64,000 bases of DNA from an uncultured Clostridia bacterium (GTDB lineage Bacteria; Bacillota; Clostridia; Oscillospirales; JAAYOS01). The notes beneath the pieces were generated by a model that saw only the letters and a program-made list of their open reading frames with translations, had not been told where the DNA came from and made no database searches. Of the stretch, positions 1 to 64,000 are shown piece after piece. Positions within the stretch are counted from its first letter, which is position 1. The number at the start of each line of letters is the position of its first letter. The stretch lies in the NCBI GenBank assembly GCA_947631015.1, contig CANRJS010000005.1, positions 1 through 64,000 on the forward strand, read 5' to 3'. The position numbers and the translations under genes are program-made.

Positions 1-189
1 CATCTGCATTACGCTTATAGTGTGAGCGTAGGACCGGACTTTTATATCTACTACGCAGGAATCGTTCGATGTTGTCGACGGCCTAGGGAAAAGTCTGATA
101 GAAACTCACCCGGTCGGATGACAGCTTTGTCGGAAACAGAGTATCGCCCTGTTCTGGCAGTAATGGTGTTGTGTCGTGTTGGGAGAGGG
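1..189. other. Window edge, no gene assigned
   Basis: No supported gene. Short open stretches exist in two plus frames (one ending in TGA at 119-121), but neither has a ribosome binding site, a recognisable motif or the strong G/C third-position bias of the genes nearby. It could be the end of a decayed gene entering from outside the window. Confidence 0.3.
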
Positions 190-381
190 ATTATTAAGGG
201 AGAGGGCGAAGCCCTCTCCCTTAAGCGCGCTTTTTGGCTACTTTTTGCGCGAGCAAAAAGTAGCGCAGGGGTGCGGGGCAGCACAGCCCCGCAAAGGTGT
301 CGGCGAGGCTCTGCCTCACTTAGGGACGCGGGGTCTCGCCCCGCGAATGCTCGCGGGGCTTCCCCGCCGGCGTGGCGTACC
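190..381. repeat. Cluster of GC-rich hairpins downstream of the Ig-like protein gene
   Basis: A row of separate hairpins: a 14-bp stem at 194-224 (TTAAGGGAGAGGGC, loop GAA, then its complement); an 11-bp stem at 238-263 (CTACTTTTTGC, loop GCGA, GCAAAAAGTAG); GCGGGGC/GCCCCGC at 273-292; GAGGC/GCCTC at 305-317; then GCGGGG-type stems up to the stop codon at 383. The minus-strand gene ends here, so the first stem met by its transcript may serve as its terminator. The arrangement of many unrelated stems in a row resembles the larger interspersed repeats elsewhere in the window, but their linker sequences are not found here. Confidence 0.6.
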
Positions 382-382
382 G

Positions 383-1351
383 CTAGTACGTAAACCGCAG
401 ATTCAGCGTGAGGAAGAATCGCTCTCCCGTTCCGTCGTCGTTCTCGCAGAACTCCAGCGTGAGGCGGTGCGGGTACTCGGGTTCTATCGTCCCGTATAGG
501 AAGGGCACCTGGAAAGTATACGTATTTCCTTCCGAAAACAGATCGCCGGTCGCGTACCGGTAGTCTGACGTTTCCTCCAACCTTTGCACGCGGTCGCTCA
601 CATCCTGCCACTCGCCGTCCTTCAGCATCTCGAGAGTGATCCTCGCCCTGTCGAGCCATATGTCGGTGCCGTCGTTCTTTCGCAGGACAACGTTCATCCC
701 GACAATATATTCCGGTCTGGATCCCATGTAGGCCGAGATCACGTCGAACGGCTTCTCCGTCGCCTCGGGAACGGTGAGCGTAAACGTGATGTGGTACAGC
801 TCGTCGCCGGTGGTGTACTCGTAATACTCCATGGTCTCCGACTCCCGGAAGTATAGTGTGACGCGGTAAGTCCCCGGGACGCTTACGGGTATGCCGTAAA
901 GATACTCCCACTGAAATTCTCCGACGGACATGCGTGCATAAGGAGGCTTCTCATACAGCAGGGGATGGGCATACTCGACCCCGAGCTCACCGTACTCGAC
1001 CCACTCGCCGTCCTCGAGGCGTTCTACATGGCTCTTGGGATAGCTGTTCTCCTCACCCACCGCTTCTCCGTTCTTGTAGGGTGCCGATGTAAAAGCTATA
1101 TCCTTCGATATCGTAAAGTACACCTTCGCATTGGATCCTGAATAGTCCCACTCGACGCTGTCCGCTCTGAGGATGTCAACGTCCCCCTCGCAGTCCGTTA
1201 TCGGTGTCTCGGGACGGGTGAAGGTATACACGTCGCGCACCATTCCGAAGTCCGGATTCGGGTCGCGCGCTCGAAGCACGAGCACCTCCGCCACAGCAAG
1301 CGCGGTAAACATCAATATCGTAACTACCGCAAAAAGTATCTTCTTTTTCAT
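383..1351 (-). CDS. Secreted or membrane-anchored Ig-like protein, function unknown
   Basis: 322 residues. The N-terminus (MKKKILFAVVTILMFTALAV) is one hydrophobic segment after a lysine cluster, either a signal peptide or a membrane anchor; there is no lipobox cysteine. The rest is beta-rich and holds two similar halves: each has a phrase of the type 'EDGEWVEYGE' or 'KDGEWQDVSD' and ends in a strand such as 'GTYRVTLYFRE' or 'HRLTLEFCEND'. This is the look of tandem bacterial Ig-like folds. No catalytic motif is seen. A GGAGG ribosome binding site lies upstream of the ATG at 1351. The gene ends in TAG and stands alone, divergent from the Crp-type regulator. The family was not recognised; only an extracytoplasmic location is inferred. 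Confidence 0.8.
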   Translation of the reverse strand: MKKKILFAVVTILMFTALAVAEVLVLRARDPNPDFGMVRDVYTFTRPETPITDCEGDVDILRADSVEWDYSGSNAKVYFTISKDIAFTSAPYKNGEAVGEENSYPKSHVERLEDGEWVEYGELGVEYAHPLLYEKPPYARMSVGEFQWEYLYGIPVSVPGTYRVTLYFRESETMEYYEYTTGDELYHITFTLTVPEATEKPFDVISAYMGSRPEYIVGMNVVLRKNDGTDIWLDRARITLEMLKDGEWQDVSDRVQRLEETSDYRYATGDLFSEGNTYTFQVPFLYGTIEPEYPHRLTLEFCENDDGTGERFFLTLNLRFTY

Positions 1352-1660
1352 TTAGATTACCTCCTTCTCCCGGTCTTTCCGGTCTTCTATCCGTATATGT
1401 CCGAAGGAGGCGTTTTGAGGACAAAAATTTTTTGAAATTTCAAAATATTTTTTCGCGGCAGAGCGGCGGGCGCAGATGCGCCCGCCTGTCCTTTGCTGCG
1501 CGAGCGGTTTTGTCGTGCGAATATGCGGACAGCGCGTGCGAGCCCGCGCGTCCGGCGCCCGGTACGCCACGACGCGTTGGACGTGATGCGGCAGGTTGCC
1601 ACGAAAGCCGGATCTTTCGGATGTTCCAAATGGCACATTTTACAAAAATGACGGCCGCGC
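1352..1660. other. Intergenic region between divergent genes
   Basis: No gene seen. It holds the upstream region of the minus-strand Ig-like gene, an AT-rich palindrome TTTGAAATTTCAAA near 1430-1445, and a GC-rich hairpin (GGGCGC AGAT GCGCCC) near 1469-1486. The rest, to about 1640, has no ribosome binding site or conserved motif that I can recognise. Confidence 0.5.
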
Positions 1661-1713
1661 TTGACAGCGCGGCCGCTCCGCGCTATAATAGCGACTGTAA
1701 TAAATGTTACAGT
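1661..1713 (+). promoter_or_regulatory. Promoter with Crp/Fnr-type operator
   Basis: A perfect sigma-A promoter, TTGACA at 1661-1666 and TATAAT at 1684-1689 with 17 bases between. It is followed directly by a perfect palindrome ACTGTAA-N6-TTACAGT at 1694-1713, which covers the expected transcription start. TGTAA-N6-TTACA has the symmetry and spacing of Crp/Fnr family sites. It lies before a Crp-type gene, so repression of its own operon is the natural reading. Confidence 0.85.
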
Positions 1714-1727
1714 TCGAAGGTGTTGAT

Positions 1728-2357
1728 ATGTTGACAGCGGAAATTGAAGAGATGCTTCGCTCCGGCGTGCTGTTCCATGGCGAGGACGTGCCCGGCTGGC
1801 TCTGCGAATCGGCGGAGCGCGCGAGCTTCGCGCGCGGAGACGCGATATACACGCCGGCAGACTTCCGCCGCGCGCTCGGCGTCGTCGTCTCCGGCCGCGT
1901 GGACGTGGAAAACGAGGCGGGCGTACACCTCAACAGGCTCGGTCGTGGCGGGATGTTCGGCGTCGCGGCGGCGTTCGGCGAGCCCGAGCACTACATCTCG
2001 ACCGTCCGCGCGGCGAGCGCGTGCGAAATAGCCTTCATTCCGGGAATACTTCTCGAGAGGCTCTTTCGCGAAAGCCCGGACTGCGCGGTGCGCTACATCG
2101 GCTTTCTCACCGACCGCGTCCGCTTCCTGAACGCGAAGATCGAGAACTTCACCGCCCCAAATATCCCGAACGCGCTCGAGCTCTGGCTCGTTAGCGCGAG
2201 CGGCGGAAAGCCGACCTTCGCCGTTCAGAGCTGGAGCGGCGTCAGCCGCGCGCTCGGCATCTCGCGCACCTCGCTTTACCGCGCGCTCGACATTCTCGAA
2301 CTGAACGGAAGAATATCCCGTGACGGGAAAAATGTTACCATATTGGAGGACAAATAA
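1728..2357 (+). CDS. Crp/Fnr-family transcriptional regulator
   Basis: 209 residues. The N-terminal half is a cyclic-nucleotide-binding-like beta barrel (residues about 15-125, with 'GVVVSGRVDVENEAG' and 'GGMFGVAAAFGE'), followed by the long dimer helix and a C-terminal winged helix-turn-helix ('SRALGISRTSLYRALDILE', about 165-185). No cysteine cluster for an Fnr iron-sulfur centre is present, so the effector is unknown. An earlier in-frame ATG at 1704 lies inside the operator palindrome and has no ribosome binding site; ATG 1728 has GAAGG seven bases upstream and is chosen. The importer genes follow at once, the first starting two bases after the stop. It probably controls that importer and itself. 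Confidence 0.9.
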   Translation: MLTAEIEEMLRSGVLFHGEDVPGWLCESAERASFARGDAIYTPADFRRALGVVVSGRVDVENEAGVHLNRLGRGGMFGVAAAFGEPEHYISTVRAASACEIAFIPGILLERLFRESPDCAVRYIGFLTDRVRFLNAKIENFTAPNIPNALELWLVSASGGKPTFAVQSWSGVSRALGISRTSLYRALDILELNGRISRDGKNVTILEDK

Positions 2358-2358
2358 G

Positions 2359-3210
2359 ATGAAAAGACGTATTATCGCACTTATCCTTGCCGTAATGATG
2401 CTCGCGGCGCTCGCCGGCTGCAGCGGCGGAAGCACTACCTCCACCGAACCCAGCACCGAGCCGAGCACCGCCGCTTCCACAGAACCCACCGAAGCCGCTT
2501 CCACCGAACCCTCCGCCGAGCCGAGCGAAGCTCCCTCCGAGGAACCGTCGGAGGAAGTCCCCGCAGAGATAAATGTCGCCGCCATGAAAGGCCCGACGGC
2601 TATCGGTCTCCTCGGCCTCATGGATAAGTCGGACAACACCCCGGACGAGCTCACCGACAGCTACACCTTCACCCTCGCGGACGCTCCGGACGAGGTGACG
2701 GGCGACATCATCCAGGGGAATTTCGACGCGGCGGTCGTTCCCACGAACCTCGCCGCCACCCTCTACAACCGCACCGAGGGCAAGGTGAAGATAGTCGCAA
2801 ACGTCACCCTTGGCACCCTCTACCTCGTCACCACCCGTGACGACATCGCGTCGGTCTCCGACCTCGAGGGTCTCACGATCTGGTCCACCGGCCAGAACAG
2901 CACCCCCGAGTACGCGATAGCGTATATCCTCGAAAAGAACGGCGTCACGGCAGACGTGCAGTTTGCCGCCGAGCCGAGCGAGATAGCGGGGCTCTTTGCC
3001 GCCGGCACCGCCGACACCGCAGTTCTCCCGCAGCCCTTCGTCTCGAGCCTGCTCATGCAGAACGAGAACATCCACGTCGCCCTCGACCTCACGAAGGAGT
3101 GGAGCGCCGTCAGCGAGAACGGCAGCGGCCTCGTGATGAGCGCCGTCATAGTCCAGCAGGCGTTCATAGACGAGCACCCGGACGCTCTCGCGCGCTTCAT
3201 GAGCGAGTAG
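2359..3210 (+). CDS. NitT/TauT-family ABC transporter substrate-binding lipoprotein, cut by an in-frame TAG
   Basis: As read, 283 residues. Signal peptide with lipobox (LAALAGC, lipidated Cys near residue 19), then a Thr/Glu/Pro/Ser-rich tether to about residue 70, then a periplasmic-binding-protein type II domain of the SsuA/TauA/NMT1 kind ('DNTPDELTDSYTFTLADAPD', 'GDIIQGNFDAAVVPTNLAAT', 'DLEGLTIWSTGQNSTPEYAI'). GGAGGA lies eight bases before ATG 2359. The frame stops at TAG 3208-3210 after 'ARFMSE' but continues open for 81 more codons to TAA 3454-3456 with a sequence typical of the C-terminal lobe of this family. The downstream permease start overlaps that longer frame. The protein is therefore truncated, read through, or affected by a single-base error. 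Substrate unknown (sulfonate, nitrate, pyrimidine or similar). Confidence 0.88.
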   Translation: MKRRIIALILAVMMLAALAGCSGGSTTSTEPSTEPSTAASTEPTEAASTEPSAEPSEAPSEEPSEEVPAEINVAAMKGPTAIGLLGLMDKSDNTPDELTDSYTFTLADAPDEVTGDIIQGNFDAAVVPTNLAATLYNRTEGKVKIVANVTLGTLYLVTTRDDIASVSDLEGLTIWSTGQNSTPEYAIAYILEKNGVTADVQFAAEPSEIAGLFAAGTADTAVLPQPFVSSLLMQNENIHVALDLTKEWSAVSENGSGLVMSAVIVQQAFIDEHPDALARFMSE

Positions 3211-3456
3211 GAGTCGGTCGAGTGGGTCACGGACGCCTCAAACCTCGACGCCGCCGCGCAGCTCACCGAGAGCTACGGCATCGTCGGCAAGGCCGCCATG
3301 GCAAAGGCCGCGATACCGCAGTGCAACATCGTCTTCGAGTCGGGCGAGAGCATGAAGGCTCTGTCCGCCGGCTTCATCGAAGTCCTCTACAACGCCAACC
3401 CGCAGTCTGTGGGCGGCACGCTTCCGGGCGATGACCTCTACTATATCGCACAGTAA
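3211..3456 (+). pseudogene. Orphaned C-terminal part of the substrate-binding protein
   Basis: In frame with the preceding gene, after its TAG codon. Translation begins 'ESVEWVTDASNLDAAAQLTE' and ends 'PGDDLYYIAQ', matching the expected C-terminal lobe of NitT/TauT binding proteins, where the position of the stop is usually an aromatic residue. Codon bias is the same as upstream, so decay must be recent if it is real. Confidence 0.75.
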
Positions 3457-4225
3457 GCGGTGGCTCCGCACCGTCTGCGCCGCAGCGGTGTGGCTCGCGC
3501 TATGGCAGATATTGAGTATGATAATAGGGCTTGAGCTTTTACTGCCAAGCCCTATTTCTACTGCCGCGCGGCTTTTCGAGCTCGCGGGGACAGGCGAGTT
3601 CTGGGGCGCCGTCGGACGGAGTCTGCTGAACATCCTCGCGGGATGGCTCCTCGGCGCGCTCGCGGGCGGACTTCTCGCGCTCGCGACAAACGCGAGCGTC
3701 GCCGTCCGCGCGCTGTTCAGCCCGATAATGAGCGTCGTCAAGGCGACGCCGGTGGCGAGCTTCGTGATGCTCGCGTTCGTGTGGATACGCGGCGCGCGCC
3801 TGCCCACCTTCTGCACCTTCCTCATGGTGCTTCCCGTAGTCTGGACGAACATACACGAGGGGCTTGGCTCGGCGGACGCCGGACTTCTCGAGATGGCGCG
3901 GGCGTTCCGCCTCCGCCGCTCCGCCGTCTGGCGGACGATACGCCTCCCCGCCCTCCTGCCGCACATCTTCGGCGCGGTGCGCGTGAGCCTCGGGTTTGCG
4001 TGGAAGGCGGGCGTCGCGGCGGAGGTCATAGCGCACGCGGGGCGGTCGATAGGCGGCTCGCTCTACGACGCGAAGCTCTACCTCAACACGGCGGACGTAT
4101 TCGCGTGGACCGCCGTGACGATAATCCTCTCGGTGCTCCTCGAGCACGTCTGCGCCGCGCTGATGGACCGTGCGGCGCGCCGCCTCGGCGCGGCGGCCGA
4201 CGTAAAGGAGGCGACGGCGGAATGA
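3431..4225 (+). CDS. ABC transporter permease, NitT/TauT (SsuC-like) family
   Basis: 264 residues with about six membrane segments, beginning with 'AAVWLALWQILSMIIGL'. The binding-protein-dependent permease signature (EAA loop) is visible as 'GLGSADAGLLEMARAFRLR', the surface that docks onto the ATPase. The start overlaps the reading frame of the binding protein by 26 bases, which points to translational coupling, and its stop overlaps the ATPase start (ATGA). Together with genes on both sides it forms one import system in the cytoplasmic membrane. Substrate not predictable. Confidence 0.92.
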   Translation: MTSTISHSKRWLRTVCAAAVWLALWQILSMIIGLELLLPSPISTAARLFELAGTGEFWGAVGRSLLNILAGWLLGALAGGLLALATNASVAVRALFSPIMSVVKATPVASFVMLAFVWIRGARLPTFCTFLMVLPVVWTNIHEGLGSADAGLLEMARAFRLRRSAVWRTIRLPALLPHIFGAVRVSLGFAWKAGVAAEVIAHAGRSIGGSLYDAKLYLNTADVFAWTAVTIILSVLLEHVCAALMDRAARRLGAAADVKEATAE

Positions 4226-4800
4226 GCATCGTGTTTGAAAACGTCGGCTTCTCCTTCGGAAAGAAGAAGGTCTTCGACGGCTTCTCGCTGAAAGTCTCGG
4301 ACGGCGCGCGCGTCGCGCTGATGGGTGAGAGCGGGAGCGGGAAGTCCACCCTCCTCCGTCTCGCGGCGGGACTTCTCACGCCGCAGACCGGGCGCGTCTC
4401 CGGCGTTCCCGAGAGAGTCGGGTTCGTGTTCCAGGAGAGCAGGCTTATTCCTCAGCTCACGGCGCTCGAGAACGTCCTCCTCGTGCTCGACGGCGCGCCG
4501 GACGCGCGCGAGACGGCGCGGGCGCTCCTCGCGGAGCTCGGACTCGGCGCGGAGACGGACGCGCTCCCCGCGTCGCTCTCCGGCGGGATGGCGCGGCGCG
4601 TCGCGCTGGCGCGCGCCGTCGCGTATCCTTCCCCGCTCCTGCTGCTCGACGAGGCGTTCACCGGCCTCGACGAAGCTACGCGCCGCGCCGCCGCCGAGGT
4701 CATCCTGCGTCACTCGAAGGGCAGGACGATACTCGCCGCCACTCACTCCGAGGCGGAGGCGGCGCTGCTCGGCGCAGAGATAGTCCGCCTCGACGGGTAG
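4222..4800 (+). CDS. ABC transporter ATP-binding protein, NitT/TauT (SsuB-like) family
   Basis: 192 residues, short for the family (usually 240-270) but with all motifs: Walker A GESGSGKST, a Q-loop 'GFVFQESRLIPQLTALEN', the signature 'LSGGMARRVALARA', Walker B LLLLDEAF and the H-loop 'ATHSEAE'. The missing length is at the C-terminus, so it is a minimal ATPase domain. AAGGAG lies 11 bases before ATG 4222 and the start overlaps the permease stop. It ends TAG followed immediately by TAA. It powers the importer encoded upstream. Confidence 0.93.
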   Translation: MSIVFENVGFSFGKKKVFDGFSLKVSDGARVALMGESGSGKSTLLRLAAGLLTPQTGRVSGVPERVGFVFQESRLIPQLTALENVLLVLDGAPDARETARALLAELGLGAETDALPASLSGGMARRVALARAVAYPSPLLLLDEAFTGLDEATRRAAAEVILRHSKGRTILAATHSEAEAALLGAEIVRLDG

Positions 4801-4827
4801 TAAACAGTCCCCACGGAGGTTTTTGCT

Positions 4828-5181
4828 ATGGCGCAGAACAATGAACGCGTATTCGCGATGAAGTTTTCCAAGGTCTACCCGCTGCTTGTCGCAAAGGCGG
4901 AGCGGAAGGGTCGCACCCGCGCCGAGGTGGACGAGGTGACGGGGTGGCTCACCGGCTACACGCCGGAGCAGCTCGAAGCGCTGCTCGCTTCGGACGCCGA
5001 CTACCGCTCCTTCTTCGAGAACGCTCCCGCCCCGAACCCGAAGGCGGAGCTTATAACCGGCGTCGTCTGCGGGGTGCGGGTCGAGACGATAGAAGACCCG
5101 CTCATGCGCGACATCCGCCGCCTCGACAAGCTCGTCGACGAGCTCGCGAAGGGCAAGCCGATGGAGAAGATTCTGAGGTAA
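4828..5181 (+). CDS. DUF2200 family protein
   Basis: 117 residues matching the small DUF2200 family over its whole length: '[20 protein letters not shown]', '[20 protein letters not shown]', '[19 protein letters not shown]' and the closing '[19 protein letters not shown]'. A GGAGG site lies 10 bases upstream. It is a soluble cytoplasmic protein; no biochemical role is known to me for the family. It may share the importer transcript (gap of 27 bases) and is followed by a strong terminator. Confidence 0.92.
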
Positions 5182-5193
5182 ACATTAAAGCCA

Positions 5194-5229
5194 AAGCCGG
5201 CGGGGTACGTTTCCGCACCCCGCCGGCTT
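5194..5229 (+). terminator. Hairpin terminator after the importer/DUF2200 operon
   Basis: A 13-bp perfect stem, AAGCCGGCGGGGT at 5194-5206 and its complement at 5217-5229. It is followed by a weak T-rich stretch (GATTTATCGCGTTTTC). Confidence 0.75.
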
Positions 5230-5268
5230 GATTTATCGCGTTTTCTCCAAATTTTTTCCCGCGCGGTA

Positions 5269-5297
5269 TTGCAATTTTGCTCCCGTCCGATTATAAT
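5269..5297 (+). promoter_or_regulatory. Sigma-A promoter
   Basis: TTGCAA at 5269-5274 and TATAAT at 5292-5297 with a 17-base spacer. The predicted start is near 5304, more than 300 bases before the next start codon, so it drives either a long leader or a small RNA. Confidence 0.8.
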
Positions 5298-5303
5298 ACA
5301 ATC

Positions 5304-5450
5304 GGAAACAAAATTAGCGGCAGCGCCCCGGAGTTGCAGCTCCGAGGCGCCTGCACAGGTGACTGTAGCACCTACACAGCGGCCTTTCGGCCGCACCGCA
5401 CGCTCATTATATCTCATTTTCTCCCTTTTTACAAGGGGAGTTTGGTTTTT
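5304..5450 (+). ncRNA. Candidate structured small RNA or leader
   Basis: Downstream of a strong promoter lie three hairpins in a row: 5321-5353 (CAGCGCC...GGCGCCTG with an inner CGGAG/CTCCG), 5357-5373 (AGGTG...CACCT) and 5379-5393 (GCGGCC/GGCCGC). A terminator-like stem follows (CTCCC...GGGGAG at 5421-5440) with the T-rich run TTTGGTTTTT. No ribosome-bound open frame is evident. I could not match it to a riboswitch class I know; it also does not have the closing stem and large bubble of 6S RNA. Between 5451 and 5612 only small hairpins and the ribosome binding site of the next gene are seen. Confidence 0.45.
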
Positions 5451-5612
5451 ATGTGCGTGTGCCGCGTTCGGCGCATTTGCGCCTCCGCAGCCGTGTAGGG
5501 ACAAGCCCTGCGCGGTATTTTTGTTTTCCGCCGAAACCGGGCGCGGGAGAATGGACCCCAACGCCAACTCTCCCGCGCCATGGCGGCGAATCAAAAAAAC
5601 GGAGGTAACAGC

Positions 5613-6293
5613 ATGAACAGCACACGCAAAATGATCGCAAGAGTGGGGGCGCTCACGCTCGCACTCGCAATGGTGCTCGCTCTGCCGATAGCGAGCGCCG
5701 CAGGTCTTGCACAGAAGACCATCACCGTCAGCACCGGCGTTGACCTCGTAGTGGACGGCGTAGACGTCATTCCAACCGACGTGAACGGCAAGCCGGTCGA
5801 GACCTTCCTGTACAACGGCACCACCTACGTCCCGATACGCGCCATAACCCAGATTTTCGGCAAGGGGATAAGCTGGGACGGCACGACCGGCACGGTCTAC
5901 ATCGGCGAACAGCCCGGCGCGCACCAGTGGCTTCTCGACGTCTGCCCGCCGTATCAGACGGACGAATACGATGCACCCACTACCGTCACCATGGCGGGTC
6001 AGAAATACCCTCATTGTTTCTCTTTCAGAAGAAGTGATAATTTTGCGCTCTTCAACCTTAATGCCGCCTATAATACTCTGGAGTTTGACCTTGGACATAT
6101 AGATGGGGAAGATATGTATACTGCGACGCTTAACATCTATCTGGACGGCGAACTCTCGTTCTCGCTCGACCTCGACCCCGAGATGCTGCCCACGCACTAC
6201 TCGGTGCCGCTTTACGGTGCGCTTCAGATGAAAATAGAGATTGTAGGGGTCTGGCTCTACAACTATGCTCTCGCCAACGTCGAAGTCCACTGA
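5613..6293 (+). CDS. Secreted protein with stalk-like N-terminal domain and NPCBM-like C-terminal domain
   Basis: 226 residues. Signal peptide to about residue 30 (ends ASAAGLA). Residues 35-100 look like a copper amine oxidase N-domain/stalk unit ('TFLYNGTTYVPIRAITQIFG', 'ISWDGTTGTVYIG'), common in secreted Clostridia proteins. Residues about 120-226 resemble an NPCBM-type carbohydrate-binding fold ('YNTLEFDLGHIDGED', 'LNIYLDGELSFSLDL'). GGAGG lies seven bases before ATG 5613; an ATG at 5580 in the same frame lacks one. Probably a cell-surface sugar-binding or structural protein; no enzyme motif. It is monocistronic, converging on the O-acetylation operon. Confidence 0.82.
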   Translation: MNSTRKMIARVGALTLALAMVLALPIASAAGLAQKTITVSTGVDLVVDGVDVIPTDVNGKPVETFLYNGTTYVPIRAITQIFGKGISWDGTTGTVYIGEQPGAHQWLLDVCPPYQTDEYDAPTTVTMAGQKYPHCFSFRRSDNFALFNLNAAYNTLEFDLGHIDGEDMYTATLNIYLDGELSFSLDLDPEMLPTHYSVPLYGALQMKIEIVGVWLYNYALANVEVH

Positions 6294-6324
6294 GCGCCGC
6301 AAACCCGCAATCACGCACAAAACT

Positions 6325-6348
6325 AAGGAGAGGCTTTCGCCTCTCCTT
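6325..6348. terminator. Bidirectional terminator between convergent genes
   Basis: AAGGAGAGG at 6325-6333 pairs with CCTCTCCTT at 6340-6348, followed on the plus strand by CATTTTTG. It sits between the NPCBM-like gene and the minus-strand DHHW gene. Confidence 0.8.
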
Positions 6349-6362
6349 CATTTTTGCACGTT

Positions 6363-7487
6363 TTATCGTCCTATCATTATCAGATCCGTCGTGGTGATGA
6401 GGTTCGATATGCCGTAGCTGACGACGACCGCGTCCGCGCCGACCTGCTCGGCGTAGGCCGCGCCGCCTATCTTGTAGTAGCGCGGGTCGATTAGGTGCAC
6501 CTCCGAGAAGTGCTCCGCGATGAACGGCGCCTCGCTGTCGGCATAGCTGTCGCGAATCATGACGAGCACGCCGCCGTCCGGGTTCCGCTCGTTCTTTATT
6601 ATGACGAGCGGACAGTTGCCACCGAGGAAGGTCGAATATTTGTCCTTTTCCTCAAGGAAGCTCTCGACGTACAGCTCGCTCTCGTGCTCGCCCGTCTCGT
6701 CCACACGCGTGACCGAAAAGCCGCTCTCGTCCGCCCACGCCTCCATCCTGTCCGGCGCGATGTCCCGCACGCCGGAGGAGGAGTAGGTCGTGCCGTAGAA
6801 GCTGTCGGATAGGACGGTCTTCTCAAACGCGCTCTCCGGCTTAGGTTCGAGGTCCATCGCCTCGCAGAGCGCGACGTAGCCGTAATACGCGCCGCGCGTC
6901 GTCCAATGGTGGTCGGTGCGGTAGAAGACGTCCTCCGACGCGTGACTTTGCAGCGCGGAGCGCGTATCGACGTACCGTAGAGCGGTGTTTTCACGGATGT
7001 AGTCGATTATCTCACCCTGATCCGCAGTCGGCGCGCCGTATGGGAGCCTGTCCGCCCAGACGTCCGCCGCAGTCGGTATGACCGAGATGTAGCCGTCTAT
7101 CCCGGCCTCGCCGAGCTTTTCCGCGAGGGTGTTCAGATAGCCGAGGTTGCGGTCGATGCGCTCATAGTCCGGCTCGTCGAGGCGGGAGATGAGCGTATCG
7201 CCGCAGAGGTACGCGCCGTTATTCTCCTTCTTGCCCGAGAGCTGCTCCGCTTTGGCCTTCACCGAGACGAAGGTTTCCCGCAGGGGGAACTGGTCGGCAA
7301 GGTACTTCTCGAAGTCCTCGCCGAACTCGCCGGAGAAGAACTTCTCCGCCGTGAGCTCGGGAGCCTGCGCGAGCACGCGGTTCTCGTTCTCGGAGAACTC
7401 CGCGTCCGGCAGGATGAGCGTCGCTACGCCGAACGCCGCGATAAACACGCAGAAAAGCGCCGTGAGCGCGATTTTCATTGCTTTCAT
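6363..7487 (-). CDS. DHHW (AlgJ/AlgX-like) acetyltransferase partner protein
   Basis: 374 residues. N-terminal signal anchor ('IALTALFCVFIAAFGVATLI') and an SGNH-like extracytoplasmic domain. The family motif is visible as 'YRTDHHWTTRGAYYGY' and the late block 'VLVMIRDSYADSEAPFIAEH' carries the Ser/Asp region. AlgJ/AlgX relatives accept acetyl groups passed through an MBOAT protein and transfer them to exopolysaccharide. ATG 7487 has GGGGGTGA six bases upstream; a GTG directly before it is less likely. The gene starts 15 bases after the MBOAT stop, so the two are co-expressed. The acetylated polymer is unknown. Confidence 0.9.
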   Translation of the reverse strand: MKAMKIALTALFCVFIAAFGVATLILPDAEFSENENRVLAQAPELTAEKFFSGEFGEDFEKYLADQFPLRETFVSVKAKAEQLSGKKENNGAYLCGDTLISRLDEPDYERIDRNLGYLNTLAEKLGEAGIDGYISVIPTAADVWADRLPYGAPTADQGEIIDYIRENTALRYVDTRSALQSHASEDVFYRTDHHWTTRGAYYGYVALCEAMDLEPKPESAFEKTVLSDSFYGTTYSSSGVRDIAPDRMEAWADESGFSVTRVDETGEHESELYVESFLEEKDKYSTFLGGNCPLVIIKNERNPDGGVLVMIRDSYADSEAPFIAEHFSEVHLIDPRYYKIGGAAYAEQVGADAVVVSYGISNLITTTDLIMIGR

Positions 7488-7501
7488 CACACGTCACCCC
7501 C

Positions 7502-8896
7502 TCAGAAGCGGAAATACAGGAACGGGTTGTAGCTGGTGTTGACGAGGTACGCCGTGCAGAGCACGAGCGCCGCCGCCGCGAGTACGAGAGCGCCCGCGGC
7601 GCAGGGCTTCTCGTGAAGTCCCGTCCAGAGCTTCTTCACAAGCGGCGTCGAGCCGACGCCCGCAAGGAGCATCACCGGTCCGAAGCTTGCGAGATAGTAG
7701 AAGAATACGCTCCCGGACGCGCCGCCCGCGAACATCGCGCGGAGGTAGAGGCCCATGCTGCCGAAGTCCTCCACGGCAAACAGCACCCATCCGACGATTA
7801 TGAGGAATATCGCGTAGACGTGCCCCACCCAGCGCGGCGCGCGTTCGAGCGCTTTCAGAAGGAAGGTCTTTTCGAGCATCAGTATCACCGCGAAGTAGAG
7901 TCCCCACACGAGGAAGTTCCAGCTCGCGCCGTGCCAGAAGCCGGTGAGCGCCCAGACGACGAGGATGTTGCGGTACTGACGCGGCAGTCCCCTCCTGCTG
8001 CCGCCGAGCGGGATATAGACGTACTCGCGGAAGAACGAGCCGAGCGAGATGTGCCACCTCCGCCAGAACTCGGTTATCGACCGCGAGACATACGGGTAGT
8101 TGAAGTTTTCCGGGAACTCGAAGCCGAACATTCTCCCGAGACCTATCGCCATATCCGAGTAGCCAGAGAAGTCGAAGTATATCTGGAACGCGTAGGCGAT
8201 TATCCCGAGCCACGCGAGCGGCGCGCCGACGGTCGTGAGGTCGCTCGCCTTCACCGCGTCCCACAGAGCGCCGACGTTGTTCGCGACGAGCACCTTCTTT
8301 GCAAGCCCCGCGCAGAAGCGCGAGACGCCCGAGGCGAATCGGTCAACGTTGTGGCTGCGGGAATCTATCTGCTCCGCGAGCTCCTTATACTTGATTATCG
8401 GACCCGCGATGAGCTGCGGGAAGAGCGTCACGAACATCCCGAAGGAGAGTATGTTCCGCTGCACCTTCGCGTCCCCGCGGTAGACGTCTATCGTGTAGCT
8501 CATGGTCTGGAAGGTGTAGAAGGATATGCCTATCGGAAGCGCCAGCCCGAGCGGCTTCACAAAGCCCACGCCGAGGGCGTTCAGGTTTTCCGCAAAGAAA
8601 TCGTAGTACTTGAAAAACAGCAGCAGCGCGAGGTTGAAGACGACGCTCGACACCACCGCGCCCTTCGCCGCGCGGAGATTTCCCTTCTTCTTCGCGCGCT
8701 CGACGAGCATCCCGTGCGTGTAGTCTATCGCGATAGACGCAAACATGATAAGTATATACACCGGCTCGCCCCACCCGTAGAAGATGAGGTTGCAGACGAG
8801 CAGGACCGCGTTCCGCGCCCTCAGCGGCGTGAGATAGTACGCCGCGAGCGTCACCGGCAGGTACGCGAACATGAAAACAAGGCTCGAAAATACCAA
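7502..8896 (-). CDS. MBOAT family O-acyltransferase (AlgI/DltB-like)
   Basis: 464 residues, about ten membrane segments beginning 'MVFSSLVFMFAYLPVTLAAY'. Diagnostic MBOAT features: 'SGYSDMAIGLGRMFGF', 'EFWRRWHISLGSFFREYVYI' and the active-site histidine in 'LTGFWHGASWNFLVWG'. It moves acyl (usually acetyl) groups across the cytoplasmic membrane for modification of cell-surface or secreted polysaccharide. The start is TTG at 8896, six bases after GGGGAGAA; no ATG fits the conserved N-terminus. It forms a two-gene operon with the DHHW partner. Confidence 0.95.
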   Translation of the reverse strand: MVFSSLVFMFAYLPVTLAAYYLTPLRARNAVLLVCNLIFYGWGEPVYILIMFASIAIDYTHGMLVERAKKKGNLRAAKGAVVSSVVFNLALLLFFKYYDFFAENLNALGVGFVKPLGLALPIGISFYTFQTMSYTIDVYRGDAKVQRNILSFGMFVTLFPQLIAGPIIKYKELAEQIDSRSHNVDRFASGVSRFCAGLAKKVLVANNVGALWDAVKASDLTTVGAPLAWLGIIAYAFQIYFDFSGYSDMAIGLGRMFGFEFPENFNYPYVSRSITEFWRRWHISLGSFFREYVYIPLGGSRRGLPRQYRNILVVWALTGFWHGASWNFLVWGLYFAVILMLEKTFLLKALERAPRWVGHVYAIFLIIVGWVLFAVEDFGSMGLYLRAMFAGGASGSVFFYYLASFGPVMLLAGVGSTPLVKKLWTGLHEKPCAAGALVLAAAALVLCTAYLVNTSYNPFLYFRF

Positions 8897-9012
8897 GCTG
8901 TTCTCCCCTCTCGGTCGTCATTTCGGAGACAAACGAATCGGCGGGGCGGTGATGATGCCCGTCCCGCCGTGCAAAAGTTTTGTATAAATTCGCGAGAGCG
9001 ATTTCACATGTC

Positions 9013-9330
9013 AGCCTCGCAGAGTTCGCCGCGTAAGCGGCGAAGCCGCCTCCGCCTTTCGATTAACTCAATGTCGGGCAATATTCGCGGAGCGATATTG
9101 CGAGCGAGGGCTGTAAAAATGTCGGATGCAGAATTAGTTTGCGCCCTCGCGGTTCGCAGCGGTTGAAGTTAGCGGCGCAGCCGCTAACTTCGCGGAGCCC
9201 CGATTCATTCGGGGCGAGCATTTCAATCGGAAGGGTTCCCAAACGCTCCGAAGGAGCGTTTGGGACTTGCGAAAGGGTGCGCAGGGCGATTTATCGCCCG
9301 AGCACATTTCGCGCCGACATCCCGACAAAC
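9013..9330 (-). repeat. Hairpin-mosaic interspersed repeat, copy A
   Basis: About 318 bases starting with the terminal sequence GCCTCGCAGAGTT. It holds, in order on the plus strand: CGCCGCGTAAGCGGCG, the stem GCAATATTCGC...GCGATATTGC, a region shared with copy I (CGCCCTCGCGGTTCGCAGC), the stem GTTAGCGG-CGCAG-CCGCTAAC, the linker CGCGGAGC, the stem CCCCGATTCATTCGGGG, the linker CGAGCATTTCAAT, and the stem CCCAAACGCTCC/GGAGCGTTTGGG. Noncoding; lies between the MBOAT gene and the DUF4358 lipoprotein genes. Bases 8897-9012 hold only upstream sequence of the MBOAT gene and one GC hairpin. Confidence 0.85.
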
Positions 9331-9793
9331 GCCTCGCAGAGTTTCGCGCCGAAGGCGCGAAATAAAGTCAAATCCGTTTTTTCCGGCGTCAATGCGCCCG
9401 CCGACTTATTGCGCACCGTAACTTTCTACAGGGCGCATCCGACCTCGGTGCTTCGCGCCGACGTCCCAACATTCTGCGAATCGTGGGGCGTCGGAAAAAA
9501 CACCTCTCGCGGAGCGTGCGTCGAAGCGCCGCAGGCGCACTCCGCGCCGGTTCGCGCGGTTGAAGTTAGCGGCTTTGCCGCTAACTTCGCGGAGCCCCGA
9601 TTCATTCGGGGCGAGCATTTCAATCGGAAGGGCTCCCAAACGGTCGGTAGACCGTTTGGGAATTGCGTCGATTTTCCGCCGAAGGCGGAAAACTCGGCGA
9701 GTAGCGGAGCGCCGCCGTCGGCAGGGCTTTGCCCTGTCCGACGGCTTCGCGGCAAATTGGTAAGCGAGCGAAGCGAGCGCGATTTGCCGCGAA
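9331..9793 (-). repeat. Hairpin-mosaic interspersed repeat, copy B (longest)
   Basis: About 463 bases in the same orientation as copy A, directly abutting it and starting with the same GCCTCGCAGAGTTTCGC. Linkers CCGTTTTTTCCGGCG, GTCGGAAAAAACAC, GCGGAGCGTGCGTCGAAG, CCGCGCCGGTTCGCGCGG, CGAGCATTTCAATCGG and GGCTTCGCGGCAAATTGGTAA are shared with copy E at 39.5 kb. The hairpins between them differ completely, for example AGGGCTTTGCCCT here and ACAAGGCTACGCCTTGT there. It ends three bases from the stop codon of the DUF4358 gene. Confidence 0.88.
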
Positions 9794-9796
9794 CGC

Positions 9797-10378
9797 TTAA
9801 AATGCGGCCTTGAAATTCTCCGCCATCTCCGCCGCGTGCGTGCTCACGACAAAGAGGACGTAGTCTCCCTCCTGCACGAGCTCGTACTGCTTGACAAGTT
9901 CATACTGCTCGGGGAGGTAGGTCGCCCAAGTCTGCTCGAGCGAGGCAACGCGGTTCTCGATAGCCTCCACCACGGCGTCCATGTTCCCCGACTTCACCTT
10001 CGCCGCGAAGAACTCGGTCGCGGTGACGTTCATGAGTGGGAACTTCCCGGCGTACTCGTCGAGCATCGACAAGTCTATGCCGTAGGTGTCGCTTACGATG
10101 CCGTCGTCAAAGTCCATCATGGCGGGCAGATCGTCGTAGTCCTCCGCGACCTTGTCCATAAATCCCTTGACGTCCGCCACGTCCTCATAGCCGCCGGACG
10201 TGCCGCCGGGGTTGGAGTCGGGCTCGTCCGAGGGCTCGTCGGACACAGACGGCTCCGTGGAGGGCGCTGTCGACGGCACGGTCGAGGGCTCGGTGCTCGC
10301 AGTGCCGTTCCCGCCGCCGCAGGACGCAAGTCCGAGCGCAAGTGCGAGGATAAGTGCGATGATGCTTCTCTTTTTCAT
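9797..10378 (-). CDS. DUF4358-type lipoprotein, shorter paralogue
   Basis: 193 residues. Lipoprotein signal peptide ending LGLASC (Cys near residue 20), then a Thr/Glu/Pro/Ser linker to about residue 65, then a globular domain ('DVKGFMDKVAEDYDDLPAMM', 'IDLSMLDEYAGKFPLMNVTA', 'TEFFAAKVKSGNMDAVVEAI') of the DUF4358 type, rich in acidic residues and ending in 'EGDYVLFVVSTHAAEMAENF'. The family has no assigned function; it is a surface-attached protein. It follows its longer paralogue by 84 bases. The stop codon touches the large repeat B. Confidence 0.85.
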   Translation of the reverse strand: MKKRSIIALILALALGLASCGGGNGTASTEPSTVPSTAPSTEPSVSDEPSDEPDSNPGGTSGGYEDVADVKGFMDKVAEDYDDLPAMMDFDDGIVSDTYGIDLSMLDEYAGKFPLMNVTATEFFAAKVKSGNMDAVVEAIENRVASLEQTWATYLPEQYELVKQYELVQEGDYVLFVVSTHAAEMAENFKAAF

Positions 10379-10462
10379 AATGTCTCTTCCTTTCGAGATG
10401 TATATTTCTAAAGCCGCCGCGCGGCCGGGGTATCCAGTGTATTATGTTCCCTTCTCCGGGAA

Positions 10463-11368
10463 TTACTCGTAAGTCGCCCTGAAGTAGTCCGCTATCTCGG
10501 CGGCATGTTCGTTTATGACGAAGAGTATGTAGTCTCCCTTTTTGACTATCTCGTACTTCTGCACCAGCTCATACTGATCGACGAGGTACGTCGACCACTG
10601 TTCCTTGAGGTAGTCCAGCCGTCCCTCTATGCCTTCGTTGACGCTTTCCACATTGTCCGACTTGACGTGCGCGACAAAAATCTCAGTCGCGTGTACGTTC
10701 ATCAGCGGGAACTTTCCGGCGTACTCCTCAAGAAGGGACGGGTCGATATGATACCAATCGCTGATAATATCGTCGTCAAAGTCCATGCTCGCCGGGCTCT
10801 CATAGCTGCTGTAGACGGCCTCCACGAAATCCTTGACGTCCGCGTTCTTCTCCAGCTCGGGCAGTTCTACCTCTTCGGAGGGCTCCGGCGATTCGGAGGG
10901 CTCTCCCCCGCCCATGCCTCCCGGCTTGACCCATCCGGCTATCGGCGGCGCGGAAGGAAGCGGCTCCTCGGATGTCTCCGGCTCATCGGACGGCTCTGCC
11001 GTGCTCGGGACGTCCGACGGCTCGGGCGTCGCGCTCGGTTCGGCGGACGTCGCGGAGGTCGGGGTCGGCGCAGTTGAGGGCTCGGCGGACGGAGCTTTTG
11101 TCGGTTCGGCGGACGGAGCCTTCGTCGGCGCCGGCGACGCCTCAATGCTCGGGGTCTCGGAGGGCTCGTCGGACGGTTCCTCCGACGGTTCTGCGGATGG
11201 CTCGGGCGTCTCGCTCGGCTCCGCGCTCTCCGGCGCGGACGGGGACGGGCTCGCGGTCGGCACGGCGCTCTCCGGGACGGTCGAGGGCTCGGTCGAGACC
11301 TCGTCCTCCCCGCCGGACGTGCACGCGGCAAGCGACAGCGCAAGGAGTATCGCAATTACTCTTTTCAT
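10463..11368 (-). CDS. DUF4358-type lipoprotein, long-linker paralogue
   Basis: 301 residues. Signal peptide with lipobox SLAACTS (Cys near residue 16). Residues about 20-170 are a very long low-complexity tether of repeated EPS, TPS, APS and AEPTKAPS units. The C-terminal 130 residues repeat the domain of the neighbouring gene ('DVKDFVEAVYSSYESPASMD', 'DPSLLEEYAGKFPLMNVHAT', 'EIFVAHVKSDNVESVNEGIE'). The pair arose by tandem duplication; the tether would hold this copy farther from the membrane. Function unknown. Confidence 0.85.
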   Translation of the reverse strand: MKRVIAILLALSLAACTSGGEDEVSTEPSTVPESAVPTASPSPSAPESAEPSETPEPSAEPSEEPSDEPSETPSIEASPAPTKAPSAEPTKAPSAEPSTAPTPTSATSAEPSATPEPSDVPSTAEPSDEPETSEEPLPSAPPIAGWVKPGGMGGGEPSESPEPSEEVELPELEKNADVKDFVEAVYSSYESPASMDFDDDIISDWYHIDPSLLEEYAGKFPLMNVHATEIFVAHVKSDNVESVNEGIEGRLDYLKEQWSTYLVDQYELVQKYEIVKKGDYILFVINEHAAEIADYFRATYE

Positions 11369-11455
11369 CGGTCATTTCCCCTTTCAACGTTCCGGTCGGA
11401 AGTCCGACCGTCTGTTAGACGTCCGCGCTTCCTGAAAGTTCCATAAAATATCTTT

Positions 11456-12889
11456 TTATTCCGCGTCCCGACGGCGGAGCAGCTGCTGCTTTATTCCCCA
11501 GAGCTTTTCGGAGAGGTCGACGTAGTAGGTATGCGGGTTCTCGAACCGCGTCACCTCGTCCCAGAGGCTCGCGACCTCGCGCGTGCAGTGGGCGCGGATC
11601 TCCTCTATCGAGGGCAGGTCGTACACCAGCTTCCCCGAGCGGTAGATTCGGACGCCGAGCTCGCGCGCGGTGTAGTTCTCTATCGTCTTGCGCTTCCATG
11701 TGTGCTCGGGGTCAAAGAGTTCGAGCGGACGGCTCCCGTCCGGCGGCTCCTCGTCAAAGACGCAGAGGAGGTCGGCCTCCGCCTTGCCCGTCGCGTTGTC
11801 GTAGAGGCGGAAGGCGCGCTTGAAGTGCGGGTTCGTTATCTTCGAGGCGTTCTCGCTTATCTTTATCTTAGGCTCGACCGCGCCGTCCCGCTCCACCGCG
11901 ACGAGCTTGTACACCCCTCCGAACACCGGCGAGTCCTTCGAGGTTATCAGCCGTTCGCCCACGCCGAAGGAGTCCACCTTAGCGCCCTGGCGTATGAGGT
12001 CGGATATGATGTACTCGTCAAGCGAGTTGGATGCGATTATCTTTATTCCGGGCAGTCCCGCGTCGTCAAGCATCCTCCGCGCGCGGCGCGAGAGGTATGC
12101 GATGTCTCCCGAGTCAAATCTTATCCCGCCGCGCTCTATGCCCGCCTCGCGGAACGCGCGTATCGCGTTCAGAACGCCGCTGCGGAGGGCGTTGTAGGTG
12201 TCGACAAGCAGAGTGGCGTTCTGCGGATAGAGCCGACAGTAGGTGCGGAACGCTTCGAGCTCGGTCGGAAACATCTGCACCCAGCTGTGTGCCATCGTCC
12301 CGCCGCAGGGAACGCCGAAGTCGCGGTCGGCTATGGCGCACGCCGTCCCGGCGCAGCCCGCGATGTACGCGGCCCGCGCGCCGTATATCGCGCCGTCCGC
12401 GCCCTGCGCGCGGCGCGAGCCGAACTCGCTTATCGCCCTGCCCTGCGCGGCGCGGACTATCCTGTTCGCCTTTGTCGCTATGAGCGACTGATGGTTGATG
12501 CTGAGCAGCACGAAGGTCTCGATAAACTGCGCCTCTATCGCGGGCGCGCGGACGGTGAGTATCGGCTCGTTCGGGAAGACGACCGTCCCCTCCGGCACCG
12601 CCCATATATCGCCCGTGAAGCGGAAGGTGCGGAGGTAGTCGAGGAACCTCTCGTCAAAGCAGCCCTTCGAGCGGAGGAACTCGATGTCCTCCTCGGTAAA
12701 GCGGAGATTTTCGATGTAGTCTATCACCTGCTCGAGCCCGGCGGCTATCGCGAAGCCGCCTCCGTCCGGCACGGTGCGGTAGAACACGTCGAAGTAGCAC
12801 ACGTTCTCGGCCATCCCGGAAAGCAGGTAGCCGTTCGACATCGTAAGTTCATAGAAGTCGCAGAGCAGAGTGTAGTTGTTCTTGTTCAT
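11456..12889 (-). CDS. pncB: Nicotinate phosphoribosyltransferase
   Basis: 477 residues, the normal length. It joins nicotinate to PRPP (with ATP) giving nicotinate mononucleotide, the entry step of the Preiss-Handler route to NAD. Family marks: 'LLCDFYELTMSNGYL' at the N-terminus, 'SEFGSRRAQGADGAIYGARA' (with the conserved S-x-R-R segment), 'GTMAHSWVQMFPTE' with the catalytic histidine, 'GIRFDSGDIAYLSR' and 'IIASNSLDEYII'. ATG 12889 has GGAGA a short distance upstream; longer frames have no support. It lies 41 bases after the nicotinamidase gene, in one operon. Confidence 0.97.
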   Translation of the reverse strand: MNKNNYTLLCDFYELTMSNGYLLSGMAENVCYFDVFYRTVPDGGGFAIAAGLEQVIDYIENLRFTEEDIEFLRSKGCFDERFLDYLRTFRFTGDIWAVPEGTVVFPNEPILTVRAPAIEAQFIETFVLLSINHQSLIATKANRIVRAAQGRAISEFGSRRAQGADGAIYGARAAYIAGCAGTACAIADRDFGVPCGGTMAHSWVQMFPTELEAFRTYCRLYPQNATLLVDTYNALRSGVLNAIRAFREAGIERGGIRFDSGDIAYLSRRARRMLDDAGLPGIKIIASNSLDEYIISDLIRQGAKVDSFGVGERLITSKDSPVFGGVYKLVAVERDGAVEPKIKISENASKITNPHFKRAFRLYDNATGKAEADLLCVFDEEPPDGSRPLELFDPEHTWKRKTIENYTARELGVRIYRSGKLVYDLPSIEEIRAHCTREVASLWDEVTRFENPHTYYVDLSEKLWGIKQQLLRRRDAE

Positions 12890-12930
12890 AACATATCTCC
12901 AGCGTTTGGATGATTTTTGGGGGTATCCCG

Positions 12931-13449
12931 TCAGATGGCGTCGATGTGCAGGTTTGTCAGAATGTCGTATGCCTCTTTCTCCAGCTTCGGGTCGTTCGAG
13001 GCGCACGCGGAGCGGACGACCGCTATCCGCGCGTTCGGAAGCGCCGCCTTCGCCATCACCGCGTTGCTTATTACGCAGATGTTCGTGACGACGCCCGCGA
13101 GCGTCACCTCGTCGTACCCGCCCGTGCGGAGCATCTCCGCAAGCTCGAGCGAGGGAAAGGTCGGCTTTTCGATGCATTCGCCCTCCCGCGCCTCCGCCGC
13201 GACGGCGGGCGTGAGACGCCAGCCGTCCGTGCCCTTTATGCAGTGCGGCACCGGCAGGTGCTTTCCCTCCACGGTATCCGTGTAGTCCGTGCCGTGGGTA
13301 TCGAGAGTGAACAGCACATCGGAGCCGCTCTCCCGCGCCTCACGGATGAGTCCTACAAGATTCGGCTCCGCCTCCACCGCCGCATCAAAGCCGAGCGCGC
13401 CCGTAACGAAGTCATTCTGGAAGTCGACCACGACAAGTATCCGTTTCAC
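12931..13449 (-). CDS. pncA: Nicotinamidase (isochorismatase-like hydrolase)
   Basis: 172 residues from GTG 13449, which has GGGGGCG upstream; an ATG at 13473 lies almost at the transcription start and lacks a ribosome binding site. Catalytic Asp9 in 'VVVDFQNDF', Lys in 'HCIKGTDGW' and Cys125 in 'GVVTNICVISNA' form the D-K-C triad. It converts nicotinamide to nicotinate and ammonia; the product is the substrate of the next gene. Compared with larger nicotinamidases the metal-binding loop is reduced but 'DTHGTDY' retains Asp and His. Isochorismatase activity is unlikely given the partner. Confidence 0.92.
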   Translation of the reverse strand: MKRILVVVDFQNDFVTGALGFDAAVEAEPNLVGLIREARESGSDVLFTLDTHGTDYTDTVEGKHLPVPHCIKGTDGWRLTPAVAAEAREGECIEKPTFPSLELAEMLRTGGYDEVTLAGVVTNICVISNAVMAKAALPNARIAVVRSACASNDPKLEKEAYDILTNLHIDAI

Positions 13450-13484
13450 TTTTTCGCCCCCGCAGTATCGCATAAATTAAATGT

Positions 13485-13513
13485 ATTATACGCCTGATTT
13501 TGTAGAATTGCAA
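13485..13513 (-). promoter_or_regulatory. Promoter of the NAD salvage operon
   Basis: On the minus strand: TTGCAA at 13513-13508, 17-base spacer, TATAAT at 13490-13485. It overlaps nothing but lies back to back with the promoter of the plus-strand isomerase gene. Confidence 0.85.
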
Positions 13514-13522
13514 CGTTTTTGC

Positions 13523-13551
13523 TTGACATATTACCGCGTCGGAAGTATGAT
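13523..13551 (+). promoter_or_regulatory. Promoter of the isomerase/Nudix operon
   Basis: TTGACA at 13523-13528, 17-base spacer, TATGAT at 13546-13551, about 40 bases before the start codon at 13592. Confidence 0.85.
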
Positions 13552-13591
13552 TTTATTAGCGACCGCAAAAATATGAAACGGAGGGAAACCC

Positions 13592-14506
13592 ATGAAAATA
13601 GGAATGAGCAGCTACTGCCTCACCCCCGCGATGGCGGCGGGACGCAAGAGCGTCTACGACGTCATAGACTGGGCGGCGGACCACGGCTGTGAGCACATCG
13701 AATTTGTACCGTTCTACCTGCCCTTTGTAAACGAGGAGAAGGGCGCGCTCGACACCGGACTTATAGACTCTGTTCGCGAGAAGTGTGCGGAGCGCTCGCT
13801 TGAGATATCGACCTACTCCGTCAACGCCGACCTCATAAGCCCCGACCCGGCGGAGCGCCGCCGCGAGATAGAGCGCGTCAAGCTGCATATAGACACGGCG
13901 GCGCGCCTCGGCATAAAGCTTATGCGGCACGACATCGCGGGCTTCCGCCGTCCGTTCGAGACGAACACCGCCGAGAACTTCGAGCGCGAGCTTCCGCTTA
14001 TGGTCGAGGGTGCGCGCGAGCTCTACGACTATGCCGCCTCTCTCGGCATTACGACGACGCTCGAAAACCACGGCTTCTTCTGCAACGGCTCGGACCGGCT
14101 GATACGGCTCATACGGGAGATAGACCGTCCGAACATCAGCATGACGCTTGACGTAGGCAACTTCCTCTGCGTAGACGAGTACGAGTACGCCGCCGTGAAG
14201 AAGTGCATCAAATACGCCAAGATCATCCATTTCAAGGACTTCTACATCCGCGAAAAGTCAAAGCTGCCGGGACAGACCGAGATGTTCAACTGCGACTGCG
14301 GGTCGTGGTTCGAGACGCTCGGCGGCAGGATGCTCCGCGGCTCGATAGTGGGTCAGGGCGACCTCGACATCTGGGAGATAGCGCGGATAATCAAGGGCTC
14401 CGGCTTCGACGGCTACGTCTCGGTGGAGTTTGAGGGCATGGAGGAGTGCGAGCAGGGCACGCGCATCTCTCTGGATATGGCGAGGGCTATCCTCGCTCTC
14501 GCATGA
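13592..14506 (+). CDS. Sugar phosphate isomerase/epimerase (xylose-isomerase-like TIM barrel)
   Basis: 304 residues. AP-endonuclease-2/xylose isomerase-like TIM barrel: starts 'MKIGMSSYCLTPAM', with metal-ligand region candidates Glu in 'HIEFVPFY', 'TTLENHGFF', Asp in 'MTLDVGNFL', His in 'IIHFKDFY' and the late 'GYVSVEFEGMEE'. Members isomerise or epimerise sugars, inosose or hydroxypyruvate; the substrate cannot be told. GGAGGG lies seven bases upstream. Its stop overlaps the start of the Nudix gene (ATGA). Confidence 0.9.
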   Translation: MKIGMSSYCLTPAMAAGRKSVYDVIDWAADHGCEHIEFVPFYLPFVNEEKGALDTGLIDSVREKCAERSLEISTYSVNADLISPDPAERRREIERVKLHIDTAARLGIKLMRHDIAGFRRPFETNTAENFERELPLMVEGARELYDYAASLGITTTLENHGFFCNGSDRLIRLIREIDRPNISMTLDVGNFLCVDEYEYAAVKKCIKYAKIIHFKDFYIREKSKLPGQTEMFNCDCGSWFETLGGRMLRGSIVGQGDLDIWEIARIIKGSGFDGYVSVEFEGMEECEQGTRISLDMARAILALA

Positions 14507-14910
14507 AGCGGGAGAAGTCCTGCGGCGCCGTCGTCATTGACGACCGCGGCCGCGTGCTTGTCATAAAGCAGACGGCGGGACACACGGCGTTCCCGAAGGG
14601 TCACGTCGAGCCCGGCGAGACCGAGGCCGAGACCGCGCGGCGCGAGATTCTCGAGGAGACCGGCATAGAGGTGGAGATAGACGATCGCTTCCGCACGACC
14701 GACGCGTTCTCGCCGAAGGCCGGCGTGATGAAGGACGTCGTGTACTTCCTCGCGCGTCCGGTGGGCGGCGAACTCCGTCCGCAGAAGGGCGAGGTCGAGA
14801 GCCTCGCGTGGCTCACGCCGGAGGAGGCACGCGCCGCCGTGACCTACCCCGCGTCGCGGAGGATACTTGATGAGGCAATGGCTTTCCTGCGTGAACACGG
14901 AGACGCTTAG
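14503..14910 (+). CDS. Nudix hydrolase (MutT/Ap4A hydrolase-like)
   Basis: 135 residues. The full Nudix box is present: G-x5-E-x7-REILEET-G, read as 'GHVEPGETEAETARREILEE' followed by TGI. N-terminus 'SCGAVVIDDRGRVLVIKQT' and 'TAFPKGHVE' resemble the bis(5'-nucleosyl)-tetraphosphatase branch more than housekeeping MutT. Start at ATG 14503, overlapping the isomerase stop, so the two are coupled. Ends with TAG. Confidence 0.92.
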   Translation: MKREKSCGAVVIDDRGRVLVIKQTAGHTAFPKGHVEPGETEAETARREILEETGIEVEIDDRFRTTDAFSPKAGVMKDVVYFLARPVGGELRPQKGEVESLAWLTPEEARAAVTYPASRRILDEAMAFLREHGDA

Positions 14911-14960
14911 CGCCATTCCTCTTCACTTTCATAATACATTTCACGGTTTTCTCGGAAATA

Positions 14961-15080
14961 CACAGCGGCGATTATTCGCTCGTAACATACGAGTGGGACG
15001 GCGAAGCTACGTTTTCGTCTGCCTCATTGTCGTTTGAAGACGGACTTCTAACCACCAAAATACAAATCGGCCTTGAATAA
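14961..15080 (+). pseudogene. Remnant of a lipoprotein-like gene (C-terminus only)
   Basis: An open stretch without a start codon reads 'YSLVTYEWDGEATFSSASLS' followed by FEDGLLTTKIQIGLE and TAA. This has the alternating pattern of the final strands of small secreted Clostridia proteins. The stretch is clearly AT-richer than its neighbours on the left. It may mark the edge of an acquired or deleted segment. Confidence 0.4.
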
Positions 15081-15120
15081 CAAATAATATTTCCCGACAC
15101 TTAGTCAAGGAGGTGACCCC

Positions 15121-16053
15121 ATGCCGATTAAACCCACCAAAAAGTCGTTAAATTCCGGCTCGATAACCGCTATCGTGCTTTTGTCGCTGTTGCTTCTTAC
15201 CTCATTAGCGGGTCTTTTTGAAGAATTTTCCGTTGCGGTGCTTTTCTTGTTTCTTATCTCGGCGTGCGGAATTGCTTACTTTATTGTCCGGCTTGTTCAC
15301 CTTGAAAAACTGGAATCTGTTTCTTTCGACGTTTATTTGCTCAACGAGCAATTAAACAAGGCGGTAGGAATCAATAAATATTACTATACAAGAGATTTAT
15401 TGTTCGACGCTCTGAACACTCTTCTCCGCTATCGCAAATGGACGGGGCGGAAATCTCGGCTGGATAAACACCCCGCAAAAATCATGCAGGAACTGCAGAT
15501 CAACGAGTCCTTGAGCGTCGCCGCGATGCTCCGCCGCACTTCCGCGAGCTATAAGGAGACGGTCAAAAATACCCATTCGGACATGAGCGGCGTGTACGAA
15601 GCGGAACTATCTAAAAACCTGTCGCGCCTCGATTCTAATAACCGCACCCTCGCGTATTCCCTTCTTAACGACCTGAAGACATACGAGCGGCTGGCCGGGA
15701 CGATAAACGAAGCTGACAATATGGAGGGTCACGACTTTGAATATTGGTGCGCCGACCTGCTCCGCAAGAACGGTTTTGTCGATGTAGAGGTCACGCCCGG
15801 CAGCGGCGACCAGGGCGTCGACGTGCTCGCCAAAAAGGACGGCATAAAGTACGCCATCCAGTGCAAGTGCTATTCGTCCGACTTGGGCAACAAGCCCGTG
15901 CAGGAGGTAAATACCGGCAAGGCGATATATCATTGTCAGGTGGGCGCGGTAATGACTAACCGCTACTTCACGGCAAGCGCGAAGGAGGCCGCCGAAGCGA
16001 CCGGCACCCTGCTCTGGGACAGAGACGCCCTCGAATCCATGTTGAAAAGTTAA
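15121..16053 (+). CDS. Membrane-anchored Mrr-type restriction endonuclease
   Basis: 310 residues. Two membrane segments at about 17-32 and 37-60, a helical middle region, then an Mrr_cat (PD-(D/E)xK) domain from about 200: 'MEGHDFEYWCADLLRKNGF', Asp234 in 'GDQGVDVLAKK' and Gln247-Cys-Lys249 in 'YAIQCKCYS'. Mrr proteins cut modified foreign DNA (type IV); membrane-linked relatives are widespread and their role is less clear. A strong AAGGAGGTGA site lies upstream. The gene uses more AT-rich codons (AAA, TTA, GAA) than its neighbours, suggesting acquisition. It stands alone between a decayed gene and a terminator. Confidence 0.88.
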   Translation: MPIKPTKKSLNSGSITAIVLLSLLLLTSLAGLFEEFSVAVLFLFLISACGIAYFIVRLVHLEKLESVSFDVYLLNEQLNKAVGINKYYYTRDLLFDALNTLLRYRKWTGRKSRLDKHPAKIMQELQINESLSVAAMLRRTSASYKETVKNTHSDMSGVYEAELSKNLSRLDSNNRTLAYSLLNDLKTYERLAGTINEADNMEGHDFEYWCADLLRKNGFVDVEVTPGSGDQGVDVLAKKDGIKYAIQCKCYSSDLGNKPVQEVNTGKAIYHCQVGAVMTNRYFTASAKEAAEATGTLLWDRDALESMLKS

Positions 16054-16064
16054 AAATTTGTTTG

Positions 16065-16092
16065 CAAGGGGCAGGCGTGAGCCTGCCCCTTG
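16065..16092 (+). terminator. Terminator of the Mrr-type gene
   Basis: A 12-bp perfect stem CAAGGGGCAGGC at 16065-16076, loop GTGA, complement at 16081-16092, followed by TTGTCTTC. Confidence 0.75.
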
Positions 16093-16173
16093 TTGTCTTC
16101 TCCGCGGAGTAGACTTTTCCTCGCTTATATGATACAATAGCGAAAAAGACGCAAAGAATATGGGAGGCAGGAT

Positions 16174-16710
16174 ATGATACTCTCGGACGGGACGATACGC
16201 AGGATGCTCGGAGACGGCACGCTCCGCATCACACCCATGGAGGAGAGCCAGATACAGCCCGCAAGCGTGGACATACGGCTCGGCAGTACATTCAGCGTGG
16301 TGGAGGACTCTCCCTCGGGAAAGATAACCCTCGAAAACGAGATACGCTACCGCACCATCACGAGCGACACCTATGTGCTGCTGCCGAACCAGTTCGTCCT
16401 CGCGACGACTATGGAGTTCTTCGACCTGCCAAACGACATCACGGCGTTCGTCGAGGGACGCAGCTCGCTCGGCAGGATGGGTCTCTTTATCCAGAACGCC
16501 GGGTGGGTCGACCCCGGCTTCAGGGGTGAGATAACGCTTGAGCTTTACAACGCGAACCGCTGCGCCATCGAGCTGAAGGCGGGGAGGCGTGTGGGTCAGC
16601 TTGTGTTCAGCCGCATGGACGCCGCGGCGGAAAATCCATACAACGGGAAGTATCAGGGTCAGCGCGGCGCGACCGGCTCGCGCGTCTACCTCGACGAGGA
16701 GACCGAGTGA
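16174..16710 (+). CDS. dcd: dCTP deaminase
   Basis: 178 residues, normal length. It deaminates dCTP to dUTP for dTTP synthesis. Key block '[20 protein letters not shown]' followed by '[14 protein letters not shown]' holds the catalytic Glu, Arg and Ser; the C-terminal '[13 protein letters not shown]' closes over the triphosphate. Whether it also has dUTPase activity cannot be decided by eye. A weak promoter (TAGACT, 17 bases, TACAAT at 16133-16138) precedes it, and it is a single-gene unit. Confidence 0.96.
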
Positions 16711-16837
16711 CGGCGCCTCCCATCTCGATTTTATAAATTTTTAAGCTTTAGTTTCTTTGAATTTTAGATTTCCCTGATATGATAAGACTGTAAGCTCAAA
16801 GGAGACGTCTCACGCGGGCTTCGGAAAGGAGCGGCTT

Positions 16838-18889
16838 ATGAAAAAGCTCAGAAACAACAAACACTTTATAACGTTCGTGTGCCTCATCGTCGGGTCGGCT
16901 CTGCTCTGCTCCGCGGCGGTCGCGAACATCGGCAACGCCGGAGGGTATGAGGCGTACAAGGACGGGCTTCTCGGCCTTTTCTCCCTCGGCAACTACTCCG
17001 CCACGCTGAAGGGAACGGTTCTCTTTGACGGCGAGGTCGTCGAGGAGGCGAACTACACCGAGCAGCTCAACCGAGACGCCGGCGTAGGCGAGGCGGCGGC
17101 ATACAACACCGAGGATGACGACGGCCTCTACTCCAACTGGTATGTCGTCAACCCCGCCGACCACGAGAGCGGCGACAAGTACACCTACTACTACTTTAAC
17201 GGCGCCCGTTACTCGAACGGCTCTCCGAAGAACAGGTCGTGGTCGCTGAATTCCACCAACTATCTCAGCTCCTCCTTCAGCGGCGGCTTTGACCCGGACG
17301 ACGCGGACTCCGCAAAGGTCGTGCGCCTGCTCGAGGCGGCGGCTGACCTGCTCGTGGGCGACATCAAGAACAACTTCGTCTACCTCGGCGGCGAGAACGG
17401 CAGCTCGAGCTACCGCGTGAGCCTCAGCCAGAGCCAGCTTCCCGAGATAGTGAACGCGGCCATCTCGCTTGTGATAAGCGAGTACACCGGCTTTAACGGA
17501 AGCATCATTTACGATGAGCCCGTTGTCCCAATTGCCGAAACAGCGGCATCTACTCCACAGACAACTACCGAGGCATACTCCGGCTACGGCTACTACACCT
17601 CCGCACCACAGGCAACTGCGGAGCCGGTCGACCCCGACTATTACACCTCCCGACCTAAGGACGACGACCCGGACGCAGGCAAGACCGACTATGAAAAGCT
17701 GCTTGACAGCATCGAAGTCCCGTTTGCCGACATGACCGGCGGCGGGAGCCACGTCACCGGCTACTCGGAGCTCCGCGGCATAGAGGACGCGGTCGACCTC
17801 GAGTACAACGGCGAGGACTTCGACTTCACCGCGCGCTACGACGCGGCGTGGAGAGAGGCGCGCAGTCGTCTTAACAGCGGCGACGTCGGCTACTATATCA
17901 TCACGAAGGACTGCGGCCTCGAGAAGTACGCCTCGGACACCGACTACTACCTCTCGCTCGCCGAAAAGAGCAGTCAGATCTTCTTTGACCGCCCCCGCGT
18001 TTTCCTCGCGCTCCTCAAGGACGAGCCGTATATCGACAGTGCGATATGCGAATTCACGCTTGACCGCGACGGACACATCACGCAGAACACCCTCGAGGGC
18101 ACGCTCTTGATGAAGCTGCTGAACGGCGAACGCCACACCCTCACGATTCGCATCGACGCGGAGATGCACGACATCGGCACGACGAAGATAGCCCTCCCGG
18201 TCATAGAGCCGATGGACTACGTCACCGACCGCTCGCGCGCGACCTACGAGAACGGCTACGAGTACACCATCACGCAGAACGGCATCACGACCGTCCACTC
18301 CGACGCGGAGGACAACGAGCGCGCCGTGTTCACCCGCTTCAGCAGTATGAACTCCCTGGACCGGTTCAACGACCTCTCGATCTACCTCTTGGGACAATCC
18401 ATCCCCTACTCCAGCTACGCCCTCGCCGCAGACAGTCCCGAGCTCGCAAAGCTCGCCGAGGATAACTATATCTACGCAAACCCCGGCGATATCCCCGAGG
18501 ACGCGAGGCCCGTGTGGTATGTCGTGGACAAGGGAACGTTTGACACGGCATGCGCGCAGATATTCTCCAACCACGACGGCGTGCAGTGGTACTCCGAGGA
18601 CATGGGATGCACGCCGAACGAGGTAACGCAGGTCCTGCTCGATGACTATCTTGCCATCACCGGCAGGGAGTACGACGGGGCGACGGCGTGGGACCCCTCC
18701 GGCAGCAACATCCTCGGCATCGGCTCCGCCGAGGGCTCCGGGCTCGACGACTACGGCGCGGAAGCCTCTCCCACGGACGACACAGACGACGCGCTCGGCA
18801 TCATCGGCGGCGCGGACGGGCCCACCGGTGTCATGGTAACCGGCCCGGGCGAGCCTCTCGACGACACCGGCTCCGGCTCGGATAACTGA
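16838..18889 (+). CDS. Large extracytoplasmic protein with terminal GIIGGADGPT motif, ABC-associated
   Basis: 683 residues, not recognised as a family. Residues 11-30 ('FITFVCLIVGSALLCSAAVA') form a signal anchor; the remainder is acidic, Tyr- and Asp-rich and probably outside the membrane. A Thr/Pro-rich hinge lies at about 235-285. Near the C-terminus residues 654-663 read GIIGGADGPT, identical to the core of the beta subunit of Na+-translocating decarboxylases, yet there is no such membrane domain here. TATGAT near 16778 may be its -10 box. It heads a run with an ABC exporter and a two-component system (92 bases to the ATPase start), so it may be a substrate, partner or sensor input for them. 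Confidence 0.8.
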   Translation: MKKLRNNKHFITFVCLIVGSALLCSAAVANIGNAGGYEAYKDGLLGLFSLGNYSATLKGTVLFDGEVVEEANYTEQLNRDAGVGEAAAYNTEDDDGLYSNWYVVNPADHESGDKYTYYYFNGARYSNGSPKNRSWSLNSTNYLSSSFSGGFDPDDADSAKVVRLLEAAADLLVGDIKNNFVYLGGENGSSSYRVSLSQSQLPEIVNAAISLVISEYTGFNGSIIYDEPVVPIAETAASTPQTTTEAYSGYGYYTSAPQATAEPVDPDYYTSRPKDDDPDAGKTDYEKLLDSIEVPFADMTGGGSHVTGYSELRGIEDAVDLEYNGEDFDFTARYDAAWREARSRLNSGDVGYYIITKDCGLEKYASDTDYYLSLAEKSSQIFFDRPRVFLALLKDEPYIDSAICEFTLDRDGHITQNTLEGTLLMKLLNGERHTLTIRIDAEMHDIGTTKIALPVIEPMDYVTDRSRATYENGYEYTITQNGITTVHSDAEDNERAVFTRFSSMNSLDRFNDLSIYLLGQSIPYSSYALAADSPELAKLAEDNYIYANPGDIPEDARPVWYVVDKGTFDTACAQIFSNHDGVQWYSEDMGCTPNEVTQVLLDDYLAITGREYDGATAWDPSGSNILGIGSAEGSGLDDYGAEASPTDDTDDALGIIGGADGPTGVMVTGPGEPLDDTGSGSDN

Positions 18890-18980
18890 TTAAACCTACT
18901 CTTCTTTCCATTCCATATTTCCCGCCGGAACGGGCGCGTGTACCCATCACGCGCCCGGCTTCGGCACCTTGGAGGACGTT

Positions 18981-19727
18981 ATGACGGAAATGACAGGCGT
19001 GCCGGCGGTGCGCGTTTCAAATATGACAAAGCTCTACAAGAACGGGCGCGGGGTGAAGAATATCGACCTCACGCTCGAGCCCGGCGACATCGTCGGGCTT
19101 CTCGGCCCAAACGGCTCGGGCAAGACGACGATAATGAAGGTCATAGTCGGCCTCTGCCATGCCACGGACGGCACGGCGGAGGTCTTCGGCCACTCGATAG
19201 AGCGGGACTATGAGGCGGCGGCAAAGCACATCGGCGCGCTCATAGAGTCCCCCGCGCTCTACTACAACCTCTCGGCGGAGAAGAACCTCCGACTCGCGGC
19301 GCGCGTGCGCGGCGCGAGCGCGGAGGACATCGCTCGGGTGCTCGCGCTCGTGCGGCTCGACCGCTACGCGCGCGACAAGGTCGCGCGCTTCTCGCTCGGT
19401 ATGAAGCAGCGCCTCGGCCTCGCGCTGGCGCTCCTCGGAAGTCCCGACCTTCTCATCCTCGACGAGCCTACGAACGGTCTCGACATCGAGGGGACGGTTG
19501 AGGTGCGCGAGCTCATTCTTCGCCTAGCCGCCGAGCGCGGACACGCCTTCCTGATAGCGAGCCATCTCGCAAGCGAGATAGAGCGCACCTGCAACAAGGT
19601 GGCGATTATCCACGAGGGCGAGCTGCTGAGCTTCGTTTCGGTGGCGGAGGCCGTCCGCCGCGCGCCGACGCTCGAGGACTACTTCCTCGCGGAAGTCAGG
19701 CAGAAGCGCGGCGGCGCGGTGATATAA
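18981..19727 (+). CDS. ABC transporter ATP-binding protein (bacitracin/antimicrobial-type exporter)
   Basis: 248 residues. Walker A 'LLGPNGSGKTTIMKVI', signature 'FSLGMKQRLGLALALL', Walker B LLILDEPTNGLD and H-loop 'IASHLASE'. The class resembles BcrA/lantibiotic-immunity type ATPases that pair with a simple six-helix permease. ATG 18981 lies five bases after GGAGG; an earlier TTG is less likely. Followed after 12 bases by its permease and then a histidine kinase and regulator, the usual layout of envelope-stress or antimicrobial-peptide response modules. Confidence 0.92.
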   Translation: MTEMTGVPAVRVSNMTKLYKNGRGVKNIDLTLEPGDIVGLLGPNGSGKTTIMKVIVGLCHATDGTAEVFGHSIERDYEAAAKHIGALIESPALYYNLSAEKNLRLAARVRGASAEDIARVLALVRLDRYARDKVARFSLGMKQRLGLALALLGSPDLLILDEPTNGLDIEGTVEVRELILRLAAERGHAFLIASHLASEIERTCNKVAIIHEGELLSFVSVAEAVRRAPTLEDYFLAEVRQKRGGAVI

Positions 19728-19739
19728 GGAGGGGTCGGT

Positions 19740-20477
19740 ATGCAGCTTTTCGGAAGGTCCTACCGCTGCGAGCTTATAAAACTGCTCGCGCGGAAGAAGT
19801 TCATAGTTTTTCTCGCGCTCGAGGTCGCGATATGCGGCATCGTGCTTCTCGTTCAGCTCGCTGTCGAGCATGTGAGCGGTCTCGCGTTCAACGTCAACCT
19901 CAGGATGATGCTCCTCGGGTTCTTTATCAGCGCGTACATACCGCTTGTCAGCTTCATGGCGGTGTGCGACCTGTTCTCGAGCGAGCTTCAGGACGGCTCG
20001 CTCCGCGCCTCCCTGCTCCTTCCCGCGAGCCGCTTCAAGGTATATCTCGCGAAGGCGCTTTCGGCGTACACCGTGGCGGTCGTCTACCTCTTTTCGCTTT
20101 TTGTGGTGACGGCTGTGCTTGAGCTGTCCTTCGGTTCGACGCTGCACGGCTTCTTCGAGAGCTTCGGGAGCTACCTGCTCGACGCGATACCCCTCGCCGT
20201 CGTGATACTCATGGCGGTATTCTTCAACCAGATACTCCGCTCGCCGACGCTCGCGATGCTTCTCTGCATCTGCGTGCTCATAGCGGCGTACATTGTAAAT
20301 ATCTTCCTGCCACAGATTGGTGCGATGCTGTTTACAAGCTACGGCCAGTGGCACAATCTCTTTATAGGCAAGGCGCTCCCCTTCCTGCCGATGATGATGA
20401 AGGTAGGCCTTCTCGTCGGCTACGGAACGGTGTTCTTCAGCGCCGGATACTACATCTTCGAGCGCAGGGATATGTGA
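19740..20477 (+). CDS. ABC transporter permease (ABC-2 type)
   Basis: 245 residues with six predicted membrane helices: about 20-38, 58-80, 105-128 ('AVVYLFSLFVVTAVLELSFG'), 145-168, 175-195 and 220-240. It has the N-terminal amphipathic lead 'RSYRCELIKLLARKKFIVFL' typical of ABC-2 permeases of the BcrB/lantibiotic immunity type. It starts after an AGGAGGG site and ends one base before the histidine kinase start. It forms the exporter with the preceding ATPase; substrate unknown. Confidence 0.9.
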   Translation: MQLFGRSYRCELIKLLARKKFIVFLALEVAICGIVLLVQLAVEHVSGLAFNVNLRMMLLGFFISAYIPLVSFMAVCDLFSSELQDGSLRASLLLPASRFKVYLAKALSAYTVAVVYLFSLFVVTAVLELSFGSTLHGFFESFGSYLLDAIPLAVVILMAVFFNQILRSPTLAMLLCICVLIAAYIVNIFLPQIGAMLFTSYGQWHNLFIGKALPFLPMMMKVGLLVGYGTVFFSAGYYIFERRDM

Positions 20478-20478
20478 T

Positions 20479-21636
20479 ATGTCGCTTAAAAAGAGGCTCG
20501 TCATCACGATAATACTGATGGTGCTCATCCCGGCGGCGCTGCTTCTGCTCATCGCCGGGGTGATGTATTCCGTGTTTCTGCTCGGCGGCGGCGCGGCGCC
20601 CCCGCCGGAGACCATCGTACTCGATGATGAGTTTTTCGCCCACGCGCTCAATCCGGGGAGCCGGATATTCCGGCTCGCCGTCGTCTTCGTCGTATGCGCG
20701 ATAGTGATACTCGCCGCGTCGTTTGTCGCGGGCGTGACCTACATCTCGCGGAAGATACTTCCGCCGATGGAGGAGCTTGCGCGGGCGGCGCGGAGGATAA
20801 GCGCGGGCGAATTGGAGTTTGAGATTTTAGGCTCGAACGTCTCGGAGATAAGCGACCTCTGCGGCGCGTTTGACGAGATGCGAAAGCGCCTCCGCGACAA
20901 CATCGCGGCGGAGCTCGAACTTGAGCGCGAACGGAACCTCATGCTCGCGCACATATCCCACGACCTGCGCACACCGATAACCTCGATACAGGGCTACGCG
21001 GAGGGGCTTCTCGACGGCGTCGCCTCCACCGAGGAGATGCGGCGGCGCTACCTCGAAACCATCGTCGCAAAGTCCGGCTCGATGCAGCGGATGATAGAGC
21101 AGCTTAGCGACTTCTCCGAGCTCGAACTCGGCCGGATGGCGTTTGACTTCAGGAGCCTCGACATAGTGGAATTTCTCCGCGCCATAGGCGACGACTACCG
21201 CACCGACATCGAGAGCGCGGACGCGTCCTTCTCGCTCACCCTCCCGGACGAGCCGGTGACCGTCCGCCTTGACCCCGAGAAGCTGGGGCGGGTATTTTCA
21301 AACATACTCACAAACGCTATAAAGTACCGCTCGCCGGAGCGCCGCCTAGCGATAGAGCTTTCGGCGGAGCGGACGCCGACGGGCATCCACATCACCGTCG
21401 CGGACAACGGCAAGGGCGTCCCGCCGGAGGACCTGGAGCGGGTGTTCGAGGGTTTCTACCGCGCCGACCCCGCGCGGACGGGCGGCACGTCCGGTCACGG
21501 TCTCGGACTCGCGATATCCCGGCGGATAGTCCTCCGCCACAACGGCCGCATCTGGATGACCGCGCGCGACGGCGGCGGAAGCGAGATACACATAACTCTG
21601 CCCGGGGAGGATAACGATGAAGATTCTGATTGTTGA
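20479..21636 (+). CDS. Sensor histidine kinase
   Basis: 385 residues. Two membrane helices (about 8-36 and 64-90) flank a very short extracytoplasmic loop of about 28 residues, so the input is probably sensed within the membrane or through the partner transporter. A HAMP region (about 90-145) leads to HisKA with the phospho-acceptor His161 in 'LAHISHDLRTPITSIQGYAE', then HATPase_c with N-box 'NILTNAIKYRS', G1 'DNGKGVP' and G2 'GTSGHGLGLAI'. The reading frame overlaps the response regulator by 20 bases. Confidence 0.95.
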   Translation: MSLKKRLVITIILMVLIPAALLLLIAGVMYSVFLLGGGAAPPPETIVLDDEFFAHALNPGSRIFRLAVVFVVCAIVILAASFVAGVTYISRKILPPMEELARAARRISAGELEFEILGSNVSEISDLCGAFDEMRKRLRDNIAAELELERERNLMLAHISHDLRTPITSIQGYAEGLLDGVASTEEMRRRYLETIVAKSGSMQRMIEQLSDFSELELGRMAFDFRSLDIVEFLRAIGDDYRTDIESADASFSLTLPDEPVTVRLDPEKLGRVFSNILTNAIKYRSPERRLAIELSAERTPTGIHITVADNGKGVPPEDLERVFEGFYRADPARTGGTSGHGLGLAISRRIVLRHNGRIWMTARDGGGSEIHITLPGEDNDEDSDC

Positions 21637-22297
21637 AGACGACCGCTCGATTGCCGAGCTTGAGCGGGACTACCTCGCCCTCGACGGCTACGACTGCGAC
21701 ATCGCGGAGGACGGCGTCACCGGTCTCCGCATGGCGCTCGGGCACAGCTACGACCTCATAATCCTTGACATCATGCTCCCCGGCATGGACGGCTTCGAGG
21801 TATTGAAGCGCATCCGCGCCGAGAAGGAAACGCCGCTCATCCTCCTCTCGGCAAAGCAGGAGGACTTTGACAAGATACGCGGCCTCGGCCTCGGTGCGGA
21901 CGACTATATGACAAAGCCCTTCAGCCCGGGCGAGCTCGTCGCGCGGGTCGGGAGCCACATCGAACGCTACTCCCGCCTCACCGGCGTGAAGCGCTCGAAC
22001 ATCCTCCGCATCAGGAGCCTCGAGATAGACCGCGACGAGCACGTCGTGCGCGCCGGCGGAAACGCCGTCCCGCTCACGGCAAAGGAGTACGACCTGCTCC
22101 TGTTCTTCGCGGAGAACCCGAACCGCGTTTTCAGCCGCGAGCAGCTCTTCGAGCGGATATGGGGCGAGGACTCGTTCGGCGACCTCGCGACGGTGACGGT
22201 ACACGTCCGCCGCATCCGCGAGAAGATAGAGCCTGACGCCGCGAACCCGCAGTATATCGAGACGGTGTGGGGCGCGGGCTACCGCTTCCGCGCATGA
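21617..22297 (+). CDS. OmpR-family response regulator
   Basis: 226 residues. Receiver domain with acidic pocket 'IVEDDRS', phospho-acceptor Asp51 in 'LIILDIMLPGMDGFEVLKRI', switch residues in 'PLILLSAKQ' and Lys in 'DYMTKPFSPGE'; C-terminal winged helix of the OmpR/PhoB type ('VPLTAKEYDLLLFFAENPNR', 'VTVHVRRIREKIEP'). Translationally coupled to the kinase. Likely target: the ABC exporter operon in which it sits. Its stop codon overlaps the next start (ATGA). Confidence 0.96.
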   Translation: MKILIVEDDRSIAELERDYLALDGYDCDIAEDGVTGLRMALGHSYDLIILDIMLPGMDGFEVLKRIRAEKETPLILLSAKQEDFDKIRGLGLGADDYMTKPFSPGELVARVGSHIERYSRLTGVKRSNILRIRSLEIDRDEHVVRAGGNAVPLTAKEYDLLLFFAENPNRVFSREQLFERIWGEDSFGDLATVTVHVRRIREKIEPDAANPQYIETVWGAGYRFRA

Positions 22298-23199
22298 GCG
22301 GCGGGGACTTTGTCCCGCGCCGCTGCGCGCTCTGCCCCAGGGATTGCGGCGCGGACAGGACTTCAAGCCTCGGACTGTGCGGGGGCGGCGCGAAGGTGCG
22401 CGTGGCGCGCGCCGCCGCGCACTACTGGGAGGAGCCGTGCATCAGCGGCGAACGCGGAGCTGGCGCGGTGTTCTTCTCCGGCTGTCCGCTCGGGTGCATC
22501 TTCTGCCAGAACCGCGAGATAAGCGCCGGGAACTTCGGGCGTGAGCTGACAGTAGAGCAGCTTGTGGAAGTGTTCCGTCGGCTCGAACGCAATGGCGTCC
22601 ACACCCTTGACCTCATCACGCCGACGCACTACACCCCGTGGATACTTGCGGCGCTCGATCTCGCGCGGCCGCGCATCCCGGTCGTCTGGAACACCGGCGG
22701 ATATGAAAAGGTCGAGACACTGAGAACTCTCGAAGGGAAGGTAGATGTGTTCCTCCCCGATTTGAAGTACCGCTCGAAAGCGCTCTCCGCGCGCTTCAGC
22801 GGCGCCGAAGACTACTTCGGGCGCGCGTCCGCCGCGATAGCGGAGATGCACCGCCAGACCGGCGCGTACCGCTTCGACGGCGACGGGATACTCACGCGCG
22901 GCGTGCTTGTGCGGCACCTCGTCCTGCCGGGTCATGCGGAGGACAGCATCGCTGTTTTCGAGGCTTTGAGCGACCTCGTCCCGCCGAACGAAATCCTTGT
23001 CGGTCTGATGAGCCAGTACACCCCGCCGCGCGAGCCTCCGGACGACTTCCCGCCGGAGCTCCGCCGCCGCCTCAGTGAGGACGAGTACTCGCTCGTCGCG
23101 GACGCAGTCCACGCCCTCGGCTTTGAGGGCTACGAACAGGAGCTCTCGAGCGCACAGGAGGAGTACACTCCCCCGTTCGACCTCACCGGGCTTGATTAG
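22294..23199 (+). CDS. PflX-like radical SAM protein (COG1313)
   Basis: 301 residues. The radical SAM cluster is Cys64-x3-Cys68-x2-Cys71 in 'FFSGCPLGCIFCQN'. An N-terminal Cys set (C11, C14, C18, C29) is typical of the PflX/COG1313 group and may bind a second cluster. Other marks: 'NTGGYEKVETLRTLEGKVDV' and 'LPDLKYRS'. These proteins resemble pyruvate formate-lyase activases, but no glycyl radical enzyme is encoded here and the substrate is unknown. It overlaps the response regulator by four bases; a link to the two-component system is only positional. Confidence 0.88.
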   Translation: MSGGDFVPRRCALCPRDCGADRTSSLGLCGGGAKVRVARAAAHYWEEPCISGERGAGAVFFSGCPLGCIFCQNREISAGNFGRELTVEQLVEVFRRLERNGVHTLDLITPTHYTPWILAALDLARPRIPVVWNTGGYEKVETLRTLEGKVDVFLPDLKYRSKALSARFSGAEDYFGRASAAIAEMHRQTGAYRFDGDGILTRGVLVRHLVLPGHAEDSIAVFEALSDLVPPNEILVGLMSQYTPPREPPDDFPPELRRRLSEDEYSLVADAVHALGFEGYEQELSSAQEEYTPPFDLTGLD

Positions 23200-23221
23200 T
23201 CAAAATTTTGTTCGATTATGC

Positions 23222-23250
23222 TTGCATTATAAGAACGTATGTGCTAAAAT
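23222..23250 (+). promoter_or_regulatory. Promoter before ridA
   Basis: TTGCAT at 23222-23227, 17-base spacer, TAAAAT at 23245-23250. Confidence 0.6.
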
Positions 23251-23283
23251 AATCCCGACAGAATATCCGTCGGGATTATTTTT
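23248..23283 (+). terminator. Terminator after the radical SAM gene
   Basis: AATAATCCCGAC at 23248-23259 pairs with GTCGGGATTATT at 23269-23280 and runs into TTTTT. It overlaps the -10 box of the next promoter, so a transcript started there would carry most of this stem at its 5' end. Confidence 0.8.
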
Positions 23284-23303
23284 AAGTCTGGAGGAAGTGT
23301 AGT

Positions 23304-23678
23304 ATGAGCGGCATCGAAAGAAAAGACGTAAACGAGGAGTGGGCGCACTCCGGCATAGTCAAGGCCGGGGACTACTGCTTTCTCAATTACTGCGCGGGAA
23401 ACGTCGGCGGCACGGTGGAGGAACAGATTGAAGGCGCATTTGACGAGATGGAGCGCCGGCTTGCGCTCTTCGGTCTCACACTCGCGGACGTCGTGCAGAT
23501 GGACTGCCTCTTTCGGGACGTCTGGAACATCCCGATAATGGAGGAGGTCATAAAGCGGCGCTTTGCCGGGACGTACCCCGCAAGAAAGTCTATCGAGACG
23601 AACTTTGCGCACCGCGGCGGCCCGGACGGGCTCCAGTTCCAGGTCGACGGCATAGCTTACTGCGGAAGGCAGGATTGA
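23304..23678 (+). CDS. RidA family protein (YjgF/YER057c/UK114)
   Basis: 124 residues, the standard length of one RidA subunit (trimeric). Features: 'FLNYCAGNVGGTVEEQIEGA', 'LADVVQMDCLFRDVWNIPIM' and the terminal 'PARKSIETNFAHRGG'. The Arg needed for imine/enamine hydrolysis is normally in 'R-x-x-V/I-E' of the last strand; here 'ARKSIE' provides it. Canonical members detoxify 2-aminoacrylate; this divergent subgroup has no proven substrate. GGAGGAAG precedes ATG 23304. It is followed by a VOC protein after four bases. Confidence 0.9.
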   Translation: MSGIERKDVNEEWAHSGIVKAGDYCFLNYCAGNVGGTVEEQIEGAFDEMERRLALFGLTLADVVQMDCLFRDVWNIPIMEEVIKRRFAGTYPARKSIETNFAHRGGPDGLQFQVDGIAYCGRQD

Positions 23679-23682
23679 TCGC

Positions 23683-24048
23683 ATGGAATACAGTATAAGA
23701 CTGAACTCGCTCTACATCTGTGTGCGCGACCTCGAGCGCGCGCGGAGGTTCTACACCGAGCTCCTCGGTATCGAGGACGAGCCGGGCAGGCCGGGTATGT
23801 TCGTCCTGGGCGGCTTCCGCTTCATGCTCTACGACTATCAGTCGGTGGGAGACACCGTCGTATTCGGCGACAACTGTCTGCCGAGCTTCCTCGTGGACGA
23901 CCTCGACGCGTTTGAAAGGAAGCTCGCGTCCCTCGGTGCGCCGATAGTTTTCCCGAGGACGCGGATACTCGGGAGCGACGTCCTCGAGTTCCGCGACCCA
24001 GAGGGAAACGACATCGAGGTCTACGCGAAGGCGAAGGACGCAACGTAA
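23683..24048 (+). CDS. VOC family protein (glyoxalase/dioxygenase-like)
   Basis: 121 residues with the paired beta-alpha-beta-beta-beta units of the vicinal oxygen chelate fold: 'LNSLYICVRDLERARRFYTE', a mid-strand 'GGFRFMLYDY' and 'VLEFRDPEGNDIEVYAK', the last supplying the usual metal-ligand Glu. The usual N-terminal His ligand position is not clearly filled ('LYICVRD'). Function open: isomerase, resistance protein or dioxygenase-like. Probably co-transcribed with ridA. Confidence 0.88.
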   Translation: MEYSIRLNSLYICVRDLERARRFYTELLGIEDEPGRPGMFVLGGFRFMLYDYQSVGDTVVFGDNCLPSFLVDDLDAFERKLASLGAPIVFPRTRILGSDVLEFRDPEGNDIEVYAKAKDAT

Positions 24049-24336
24049 ACAGTCCGTACTATTTCATGCCGATTTTGCAAGATGTTGTCGCAGCGCGGCG
24101 AACTGCCGGACTGATAAATTTATGCCCGGTGCTTTTTCACGTAGGAATATCTCAGATTGCCGACGATCCCTTGCAAACCGAAGTCTGCCGTAGCAATCGG
24201 CAGGTTTGCCTTCAACAAACAGGCGCTCCGGCGATTTTCGCCGGAGCGGCCTGTTTCTACTTGACTGCGGGTTACCTCTCAAACCGACCGCCTTTCGGCG
24301 GCGCAAAGCACCCACCGGCGCGCGTCGGCGCGAATC
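24049..24336. other. Intergenic region with hairpins and shared terminator
   Basis: No gene. CTGCCG-N7-CGGCAG within the longer GCAAACC...GGTTTGC is near 24175-24210. A strong stem at 24217-24256 (AAACAGGC-GCTCCGGCGA with one bulge) can end transcripts from both sides, since the VOC gene and the minus-strand isomerase converge here. The rest holds GC hairpins of unclear origin. Confidence 0.55.
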
Positions 24337-25191
24337 TTACTCGAACTCTATCCCCTCGAACTTGCGGAAGGACTCCATGCTCACCTGAATGCTCTTTATC
24401 TCGCCGAGCTTGGTGTGATCCTGTTCGAGGACGATGAACTTCACGCCGACCTCGTTGCCCTTGTCGATATAGCTCTGTATCGGCAGGATGCCGGTGCCTA
24501 TCTCGACGAAGTTCTCCGGCCGTCCCGCGACGCGGAAATGCTCGAAGGTTATCTCGGTGTCGTTCGGAATGACCTTGCCGAGGTACTGCACGTCGTCCGG
24601 CGAGTCCTTCCAGAAATCCTTCTGGTGGAGGAGTATCACGCGGCTCCCGAGGCGGTCCATGACGTCCGTCGGGTCATATCCGCCGCGGCAGCACCAGAAT
24701 GTGTCGAGCTCAAACGAGAGATTCTCCGGCTCGGTGAGGTCGGCGAGGTGATAGAGCGCCGGCTTGCCGTCAAACTCACGGAACTCCTGGAAGTGGTTGT
24801 GATAGTAGAACTGTATGCCCGCCACGCGGAACTTCTCACCGAGCCTGTTGAAGAGCTCCGCACCGCGCTTTATCTCGTCCATCGAGTTCCAGAAGCCCAT
24901 CGCCCAGCCGACGCGGGTGTTGCCGACGGCCTGATGGTACTCGATTATCCTGTCGAGGTTGTCCGGGTCAAGCGGGGCGAGGTGCGCGCCGACGACCTTT
25001 ATCCCGTTGGTGTCTAGGAAGTCCTTCATCTCGGCGGCGGGCATACCGAAGCCGCTGCCCGGGTCCTCCGTCGTGTTGCCGTTCGCGAACTCGACGTACT
25101 TGTAGCCGGCATCGGCCACGGCGCGCAGAGTCTCGAGCGGAGCCTCCTTCAGCGAATTGCGTACAGAGTAGAGCTGTATTCCGACCTTCAT
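24337..25191 (-). CDS. Sugar phosphate isomerase/epimerase
   Basis: 284 residues. Xylose-isomerase-like TIM barrel starting 'MKVGIQLYSVRNSLKEAPLE', with 'VVGAHLAPLDPDN', 'IQFYYHNHFQEF', Asp in 'LSFELDTFWCCRGG', His in 'VILLHQKDFW' and a late Glu in 'TGILPIQSYI...FIVLEQD'. The layout resembles inosose dehydratase/IolE-type proteins. ATG 25191 has AGGAGAG upstream; a frame starting 10 codons earlier is less likely. It follows the MFS gene by 65 bases, so it probably acts on the sugar that transporter brings in. Confidence 0.9.
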   Translation of the reverse strand: MKVGIQLYSVRNSLKEAPLETLRAVADAGYKYVEFANGNTTEDPGSGFGMPAAEMKDFLDTNGIKVVGAHLAPLDPDNLDRIIEYHQAVGNTRVGWAMGFWNSMDEIKRGAELFNRLGEKFRVAGIQFYYHNHFQEFREFDGKPALYHLADLTEPENLSFELDTFWCCRGGYDPTDVMDRLGSRVILLHQKDFWKDSPDDVQYLGKVIPNDTEITFEHFRVAGRPENFVEIGTGILPIQSYIDKGNEVGVKFIVLEQDHTKLGEIKSIQVSMESFRKFEGIEFE

Positions 25192-25256
25192 ATCCGTTCT
25201 CTCCTTTGCTGTTTTACGCACTTCCGTGCGGTTTTAACATGTTTGGTTCGGCTCCG

Positions 25257-26492
25257 TCAGCCGCCAGTCCGTATCTGCGCCGGGGCGCGGGTCTCCCTCC
25301 TTCGCGTTATGACGAATATCGCCGCTGCGGCCGCGCTCAGCACGCCGATCGTGAAATAGTAGCCCTTGACGCCGATGCTGTCGCTGAGGAACCCGCCGAG
25401 CAGATTGCCGAGCACGCCCGAAAGCGAGCTCATCGCCCCGACGAGCGCCGCCGCGGTCGTCTTGAGATTCGTCGGCGCGAGCGAGAATACGTAGGTGGAG
25501 CTCGTCGCGTAGAAAAGTCCCGCGCCGATGCCGTCAAGCAGGAGCGAGACGACTATGATCTGCCAGAACGCCACCGAGAAGGAGTACAATATAGCCTGTC
25601 CCGCGAACATGAACCCCGTGAGACCTATCACCCACTCAAGGCGGAAATGCTTGCGGAGCCACGGAAGTATCGCGATGAACGGCACCTCCACGAACGCCTT
25701 TGCGCCCATGACGATGCCGATGCGTTCGCCGTCCGTGCCGATGCTCTCGAGCAGGCGCGGCAGGAAGTTTCCGTTGCAGTAGAGCAGCGAGCCGAACACA
25801 GCAGAAAGCAGCAGGTAGCTTGTGAGCTGACCGTTCCCGAAGAGCTCCCCGAACCTCATGTCGCGGAGCGACATCGACTCCGTTCCGGCAGACTGCCGGT
25901 CGCCCCGGCACGCGCTCACTATGAGCAGCAGCGCCGGCACGAACAGCACGCAGGAGATGTAGAAGGTGACTGCGGGGCCGGTCTTGGGGACTATCAGCCC
26001 GAGAAGTATCGAGGCTATCGCAAACGACAGCGAGCCCGTCGCGCGCATGAGACCGTAGTTCAGCTTGTGCTCGTCGCTCTTGCGGAGGAAGATGTTGTCC
26101 ACGAGCGACGTCGTCGGGGTGCGGAAGAACATTGCAAACGGTATCAGGATGAGGACTATCGGGAAGCCCGCGACCTCCGTCCCGGCAAAGAACGGCACCG
26201 CGCCGTATGCAAGTCCGCCCACCGATGCGCAGAGCAGGAGCGCCCGCACGGTCGACCGCCATCTGTCCGCGAGCATCCCCCAGAGCGGTCCCGAGATTAT
26301 GGAGAGCGCGGAGTTGACGGCGGTGATGACGCCGACCTCCGCCTCGCTGTACCCCAGCGAGTACAGAAAGACCGCCAGATAGCTTATTACAGCGGCGTTG
26401 GACATGTAGAACGAGAAGCTCGCACCCATGAGCTTCGCGAGCAGTCCGACCCGCTTGCCGCCCGACAGCTCGGGCGTTTCCTGTGTATTCAT
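25257..26492 (-). CDS. MFS transporter
   Basis: 411 residues from ATG 26492, which lies five bases after GGAGG. Twelve membrane segments; loop 2-3 motif 'GPLWGMLADRWRSTVRALLL' is the MFS signature. The sequence resembles the MFS_1-like (nucleoside/sugar:H+ symporter, LacY-related) branch: 'NYGLMRATGSLSFAIASILL' and 'FVEVPFIAILPWLRKH'. Located in the cytoplasmic membrane, probably importing a sugar or glycoside. First gene of a two-gene operon under a LacI-type operator. Confidence 0.9.
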   Translation of the reverse strand: MNTQETPELSGGKRVGLLAKLMGASFSFYMSNAAVISYLAVFLYSLGYSEAEVGVITAVNSALSIISGPLWGMLADRWRSTVRALLLCASVGGLAYGAVPFFAGTEVAGFPIVLILIPFAMFFRTPTTSLVDNIFLRKSDEHKLNYGLMRATGSLSFAIASILLGLIVPKTGPAVTFYISCVLFVPALLLIVSACRGDRQSAGTESMSLRDMRFGELFGNGQLTSYLLLSAVFGSLLYCNGNFLPRLLESIGTDGERIGIVMGAKAFVEVPFIAILPWLRKHFRLEWVIGLTGFMFAGQAILYSFSVAFWQIIVVSLLLDGIGAGLFYATSSTYVFSLAPTNLKTTAAALVGAMSSLSGVLGNLLGGFLSDSIGVKGYYFTIGVLSAAAAAIFVITRRRETRAPAQIRTGG

Positions 26493-26519
26493 AGCCGCCT
26501 CCAAATTATGTGTATGTTT

Positions 26520-26568
26520 TGGAAATCGTTTTCAAAAATAGCATAGCACAGGAAATCTGTTTTGTCAA
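26520..26568 (-). promoter_or_regulatory. Promoter with LacI-family-type operator
   Basis: On the minus strand TTGACA (26568-26563), 17-base spacer, TATGCT (26545-26540). Just downstream, covering the transcription start, is TGAAAACGATTTCCA (26534-26520), a near-palindrome with the central CG typical of LacI-family or CcpA cre sites. Repression of the MFS/isomerase operon is inferred; the regulator is not encoded in the window. Confidence 0.7.
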
Positions 26569-26589
26569 TATAAAACCGAACAGGAAACA

Positions 26590-26851
26590 CATTCGCGGCA
26601 AATTCTGCTTGTACGTTTCCCCAAACGGCGCTTTGCGCCGTTTGGGGACCCCTTAAATTAAAATGCTCGCTCCGAATGAATCGGGGCTCCGCAAATTCGC
26701 CGCTCTGCGGCGAATTTAACCGCGCGAACCGGCGCGGAACGGCGCTTTGCGCCGTTTGGGGACCCCTTAAATTAAAATGCTCGCCTCGAATGAATCGGGG
26801 CCCCGCAAATTCGCCGCTCTGCGGCGAATTTAACCGCGCGAACCGGCGCGG
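26590..26851 (+). repeat. Hairpin-mosaic repeat, copies C and D (114-bp tandem)
   Basis: Two units of exactly 114 bases (26624-26737 and 26738-26851) with three visible differences. Each has the stem ACGGCG...CGCCGT, linker AAATTAAAATGCTCGC, stem around AATGAA (TCGAATGAATCGGGG), stem ATTCGCCG-CTCT-GCGGCGAAT, then CCGCGCGAACCGGCGCGG. The leading part has TTCGCGGCAAATT, the end sequence of the full element. It lies between the tuf terminator and the MFS promoter. Confidence 0.88.
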
Positions 26852-26876
26852 ACGGGCGGCCGCACTCTGTACAAAA

Positions 26877-26903
26877 GAGGCGGGATGCAAAGCATCCCGC
26901 CTC
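26877..26903 (-). terminator. Terminator of tuf
   Basis: A 12-bp stem GAGGCGGGATGC/GCATCCCGCCTC with loop of three, followed in the minus direction by TTTTGT. It ends the whole ribosomal/EF operon. Confidence 0.88.
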
Positions 26904-26917
26904 TCCGGCAGTTTCGA

Positions 26918-28114
26918 TTACTCAGCGATGTCGATAACGACGCCCGAGCCAACCGTGCGGCCGCCCTCGCGGATAGCGAAGCGGAGGCCCTTCTCGATGG
27001 CTATCGGGGTGATGAGCTCGACCTTCATGTCGACGTTGTCGCCGGGCATGCACATCTCGGTGCCTTCCGGAAGGGTGATAACGCCGGTAACGTCGGTCGT
27101 GCGGAAGTAGAACTGCGGACGATAGTTGCTGAAGAACGGCTTATGACGGCCGCCTTCTTCCTTCGTCAGAACGTAGACCTGGCCGGTGAACTTGGTGTGC
27201 GGATGAATAGTGCCGGGCTTGGCCAGAACCTGGCCGCGCTCGACCTCGTTCTTCGCGACGCCGCGGAGCAGGCAGCCGACATTGTCGCCGGCCTCAACAT
27301 AGTCGAGGGTCTTGCGGAACATTTCCATCGAGGTGACGACGGTGTTGCGCTTCTCATCGGTCAGACCGACTATCTCGACCGGCTCGCCGGCCTTCAGCTG
27401 GCCACGCTCGACACGGCCGGTAGCGACGGTGCCGCGGCCGGAGATGGTGAAGACGTCCTCAACCGGCATAAGGAAGGGCAGGTCGCTCTTGCGGTCCGGG
27501 GTCGGGATGTGGTCGTCGACCGCGTCCATAAGAGCGCGGATAGACTCGTAGACCGGGTCGTTCGGGTCGGTGGACTCGCTCGTAAGAGCCTCAAGAGCGG
27601 AGCCGCGGATTATCGGGACGTTCTCGAAGCCGTAGCTCTCGAGAAGCTCGGTGACTTCCATCTCGACGAGGTCGAGGAGCTCTTCGTCGTCGACCTGGTC
27701 GCACTTGTTGAGGTAAACGACCATCGTCGGAACGCCGACCTGACGGGCGAGCAGGATGTGCTCACGGGTCTGGGGCATCGGGCCGTCAGCCGCGCTGACG
27801 ACGAGGATAGCGCCGTCCATCTGAGCAGCGCCGGTGATCATGTTCTTGATATAGTCGGCGTGACCGGGGCAGTCGACATGCGCATAGTGGCGCTTGTCGG
27901 TCTCGTACTCGACGTGAGCGGTGTTGATGGTGATGCCGCGCTCGCGCTCCTCCGGGGCCTTATCGATCATATCATAAGCCTCGTACTGAGCCTGACCCTT
28001 GAAAGCCAGATACTTGGTGATAGCGGCGGTAAGAGTGGTCTTGCCGTGGTCAACGTGGCCGATAGTGCCGATGTTGACATGCGGCTTAGTACGTTCGAAT
28101 TTTGCCTTTGCCAT
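26918..28114 (-). CDS. tuf: Elongation factor Tu
   Basis: 398 residues. GTPase that delivers aminoacyl-tRNA to the ribosome. G1 [10 protein letters not shown]2 '[16 protein letters not shown]', G3 DCPGHADY, G4 'NKCDQVDD', then the two beta-barrel domains ('[20 protein letters not shown]', '[20 protein letters not shown]'). Start 28114 is preceded by AAGGAGG. Own promoter upstream; separated from fusA by 116 bases. Confidence 0.99.
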
Positions 28115-28170
28115 GAGTATTGTCCTCCTTAACAGACAAATATTAGGTTACCCTCCTGCGGTATAAAACC

Positions 28171-28199
28171 ATTGTACAGCAAAGGGGTAAATATTGCAA
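28171..28199 (-). promoter_or_regulatory. tuf promoter
   Basis: Minus strand TTGCAA (28199-28194), 17-base spacer, TACAAT (28176-28171), giving tuf extra transcription beyond the operon. Confidence 0.8.
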
Positions 28200-28230
28200 T
28201 AGTTTTTTGAAAAAACGTAGCCGGAACCGT

Positions 28231-30312
<2,082 letters not shown>

Positions 30313-30336
30313 GCTAGGTCGTTCTCCTTTAACAAA

Positions 30337-30807
30337 TTACCAGCGATAGTGGGCAAACGCCTTGTTTGCCTCCGCCTGACGGTGCATTTCTTCCTTACGG
30401 CGGAAGGATGCGCCGAGTCCGTTGGTGGCGTCCATCAGCTCGGCTGCGAGACGCTCCTTCATGGTCTTTTCGCTGCGGGTACGGGAGAACTGGGTTATCC
30501 AGCGCAGAGCAAGGGTCTGTCGGCGCTCCGGCCTGACTTCGACCGGGACCTGGTAGTTCTGACCGCCGACACGGCGTGCCTTTACCTCGAGCGCGGGCAT
30601 GACATTCTCAAGAGCCTGCTCGAAAACCTCAACGGGCTCCTTGCCGGTCTTCTCGCGAATGATGTCGAATGCCCCGTAGACGACCTTCTGGGCGGTGCCC
30701 TTCTTGCCGTCAAGCATGATACTGTTGATAAGTTTCGTAACAACCTTGGAGTTGTACATAGGATCCGGAAGCACGTCCCTCTTGGGGACAAATCCTCTTC
30801 TGGGCAC
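30337..30807 (-). CDS. rpsG: 30S ribosomal protein S7
   Basis: 156 residues, typical of bacterial S7, which nucleates assembly of the 16S rRNA 3' domain. N-terminus '[20 protein letters not shown]', middle '[20 protein letters not shown]'-like block, '[20 protein letters not shown]' and the C-terminal '[18 protein letters not shown]'. A GAAGGGAGG site precedes ATG 30807. Confidence 0.99.
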
Positions 30808-30935
30808 TTATCTTCCCTCCTTCACAAAGAATATGAGATCATAGGTACTCGAAAAATCTGTCTTTCCGCAAAGCGCCCACGTTTTATATAAAACGCGAGC
30901 AAATAGCCCCGCGTGAAATGACATTGTCTGCGGCC

Positions 30936-31349
30936 TTACTTCTTCGGGCGCTTAGCGCCGTACTTGGAACGGGCCTGCCTGCGGTTCGCGACGCCCTGAG
31001 TATCGAGCGTGCCGCGAATGATGTGGTAACGCGTGCCCGGGAGGTCGCGCACACGTCCGCCGCGGATCATAACGACGGAGTGCTCCTGAAGGTTGTGACC
31101 CTCGCCCGGAATGTACACGGTGGCCTCCATGCTGTTGGAAAGACGAACACGCGCGATCTTACGAAGAGCGGAATTCGGCTTCTTCGGGGTCATGGTACGC
31201 ACCGCGGTACAAACACCGCGCTTCTGCGGGGACGGCTGGTCGGTCATGCGGTTCTTGATGGTGTTGAAACCCTTCTGCATGGCCGGGCTCTTGGACTTGT
31301 AGGTCTTGTCCTGACGTCCGTGACGCACGAGCTGATTAAAAGTAGGCAT
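30936..31349 (-). CDS. rpsL: 30S ribosomal protein S12
   Basis: 137 residues, longer than the 124 of E. coli because of an insertion after 'SPAMQKGFN' (about residues 26-40), as in many Clostridia. '[11 protein letters not shown]' (residues 54-64) has the usual lysines, while the second decoding loop reads '[13 protein letters not shown]': residue 101 is Arg where E. coli has Lys87. It guards decoding accuracy at the A site and binds streptomycin. AAAGGAGG precedes the start. Confidence 0.99.
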
Positions 31350-31420
31350 GATTTTCCTCCTTTCCGGAATGATTATATTCTTAACGGGACGATTTTCATT
31401 TATCCCGCGAAGAAACGATT

Positions 31421-31663
31421 TTACTTCAGAACGGCCGCCGCCGCCGCGCCGACGCTTATCCCGCAGCTCTCTCCGAGCTCCTGCATGGACGTGACGAGCT
31501 TTACCGGGACTTTTTTATCGCCGCACAGCGCCGTGAGCTCCTCGCGTATCGCCGCCGATGCGTCCCGCGCGACGAAGACCTTCGCCGCCGTTCCTTCCTT
31601 CACTGCGCGCCGGGTCTGCTTTAGCCCGACGACCTTTCTGTCGGTGTTCAGTTCATCTATCAT
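31421..31663 (-). CDS. Ribosomal L7Ae-like (YbxF-type) protein
   Basis: 80 residues. L7Ae/L30e/S12e/Gadd45 fold protein binding kink-turn RNA: '[20 protein letters not shown]', '[17 protein letters not shown]', '[20 protein letters not shown]'. The position between rpoC and rpsL is standard in Bacillota. ATG 31663 has GGAGG six bases upstream; an earlier frame start lies inside the promoter region and is rejected. First gene of the str transcript. Confidence 0.93.
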
Positions 31664-31692
31664 CGTATTCCTCCGACAACGCACAACATCGT

Positions 31693-31721
31693 ATTTTAGC
31701 ACCAAATTCCGCCAAAGTCAA
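31693..31721 (-). promoter_or_regulatory. Promoter of the str operon
   Basis: Minus strand TTGACT (31721-31716), 17-base spacer, TAAAAT (31698-31693), about 30 bases before the L7Ae-like gene. Confidence 0.85.
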
Positions 31722-31806
31722 TACTTCAGCCTGACCAAAATACGCTTTTCTGCGTATCTCTGCCACGTGAAACTGCACGAAAAACGTGCGCTCAGTATGG
31801 CGCGAG

Positions 31807-31842
31807 TCCCTTTGCGGGCGGCGGATGCCGCCCGCAAAGGGA
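31807..31842 (-). terminator. Hairpin after rpoC
   Basis: A 16-bp perfect stem TCCCTTTGCGGGCGGC/GCCGCCCGCAAAGGGA with a four-base loop, between rpoC and the next promoter. There is no T-run on the minus strand, so it may slow, stabilise or only partly terminate the rpoBC message. Confidence 0.6.
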
Positions 31843-31887
31843 TGCTTTGTCTCTGCGTTGTCTGTGCTTGCTGCCGGGCGGAAGCTC

Positions 31888-35517
<3,630 letters not shown>

Positions 35518-35535
35518 CTACTTCTCCTTCCCCAC

Positions 35536-38500
35536 TCAAAGGTCAAACATATCGTCGTCGGAGGGCTCCATGGAGTCGAGGTCGTCCCCGAACTCCTCGT
35601 CCTCACTGTCTTCGTCGCTCAGGTCCTCGTCGTCGGTGTCGAACTGGGCGAGGTCGTCGTCGAACTCCTCTCCCGCCTCGCGCAGGCGGAAACCGGCGGA
35701 CTCGAACTCATCGTCGCCCGAGCGGTAGTCGCTGCGTTCGACCGCGCCGAAGCTGGTGTCCTCGTCGTCCTCCTTGAGCTCTATCTCGTTCCCGTCGCGG
35801 TCGAGCACGCGGACGTCGAGACCGAGGGACTGCAGCTCGCGCAGCAGCACCTTGAACGCCTCCGGCACGCCCGGCTCGGGGATGTTGTGACCCTTGACTA
35901 TCGCCTCGTAGGTCTTGACGCGGCCTACCACGTCGTCCGACTTGACGGTGAGCACCTCGCGCAGTGTGTACGCCGCGCCGTAAGCCTCGAGCGCCCACAT
36001 TTCCATCTCGCCGAAGCGCTGTCCGCCGAACTGCGCCTTGCCGCCGAGCGGCTGCTGGGTGACAAGCGAGTACGGACCGGTGGAACGCGCGTGTATCTTG
36101 TCGTCAACGAGGTGGTGCAGTTTGAGGTAGTACGCGTAGCCGACGGTGACCGGGCTGTCGAACCTCTCGCCCGTGCGCCCGTCGTAGAGGACGCTCTTGC
36201 CGTCCGGCTCGATGCCCGCGAGCTCGAGCGTCTCCTCGATGTCCTTCTCGTCCGCGCCGTCGAAGACCGGCGTCGCGACCTTCCAGCCGAGCTTCTGCGC
36301 CGCGCGCCCAAGGTGTATCTCGAGCACCTGTCCGATATTCATTCGGCTCGGGACGCCGAGCGGGTTCAGCACTATATCGAGCGGGGTGCCGTCCGGCAGG
36401 AACGGCATGTCCTCGCGCGGAAGTATGCGGCTGATGACTCCCTTGTTTCCGTGGCGGCCGGCCATCTTGTCGCCGACCGAGATCTTGCGCTTCTGGGCAA
36501 TGTAGCAGCGCACGACCATATTGACGCCGGGGTTCATCTCGTCGCCCGCGTCGCGGCTGAACACCTTGACGTCGACGATGATGCCGCTCTCGCCGTGCGG
36601 AACGCGGAGGCTGGTGTCGCGCACCTCGCGCGCCTTCTCGCCGAATATGGCGCGGAGCAGCCGTTCCTCAGCGGTGAGCTCGGTCTCGCCCTTCGGCGTG
36701 ACCTTGCCGACGAGTATATCGCCCGGGCGGACCTCCGCGCCGATGCGGATTATTCCGCGGTCGTCGAGGTCCTTGAGCGAGTCGTCGCCGACGTTCGGAA
36801 TGTCGCGCGTTATCTCCTCCGGGCCGAGCTTTGTGTCGCGCGACTCTATCTCGTGCTCCTCGATGTGTATGGAGGTGAACACGTCATCGGTGACCATTCT
36901 CTCGGAGAGGAGTATGGCGTCCTCGTAGTTGTAACCCTCCCAGGTCATGAAGCCGACGAGGACGTTCCGTCCGAGCGCGACCTCGCCTTCCACGGTGGAG
37001 GGGCCGTCCGCAAGGACGTCTCCCTTATGCACCTCGTCGCCTACCGACACGACCGGCCGCTGGTTGACGCAGGTGCCCTGGTTGGAGCGGAGGAACTTTA
37101 TGAGCCGGTAGGTGACCTGTCCCCTGCCGGTGTACTCGACGGTTATCCTGTCGGCCGAGACCGAGCGGACGAAGCCATCACCCTCGGCGAGGATGCAGAC
37201 GCCGCTGTCGACCGCCGCCTTGTACTCGATGCCGGTGGCGACTATCGGCGCCTCCGGCTTGAGCAGCGGAACGGCCTGCTTCTGCATGTTCGAGCCCATC
37301 GCGGCGCGGGTCGCGTCGTCGTTCTCGAGGAAGGGTATCATCGCTGTCGCGACCGAGACCATCATCTTCGGCGAGACGTCGACGTAGTCGACCCTGCCCG
37401 GCTCGACCTCGATTATCTCGTTGCGGTGGCGGCAGGTGACGCGGTCGCTCTTAAAGTTTCCGCTCGCGTCGAGCTGGTTCGCCTCCGCGACGATGAAGTC
37501 GTCCTCAGTGTCGGCGGTCATATATGTGACCTCGTCGGTGACCTTGCCGGTCTCGTGGTCGACGCGGCGGTACGGCGCCTCAATGAAGCCGTACTCGTTT
37601 ATCCTCGCGAATATCGAGAGGTAGTTGATAAGGCCGACGTTCGGGCCTTCGGGGGTCTCTATCGGGCACATGCGGCCGTAGTGGCTGTAGTGGACGTCGC
37701 GCACCTCGAAGGTCGCGCGGTCCTTGGAGAGGCCGCCCGGGCCGAGTGCGGAGATACGGCGCTTGTGCGTCAGCTCCGCGAGCGGGTTGTTCTGGTCCAT
37801 GAACTGCGAGAGCGGCGAGGAGCCGAAGAACTCCTTGACCGCCGCCGTCACCGGACGGATGTTGACAAGCGACTGCGCCGTGACCTCGCTCGCGTCCTGA
37901 ATGGTCATGCGCTCGCGAATGGTGCGCTCCATGCGCGAGAAGCCGATGCGTATCTGGTTCTGGAGCAGCTCGCCCACCGAGCGGAGGCGGCGGTTGCCGA
38001 GATGGTCGATGTCGTCCACCGAACCGACTCCGTAGTGAAGGTCGAGCATATAATTTATGGAGGCGAGTATGTCCTCGCGGGTGATGTGGCGCGGCATGAG
38101 CTCGTCACGGGCGGCGTCTATCGCCTCCTTGAGGGCTTCGCCGGAGAACCGCTCCATCAGCTCGCTCAACACCGGCAGGGAGACCTTCTCACGTATGCCT
38201 ATTTCCTCCGGGTCGAAATCCACAAAGGCTCCGAGCTCCACCATGCGGTTGGTGAAGACCTTTACCTCTATCGGCTGCTGGTTGTGGTGGATGCTCTCGA
38301 CCTCTATCCACACCTCGGTCACGCCGCGACGCTCGAGCGCCTCCGCATCCGCGCGGCTGAGGCGCTTTCCGTCGTCAAATATGACCTCGCCCGTGAGCGG
38401 GTCGGCGACGGGACGGGTGAGCTTGCGGCCGGTGATGCGGCTCGCGAGCGACAGCTTCTTGTTGAACTTGTAGCGCCCGACGTTGGAGAGGTCGTAGCGC

Positions 38501-39303
38501 CGCGAGTCGAAGAACAGGTTGTTTATCAGCGTGCGCGCCGACTCGGTCGTGGGCGGCTCGCCGGGGCGCAGACGGCGGTAGATCTCGATAAGCGACTCGT
38601 CCACGTTCGAGGAGGGGTCGCGGTCGAGGGTGGTGAGGAGCACGCGGTCCTCGCCGAAGAGCTCCTTTATCTCCGCGTTCGTCTCAACGCCTATCGCACG
38701 GATGAAGGCGGTTATCGGCAGCTTGCGGTTCTTGTCTATGCGGACATAGAACACGCCTGCGGGGTCGGTCTCATACTCGAGCCATGCGCCGCGGTAGGGT
38801 ATGACGGTGCTCGCGTAGAGCAGCGGGTCGCTCTTCTCGTCTATGACGTTGAAGTAGACGCCCGGCGAGCGGACTATCTGCGAGATTATGACGCGCTCCG
38901 CGCCGTTTATGACAAACGTGCCGGAGTCGGTCATGAGCGGGAAGTCGCCCATGAATATCTCGCTCTCCTTGATGTCCTCGGTCTCCTTGTTGCGCAGACG
39001 CACCTTCACCTTGAGGGGGGCGGCAAAGGTCGCGTCGCGATCCTTGCACTCCTCGACGGTGTATTTCGGAGTGTCCTCAAGGGTGTAGCCGACAAAGCTC
39101 AGCTCAAGATTGCCGCTGTAGTCGGTTATCGTGCCTACGTCGCGGAAGACCTCCTTCAGGCCCACGTCGAGGAACCACTGATAGCTCTTCTTCTGAACCT
39201 CTATGAGGTTCGGCATATCAATGAGGTCTCCGAGTCGCGCGTAGCTCTTTCGGACGGTGCGGCCGAAGCGCACTTCCTTGAGTCGGCTCTCAACATCCGG
39301 CAT
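35536..39303 (-). CDS. rpoB: DNA-directed RNA polymerase subunit beta
   Basis: 1255 residues. The rifampicin-binding segment reads '[20 protein letters not shown]' then [11 protein letters not shown], with the sensitive-type Asp, His and Ser. Other blocks: '[20 protein letters not shown]', 'KIPLPVG-like' DNA-contact region '[20 protein letters not shown]' and '[20 protein letters not shown]'. The C-terminus has an unusually acidic tail of about 65 residues ([17 protein letters not shown] and onward) after the conserved end. First gene of the rpoBC unit; L10/L12 genes are not upstream. Confidence 0.99.
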
Positions 39304-39467
39304 TTGATCAACTCCATTTCTGTAATACTCAGGCGTTCATCCGTGTGAAACGCCCGGAAGGGTTGAAACTTTCGCTCGACACTCCCTTGTAACCGACACA
39401 TGCACGTGATATAATGTCATGTGTAAAAAGGTGAGTGTTGTCCATAATATCAATGGTGCAATATAGA

Positions 39468-39496
39468 AGTATAGCATAGAGACTTTACTTTGTCAA
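39468..39496 (-). promoter_or_regulatory. rpoB promoter
   Basis: Minus strand TTGACA (39496-39491), 17-base spacer, TATACT (39473-39468). The start codon is about 160 bases further, leaving a leader that can fold around CACATGACAT...GTGCATGTG near 39395-39422. Confidence 0.8.
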
Positions 39497-39503
39497 TATG
39501 TTT

Positions 39504-39852
39504 TTCGCGGGAAATCGCAGGGGCAGACTTTGTCTGCCCCTTTACCAATTTCCCGCGAAGCCGCCGAACAAGGCGTAGCCTTGTTCGGCGGCAGGCGCTC
39601 CGCTACGCAATTCCCAAACGGTCAGTAGACCGTTTGGGAGCCCTTTTTATTGAAATGCTCGCCGGAAATGAATTCCGGCTCCGCAAAGTTGCTTGCCTAT
39701 GGCAGGCAACTTTGACCGCGCGAACCGGCGCGGAAGCGGCTTCGCCGCCTTCGACGCACGCTCCGCGTAAAGTGTTTTTTCCGACGTACACGCCGCCGGA
39801 AAAAACGGATTAGAATTTATTTCGCCGCTTACGCGGCGAAACTCTGCGAGGC
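39504..39852 (+). repeat. Hairpin-mosaic interspersed repeat, copy E (full length)
   Basis: About 349 bases from TTCGCGGGAAAT to GCGAAACTCTGCGAGGC. Stems in order: GGGGCAGAC/GTCTGCCCC, CCGAACAAGG/CCTTGTTCGG, CCCAAACGGTC/GACCGTTTGGG, GCCGGAA-ATGAA-TTCCGGC, GTTGCTTGCC-TAT-GGCAGGCAAC, CGCGCGAACCGGCGCG, and GCCGCTTACGCGGC. Linkers are as in copy B. Lies between the rpoB promoter and the tldE terminator; no reading frame. Confidence 0.88.
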
Positions 39853-39886
39853 TTTAAAAGAAAGCGGAAAACTTATAAAAACAATT

Positions 39887-39912
39887 CGGGGCTGCGCAAC
39901 AGCGCAGCCCCG
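39887..39912 (-). terminator. Terminator of tldE
   Basis: 11-bp stem CGGGGCTGCGC/GCGCAGCCCCG with loop AACA, followed in the minus direction by AATTGTTTTTA. Confidence 0.85.
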
Positions 39913-39928
39913 TTCATTTGTTGAGAGC

Positions 39929-41275
39929 TTATTTTCCCGCGATGCTCAGTCCCTCGACGAGCACGGAGGGCGAGCCGAACGCGGTCATACCACCGAAGCC
40001 TGGGAGCTTGACCGTGTCCGAGATGTCCGCTATGCTTTGCAGCAGCGTGTAGAAGTTGCCCGCAACGGTGAAGCTCTTGACGGCCTTGCCCTTTTTGCCG
40101 CCCTCTATCATGTAGCCCGAGCTCTGGAGCGAGAAGTCGCCGGAGACGACGTTCGCGCCGGCGTGCAGACCGCCGAGCGAGGTGATGAGAACGCCGCCGT
40201 CGGCCTTCTTCAGCAGCTCCTCCTCGGTAGTCGTTCCGGGGGCGATATACATTGTGAACGGACGGATGCCCACCGGCGAGTCGTAGGAGCTCTTGGATGC
40301 GTTGCCCGTCGTCTCTACGCCCGCAGCTGCGGCGGTCTTGAGGTTGTGGAGCAGCGTCGTGAGCCTGCCGTTCTCTATGACGTTCTTGCGGTGCGTGGGC
40401 GAACCCTCCGCGTCAAAGTTTATCGGCATTTTGCTGTCCTTATAAAACGGGTCGTCGACAAGAGTGACCATGTCGGCCGCTACCTTCTCTCCCTCCTTGC
40501 CCGCGAGCAGAGAGAGACCGCGCCGCGCGTTCTCGCCGGAGAACACGCCGGAGTAGGTGCCGAGCAGACTGCTCATCGCCTCGGGAGAGAACACGACGGG
40601 GCTCGTGCCGGTCGGGGCGACATCCGCGCCGAGCTTCGACTTGGCATTGCTTACCGACTCACCTGCGGCGGCCTTGATGTCGATCTTCGAGAAGTCGCCC
40701 GACTTTATGTTGTAGTCGTTTGCCATCTCGTGCCCGTCGCTCACGACGGCCATCGACATGAATACGGCGAAGCTGTTCTCGTAGCGGAGGTCGAGACCCT
40801 TCGAATTTACTATCGCTATCTCGGTCTTGGCGCACTCGGCGCTCGAACGCGAGCCGTCTATGACGGCGGGGTCGGCGGCGTACAGCGCGTCCTGACCCGC
40901 AAGCGCGGCCGCGACGAGCTCCTCCGTCGCGGGGAGCGGCGCGGCGGTGCGCTCGAGCGGCTCGTAGGTCTTGCCGCCCTCGCAGAGGAATTCGCGGTCG
41001 TCGCTCTCGAGCGAGGCGGCGTTCGACGCCGCGCGCGCGACGAGATCCGCCGCCTCGGCGGGCTCAAGCCGCTCGGTGGAGGCATATCCCATCCTGCCGC
41101 CCACTATGCAGCGGAAGCAGACGCCGCCCTCCACGGAGCTTGAAAATTCGTTTATCTCGTGCGCGAACGCGCCGATGCCGGTGCTCTCGGAGGACTGGTA
41201 GTAGAGCTCGTACTCCGTGATGCCCTGCTTTGCCGCCGCCTCAACGACGGCCTGCCTGAAAGTGTTGAAATCCAT
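39929..41275 (-). CDS. tldE: TldE/PmbA family metallopeptidase subunit
   Basis: 448 residues. Partner of TldD in a heterodimeric peptidase that degrades unfolded or processed peptides; TldE itself lacks the HExxxH site, and none is seen here. Marks: 'EYELYYQSSESTGIGAFAHE', 'GSRSSAECAKTEIAIVNSKG', 'VVFSPEAMSSLLGTYSGVFS', 'NFDAEGSPTHRKNVIENGRL', 'MIEGGKKGKAVKSFTVAGN'. Starts 13 bases after tldD. In some systems TldDE matures ribosomally made peptides; no such precursor was found here. Confidence 0.93.
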   Translation of the reverse strand: MDFNTFRQAVVEAAAKQGITEYELYYQSSESTGIGAFAHEINEFSSSVEGGVCFRCIVGGRMGYASTERLEPAEAADLVARAASNAASLESDDREFLCEGGKTYEPLERTAAPLPATEELVAAALAGQDALYAADPAVIDGSRSSAECAKTEIAIVNSKGLDLRYENSFAVFMSMAVVSDGHEMANDYNIKSGDFSKIDIKAAAGESVSNAKSKLGADVAPTGTSPVVFSPEAMSSLLGTYSGVFSGENARRGLSLLAGKEGEKVAADMVTLVDDPFYKDSKMPINFDAEGSPTHRKNVIENGRLTTLLHNLKTAAAAGVETTGNASKSSYDSPVGIRPFTMYIAPGTTTEEELLKKADGGVLITSLGGLHAGANVVSGDFSLQSSGYMIEGGKKGKAVKSFTVAGNFYTLLQSIADISDTVKLPGFGGMTAFGSPSVLVEGLSIAGK

Positions 41276-41288
41276 ACTCTGTACCTCC

Positions 41289-42671
41289 TTATCTGCCGCC
41301 GACGGTTATCGACGAGACGCGGATGAGCGGCTGGCCGACGTTTGTGGGTATCGAACCGCTCGACGAACCGCACATTCCCTGGCCGAGGTCGAGATTCGTG
41401 CCTATCATGTCGATGTTCATTATGACGTCCGAGCCCTTTCCGACGAGGCTCGCGCCGCGCACCGGCTCGCATATCTTTCCGTTCCGGACGAGATACCCTT
41501 CGTTTACCGCAAAGTTGAACTCGCCGGTGGCAGGGTTCACCGAGCCGCCGCCCATCTCCTTAGCGAAAAGTCCGTACTCTATCGAGGCGATTATCTCGTC
41601 GTTGTCGTCCTTGCCCTCGGCGATGTAGGTGTTCGTCATGCGGGAGGTCGTCGTATAGGCGTAGCTCTGACGGCGCGCGCTGCCGGTGGGCGCCATGCCC
41701 ATGCGGCGGGCGTTGAACTTGTCTATCATGTAGCTCTTGAGGATGCCGTTCTCGATAAGGACATTCTTCCGCGCGGGCGTGCCCTCATCGTCGAAGTTTA
41801 TCGAGCCCCACGCGTTCGGAATAGTTCCGTCGTCTATGGCGGTGAGCTTCGGGTTTGCTATCTGAGTACCGAGCTTGCCCGCGAACTGCGACGTGCCGTA
41901 GGCGACGCTCGTCGCCTCGAGCGAATGTCCGCACGCCTCGTGGAAGATGACGCCGCCGAAGCCGTTGCCTATCGCTACCGGCATGACGCCCGCGGGGCAG
42001 TAGCCCGCGCCAGCCATCGTCACCGCCTGCTTTGCGGCGTGGATGCCGGTGTCGCGCGCGCTCACCTCATGCTCGAACATCTCCATGCCCATGCGGCGGC
42101 CGGGACGGCACGCGCCGGTCTGTGTCTCGCCGTTCTTTTCCGCGACGGCGGTGACGACAAGGCGGGTGCGTATCTGCCTGTCCTCGGCGTAGATACCCTC
42201 GCTCGTCGCGATGAGAATGTTGTGGTCGATGTCGAGCAGCGTGCCCGTGACCTGCTTTATCGCGTCGCTGTACTCCTTTGCGGCGTAGACGCCCTCCTTG
42301 AGGACGGCTATCTTGTCGGCGTTCGCGACGGTCGCGGGGACGATGCGGACGGGGTGTATGTCGCCGTAAAGGCGCTCGTGCAGGCATATCTCCAGCTCCG
42401 CCGTGCCCTCTCCGAGAGCGGAGGCGGCCTTCTCCGCACAGCGCATAAGTCCCGCCTCGCTCGTGTCTATCGTCGTTGCCATGACGCTCCGCAGTCCCTT
42501 GTACACGCGGATGCCCGCGCCGGCTATGACGGCGTCGTTTATCGACTCGACCTTGCCCGAGATCATATTTATGGAGTGGTCGAGCGTGTTCTCCGCAAAG
42601 ATCTCGGCGTAGTCGGCGCCGGTTGAGACCGCCTTGCGCAGGACGGCCTCGCAAATCTGTCTTGAAATCAT
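41289..42671 (-). CDS. tldD: TldD family metallopeptidase
   Basis: 460 residues. Zinc site His244-Glu245-x3-His249 in 'GVIFHEACGHSLEATSVAY', followed by 'FDDEGTPARKNVLIENGILK' and the C-terminal 'GMCGSSSGSIPTNVGQPLIR' with the Cys ligand. It forms the active TldD-TldE protease in the cytoplasm. The gene starts 93 bases after the radical SAM gene on the same strand, so it may share its transcript. Confidence 0.95.
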   Translation of the reverse strand: MISRQICEAVLRKAVSTGADYAEIFAENTLDHSINMISGKVESINDAVIAGAGIRVYKGLRSVMATTIDTSEAGLMRCAEKAASALGEGTAELEICLHERLYGDIHPVRIVPATVANADKIAVLKEGVYAAKEYSDAIKQVTGTLLDIDHNILIATSEGIYAEDRQIRTRLVVTAVAEKNGETQTGACRPGRRMGMEMFEHEVSARDTGIHAAKQAVTMAGAGYCPAGVMPVAIGNGFGGVIFHEACGHSLEATSVAYGTSQFAGKLGTQIANPKLTAIDDGTIPNAWGSINFDDEGTPARKNVLIENGILKSYMIDKFNARRMGMAPTGSARRQSYAYTTTSRMTNTYIAEGKDDNDEIIASIEYGLFAKEMGGGSVNPATGEFNFAVNEGYLVRNGKICEPVRGASLVGKGSDVIMNIDMIGTNLDLGQGMCGSSSGSIPTNVGQPLIRVSSITVGGR

Positions 42672-42764
42672 ACAAAAACTCCTTTGCGTTCGGACAGAGC
42701 GTCCGAAGGATTTTTATGAACCTAAACAATATGTCTCGCCGCCGCTCCGCGCGGCGCGCGGGAC

Positions 42765-43943
42765 TTACAGCTCCCGCCGCAGGACTTCCATTATTTCCTC
42801 CGGTGTCTTCTTCGCGCGGCTCAGCTCCATGGCGCGCGTGAGCGGTGCTTCCGCGTACCGGAAGAACATCCGCAGTCCCTCGCAGAGCCAGTACTGCCCC
42901 GCCTCGCCGTCCCCGCTCACGCCGAAGCGGTCCTTCGGGCAACCCCCGCCGCAGAAGCGGAGATACGGACAGCGGCGGCATTCCGACGTGAGGGTGCTCC
43001 GCTTCGCTTCGCCGAAGCGGGTCTGCGCCTCGCCTGTCACCATGGTATCGAGACGCCCCGTGCGCAGGTCGCCTATCCGGTGCTCCGGGTCTACGAAGTG
43101 GTCGCAGGAGTAGACGCTGCCGTCCTCCTCCGCGACGAGCACCCGCCCGCAGACGGGCGCCATCCAACAGAGCGACGCTTCGCCGCCCGCCATTATCCGC
43201 GCGGTCTCGGCAAACAGCTGCACGTCGAGACGGCCGAGGTCGTGCGTCACCCACTCGCGGAACACCTCGCAGAGGAAATGTCCGTAGCCCTCGGGCGTGA
43301 CCGAGTCCGGCGTGACGCCGCCGTCCTCCGTCCGCACGACTATCGGTATGAACTGCACCCAACCGGTCGAGAGCTCGCGGAGCCCTCGGTACACGCCGAG
43401 CGGGTCCTCCGCGGACGCGCTCGTGACGGTCGAGAGCAGGTCGGGCTGTATGCCCGCTTTTTGCAGCCGGGCGGCGGCGCGGCGGACGCGGTCGTAGGTC
43501 GGGTTCCCTCCGCGGTCGCGGCGGAAGCGGTCGTGGACATACTGCGCGCCGTCGATGCTGAGGCCGACGTCGAAGCGATTCTCTGCGAGGAAGCGGCACC
43601 ACTCGTCGTTCAGCATGAGGCCGTTCGTTTGGATGTTGTTCCACACCTGCCATCCGCGCGGGAGGTACTTCCGCTCCAGCTCGACCGCCTTGCGGTAGAA
43701 GTCGAGCCCCGCGAGCGTCGGTTCCCCGCCGTGCCATGTAAAGGAGACGACGGGTCCTTCGCTTGCCTCTATATACCGGCGGATGAGCCGCTCGAGCAGG
43801 TCGAAGCTCATGCGGGTCTGCGTGCCGTGCGAGGAATACTTCCCCTTGTCGAGGTAGTAGCAGTAGGAGCAGCGCATGTTGCACCGCGAGCCGACCGGCT
43901 TTGCCATGATGACGAACTGCTCCGGCTTTTTCGTCGCTTCCAC
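42765..43943 (-). CDS. Anaerobic sulfatase-maturating enzyme-like radical SAM/SPASM protein
   Basis: 392 residues. Radical SAM cluster Cys21-x3-Cys25-x2-Cys28 ('RCNMRCSYCYYLDKG'), 'FTWHGGEPTLAGLDFYRKAV', 'SIDGAQYVHDRFR' and a SPASM region of cysteines ('CWMAPVCG', 'SCDHFVDPEH', 'ECRRCPYLRFCGGGCPKDRF', late 'CEG'). This is the pattern of anSME, which turns Cys or Ser of a sulfatase into formylglycine. No sulfatase is in the window. The GTG start overlaps the stop of the hydrolase gene (TAGTG). Confidence 0.88.
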   Translation of the reverse strand: MEATKKPEQFVIMAKPVGSRCNMRCSYCYYLDKGKYSSHGTQTRMSFDLLERLIRRYIEASEGPVVSFTWHGGEPTLAGLDFYRKAVELERKYLPRGWQVWNNIQTNGLMLNDEWCRFLAENRFDVGLSIDGAQYVHDRFRRDRGGNPTYDRVRRAAARLQKAGIQPDLLSTVTSASAEDPLGVYRGLRELSTGWVQFIPIVVRTEDGGVTPDSVTPEGYGHFLCEVFREWVTHDLGRLDVQLFAETARIMAGGEASLCWMAPVCGRVLVAEEDGSVYSCDHFVDPEHRIGDLRTGRLDTMVTGEAQTRFGEAKRSTLTSECRRCPYLRFCGGGCPKDRFGVSGDGEAGQYWLCEGLRMFFRYAEAPLTRAMELSRAKKTPEEIMEVLRREL

Positions 43944-44707
43944 TACTTCAGAGTTTTGCCGAAGAAGTCAAGGACCTTGTTCCACGAGTCCATCGCCTGC
44001 TCCTGGCGGTACATCGGCTTGTCGTAGTACCAGATGCCGTGCCCCGCGCCGTCATAGCGGTGGAACTCGTAATCCTTGCCGAGCTTTTTCAGCACCTCCT
44101 CGGTCTTGTCGACGTCCTCCGGGGTGGGGCTGTGGTCGTCGTTGCCGAATATGCCGAGGAGCGGACAGTTTAGTCCCTCCGCGTAGTCTATCGGCGCGAC
44201 AGGGCGCGCGGGCGAGAGCTGTTCGGGCGGGCAGACCACCCCGCCGCCCCAGCAGTCCACGGCGGCGTCTACGCCGTCGAGCGTGCAGGCGGCAAGGAAG
44301 GTGTGGCGCCCGCCGGAGCACATTCCTATCACGCCGGCCTTGCCGTTCGAGTTTGTCTGGTTCCTGAGAAAGCCGAGCGAGGCGGCAGTGTCTCCCATAA
44401 CGCTCGCATCCGGAACTCCGCCCTGCTCGCGGCTCTTTGCCGCGACCTCCGTGGGAGTGCCGTGGCCGACGCGCTCGTAGATATTCGGGCACATGACGCT
44501 GTAACCGTGCGCGGTGAAGCGGCGCGCGGTCTCGCGGCACCACTCGTCCCAGCCGGGCATGTGCGGGATGAGCACGATGCCGGGGAACGGCCCGTCTCCT
44601 ATCGGACGCGACCAGTAGGCAGTGATCGGGTCGCCGTTGTGCCCGGTGATGCGCACCGTCTCGGCTATCATGCCGCTGTACTCGCCGGTGTTGAAATCAT
44701 TCCACAT
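43943..44707 (-). CDS. Dienelactone hydrolase family protein
   Basis: 254 residues, alpha/beta hydrolase. Nucleophile Cys130 in 'GVIGMCSGGRHTFLAACTL' (Cys in place of Ser is characteristic), acid in 'GIFGNDDHSPTPEDV' and His in 'HRYDGAGHGIWYY'. N-terminus 'GPFPGIVLIPHMPGWDEWCR' supplies the oxyanion loop. Natural substrate unknown; such enzymes hydrolyse small esters or lactones. ATG 44707 follows GGAGG by seven or eight bases; frames reaching further up run into the tRNA. Confidence 0.92.
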   Translation of the reverse strand: MWNDFNTGEYSGMIAETVRITGHNGDPITAYWSRPIGDGPFPGIVLIPHMPGWDEWCRETARRFTAHGYSVMCPNIYERVGHGTPTEVAAKSREQGGVPDASVMGDTAASLGFLRNQTNSNGKAGVIGMCSGGRHTFLAACTLDGVDAAVDCWGGGVVCPPEQLSPARPVAPIDYAEGLNCPLLGIFGNDDHSPTPEDVDKTEEVLKKLGKDYEFHRYDGAGHGIWYYDKPMYRQEQAMDSWNKVLDFFGKTLK

Positions 44708-44741
44708 GGCTGATACCTCCTTATTTGGAATTCTATACAGT

Positions 44742-44770
44742 ATAATACAATGATTTTCCGCGTTTTGCAA
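44742..44770 (-). promoter_or_regulatory. Promoter of the hydrolase/anSME/tldDE unit
   Basis: Minus strand TTGCAA (44770-44765), 17-base spacer, TATTAT (44747-44742), 35 bases before the start codon. Confidence 0.8.
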
Positions 44771-44819
44771 GGGGAATGGCGCGATTCGCGGCGCAGGCGC
44801 GCGGCGGGACGTTTGCCAC

Positions 44820-44848
44820 TTGAAAGTCCGGGCGAAATGTGGTATAGT
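44820..44848 (+). promoter_or_regulatory. tRNA-Pro promoter
   Basis: TTGAAA at 44820-44825, 17-base spacer, TATAGT at 44843-44848. Confidence 0.75.
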
Positions 44849-44882
44849 TATACGGCGGCACGGCGTCTCCGCGCCGCAGCGA

Positions 44883-44957
44883 CGGGATGTAGGGTAACGG
44901 TCACCCACTTGTTTTGGGAGCAAGGTCAAGCTGGTTCGACTCCAGTCATCCCGACCA
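44883..44957 (+). tRNA. tRNA-Pro (anticodon TGG)
   Basis: 75 bases with encoded CCA. Acceptor CGGGATG/CATCCCG perfect; anticodon arm CTTGT-TTTGGGA-GCAAG gives TGG; T arm GCTGG-TTCGACT-CCAGT. The D arm is short (GGG-TAACGGTCA-CCC). CGGGATG start is typical of proline tRNAs. Confidence 0.95.
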
Positions 44958-44959
44958 AC

Positions 44960-44990
44960 ACAAATGCCGCGACAAAGTCGCGGCATTTGT
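44960..44990 (+). terminator. Terminator of tRNA-Pro
   Basis: ACAAATGCCGCGAC, loop AAA, GTCGCGGCATTTGT, followed by GTTGGGTTTTC. Confidence 0.8.
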
Positions 44991-45000
44991 GTTGGGTTTT

Positions 45001-45055
45001 CCCCAAACGGCGCAAAGCGCCGTTTGGGGACCCCTTTGATTGAAATGCTCGGGGC
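45001..45055 (+). repeat. Hairpin-mosaic repeat, truncated copy F
   Basis: Only the stem CCCCAAACGGCGC/GCGCCGTTTGGGG and the linker TTGATTGAAATGCTCGG are kept. It sits right behind the tRNA-Pro terminator. From here to 45127 only GC hairpin remnants are seen. Confidence 0.75.
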
Positions 45056-45127
45056 AAGCGGATTGCTCTTACGCACGCAGTCTGCCGCCGCATCGGCCGC
45101 AGCATCTCCGCACGCTTGCCGCACGGT

Positions 45128-46969
45128 TCAGCCTCCGTTCTCTCCGAGGTACCGCTTTATCTCCTCGGCGAAGCGTTTGCCGTAGCGCTGCAGCTTGTTC
45201 TGACCCACTCCGGCCACCGAAAGCATCTCCGTTTCGGTCGTCGGCTTCTTTGCCGCCATGTCCCGGAGCGTGGCGTTCGAGAACACCATGAACGCCGGTA
45301 TCCCCTCCTCCTTCGCCGCGCGATAGCGGAGGTCGCGGAGCGCGGCGTACAGTCCGTCTTCCTCCGTGCCGGCCTGTGTCCGCTTTGCGGCGGACGAAGT
45401 GTAGGCGCTCTTTCCTCGGACGCGCATCGTGACCGTCTCATGGCGGCGCGACGCGTCCTCCGCACGGGGAGTGAGAAACAGCGCCCCGTGAACGGGGTCG
45501 ACCCGGAGGTATCCCTGCGTTTTGAGGCTTTCCAGTATCTCCCGCAACCCATCGGACGAAACTCCTCGGAGCTTTCCGTAGACCGGAAGCCTGTCCAGCC
45601 CCAGGGCGAGGGTCTCCCTGTCCCGGCTGCCCCGGAGCGCCTTCATTATCTTCGCCGAGCCGAGGGAGTAGCCTATCCTCTCGCGGACAAGCCGCACGCA
45701 CTCGAAGACCGCTCCGGCCTCTCCAGTTATGTCCTTCTCGGAAAACGACCCGTCGCAGTTCCCGCAGTTGCCGCAGGTCTTCGGGTGCTTCTGCCCGAAA
45801 TAGTCGAGGATATACCCCCGCAGGCACCGGTCGGTCTCGCAGTAGCCGACCATCTCGCCGAGGCGCTTCAGCGCCTGCTCCGTGACCTTTGACTGCTCAG
45901 GCTCGGTAAGCTCCTCGCTCCCGCCGGAATGTTCTATGAGAAACTGCGCCGTCCGTATATCCCGCGCGGAGTAGAGCAGGATGCAGTCCGCGTCCGAGCC
46001 GTCCCTTCCGGCGCGCCCCGCCTCCTGATAGTACGACTCGATACTCTGCGGCATGCTGTAGTGGATGACGTAGGAGACGTTTGACTTGTCTATGCCCATT
46101 CCGAAGGCGTTCGTCGCCACCATGATGCCGCACCTGTCATAGATGAAGTCGTCCTGATTATTCCGCCGCTCCTCTTCGGTGAGACCGGCGTGGTACCTCG
46201 TCGCAGAGAGTCCGGCGTCGCGGAGCATCCGGCAGATGCTTTCGACGTCCCTCCGCGTCGAGCAGTATACGATGCCGCTCTTTTCCGCGCGCTCCGAGAC
46301 GAGCGCGAGCAGCGCCTCGTCCTTCTTTTTCGGCTTCATCACCTCGAAGCGGAGGTTCTGCCGGTCGAAGCCGGTGACTATACGGAGCGGCCGGTCCAGC
46401 CCGAGGGAGCGTTCTATGTCACGGCGCACGCGCTCGGTCGCGGTGGCCGTGAAGGCCGAGATGACGGGTCGGCGCCTCAGCTTTCCGACAAACTCCGATA
46501 TGCGCAGATAGCTTGGCCTGAAGTCCTGTCCCCACTGAGAGATACAGTGTGCCTCATCCACGGCGAGAAGCGATATCCGGAGCCTCTGCGCGACTGAGAC
46601 GAAGCCCTCGGCCGCGAGCCTCTCCGGGGCGATGTAGACTATCTTGTACCTCCCCTCAAGCAGGTTCTGATAGACCTTGTTTATCTGCCCCGCCGAGAGC
46701 GAGCTGTTTATGTAGGCCGCGGGGATCCCCGCACCCTTCAGCGCCGTCACCTGATCCTTCATCAGGGAGATGAGCGGGCTCACTACCAGCGTTATCCCCG
46801 TCATGAGTATCGCCGGTATCTGATAGCAGAGGCTCTTTCCGCCGCCCGTCGGCATAACGCCGAGCACGTCGCGGCCCTCCATCTGTGCGTCTATAAGCTC
46901 CTCCTGTCCGCCCCGAAAGGACGAGTACCCGAAGAAGCGCTTCAGCACGTCATACTTTTCTCCCGTCAC
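45128..46969 (-). CDS. recQ: RecQ-family ATP-dependent DNA helicase
   Basis: 613 residues. Walker A 'VLGVMPTGGGKSLCYQIPAI', DEAH in 'LAVDEAHCISQWGQDFRPSY' (the aromatic-rich RecQ loop), motif VI 'QEAGRAGRDGSDADCILLY', zinc-binding 'CLRGYILDYFGQ...CGNCGNC', RQC winged helix, and a C-terminal HRDC-like domain ('LYAALRDLRYRAAKEEGIPA'). It unwinds DNA 3' to 5'. The GTG start overlaps the stop of the Lhr-like helicase gene (GTGA), so it is translationally coupled to the TerB/ATPase/helicase genes and is probably part of that system rather than only the housekeeping RecQ. Confidence 0.96.
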   Translation of the reverse strand: MTGEKYDVLKRFFGYSSFRGGQEELIDAQMEGRDVLGVMPTGGGKSLCYQIPAILMTGITLVVSPLISLMKDQVTALKGAGIPAAYINSSLSAGQINKVYQNLLEGRYKIVYIAPERLAAEGFVSVAQRLRISLLAVDEAHCISQWGQDFRPSYLRISEFVGKLRRRPVISAFTATATERVRRDIERSLGLDRPLRIVTGFDRQNLRFEVMKPKKKDEALLALVSERAEKSGIVYCSTRRDVESICRMLRDAGLSATRYHAGLTEEERRNNQDDFIYDRCGIMVATNAFGMGIDKSNVSYVIHYSMPQSIESYYQEAGRAGRDGSDADCILLYSARDIRTAQFLIEHSGGSEELTEPEQSKVTEQALKRLGEMVGYCETDRCLRGYILDYFGQKHPKTCGNCGNCDGSFSEKDITGEAGAVFECVRLVRERIGYSLGSAKIMKALRGSRDRETLALGLDRLPVYGKLRGVSSDGLREILESLKTQGYLRVDPVHGALFLTPRAEDASRRHETVTMRVRGKSAYTSSAAKRTQAGTEEDGLYAALRDLRYRAAKEEGIPAFMVFSNATLRDMAAKKPTTETEMLSVAGVGQNKLQRYGKRFAEEIKRYLGENGG

Positions 46970-49197
46970 CGCTGTCCCGTCTCCCCGTCTGCAAGCCGCT
47001 CAAGCTCCGCCATGTCCGCGCACAGTCCGTCGAAATCGAGGAAGTCCTCTATATACTGCTTCCGCAGCAGCTCGCGCGGGATGAACTCGTTGTACTTGCC
47101 GAGTATCTGCACATCCTCCGGCAGCGGCAGGGCGTACATATCCGGCTCGGAGGACAGGATGTCGAAAATTATCGCCTCCAGTTCCTCCTGCGAACCGTCA
47201 AAGACGGCCTCGAGGTACACGCAGGTCGGCCACGGATACTTGCTCTTTACTCCCCTGCTCCGCAGGAGATAGTTGAGCGTCATTATCTGCCGCGTCCCGA
47301 CCCACGGGAATATGGCGTAGCGCTTGTCCGAGAGCGCGGTGCCGACGTTCGTGAGCACGCCGCTGTTCCGCGTGATATAGCGTATCTCCGTTAGGCGCTC
47401 CGCGCAGCCCGCGCTGAGGTAGGAGTATGTGTCGTCCGAGAGAAGGATGCTCCGCATCTTCCGCATGAGGACGGTGTGCAGCTCGTTTTCAAAGTCCACG
47501 TCCCAGTCCACGACGGATATGCCGGGCACGCGCTTGACAAATATCACCTTGCTCTTGACATTGACGTCCACCGTCTCCCATGTGAGACCCGCGAGCGCGA
47601 AGCGCGTGCCCACGGGATACACCTTGTCGACGGTGCCTATCATGCGGTTCTCGTCCTTGACCTCGAGGTACTCCGGGGCGAGGAACACTGTAAGGAACTT
47701 GTGGCTGTTTGCTATCTTTTCTCCCTCTCTGCCTATGATGAGGCCGCCGCGCTCGGTGCGCTCAAGCTGTTCCTCCGAAAGCATGTACTCAAGGAGCGTC
47801 CTGTAATCCTCCTTTGACACCTCGCGGAACGAACCGAGCGTCAGGATGCTCCCTGCGAGCGCCGCCGCGCTCATCTCGCCGTTTGACTTGAGGGTGCTCA
47901 TCGTCTGATGGTAGACGAGGTTGTACGCGTGCAGGCGCGGCGGGATGGGTTCTATCCAGTGCTCCTTCAAGTATAGCTCGATTATTGCTATAGTGCGGAT
48001 GAAGTCCCAGTTTATCGGGCCCAGTGTGTCGTCCGAATTTATCCTGAGGTTTTCCACGAACGTGAAGAGCAAACGGCTCACCTGTCCGCGCCGACCGCAC
48101 CGTCCGAGCCTCTGCGCGAAGCTCGAGACGTTGTACGGCGTGCCTATCTGCACCACCTGGTCGAGCGACCCGATGTCTATGCCGAGCTCGAGCGTCACCG
48201 TCGCGCCGGTGACTATCTTCTCGTCCTCCGACTTCATCTCGTCCTCGGTGGTCTCGCGCAGGAGCGCGGAGACGTTTCCGTGGTGGACGCGGTAGACGTC
48301 CGGCGCCTTGTTCTTCAGGGCTATCTCGCGGAGGTTTGCCATGACGAACTCTATCTCCTCGCGGCTGTTCGCGAAGATTATCGTCTTTTTGTCAAGAGTG
48401 TTGCGGAACAGGTACTCGAAGTGCTCGCGGTCGCCGAGACCCATCCCCGCGGCGGAGTTGCCGGGAAGGACGGTGTTCTCCACGTCGCGCAAGTCGGCGT
48501 AGTTGACAAACCGCTCGACGTGCAGGCCTATCCGCTTGCTCCCCTCGTCGGTGAGGGGCGAGACGCACCCGCGCCCCGTGCCGGTGTTCAGCCAATCCTC
48601 CGCGAGTGAGACGTCCCCGAGCGTCGCGGAAAGTCCTATCCGCCTCGGGTTTATCCCGACGAGGCGGTTCAGCCGTTCGAGCACGCAGAGGAGCTGTATG
48701 CCCCGCACGTCCCGCATGAACTGGTGCACCTCGTCGATTATGACGTAGCGGAGGTCGGAAAACATCTTGAGGCACGCGCCGCGCTTGTTTGTCACAAGGC
48801 TCTCAAGTGACTCGGGCGTTATCTGAAGTATGCCCTCCGGCTCCTTTATGAGCTTGTTTTTGGCCGTCACCGACGCGTCCCCGTGCCACTTCGTAACCTT
48901 TATGTGCGACGCGAGAAGCAGCTGCTCGAGCCGCTTGAACTGGTCGTTTATGAGCGCCTTGAGCGGCGAGATGTAGAGCACGCCCACCGACCTCGGCGGG
49001 TCGTTGTATATCTCCGTGAGCACGGGAAGGAACGCCGCCTCGGTCTTGCCGGAGGCGGTGCCGGAGGAGAGCAGGAGGTTCGAGTCACTGTCGAATATGA
49101 CCTCGCACGCCGCGACCTGATTTGCCCGCAGCTCCTCCCACTTGTTCTCGTATATGAAATCCTGTATAAACGGCGCAAGCCTCGAAAAAGCGTCCAT
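46966..49197 (-). CDS. DEAD/DEAH-box (Lhr-like) helicase, Shango SngC-like
   Basis: 743 residues. SF2 helicase: Q region 'ELRANQVAACEVIF', Walker A 'LSSGTASGKTEAAFLP', Ia 'YISPLKALINDQFKRL', DEVH in 'RYVIIDEVHQFMRD', motif III 'RIGLSATLGD', motif IV 'KKTIIFANSREEIEF', V/VI 'GATVTLELGIDIGSL' and 'QRLGRCGRRGQVSR'. The C-terminal third lacks named motifs. Close to the helicases that pair with BrxD in type 2 BREX and to the helicase of Shango. GGGGAGCG precedes ATG 49197; 26 bases after the ATPase gene. Confidence 0.88.
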   Translation of the reverse strand: MDAFSRLAPFIQDFIYENKWEELRANQVAACEVIFDSDSNLLLSSGTASGKTEAAFLPVLTEIYNDPPRSVGVLYISPLKALINDQFKRLEQLLLASHIKVTKWHGDASVTAKNKLIKEPEGILQITPESLESLVTNKRGACLKMFSDLRYVIIDEVHQFMRDVRGIQLLCVLERLNRLVGINPRRIGLSATLGDVSLAEDWLNTGTGRGCVSPLTDEGSKRIGLHVERFVNYADLRDVENTVLPGNSAAGMGLGDREHFEYLFRNTLDKKTIIFANSREEIEFVMANLREIALKNKAPDVYRVHHGNVSALLRETTEDEMKSEDEKIVTGATVTLELGIDIGSLDQVVQIGTPYNVSSFAQRLGRCGRRGQVSRLLFTFVENLRINSDDTLGPINWDFIRTIAIIELYLKEHWIEPIPPRLHAYNLVYHQTMSTLKSNGEMSAAALAGSILTLGSFREVSKEDYRTLLEYMLSEEQLERTERGGLIIGREGEKIANSHKFLTVFLAPEYLEVKDENRMIGTVDKVYPVGTRFALAGLTWETVDVNVKSKVIFVKRVPGISVVDWDVDFENELHTVLMRKMRSILLSDDTYSYLSAGCAERLTEIRYITRNSGVLTNVGTALSDKRYAIFPWVGTRQIMTLNYLLRSRGVKSKYPWPTCVYLEAVFDGSQEELEAIIFDILSSEPDMYALPLPEDVQILGKYNEFIPRELLRKQYIEDFLDFDGLCADMAELERLADGETGQR

Positions 49198-49223
49198 ATT
49201 CGCTCCCCTGTCTCTGTAAGATG

Positions 49224-50540
49224 TTATATCTCAAAGTCCACGAAGTCGCTGTGTACTTCTTCCTCCGAGAGACCGCCCTTCGCGAGCTCGAAGCTGTTCG
49301 AGCCGAGCACCTCCTGCACGCTCCTCTCCGGGTTCTGGTAGAGGATGTTTATGAGCTCGATGAAGTCGCGTATCATCTCGCGGGGCGTGATGTGCGTCTC
49401 CGCGCCGACGCGGTTGTACTCCACGGTGAGGAAGTACAGCAGGTCCTCGTGGCCGAGGCGCGGGGTGTATCCGTAGAGGTCGGCGTGTATGTCCCGCAGC
49501 TTCTCAATCAGGATATACATCTCCTCCTGCGAGAGCATCCGGAGTTGGATTATCGGCGCCGTGAGGTCGTGCAGCTCGTCCGTCGCGAAGTGTCCCTCCG
49601 CAAGCCGCGAGCGGAGCGCCTCATAGCTGAACACTCCCCTGTACCTGTCCTCGATGCACTGCGGCGTTCCGCCCATAAGGAAGCCGATGTGCTCCGCCTT
49701 GCCCTGAAGGACGTCGTTATACATCGTGAGTATCTTTTCGTAGTTATTCGCGCGGGTTATCGAGTTCGGTATCTTGAAGATGTTCACAAGCTCGTCGATT
49801 ATCACGAGCAGTCCCTTATACCCCGCGCCGGTGAGGAACGCCGCAAACAGCTTGAGAAAGTCGTACCACGTCTCGTCCGAGACGATGAAGTTTATCCCGA
49901 GGTCGTCCTTCGCCTCTCTCCGCGTCGGATACTCCCCACGGAACCAGCGGAGGACGTTCGACTTGAGTGCGGAGTCGTCGGAGCGGTAAGCCTGCCAGTA
50001 GAGCGCCACCGCCTTCGCAAAGTCGAAGCCGCCCACCATTCCCTCGAGCGACCCCGCGACGGCATATATCCTCTGTTCTACCTCGCGCTCGAATTTCGCG
50101 CCCTCCGTGCCGGTCCCGACGCGCACCGCAGTCTGTATGCCGCTTATCCAGCGTTCGAGAATGAGCGGCAGAGCGCCGCCGTCCGGCTTTGCCTTGGTGG
50201 AGAGATTGCGGACAAGCTCCCTGTACGTGGCAAGTCCCTGACCCTTCGTGCCGGCAAAGCGGCGCTCGGGCGAGAGGTCGGCGTCCACGACGGCAAAGCC
50301 TCTCGCCGTCGCGTGATTGCGTATCGTCTGGAGCAGGAAACTCTTGCCGCTGCCGTACTTGCCGACTATGAAGCGAAACGACGCCCCACCCTGCTCTATC
50401 ATGTCAATATCGCGAAGGATGGCGGCTATCTCCTGCTTTCTGCCGACCGTGATGTACTCCAGCCCCACGCGCGGCACGACGCCGCTCTTCAGCGCGTTAA
50501 TGAGTATGCCCGCTATCCTCGCCGGAACCCTGTTTGCCAT
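49224..50540 (-). CDS. BrxD-like ATP-binding protein (DUF2791), Shango SngB-like
   Basis: 438 residues. AAA/STAND-like P-loop ATPase: opening 'RVPARIAGILINALKSGVVP' and 'RVGLEYITVGRKQEIAAILR', Walker A 'FIVGKYGSGKSFLLQTIRNH', Walker B 'GLLVIIDELVNIFKIPNSIT' and a sensor region 'EHIGFLMGGTPQCIEDRYRG'. This is the DUF2791/BrxD family, linked in known defence systems to Lhr-like helicases. The start lies 44 bases inside the preceding gene, showing tight coupling. Probably loads or controls the helicase encoded next. Confidence 0.9.
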   Translation of the reverse strand: MANRVPARIAGILINALKSGVVPRVGLEYITVGRKQEIAAILRDIDMIEQGGASFRFIVGKYGSGKSFLLQTIRNHATARGFAVVDADLSPERRFAGTKGQGLATYRELVRNLSTKAKPDGGALPLILERWISGIQTAVRVGTGTEGAKFEREVEQRIYAVAGSLEGMVGGFDFAKAVALYWQAYRSDDSALKSNVLRWFRGEYPTRREAKDDLGINFIVSDETWYDFLKLFAAFLTGAGYKGLLVIIDELVNIFKIPNSITRANNYEKILTMYNDVLQGKAEHIGFLMGGTPQCIEDRYRGVFSYEALRSRLAEGHFATDELHDLTAPIIQLRMLSQEEMYILIEKLRDIHADLYGYTPRLGHEDLLYFLTVEYNRVGAETHITPREMIRDFIELINILYQNPERSVQEVLGSNSFELAKGGLSEEEVHSDFVDFEI

Positions 50541-52419
50541 ACTTCTCAGTCATCTCCCCCAGCCGTTCGGCGTAGTCGTCGTATATCATAAGTCCGTCGT
50601 CAAGGACGCTGTCCCCGACGGCGTCCGCCGCCTTCTCGTTTATCCCCTCCGCTAGCACCTCCGGCATGACGCCGCTTGCCCGCGCGAAGCTCTCCATGTC
50701 CCCGCCGCCGAGGACGTGCCGCAGCGCCGCGAGCTCGAGCGGCGCGAGCGCCGCTCCGAGCGCGTCCCACTCGTCTGCCGGCTCGTCCGCGCCGAAGGAC
50801 GGCGCTTTGCCGGCGGCGTCCGCGCCGCTTAGGGCAGGCTCCGTGGCGTTCCCGGCTCCGCCATCCTCCGCGTCTTTCGCGACGCTCTCGGGCTTTACCT
50901 CCGGCACGCGCTCCGCACTGTCGCAGTACGTTTCTTCGTCCGCTATGTGTTCCACGCCGTCGCAAGGCAGTTTTTCGTCCGACTTATTCTCCGCGCCGCT
51001 TCCCGGCAGGACGTCTGCCGGGGTGGCGCTTCCGCTGCGCCGTTCCGTCGGGACTGCCGCCCCGCCGGACGCGTCCTCCTCCACGAGCAGCGCCTCCTGC
51101 GTCTCGAGCGCGTCACGGCGTATCCGCGCGAGCGCGTCGCTCGACACAGTAACGACGGTCTTTGTTGCCTCGCGGTAGAACTCCGCCGCCGCGCGGACTA
51201 TCGTCTCCTCGAGCGGCAGACCCGCCTCCGCGAGGCTCTGCCGCGTCTCCCCGTCGAGCATGGCGGGGTTTGCCGTGAGTTTGTGGCGGTACTTTGCGAG
51301 CCGCCGAAGCTCCGCCTCCATGCGCTTCAGAACAAAGCCCGCGAGCCGCTTGCCGCTGCTCGACGTCAGCGCCGTGCTGTATGTCCAGACGCTGTTCCGC
51401 GAGACATACACCTCGTTCGGCAGGAGCACCACCGTCCTGTCCCGCTGCCGGCGGGCGTCGCGGAAGACCGCGCCCCTGAACGGCGTCCACGCGAGCGGGT
51501 GCTTAGTGTGGGCAAAGAGAAGGTCGTCAAAGGCAATTCCCGCCTCCGAGCATTTCTCCCGCAGGCGCTCCGCCGTGAAGTCCGCGCAACGCTCGACTAG
51601 CTCGCGGTTCTCCGCGTAGAACGCCGAGGCGCGGATGTCATAGCCCGAAAGCTCCGCGAGCAGCCCGAAGCCGTCCTTCGGGTCGTTGAGCATCGGATAG
51701 TAGCCCGAAAGAGCGTGCTCCGCCGCGAAGTCGCGGAAGCTCCCCTCAAGGTCGTAGTAGATGTGGTAGTCCTTTATCCAGCCGGGGACGTACTTGTCGA
51801 GCGTGAGGTCGTACTCCCGGAACCTCCTCCAGAAGTCGATGATCTGCTCGATGCCGTCCTTCGGGCTCGCCGTGCCGATGTTGTTTATCTGCTCGTAGAT
51901 ATAGATGAAGGCGTAGGAGAGCGACGTCGCGCGGACATCTCCCGCGCGCACACGCGTCCGCCAGGTGAAGTAGGTGCGGAACTGCTCGTAGGAGAGCATC
52001 CTGTAATCCGGGTAGTACGCGGAAAACGGCGCTTCCCCCTCGTAGTCGTCCTCGAAGTCCGCCATGAACCTCGCCTGCTCGGTGAAGATGACGGCGTACT
52101 CCCTCCGCGCGCCCCGGCTCGGGAACCGCTCCCCGTCGTATGCCCGCGTCTCGTACCTCCGCGCGATGCCGCGCATCTCCATGAAGCGCTCGCGCTTCGC
52201 GTCCCGCTCGGGCGGCGCTATCCTCTGCGCCCGCGCGACAAACTTTCCCACGCCCTCGATTGGGCTTGCGGAGTAGTCTATCTCGTAAAACATCCCGTCC
52301 GAAAAGGAGGCGTCGGAGCCGCCGTCACGGCTCGGAGCACCGCCCGCGTTCGGTCTCTCCCCGGCGCGGGCGGGTATCCTGAACGGCTCATATTTCTTTT
52401 CCGAGTTGTCCCCGCTCAT
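50497..52419 (-). CDS. TerB-N/TerB-C domain protein, Shango SngA-like
   Basis: 640 residues. A TerB-N-type domain spans about 40-260 ('FYEIDYSASPIEGVGKFVAR', 'YYPDYRMLSYEQFRTYFTWR', 'ATSLSYAFIYIYEQINNIGT'). A middle region (about 260-450) carries 'LAWTPFRGAVFRDARRQRDR', followed by a low-complexity Ala/Glu/Pro-rich linker (about 455-545). A short TerB-C-like end ('LAALRHVLGGGDMESFARAS', 'EGINEKAADAVGDSVLDDGL') closes it. TerB-like helices are linked to membrane or metal stress and to defence. First gene of the operon; GGAGG precedes the ATG. Confidence 0.85.
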   Translation of the reverse strand: MSGDNSEKKYEPFRIPARAGERPNAGGAPSRDGGSDASFSDGMFYEIDYSASPIEGVGKFVARAQRIAPPERDAKRERFMEMRGIARRYETRAYDGERFPSRGARREYAVIFTEQARFMADFEDDYEGEAPFSAYYPDYRMLSYEQFRTYFTWRTRVRAGDVRATSLSYAFIYIYEQINNIGTASPKDGIEQIIDFWRRFREYDLTLDKYVPGWIKDYHIYYDLEGSFRDFAAEHALSGYYPMLNDPKDGFGLLAELSGYDIRASAFYAENRELVERCADFTAERLREKCSEAGIAFDDLLFAHTKHPLAWTPFRGAVFRDARRQRDRTVVLLPNEVYVSRNSVWTYSTALTSSSGKRLAGFVLKRMEAELRRLAKYRHKLTANPAMLDGETRQSLAEAGLPLEETIVRAAAEFYREATKTVVTVSSDALARIRRDALETQEALLVEEDASGGAAVPTERRSGSATPADVLPGSGAENKSDEKLPCDGVEHIADEETYCDSAERVPEVKPESVAKDAEDGGAGNATEPALSGADAAGKAPSFGADEPADEWDALGAALAPLELAALRHVLGGGDMESFARASGVMPEVLAEGINEKAADAVGDSVLDDGLMIYDDYAERLGEMTEKYGKQGSGEDSGHTH

Positions 52420-52482
52420 ATCCTCCTCCGCGCACGCCTTTACTTTTCCTCAAGCCCTCAAAAGAAACAAATGTACTGTCAT

Positions 52483-52511
52483 ATTATAGCACGCCGCGCG
52501 GATGATTGCAA
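52483..52511 (-). promoter_or_regulatory. Promoter of the Shango-like operon
   Basis: Minus strand TTGCAA (52511-52506), 17-base spacer, TATAAT (52488-52483), about 60 bases before the TerB-N gene. No operator palindrome is evident, suggesting steady expression. Confidence 0.85.
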
Positions 52512-52535
52512 CCGCCTTTGACGCGGACATGAAAA

Positions 52536-52567
52536 GCGGCGGCAAAAGTACCCACTTCTGCCGCCGC
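52536..52567 (-). terminator. Hairpin after the glycoside hydrolase gene
   Basis: GCGGCGGCAAAAGT at 52536-52549 pairs with ACTTCTGCCGCCGC at 52554-52567 with one mismatch, followed in the minus direction by TTTTCATG. Confidence 0.7.
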
Positions 52568-52581
52568 CGTCCGCTTCCAAC

Positions 52582-54138
52582 TTATCTGTACGCTCTGAAC
52601 ATGAAGCGCTGAAGCTGCGCCTCCTTGCCGAAGGTGTTGCGGTAGCGCTCGTCGCCGTTGAGGATGCGTCCCCGCACCCACTTTCCGTCCTCGAAGCGCC
52701 CCTCCTCCTTGCGGAGCAGGTCTAGCTTCATGCCGGTGTGCTCCGGCGCCTCGAACTCCACGGCGCACCCGCACGCGAGCACAAGGAGCTCATAGTCTCC
52801 GAGCTCTATGACGAGTCCGCCCGCGGCGTGCTTCGCCCCTCCGAACGGACTGCCGTAGCTTATGCGGAGACGGATATTCTCAAGGTCGATTATCTCGCTT
52901 GCGTTGCCGTTGTCAAGGAAGCCGTGTATCTTCCCCTCGCGGTGAGCCTTCTCTATCACGTCCTCCATCCCGCCGACCGCTCCGTACACTCCGCCGAGCA
53001 GGCGTGCGCCGTCTGCGGCGACGCCCATCGCCTCCGGGGAGATGTTGAGCTGCGCGAGCACCTGCGGGTCAAGCTCCTCGGCGCGCCCCGCGACGTCCTC
53101 TATCCCGAACGGCGCAAAGCAGATAGCGTTGTGCTCGCCCACGGCGTAGAGGAAGTTCGCGACTGCGTCGACCGGGCCGCGCGCCTCCGGTATGAACAGC
53201 GGGTTGCCGTCCGAGGCGTACTCGTCGCACACGTCGCGGAAGTTCGGCACGTATATGTCCGGCGCGTACAAATCGACGTGCGGCGCGGCCGCGCGCCAGA
53301 CGCGGTGCATCTTGAACTGAGGCCCGCCGGAGGGATATGTTCCCGGCACTCCGGGCGCCTGCTCGAGCCACGCGTTGACGTACACCGGCAACGGGTACTC
53401 CGCCTTGCCCGCGCTCACTATCGTCTCGACGGCGCAGGCGTAGTGCCACGCCATGAAAGTCTCGGCGGCGTCGGTGCCGAACGCCTCGCTCCACGTTCCG
53501 TGGACGCCGAAGGTCTCCGCGAGCGCCGCAGGTATCTCCTCCGCGAACGCCGCCTCCGCGCGCTCGCTGTAGTCCCGCGCCGCGCCGACGACGCCTATCT
53601 CGTTTTCCGCCTGTATCATCACGACCGTGCGCTCATCGTCGGTGTCGCGCAGATGCGCCATCAGTGCGGCAAACGCCCTCGCGTCCGCCGCGACGGCGTC
53701 CCGGCAGAGCGGCGAGACCGTCGGGTCCCACAAGCCGCCCATGTAGCCGAGCGGACGGTCGCCCGCGTTGCGGACTATCCCGAAGCGCTCCGGGTCGTTC
53801 TTCGCCCAGAGCGGGATATAGGTCGAGGCTCCGTTCTTCCAGAGGCCGAACCAGAGCAGGACGAGCTTCATGCCCTCGCGCCGCGCCTGCGCTATGAGGC
53901 CGTCCACGAGCTCGAAGTCAAACTTGCCCTCCTCCGGCTCGAGGCATTCCCAGTAGACCGGGGCGATGACGCCGTTGAGACCAAGCGGACGCAGCGCCGT
54001 CCAGACGCGCTCCTCCATGTAGCGGAGGTCGGACGCGCTCGAGTTGTGCAGCTCTCCGCCCCGGATGTGGAACGGCTTTCCGTCAACATACAGCGTCGCG
54101 AGCCTGCCCGTTCCTTCTATGTAGGGTATATGCGCCAT
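52582..54138 (-). CDS. Glycoside hydrolase, GH35/GH42-like with DUF5597 C-terminal domain
   Basis: 518 residues, no signal peptide, so probably cytoplasmic. TIM-barrel N-terminal domain: 'LYVDGKPFHIRGGELHNSSA', 'VIAPVYWECLEPEEGKFDFE', acid/base Glu in 'MIQAENEIGVVG' and likely nucleophile Glu in 'NPLFIPEARGPVDAV'. The C-terminal beta domain (about 400-518) has the DUF5597 look. Family members act on beta-galactosides or related sugars. ATG 54138 has AAGGAGAG; a longer frame is less likely. Followed by nothing on its strand except the terminator. Confidence 0.9.
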   Translation of the reverse strand: MAHIPYIEGTGRLATLYVDGKPFHIRGGELHNSSASDLRYMEERVWTALRPLGLNGVIAPVYWECLEPEEGKFDFELVDGLIAQARREGMKLVLLWFGLWKNGASTYIPLWAKNDPERFGIVRNAGDRPLGYMGGLWDPTVSPLCRDAVAADARAFAALMAHLRDTDDERTVVMIQAENEIGVVGAARDYSERAEAAFAEEIPAALAETFGVHGTWSEAFGTDAAETFMAWHYACAVETIVSAGKAEYPLPVYVNAWLEQAPGVPGTYPSGGPQFKMHRVWRAAAPHVDLYAPDIYVPNFRDVCDEYASDGNPLFIPEARGPVDAVANFLYAVGEHNAICFAPFGIEDVAGRAEELDPQVLAQLNISPEAMGVAADGARLLGGVYGAVGGMEDVIEKAHREGKIHGFLDNGNASEIIDLENIRLRISYGSPFGGAKHAAGGLVIELGDYELLVLACGCAVEFEAPEHTGMKLDLLRKEEGRFEDGKWVRGRILNGDERYRNTFGKEAQLQRFMFRAYR

Positions 54139-54214
54139 TCTGTATCTCTCCTTTTCGGCGGCGGAAACCACCGCCCGTGATATGTTCACCCGCACGCGCG
54201 GGCGGTTTTACTTA

Positions 54215-54928
54215 CTATTCCCGGGGCTGCGCCGCGTCGATAAGAGCGCGGAAGAGCTTTCTGCTGTTTTCGTCTGTCCTGTACATGAGCTCCGGGTGCC
54301 ACTGCACGCCGCAGAAGAATCTCTCTCCCGGCAGGTATACGCCCTCGACAAGTCCGTCCTCCGAGACCGCCGAGACCTCGAGCCCCGGCGCGACGTCCTT
54401 CACCGCCTGATGGTGGCAGCTGTTGACGCCCACCGTCTCCACGCCGAGGATATTCCAAAGCGGCGTGCCGTGCTTTACCGTGACGGTGTGGATGCTGCGG
54501 TCGAGCGGCGGCTCCATGGAATGGACGGTCTCGGACGGGTGCTGTGTGACTACGTCCTGAAAGAGCGTCCCGCCCATAAACACGTTCATCGTCTGTATGC
54601 CCCGGCATATCCCGAGGACCGGCTTTTCGGTTTCGAGTACGGCCTGAAAGAGCCGCCTCTCCGTGAGGTCGCGCTCCGGTGAAATCATCCCGCACTCGGG
54701 AAGCGTCTCCTCGCCGTATATCTCCGGCGCAATGTCCGGCCCTCCGGTGAAGATAACGCCGTCGCAGAGTGAGACGAGCCGCGCCGCCTCCTCCGCGTCA
54801 CGGACGAGCGGAAATATCAGCGGGATGCCTCCCGCTCCCTCGATGCTCTCAAGGTATACATGCCTCAGTAATACGCCCGCGCCCTGCGCTTCGAGCTGCG
54901 GAGAAAGTCCTATCACCGGTCTTGCCAT
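54215..54928 (-). CDS. PuuD-like gamma-glutamyl-gamma-aminobutyrate hydrolase (class I amidotransferase)
   Basis: 237 residues. Nucleophile Cys108 in 'KPVLGICRGIQTMNVFMGGT', His and Glu in 'FFCGVQWHPELMYR', and 'LCDGVIFTGGPDIAPEIYGE'. Peptidase C26 family; PuuD frees GABA from gamma-glutamyl-GABA in putrescine breakdown, but no other puu genes are near, so the true gamma-glutamyl substrate is open. TACAAT near 54965 may be its -10 box. It lies 76 bases before the glycoside hydrolase gene. Confidence 0.92.
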   Translation of the reverse strand: MARPVIGLSPQLEAQGAGVLLRHVYLESIEGAGGIPLIFPLVRDAEEAARLVSLCDGVIFTGGPDIAPEIYGEETLPECGMISPERDLTERRLFQAVLETEKPVLGICRGIQTMNVFMGGTLFQDVVTQHPSETVHSMEPPLDRSIHTVTVKHGTPLWNILGVETVGVNSCHHQAVKDVAPGLEVSAVSEDGLVEGVYLPGERFFCGVQWHPELMYRTDENSRKLFRALIDAAQPRE

Positions 54929-55050
54929 AACATTGTCCTCCGGGGGTATGTTTTACGTTCCGCTTACATTGTACCACATTGCAGAGCAAATCGCCACAGA
55001 ATGCGGATATTTATTGGTATGCCGGAAAAGCTCCGTCTTCCGGCGGACAG

Positions 55051-55893
55051 TCACTCCGCAAGGAACGCCTCGATCTTTGCCGCGTCCGCACAGCCCTTGT
55101 CGTAGAGGCGGCGGAGCGAATCGCGGTCGCGCTTCAGCGTGCTCACGCCGCAGGTGTCGTCCGGGGAGACGATGAGCGCGCGTCCCTCGCGGGCGTACTC
55201 CCGCGCCCGCGCGACGCCGGCGTTGTAGTTCTCCGCGCGGAGGCGGAGGCGTTCCGCCGCCGTCGGGTACTTTCGCTTAAGCAGCCGCGCCAGCTTCTCG
55301 TCCCGCCCGGGGCTCCGCAGCTCGCTCTCCGGCTTTGTGAGTATGAGCACGACGCGGTCGCACCCGAGCTCGAATGCCTTCGCCACCGGCACCGGGTCGC
55401 CGAGCGCGCCGTCGTAGTAAGGTCTGCCGTCCACGGTGTACGGCCGGCACACGACCGGTATCGAGCTCGACGCCTTGAACACGTCGTAGTTGTCCTGCGC
55501 CATGTCGTGCTTGTCGAAGTACTTCGCCTCGCCCGAGAGGGCGTCCGCCGCGACGACGATGAACTCCATCGGGTTTGCGCTCATGGCGGGATAGTCCAGC
55601 GGATCCTCCGAGTCCGCGCGGCTGAGCTCTCCGTAGACGTAATCCATATTTATATACGACCCCCCGCGAAGGAGGTTTGCAAAGCTCATATACTGCCGGC
55701 GGAAGGAATACTCGGTGTAGAAGCGGTAATTCCTGCCCTTCTGCCCCGCCGTGTAGGACGCGATATTCGCGCTCCCCGCCGACACTCCTATACCAAGGTC
55801 AAATTTTATACCTCTGTCGAGGCACCCGTCGAGCACTCCCGCGGCGTAGATGCCCCGCATCCCGCCGCCGACGTCAACAACTCCCGTTTTCAT
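55051..55893 (-). CDS. Patatin-like phospholipase family protein
   Basis: 280 residues. Oxyanion loop G9-G-G-M-R-G14 in 'VVDVGGGMRGIYAAGVLD', nucleophile Ser38 in 'GIGVSAGSANIASY', and catalytic Asp161 in 'YYDGALGDPVPV'. Patatins hydrolyse lipid acyl esters; this compact bacterial group (RssA/YjjU-like) is cytoplasmic and its substrate is unknown. The start MKTGVVDV at 55893 fits the family; the ribosome binding site GGAGG is somewhat far (13 bases). A frame start 18 codons upstream adds only low-complexity residues. Confidence 0.92.
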   Translation of the reverse strand: MKTGVVDVGGGMRGIYAAGVLDGCLDRGIKFDLGIGVSAGSANIASYTAGQKGRNYRFYTEYSFRRQYMSFANLLRGGSYINMDYVYGELSRADSEDPLDYPAMSANPMEFIVVAADALSGEAKYFDKHDMAQDNYDVFKASSSIPVVCRPYTVDGRPYYDGALGDPVPVAKAFELGCDRVVLILTKPESELRSPGRDEKLARLLKRKYPTAAERLRLRAENYNAGVARAREYAREGRALIVSPDDTCGVSTLKRDRDSLRRLYDKGCADAAKIEAFLAE

Positions 55894-56063
55894 TCGGACA
55901 CGCCATCCTCCCGCCTGCGCTCCGCCGCTTCCGGCGGGCTTTTGCATAATGTTTGCAGCTTATACTATTTTATTCCTTACGGCGCGATACGTCAAGCCGG
56001 TTCGTCCGGCGGGAGCCGCCGTTTTGCGGGCAAAGAGATTTATAAAAAAATCGGAATTTGTGC

Positions 56064-56092
56064 TTGACAATTCCCGACCCATGTCTTATAAT
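56064..56092 (+). promoter_or_regulatory. tRNA-Val promoter
   Basis: TTGACA at 56064-56069, 17-base spacer, TATAAT at 56087-56092: a consensus promoter 15 bases before the tRNA. Confidence 0.9.
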
Positions 56093-56107
56093 AGTCAATG
56101 TTCGCAC

Positions 56108-56183
56108 GGACACTTAGCTCAGCTGGTAGAGCACCTGCTTGACGTGCAGGGGGTCAGCGGTTCGATTCCGTTAGTGTCCACCA
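56108..56183 (+). tRNA. tRNA-Val (anticodon GAC)
   Basis: 76 bases with encoded CCA. Acceptor GGACACT/AGTGTCC, D arm GCTCAGCTGGTAGAGC, anticodon arm CCTGC-TTGACGT-GCAGG (GAC), T arm GCGGT-TCGATTC-CGTT. Confidence 0.97.
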
Positions 56184-56220
56184 AAAAATAAGCAGTCCCG
56201 AAGGGGCTGCTTATTTTTTG
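56184..56220 (+). terminator. Terminator of tRNA-Val
   Basis: AAAAAATAAGCAG-TCCCGAAGGGG-CTGCTTATTTTTT, a symmetrical stem with a T-run. Confidence 0.88.
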
Positions 56221-56345
56221 GGCTTCGGCGGCTTTGCCGCCTCCGCCCTCTGATTGAAATGCTCGGCGGAAATGAATTCCGCCTGCGCAAAGTTGCTTGC
56301 CTATGGCAAGCAACTTTAACCGCGCGAACAGGCGCGGTTGCCGCC
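56221..56345 (+). repeat. Hairpin-mosaic repeat, copy G
   Basis: Starts directly after the terminator T-run. Stem CGGCGGCTTTGCCGCC, linker GATTGAAATGCTC, stem GGCGGAA-ATGAA-TTCCGCC, stem GTTGCTTGCC-TAT-GGCAAGCAAC, end CGCGCGAACAGGCGCGG. Confidence 0.85.
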
Positions 56346-56424
56346 TTCGCGGCAAAGCTAACGAGGGCTGAATATGATTTCCTGCGCGAACAGGCGCGGT
56401 TTGGTTGATGGTCACTCGAGATGT

Positions 56425-56492
56425 AACCGCTGACCCCCCTGTTATTCATTGCGTCAGCACCGTTGGCGGTTCGATTCCGTTAGTGTCCACCA
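56425..56492 (+). pseudogene. Decayed copy of the tRNA-Val 3' end
   Basis: 56466-56492 repeats the last 27 bases of tRNA-Val (56157-56183) exactly, 309 bases downstream, including CCA. Just before it, 56425-56441 is an inverted copy of the tRNA region 56147-56162 with one extra C. There is no complete cloverleaf. It may be a duplication product or the trace of an integration at the tRNA. Confidence 0.7.
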
Positions 56493-56524
56493 TCAAAAAA
56501 AGCAGCCTTTGGCTGCTTTTTTTG
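56493..56524 (+). terminator. Second terminator, after the tRNA 3' fragment
   Basis: AAAAAAAGCAGCC-TTT-GGCTGCTTTTTT: same plan as the tRNA-Val terminator but a different stem. Confidence 0.8.
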
Positions 56525-56650
56525 ATGGGCTTGGCGGCAAAGCCGCCAAGTCCTTTGATTGAAATGCTCGGCGGAAATGAATTCCGCCTGCGCAAAGTTG
56601 CTTGCCTATGGCAAGCAACTTTAACCGCGCGAACAGGCGCGGTTTGCAGA
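56525..56650 (+). repeat. Hairpin-mosaic repeat, copy H
   Basis: Stem CTTGGCGGCAAAGCCGCCAAG, then an approximately 85-base core identical to copy G (from ATTGAAATGCTCGG to GCGCGAACAGGCGCGG). Bases 56645-56680 hold another terminator-like stem CAGAGG...CCTCTG with TTTTT. Confidence 0.85.
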
Positions 56651-56679
56651 GGCAGTTCATAAGGACTACCTCTGTTTTT

Positions 56680-56960
56680 GGGCTTCGGCGGCCTTGCCGC
56701 CTCCGCCCTTTGATTTAAATGCTCGCCCCGAATGAATCGGGGCTCCGCGAAGTTGGCGGCTACGCCGCCAACTTCAACCGCTGCGAACCGCGAGGGCGCA
56801 AACCTTTTCTTTCTCCGACATTCTACTGCCCTCGCTCGCAATATTCGCTCCGCGAATATTGCCCGACTTTGTGCAGCTCCTACTCGGGCGCATCCGAGCG
56901 CGAGGGCTGAATATATTCCTCATCGAAATATATTCAGCCCTCGTAAGCTTTGCCCGCTTC
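56680..56960 (+). repeat. Hairpin-mosaic repeat, copy I
   Basis: Stem CGGCGGCCTTGCCGCC, linker TTGATTTAAATGCTCG, stem CCCCGAATGAATCGGGG, stem GTTGGCGG-CTACG-CCGCCAAC, then the long end shared with copy A (GCTGCGAACCGCGAGGGCGC, GCAATATTCGCTCCGCGAATATTGC). Compared with copy A the third stem has changed on both arms (TTAGC/GCTAA to TTGGC/GCCAA). Confidence 0.85.
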
Positions 56961-57251
56961 GCGGGCAAAGCCCGACACTGTACAGAATTTGGTCTGCACA
57001 AATCCGGTGTTTTTCAAGTGTTAGTTTGGTGTTAGTTTCGCGCAAAAAAGGCTTCGAGGCCGAAGCCTCAAATCCCCGCTTCGCAGCCGCGCGAATCTGA
57101 AGCGCAACAGTGTACGAGAATTTGTCGGCGTCGTCCGGTACGGAAGGTTTGACGGCTCATTCCGGCAAAATCGCACCCCTTATTTCCGATTTTCCAACTA
57201 CAGCGCGGTCATTCGGACAGATCACATTTTGTCCCGCGACATTTCGCCCCC
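56961..57251. other. Intergenic region
   Basis: No gene assigned. It contains a direct repeat GTGTTAGTTT (twice, near 57017-57038), hairpins (TTTGCCCGC/GCGGGCAAA near 56959; GGCTTCGAGGCCGAAGCC near 57050) and an AT-richer part toward 57250. It could hold the edge of a decayed insertion next to the tRNA. Confidence 0.4.
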
Positions 57252-57323
57252 TTGTTTTATAACGCATACTGTGATAATCTAACAATATACGGATTATTCT
57301 TACCAAATGCGGTAGATTATCAC
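57252..57323 (+). promoter_or_regulatory. Promoter and inverted-repeat operator of the XRE gene
   Basis: TTGTTT at 57252-57257, 17-base spacer, TAATCT at 57275-57280. A perfect 11-base inverted repeat GTGATAATCTA (57271-57281) and TAGATTATCAC (57313-57323) lies over the -10 box and just before the ribosome binding site. Likely paired binding sites for the regulator encoded next. Confidence 0.65.
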
Positions 57324-57340
57324 AAAGAGGTGGCATTGCC

Positions 57341-57625
57341 GTGATTAGGATACTCCTGAGCCGCAAGCTTGGCGAACTTCGTTGGACGCAGGCCGACCTT
57401 GCCCGCAAGACGGGTATTCGGCCTACTACAATCAATGAACTGTATCACGAGATGGCAGAGAGGGTCAACCTCGAACATCTGGACCTTATCTGTGAAGCGC
57501 TTGACTGCGACCTGAGCGAGATACTTGTCCGCACTCCCAATACGATCCCGAAAATCGTAAATAACCGAGCCGGGAACAAGGTGAGCTCCGTCGAAGACAG
57601 CGAGGAAAAAGGGGCAGGGAATTGA
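57341..57625 (+). CDS. XRE-family helix-turn-helix regulator
   Basis: 94 residues. A Cro/C1-type helix-turn-helix fills residues 6-62: 'LSRKLGELRWTQADLARKTG', 'IRPTTINELYHEMAERVNLE' and 'LDLICEALDCDLSEILV', the small YozG/HipB-like kind. The tail is charged. GTG start with GAGGTGG upstream. The inverted repeat upstream suggests autoregulation. No partner toxin or phage gene is beside it; the next gene is the giant surface protein. Confidence 0.9.
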   Translation: MIRILLSRKLGELRWTQADLARKTGIRPTTINELYHEMAERVNLEHLDLICEALDCDLSEILVRTPNTIPKIVNNRAGNKVSSVEDSEEKGAGN

Positions 57626-57727
57626 CCTTGCTCTTCTTTCCGTGCCCCTCAAACGGATGTGGAAACGCAAGCCCGAAACATGCGCCACGTCCGCCGAAAC
57701 CCATATCTCAATATCGGAGGTGAGACC

Positions 57728-57802
57728 GTGCGCCCGTCCCCATCGGGCGCGGCCCGGAAACGGGCATCCGCCGCACCGCGGCTGCATTCTACACCAAAAT
57801 AA
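57728..57802 (+). CDS. Possible 24-residue basic leader peptide
   Basis: GTG 57728 lies seven bases after a perfect GGAGG and opens 24 codons (starts VRPSPSGAARKRASAAPR, ends STPK) to TAA 57800-57802, just before the surface protein gene. Ala, Arg, Pro and Ser rich. It may be a translated leader or chance; the ribosome binding site is the only support. Confidence 0.3.
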   Translation: MRPSPSGAARKRASAAPRLHSTPK

Positions 57803-57823
57803 TCTAAAGAGGTGCTAAGCAAG

Positions 57824-60800
57824 ATGAAAAAAAGGATTCTCTCCCTCCTGCTTGCGCTGGTTATGACTGCGTCGATGCTGCCGGTATTCTCCGTCGCCGC
57901 CGCAGGGTCTGACTACGAACCGACAGAGGTTTCGTCCGACTACTTCTATAATCAGCTCAACGACCGCGCGAAGGCCATTTACAAAAAGCTGCTTGATGAG
58001 TTTACAAACACCGCCACCAAGGAAAAGTATTACGAGGGAACACAGCCCATCGACCTCATCGGTGTCAACTATCTTGATGGTTCCGCAAAGAGCGGTCCCA
58101 TCATAACCGAGAACGACATAAAGGAGTACGCAAAGGGCAACAAGGACATCTTCAACGACTTCTGCGCCGCGAAGGACGCCCTTGACCTCGACCACTCCGA
58201 GCTGTGGTACATAGACTCCGGATATCTCACCTTCCGCGTGACGCACGGCTCCGTGGAGGCAGAGTACGGAGACGGCTACCACGTCCTTATCGGTCCCGGC
58301 AGAGGCGATACCTATCTGCTCGGCGGACTTACCGCCGACAAGATCGCGCTCAATGGCGAGACCATCAAGACCATGGACGAGAAGATCAACGCCACCATCA
58401 ATAATATGGTAAGTAAGGCTGTCTCCGCGCTGAACACTGCCAATGCCGAAGGCACCTACAGCAAGCCGGACCAGCTGGCGTTCCTTGCGACGAACATCCA
58501 TGACCAGATAACCATGGGCATCCACTATCGCTACGAGATAGAGTGCACCTATCCCGAGGACGCCAAGTTCATCCGCACCGTCTACGGCATGCAGACCCAC
58601 GAGGGCGTCTGCGAGGCTTACGCCCGCACGCTTCAGGTCTGCCTGACAAGGCTCGGCATCGAGAGCGTGCTTATCCACGGCGTACAGACCAAGGGTACGC
58701 CCGAGGATCATATGTGGAACGCCGTGAACATCCCCAACACGGACGCACAGGAGACCCCGCGCTGGTACGTCATCGACGCCACGTGGGACGACCCGCTCAC
58801 CGCCACCTATACCGGCGAGCGCGACCTCTCGTTCCATTACGGCGAGGACGGCAAAGAGACCAACACCTACCTGCTCGTCGGTCAGTCGCTCGTGGGCGAG
58901 CATTGGCGTCCCTCCGGCTATGTCTCCACCGGCAACTTTGAGTTCAAATATCCCACGATCGAGACCGCCGCATACTCCGGCGCCACTATCCTCGGAGACG
59001 ACAACGGTCTCAAGATCGATTACTCCACCGGCGGCTCCGAGGAAGGAGTGCCTGCCGGTGTGTTCTCGGTCACTTATCGTGGCATGGACGCCCAGACCGC
59101 CCGCCAGAAGGGTCTCTACTTCATGGTGAAGATGTACGACTACCACACCGACGGTACCGCCGACGTGATGGACGAGTGGTACTATGCCGACGCATCCTTT
59201 GCAGCCACCGGGAGCAATCCCTACTTCGGCGACAACGGCGGCGCGCTCCGCATCTACACCCCGACCTGCGAATACGTCGAGATAGCCGTCACCACCCGCG
59301 AGCCCGACCATCGGGACACTTGGGAGCTTGATCCCAGCTCCGGCGGCAACTACCTCACCCAATCCAAAGGTGAAGCCGGCTACTTCCACGGCGACGAGAG
59401 CGAGATAATAGCCCAGTCCGGCCTGCTCTACAACGTCAACTCCAAGTACGAGGCTCCGCCCTACGTGCTCACGCAGTTCCCCGCCCCCAACGGCAACTGC
59501 ACGGCGGGCTATGATTACCGCTTCAAGGTCACCTATGACGACCTTCTCTATCACATCCTGCCCGCAGACGTCAATGCCGAGAGCGGCATTGCCGCCATCG
59601 ACGCCTTCCAGGACGACTCCGCAGCCGCGCTCAGCAAGACTGTCCGCGTCCGCTACACCACGATACAGCAGGACCTCCACACCGGCGGCGAGAAGTACGT
59701 CCAGATAGCGGGCGAGCTTCCCTTCGACGTGAACCGGGACGGTTATGTGGATATGCCCGGCGTCGACGATACCGTCAACCCTTACGTCAATTTCAAGTGG
59801 ATTTACGCCACCGATGCCATCGCGGACGGCGGCGAGGGTCTCGACAAGTGCCCCAACACGGCTTACCACGCAAACCACAACGAATGCTCCGTTACGGACG
59901 GCTGCCCCATCGTCGGCGTTGAGTTCAACTTCCGCGCCTCCGACCAGTGGATAGACGACATCACGGAGTACAACTTCGCCATCGAGGGCGTTGTGGGTTC
60001 GCGTTCCTCCAAGGTCCCGAACAACTTCTCCGTTATCTCCTGCATCCCCGGCCTGTGCCCGGCCTGCTACCGCAGCCAGGGTATCGACTGGAACCTCTGG
60101 GGTCAGCCCACTCTGCTTGACGCCCCCGAGAACCTTGACCTCGAAGCCATGGCAAAGTCCGGCGGCACCGACGCTGAAACGCTTGAACAGCTCAACAGCG
60201 AGATGAACCGCAGCGACCTGAACGGCCGCCTCATGCTCGTCGTCGAGGACAAGAGCAAGGGCGCGGGCAACCGCGAGGACTACGAGAAGATCGAGGACGC
60301 GCTCAGCAAGGACTCGGAGTATCAGGGCCAGGTTGCCGGCGGCGAGGTTGTCGGTTCCTCGGTCTTTGAGATAAACTTCAACCGTATCTGCCCGATGGTC
60401 AAGCTCAAGCCCAATCAGGGACAGTCGCTGCGCGTACAGGTCGGCTACCCCGCAGGCATCACCTATGAGACGCTGAAGGATTACGACCTGCAGGCGTACC
60501 ACTTCACCCGCTGCGCCGAGGAAAACGAAAGCATGTATCCCTGCTCCCACGCAAGCGAGGAGGGACACAAGTGGGGCGATCACATCGTCGGCGTGGACAA
60601 GATAACCATCGTCCCCACCCCCTACGGCATGGTCATAATGTGCGACGCATTCTCCCCGTTTGAGATAGTCGCGGTGAAGAAGACCGCCGAGGCAGCCGCT
60701 ATAGCAGCCGCCGAGACCGGCAGCACCCTCGTCGTCGTTTCGGACGGGAACGGCTATGTTGAGGTCGGCGGCAAGAAGGCCGTCGGCGAAGACGGAAACG

Positions 60801-63499
60801 TCACCTTCGCCTCCGGCGAGCAGAAGACCTTCAAGGTCGTCGCGAACGAGGGTTATTCGGTAGACACCGTCTCTCTCGGCGGTGAGAAGCTGACCGTAGA
60901 CGGCAACGGCGAATTCACCGTCACCGAAGGCTCTGACTACTTCGCACACAGCGATGTTCTGAGTGTCACCTTCCTGCCCACCGAAGTCAAGACCGAAGAA
61001 GTCAGGGAGTACGGCGAGACCGTCGTCGCCTCCGTCTGCACACACCCCACTCTTATTCCTGACGAGAACGACACCACCGAAGAATCCGAGGCCAGCTGCA
61101 CGACTCCCGGATACAAAAAAGCTCAGGTCTGCTCGGATTGCGGTCAGACTGTCGTTCCCGCAACCGTGATACCCGCTACCGGTCACACCTTCGATGCGCA
61201 GACAAAGGACAGGAAAGATGTCACCTGCACTAACGGCGTAGAGATCCCGGAGGTTCGGTGCAAGACCTGCCATGCTGTCGTTTCCGAGGCGATAAGCATT
61301 CCTCCGCTCGGCCATGACTTTGAGAACTACGAAGACCAGGGCGAAGCCACCTGCCAGGGCCAGCCGATGGTTGGCAAATGCACGCGGTGCGGCGCGTCCA
61401 GCAGCCCTGTCATGAACAAGGAAGCCGCCGTCGCCCACAGCTTTACCGCGAACAAGACGGTCGTCTCCCCGGCCACCTGTGAGGCAAACGAGCGCATCCA
61501 ATACCGGTGCCAGTGGTGCGACCAGACAACCGAGGAGGAAGTCGCGGGTACCATAAAGGAACACACAGACAACGGCAGCGGCTTCTGCACCTACTGCGGT
61601 AAAAAGCTGTGTGATATAAACGGCGGACATAAATGGGAAGAGATAGCTAAGGTCGAACCCACCTGTGAAGAACCCGGCAGGACCGCCTACAAGAAGTGCT
61701 CCGTCTGCGGAGAAATAGAGGGGACGATCGAGACCATCCCTGCGCTCAATCATGACTTTGGCGGCGGGCACACCGCCGGAACCAAGTGTTCGCGCTGTGA
61801 TAAGACACTTCAGAGCGATCAGCACACATGGGAAGATATGCCGTCCCGCGCTGCCACCTGTGACGAACCCGGCTCCGAGGGCGGCAGCTGGTGCTCGCAG
61901 TGTCACTTTATCAACGAGCAGCCCAAAGAGGTTCCTGCTCTCGGTCACAGCTGGGATGCGGATAGCGCTGAGATCAAATGGGCTGAGGGCGGAATCCCCG
62001 CTGCAAATGTGACGTTCACCTGCAAAAATGACCACGAGCATACGATAACCGTCCCCGCAACCGTCACCCCGATCGGGGAAGTAACGTGTGACGCCACCTC
62101 GGTGGAGTATAAGGCTTCCGTTACGGTTCCCGGCACACACATAGTCAAGGAGGATTTCGAGACTCAAACATTGGCCGCTGCCGCGTCCGAGCACAAATTT
62201 GACGAGGAGCACGTCAAGATAACCGAAGCCACCTGCACCAAGCCGGAAACGCGGGAGTATACCTGCACAGTCTGCGGACAGACCAAATTTGAGACCGTCG
62301 GCGATCCCCTGCCCCATAACGTGACCGATCTCAAGGAAGGCACCAAGCTCGCGACCTGCACCGAACCCGGAACGCTCGTCGGAATTTGCAGCCTCTGCCA
62401 CGAGCAGGTGGAGGAGACCGTCGCTGCCCTCGGTCACGACTACGTGAACGGCATCTGCACACGCTGCGGCGCGACCAACACCTCCTACACCGCGCCGCCC
62501 TCCGTCCCGACCTCCAAGACCGAGACGGTCACCGCTGCCGACGGCACCAAGACCACGACCGTCACCGACCCCGACGGCAGCAAGACCACGACCGTCACTA
62601 CCACGGACGGCGTAGTCGGCACCACCAAGACCGATGCCGACGGAAGCATCACCTCCGTTGAGGTCACGATGTCCTCCGCCCCCGAGGACGGCAGCGCCGT
62701 CGTCGCGCCCGTTGAGGTCAAGGCTTCCGCCTCCTCCGAGGACGCTCCCGAAATAGGCATCACCGTCAGAGAGGGCTCGGCGCGCGTGGAGATCCCCGTC
62801 GAGGACGTGAGCCACGGCACCGTCGCCGTCGTCGTTGACAAAGACGGGAACGAGACCGTCGTCCGCGACTGCGCCGTGGATGAGAACGGTGTCATCATCA
62901 CCGTAGACGGCAGCGTCACGGTAAAGATAGTCGACAGGAGCGTCGACTTCACCGATGTTCAGACTACCGGCCACTGGGCGTCCGACGCGGTAGAGTTTGT
63001 CGTCGCCCGCGACCTCTTCAGGGGCACCGGCACCGGTGTGTTCTCCCCCGAGACCGCCATGGAGCGCGGAATGCTCGTCACCGTTCTCCACCGCCTCGCG
63101 TATGAGCCCGAAGCCGTCAGCACCGAAATGACCTTCGGCGACATTCAGAGCAGCGACTATTTCGCCGAGGCTTCCGCATGGGCGAACGCCAACGGCATAG
63201 TCGAAGGCTACAACGGTTCCTTCCGCCCGCACGACGATGTGAGCCGCGAGGACCTTGTCACCATCCTCTACCGCTACGCGAAGTTCAAGGGCTACGCGAC
63301 CGAGACGGACGGCAACGCTCTCGCGTCCTTCACGGACGTTCAGGAGATCAAGGGCTACGCCGTCGACGCGATGAACTGGGCGGTGAGCGTCGGCCTCGTG
63401 AACGGCGTTTCCGCCGGCAAGCTCGCGCCGCAGTCCGGCGCGAAGCGCGCGGAGGTCGCCGCTATCATAGAGCGCTTCTGCGAAAATGTCGTGAAGTAA
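57824..63499 (+). CDS. Giant surface protein: transglutaminase-like domain, Cys-rich repeats, three SLH domains
   Basis: 1891 residues. Signal peptide 1-27 ('ILSLLLALVMTASMLPVFSV'). Transglutaminase-like domain with Cys263 ('THEGVCEAYARTLQVCL'), His296 ('EDHMWNAVN') and Asp318 ('WYVIDATWDDPL'), a complete triad. Residues about 1070-1555 hold at least seven repeats with paired cysteines of the form C-TxPG...C-xxC-G...LGH, as in secreted Clostridia adhesins. A Thr/Asp-rich 'DGTKTTTVTDPDGSKTTTV' stretch follows, then SLH domains at about 1709, 1769 and 1832 to the end ('FTDVQTTGHWASDAVEFVVA'). SLH units bind pyruvylated wall polymer. ATG 57824 is preferred to a GTG four codons earlier. The domain could crosslink or cut proteins outside the cell. 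Confidence 0.93.
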   Translation: MKKRILSLLLALVMTASMLPVFSVAAAGSDYEPTEVSSDYFYNQLNDRAKAIYKKLLDEFTNTATKEKYYEGTQPIDLIGVNYLDGSAKSGPIITENDIKEYAKGNKDIFNDFCAAKDALDLDHSELWYIDSGYLTFRVTHGSVEAEYGDGYHVLIGPGRGDTYLLGGLTADKIALNGETIKTMDEKINATINNMVSKAVSALNTANAEGTYSKPDQLAFLATNIHDQITMGIHYRYEIECTYPEDAKFIRTVYGMQTHEGVCEAYARTLQVCLTRLGIESVLIHGVQTKGTPEDHMWNAVNIPNTDAQETPRWYVIDATWDDPLTATYTGERDLSFHYGEDGKETNTYLLVGQSLVGEHWRPSGYVSTGNFEFKYPTIETAAYSGATILGDDNGLKIDYSTGGSEEGVPAGVFSVTYRGMDAQTARQKGLYFMVKMYDYHTDGTADVMDEWYYADASFAATGSNPYFGDNGGALRIYTPTCEYVEIAVTTREPDHRDTWELDPSSGGNYLTQSKGEAGYFHGDESEIIAQSGLLYNVNSKYEAPPYVLTQFPAPNGNCTAGYDYRFKVTYDDLLYHILPADVNAESGIAAIDAFQDDSAAALSKTVRVRYTTIQQDLHTGGEKYVQIAGELPFDVNRDGYVDMPGVDDTVNPYVNFKWIYATDAIADGGEGLDKCPNTAYHANHNECSVTDGCPIVGVEFNFRASDQWIDDITEYNFAIEGVVGSRSSKVPNNFSVISCIPGLCPACYRSQGIDWNLWGQPTLLDAPENLDLEAMAKSGGTDAETLEQLNSEMNRSDLNGRLMLVVEDKSKGAGNREDYEKIEDALSKDSEYQGQVAGGEVVGSSVFEINFNRICPMVKLKPNQGQSLRVQVGYPAGITYETLKDYDLQAYHFTRCAEENESMYPCSHASEEGHKWGDHIVGVDKITIVPTPYGMVIMCDAFSPFEIVAVKKTAEAAAIAAAETGSTLVVVSDGNGYVEVGGKKAVGEDGNVTFASGEQKTFKVVANEGYSVDTVSLGGEKLTVDGNGEFTVTEGSDYFAHSDVLSVTFLPTEVKTEEVREYGETVVASVCTHPTLIPDENDTTEESEASCTTPGYKKAQVCSDCGQTVVPATVIPATGHTFDAQTKDRKDVTCTNGVEIPEVRCKTCHAVVSEAISIPPLGHDFENYEDQGEATCQGQPMVGKCTRCGASSSPVMNKEAAVAHSFTANKTVVSPATCEANERIQYRCQWCDQTTEEEVAGTIKEHTDNGSGFCTYCGKKLCDINGGHKWEEIAKVEPTCEEPGRTAYKKCSVCGEIEGTIETIPALNHDFGGGHTAGTKCSRCDKTLQSDQHTWEDMPSRAATCDEPGSEGGSWCSQCHFINEQPKEVPALGHSWDADSAEIKWAEGGIPAANVTFTCKNDHEHTITVPATVTPIGEVTCDATSVEYKASVTVPGTHIVKEDFETQTLAAAASEHKFDEEHVKITEATCTKPETREYTCTVCGQTKFETVGDPLPHNVTDLKEGTKLATCTEPGTLVGICSLCHEQVEETVAALGHDYVNGICTRCGATNTSYTAPPSVPTSKTETVTAADGTKTTTVTDPDGSKTTTVTTTDGVVGTTKTDADGSITSVEVTMSSAPEDGSAVVAPVEVKASASSEDAPEIGITVREGSARVEIPVEDVSHGTVAVVVDKDGNETVVRDCAVDENGVIITVDGSVTVKIVDRSVDFTDVQTTGHWASDAVEFVVARDLFRGTGTGVFSPETAMERGMLVTVLHRLAYEPEAVSTEMTFGDIQSSDYFAEASAWANANGIVEGYNGSFRPHDDVSREDLVTILYRYAKFKGYATETDGNALASFTDVQEIKGYAVDAMNWAVSVGLVNGVSAGKLAPQSGAKRAEVAAIIERFCENVVK

Positions 63500-63519
63500 C
63501 CGCACATCACAGTGAAGAA

Positions 63520-63546
63520 ACGGAGGAGGGATTTTCCCTCCTCCGT
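63520..63546 (+). terminator. Terminator of the surface protein gene
   Basis: 12-bp stem ACGGAGGAGGGA/TCCCTCCTCCGT with loop TTT, followed by TCTTATACGCTTTGC. Confidence 0.8.
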
Positions 63547-63560
63547 TCTTATACGCTTTG

Positions 63561-63690
63561 CTTTCGCGGGAAATCGCGCGGGCTTAGCAATCCCCATGCG
63601 GCCGACAGCCGCGTGGGAGCCTTCCGATCAAAATGCCCGCCCCGCCGGGTCATAGCTCCGCAAATTCGGCGCATATCGCCGCATCAAGCC
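63561..63690 (+). repeat. Hairpin-mosaic repeat, degenerate copy J
   Basis: Begins TTCGCGGGAAATCGCGCGGG like copy E. A weaker stem CATGCGGC/GCCGCGTG, the linker CCGATCAAAATGCCCG (compare GATTGAAATGCTCG), then CTCCGCAAATTCGGCG. The AATGAA stem is lost. From 63690 to 63810 only GC hairpins are seen. Confidence 0.65.
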
Positions 63691-63813
63691 TCGCCGGAAG
63701 CGTCTGCTGCGGCGCAGACAGCCGGGTGCGGCAGAGCTTCTGCGGAACCGCAGAACGTGATTTGCCTCTTTTCGCCGCCTGCGGCGGTGAACCTTACAGG
63801 TTTTTTCAGCATA

Positions 63814-63849
63814 AAACTCCCCGGCATCCTGACGGATGCCGGGGAGTTT
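63814..63849. terminator. Terminator of groL
   Basis: A 16-bp perfect stem AAACTCCCCGGCATCC (63814-63829) with its complement (63834-63849); in the minus direction it is followed by TATGCTGAAAAAA. Probably also stops plus-strand transcripts. Confidence 0.85.
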
Positions 63850-63879
63850 ATCGTGTATTTGCCGCGCTTGCGGCGGGGA

Positions 63880-64000
63880 TCAATACATCCCGCCCATGCC
63901 GTCCATACCGCCGGCGGGCGCCGCTGCGGGAGCCTGCGGCTCCTTCTTATCCGCGACGAGCGACTCGGTGGTGAGGACCATCGACGCTATCGAGGCGGCG
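63880..64000 (-). CDS. groL: Chaperonin GroEL, C-terminal end only
   Basis: The last 39 codons of a gene running out of the window: '[20 protein letters not shown]' followed by a Pro/Ala segment and the [10 protein letters not shown] tail that lines the floor of the chaperonin cavity. It ends TGA at 63882-63880. Confidence 0.96.

Follow-up and report, generated by a model that had tools for sequence, protein, structure and literature searches.

Shango has been described as a three-gene system in Pseudomonas aeruginosa PA14 and Escherichia coli, and its protection against phage was shown in Pseudomonas (PMC10250203). Two of its proteins, SngB and SngC, are related to BrxD and BrxHI of type 2 BREX, which are likewise encoded by adjacent genes. 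The two BREX proteins have been described as a tightly linked dyad, with a proposed role for BrxD in loading or activating the helicase (PMC12839542), and SngC-type helicases fall into one clade with BrxHI, DruE and DpdJ (PMC12278908). In the literature searched, neither a published mechanism for Shango nor an account of phage protection by any Clostridial Shango was found.

Identification of the Shango Operon

The locus described here lies in the window, a stretch of 64,000 nucleotides from the genome of an uncultured Clostridia bacterium, and consists of four minus-strand ORFs that overlap or are closely spaced (Table 1), with an overlap of 44 nt between sngB and sngA. The initial annotation recognized the gene set of Shango in a TerB protein, a BrxD-like ATPase and an Lhr-like helicase. 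Profile searches with PADLOC bore this out, as all three proteins matched SngA-C far above their BREX look-alikes: SngA matched no PADLOC family other than SngA, SngB scored 598 bits against the SngB profile and 160 bits against BrxD, and SngC scored 727 bits against the SngC profile and 390 bits against BrxHI. The Pfam domains in all four proteins score above the cut-offs; BrxC_BrxD is the Pfam family formerly named DUF2791. The gene order is that of Shango, A-B-C, which most of the Clostridial loci read share, as do five plasmid loci. Judged by profiles and gene order, the locus is a genuine three-gene chromosomal Shango operon, sngA-sngB-sngC, and would be expected to act in phage defence.

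Table 1. Features of the Shango-recQ locus (positions in the window)
Feature	Position	Strand	Evidence and remarks
sngA, TerB_N/TerB_C protein, 640 aa	50497..52419	-	PADLOC SngA, E=1.9e-66; Pfam TerB_N, TerB_C
sngB, BrxD-like AAA+ ATPase, 438 aa	49224..50540	-	PADLOC SngB, E=2.1e-180; Pfam BrxC_BrxD
sngC, SF2 helicase, BrxHI/Lhr-like, 743 aa	46966..49197	-	PADLOC SngC, E=1.1e-218; Pfam DEAD + Helicase_C
recQ, complete RecQ, 613 aa	45128..46969	-	TIGR01389; Pfam DEAD + Helicase_C + RecQ_Zn_bind + RQC + HRDC
GTGA, overlap of sngC stop and recQ GTG start	46966..46969	-	identical in G004, G005, G006
Sigma-70-type promoter, TTGCAA-17-TATAAT, extended -10	52483..52511	-	conserved block in four species
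LexA/SOS-box-like element, GTACATTTGTTT	52465..52476	-	directly after -10; one mismatch from GAACATTTGTTT; conserved in four species
Terminator-like hairpin of the upstream glycoside hydrolase gene	52535..52568	-	separates that gene from the operon
Dispersed palindromic intergenic repeat	44999..45075		between recQ stop and tRNA-Pro 3' end
tRNA-Pro(TGG)	44883..44957	+	convergent neighbour of recQ

The operon shares with the PA14 and E. coli systems all three proteins by profile, the gene order and the overlapping or close spacing of the genes. It differs from the known Shango in the coupled recQ as a fourth gene, in a disordered linker within SngA, in a stable location on the chromosome, beside which neither mobile genes nor further defence genes were found, and in a LexA-box-like element at its promoter. 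It is set apart from BREX by the TerB protein and by BrxD/BrxHI scores that are much below those of SngB/SngC; the BREX core genes PglZ, PglX, PglW and BrxC were absent among the neighbouring proteins tested. A search of phage and viral collections with SngB gave no match. The linker of SngA, at residues ~449-547, comprises ~100 low-complexity residues rich in Ala/Glu/Asp. The AlphaFold2 model of SngA has a mean pLDDT of 78.8 and is good outside the N-terminus and the linker, the latter having a pLDDT of <50. Searches with SngA against solved structures and folds yielded nothing significant, the weak winged-helix matches having E >0.7.

Promoter and LexA Boxes

In Bacillus the LexA box reads GAACN4GTTC; the lexA and recA genes of Clostridioides difficile carry GAACN4GTTT (PMC4234289). 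A strong, constitutive-looking promoter had been assigned to the operon in the initial annotation. The promoter is present ~64 nt before the sngA ATG. By consensus alone it is at chance level (2 found, 1.7 expected); yet its block, along with the adjoining downstream bases ACAGTACATTTGTTTC, is conserved in four species amid diverged surroundings. The word "constitutive" is doubtful, since the element GTACATTTGTTT, resembling a LexA box, directly follows the -10 hexamer. Its single mismatch to the LexA regulon consensus lies in the first half-site; the downstream half reads GTTT instead of GTTC. A box with the same spacer, AAACATTTGTTT, is found upstream of the genome's own lexA; this operator of the genus is known from sequence alone, and the lexA promoter is the one promoter of the regulon examined. 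The promoter in the window may be damage-inducible.

Boxes of this type also occur before sngA in other Clostridial loci. A scan for GAACN4GTTC/T on either strand, from -220 to +60 around sngA, detected a consensus box for 17 of the 65 Clostridial loci and for 3 of the 330 control promoters (Fisher p = 5e-12), and perfect palindromes at 9/65 sngA loci versus 0/330 controls (p = 5e-8). The p-value overstates independence as some of the 65 loci are mutually related, although their spacers and positions differ. The controls were 330 ORFs of the same loci with an upstream gap of at least 80 bases; in a shuffle control, run with a closely similar pattern, the mean was 0.9 and the maximum 5. The scan was prompted by the data rather than planned beforehand, and the enrichment held in all three versions when the definition of the box was loosened or tightened. 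Many of the boxes touch or flank the -10 hexamer, e.g., TATAATAAGAACAGAAGTTC in L050 and GAACATTTGTTCtggacatggTATAAT in L055, the latter locus (Bacterium D16-50) having a perfect box, GAACATTTGTTC, at the sngA promoter. In these features the Clostridial sngA promoters with consensus boxes resemble the Clostridial/Bacillus LexA regulon, from which the window's own box differs by its one mismatch. Among the other Shango loci, one Paenibacillus plasmid has a box, GAACGTGCGTTC, at -160; no exact box of the kinds scanned was seen on a further Paenibacillus plasmid or in the loci of E. coli, Mesorhizobium and Halocatena.

It appears from this enrichment that the DNA-damage (SOS) response often induces Shango operons in Clostridia, and SOS control of Clostridial Shango is regarded as probable. 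No connection between Shango and LexA was found in the literature searched, in which co-mention of both words was unrelated. If Clostridial Shango is LexA-controlled, it would be triggered by damaged DNA or by replication distress and would be coupled in its activity to the induction of prophages. Probable SOS control is ranked here as a more interesting lead than the coupling of recQ, which is confined to a single small genus of gut Clostridia.

RecQ and Its Attachment to the Operon

The fourth gene encodes a complete RecQ, with 697.9 bits against the TIGR01389 equivalog cut-off of 640.2, the helicase core, Zn-binding, RQC and HRDC domains, and complete motifs. This agrees with the initial annotation, which had a full RecQ starting inside the helicase stop at GTGA; the RQC domain is a small addition to the domains listed there. 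DpdF was rejected as an identity for this protein: PADLOC gave 2.8e-190, but the NCBIfam DpdF model scored 214 of the 550 bits required, the helicase core alone being shared. Domain set and motifs are common to bacterial RecQ (TIGR01389), RecQs of the class being 43-53% identical over their full length. The RecQ of the window differs from other bacterial RecQs in that its gene closes a defence operon and is the genome's only copy, as a search for a second recQ gave the single full match in this 98%-complete genome.

The GTGA junction and the preceding GGGGAG are identical across the four species compared (window, G004, G005 and G006), and the conserved overlap supports the earlier proposal that recQ would be translated together with sngC. 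Values of dN/dS among these species were 0.15-0.20 for RecQ, 0.03-0.07 for SngB/SngC and 0.27-0.36 for SngA, indicating that recQ is under purifying selection, less strict than on SngB/SngC and stricter than on SngA. The faster evolution of RecQ relative to SngB/SngC fits a looser tie to Shango. In a tree of 55 RecQs, the sequences of the genus branch first with G282, from the same order (support 99/90); G009, from the same family, joins next (89/59). SngB was not found in G282 and G009, the absence from G009 being weak evidence as this genome is 47% complete. A donor search placed the nearest RecQs at 46-53% identity over most of the length and at 55-62% over the helicase core alone, and phage and viral collections searched with RecQ contained ordinary, distant matches only. 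The simplest reading would be that a recQ lineage of the same order moved behind sngC, the tree position being only suggestive with its long branches.

Regarding the wider distribution, two samples of Shango loci were read: 20 loci whose genomes belong to the same class and family, and the best 80 SngB loci among 84,980 species, with one genome per species. The 72 listed loci, less 4 duplicates, left 68 with at least 1 kb after sngC, to which the window and G004 were added; in G004, sngC and recQ lie on split contigs with the junction still readable, and it was counted. recQ follows sngC in 4 of these 70 genomes (window, G004, G005 and G006), all of one genus, and in 0/66 outside that genus, where the gene after sngC varies from locus to locus. 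Nor is recQ beside Shango in the five annotated plasmid loci. RecQ is present in 73 of the 293 genomes of the class and in 4 of the 18 with a high-scoring SngB, including the window's genome, so that RecQ presence and Shango are not associated across the class. The lack of adjacency elsewhere, together with the lack of co-occurrence, indicates that recQ is a lineage-specific capture and not a regular fourth gene of Shango. The suggestion in the initial annotation that recQ is a general Shango partner is therefore not sustained, the adjacency being confined to this one lineage as that annotation had considered might be found. What is new is the lineage-specific coupling of recQ, Shango itself being already known.

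The explanation favoured here, which is considered fairly probable, is a Shango operon with the genus's only recQ joined at its 3' end, where RecQ would be co-made and raised by damage, probably as a helper and not an obligatory subunit. A further account, tentative and a little short of an even chance, is that Clostridial Shango is SOS-inducible under direct LexA control, and that in this genus recQ was recruited as a damage-induced fourth gene on one transcript. It is also possible, if somewhat doubtful, that recQ is a pure passenger without a role in defence, which a rearrangement put behind sngC and which borrowed the promoter. The restriction of the adjacency to one genus, the downstream neighbours of Shango that differ almost everywhere and the relationship of this RecQ to same-order RecQs without Shango would all be expected of a passenger, but the exact overlap has been kept over dS ~0.2 in four species, and, if the promoter is LexA-controlled, the changed regulation of recQ makes sense for a repair gene.

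The same conserved overlap and the purifying selection on recQ could also point to a true four-gene variant of Shango, in which RecQ would be a working subunit that unwinds the ends or forks of phage DNA for SngC or for a nuclease. In keeping with this, G003, a fifth species of the genus with a 93%-complete genome, is without both SngB and RecQ. This variant is nevertheless unlikely, as none of the 66 other loci has recQ next to Shango, the genomes G029, G017 and G264 have Shango with recQ on a different contig, and any general role of RecQ also falls to this protein, encoded by the only recQ of its genome. The fusion with recQ offers a natural experiment on the way in which a defence operon draws in a repair helicase.

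Proposed Working of the Operon

RecQ family enzymes are 3'-5' helicases, and E. coli recQ is itself damage-inducible. In the genus of the window, RecQ would be made from the same transcript as sngABC by coupled translation. Since the BrxD-BrxHI dyad has been described for relatives, the same working may be assumed by analogy for SngB and SngC, with SngB, an ORC/Cdc6-like AAA+ ATPase, loading or activating SngC on invading or damaged DNA and the TerB protein SngA serving as a sensor or platform. The operon would probably be raised by DNA damage, phage attack on the genome included, through LexA binding at the LexA-box-like operator. RecQ would rise with the operon and could act on broken or stalled DNA, where it would aid repair or supply single strands. 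RecQ would probably be a helper under shared regulation rather than a subunit on which Shango depends.

Genomic Setting

The position of the operon beside tRNA-Pro had been taken as a sign of an acquired island. The tRNA gene is adjacent, convergent with recQ and separated from it by the dispersed repeat, but no integrase was found among the neighbouring genes, and the window has no repeat of the tRNA-Pro 3' end that could mark an att site, apart from one chance 12-mer. At 0.82-0.85, GC3 in the four genes falls within the range seen for rpoB and other neighbours, and in the sister species G005 the operon is in the same place, with the same flanking genes on both sides; an island reading is not upheld by these features. 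The neighbours include a DUF5597 glycoside hydrolase, a C26 peptidase, a patatin, a dienelactone hydrolase and a radical-SAM protein, and no PADLOC match of note was obtained among the six neighbours tested. Comparison with G003 gave no clean empty site, as its dienelactone-hydrolase region is rearranged, and the flanks in the family mates G001, G002, G007 and G008 are not syntenic and give no dating of the insertion. Whatever its date, the acquisition is placed before the split of the four species.

It is quite improbable that in this lineage the operon serves general genome maintenance instead of defence against phage: the stable place in sister species, the native GC3, the neighbours without defence matches and the SOS-type boxes before many Clostridial Shango operons would suit it, but Shango is patchy (SngB in ~18/293 class genomes) and absent in a species of the same genus, a sister genus has a truncated sngC (G008), Shango is carried on plasmids elsewhere, and the Pseudomonas system protects against phage (PMC10250203).

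A Clade with Dispersed Shango Genes

A different arrangement was found in an Oscillospiraceae-like clade whose SngB is ~60% identical. Here, sngB and sngC either have a few unrelated genes at most between them or are on separate contigs, and sngA is located apart from both. No SOS box was found at the sngA loci of this clade. All 15 of the 15 genomes tested keep the three genes, in one copy each at the thresholds used, with sngA in pieces in G304. A trio that is scattered yet always retained shows that defence finders relying on operon structure can overlook Shango. In the family of one of these genomes, 8 of 80 genomes have SngB, so the scattered arrangement is lineage-restricted too. An AbiD/Abi_2-like gene lies directly upstream of sngA in 8/8 loci of the clade that were read, its identity having been tested by Pfam in four of the eight and by PADLOC in three.

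SOS Boxes at Shango Promoters

Consensus LexA/SOS boxes (GAACN4GTTC/T), the operator motif of the DNA-damage response, were found 5′ of sngA at the Clostridial Shango loci L008, L030, L031, L033, L041, L050, L053-L055, L061, L066, L067, L069, L073, L079, L080, and L097, as well as at L153 on a Paenibacillus plasmid. Many of these boxes coincide with or adjoin the -10 element.

Gene Content and Neighbors of Other Shango Loci

In the Oscillospiraceae-like clade with scattered Shango genes, sngA, sngB, and sngC are retained in all 15 genomes tested, at two or three separate places, and an AbiD/Abi_2-like gene lies immediately upstream of sngA in each of the eight loci read. Such systems are probably overlooked by operon-based defense finders. 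At L006 of a sister genus (same contig as L046), Shango is decaying, with sngC shortened to 206 aa next to intact sngA and sngB. Further genes of repair type adjoin Shango: a recG-like gene 3′ of sngC at L031, an sbcC-like gene at L015, and a dinB-like gene at L078 on the opposite strand, these three names being judged by eye from sequence alone.

Further Features of the Window

PADLOC assigns the window RecQ (45128-46969) to DpdF (E = 2.8e-190). This identity was rejected; the protein is an ordinary RecQ, and the label represents a pitfall in automated defense annotation.

The dispersed palindromic repeat, with the core CCCCAAACGGCGCTTTGCGCCGTTTGGGG followed by CCTTTGATTGAAATGCTCGG, gave about 50-67 listed matches per genome in four species of the genus; among the matches listed for the fifth species (G003), none covered these bases. 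Adjoining this repeat family, a second copy of the tRNA-Val 3′ end (91%) lies 309 bases downstream of the first and resembles a small tRNA-end duplication. The SLH-protein gene, whose product gave a weak transglutaminase match, is adjoined by a small HTH gene (57341-57625).

Locations of features in the window and of scattered Shango genes
Feature	Location	Remark
Dispersed intergenic palindromic repeat	window 26619-26761, 44999-45075, 56192-56755	
tRNA-Val 3′ end and second copy	window 56157-56191 and 56466-56500	
1895-aa secreted-type protein	window 57812-63499	S-layer (SLH) domains
Scattered Shango sngB, sngC	loci L081-L094 and L099-L102	
Scattered Shango sngA	loci L178-L185
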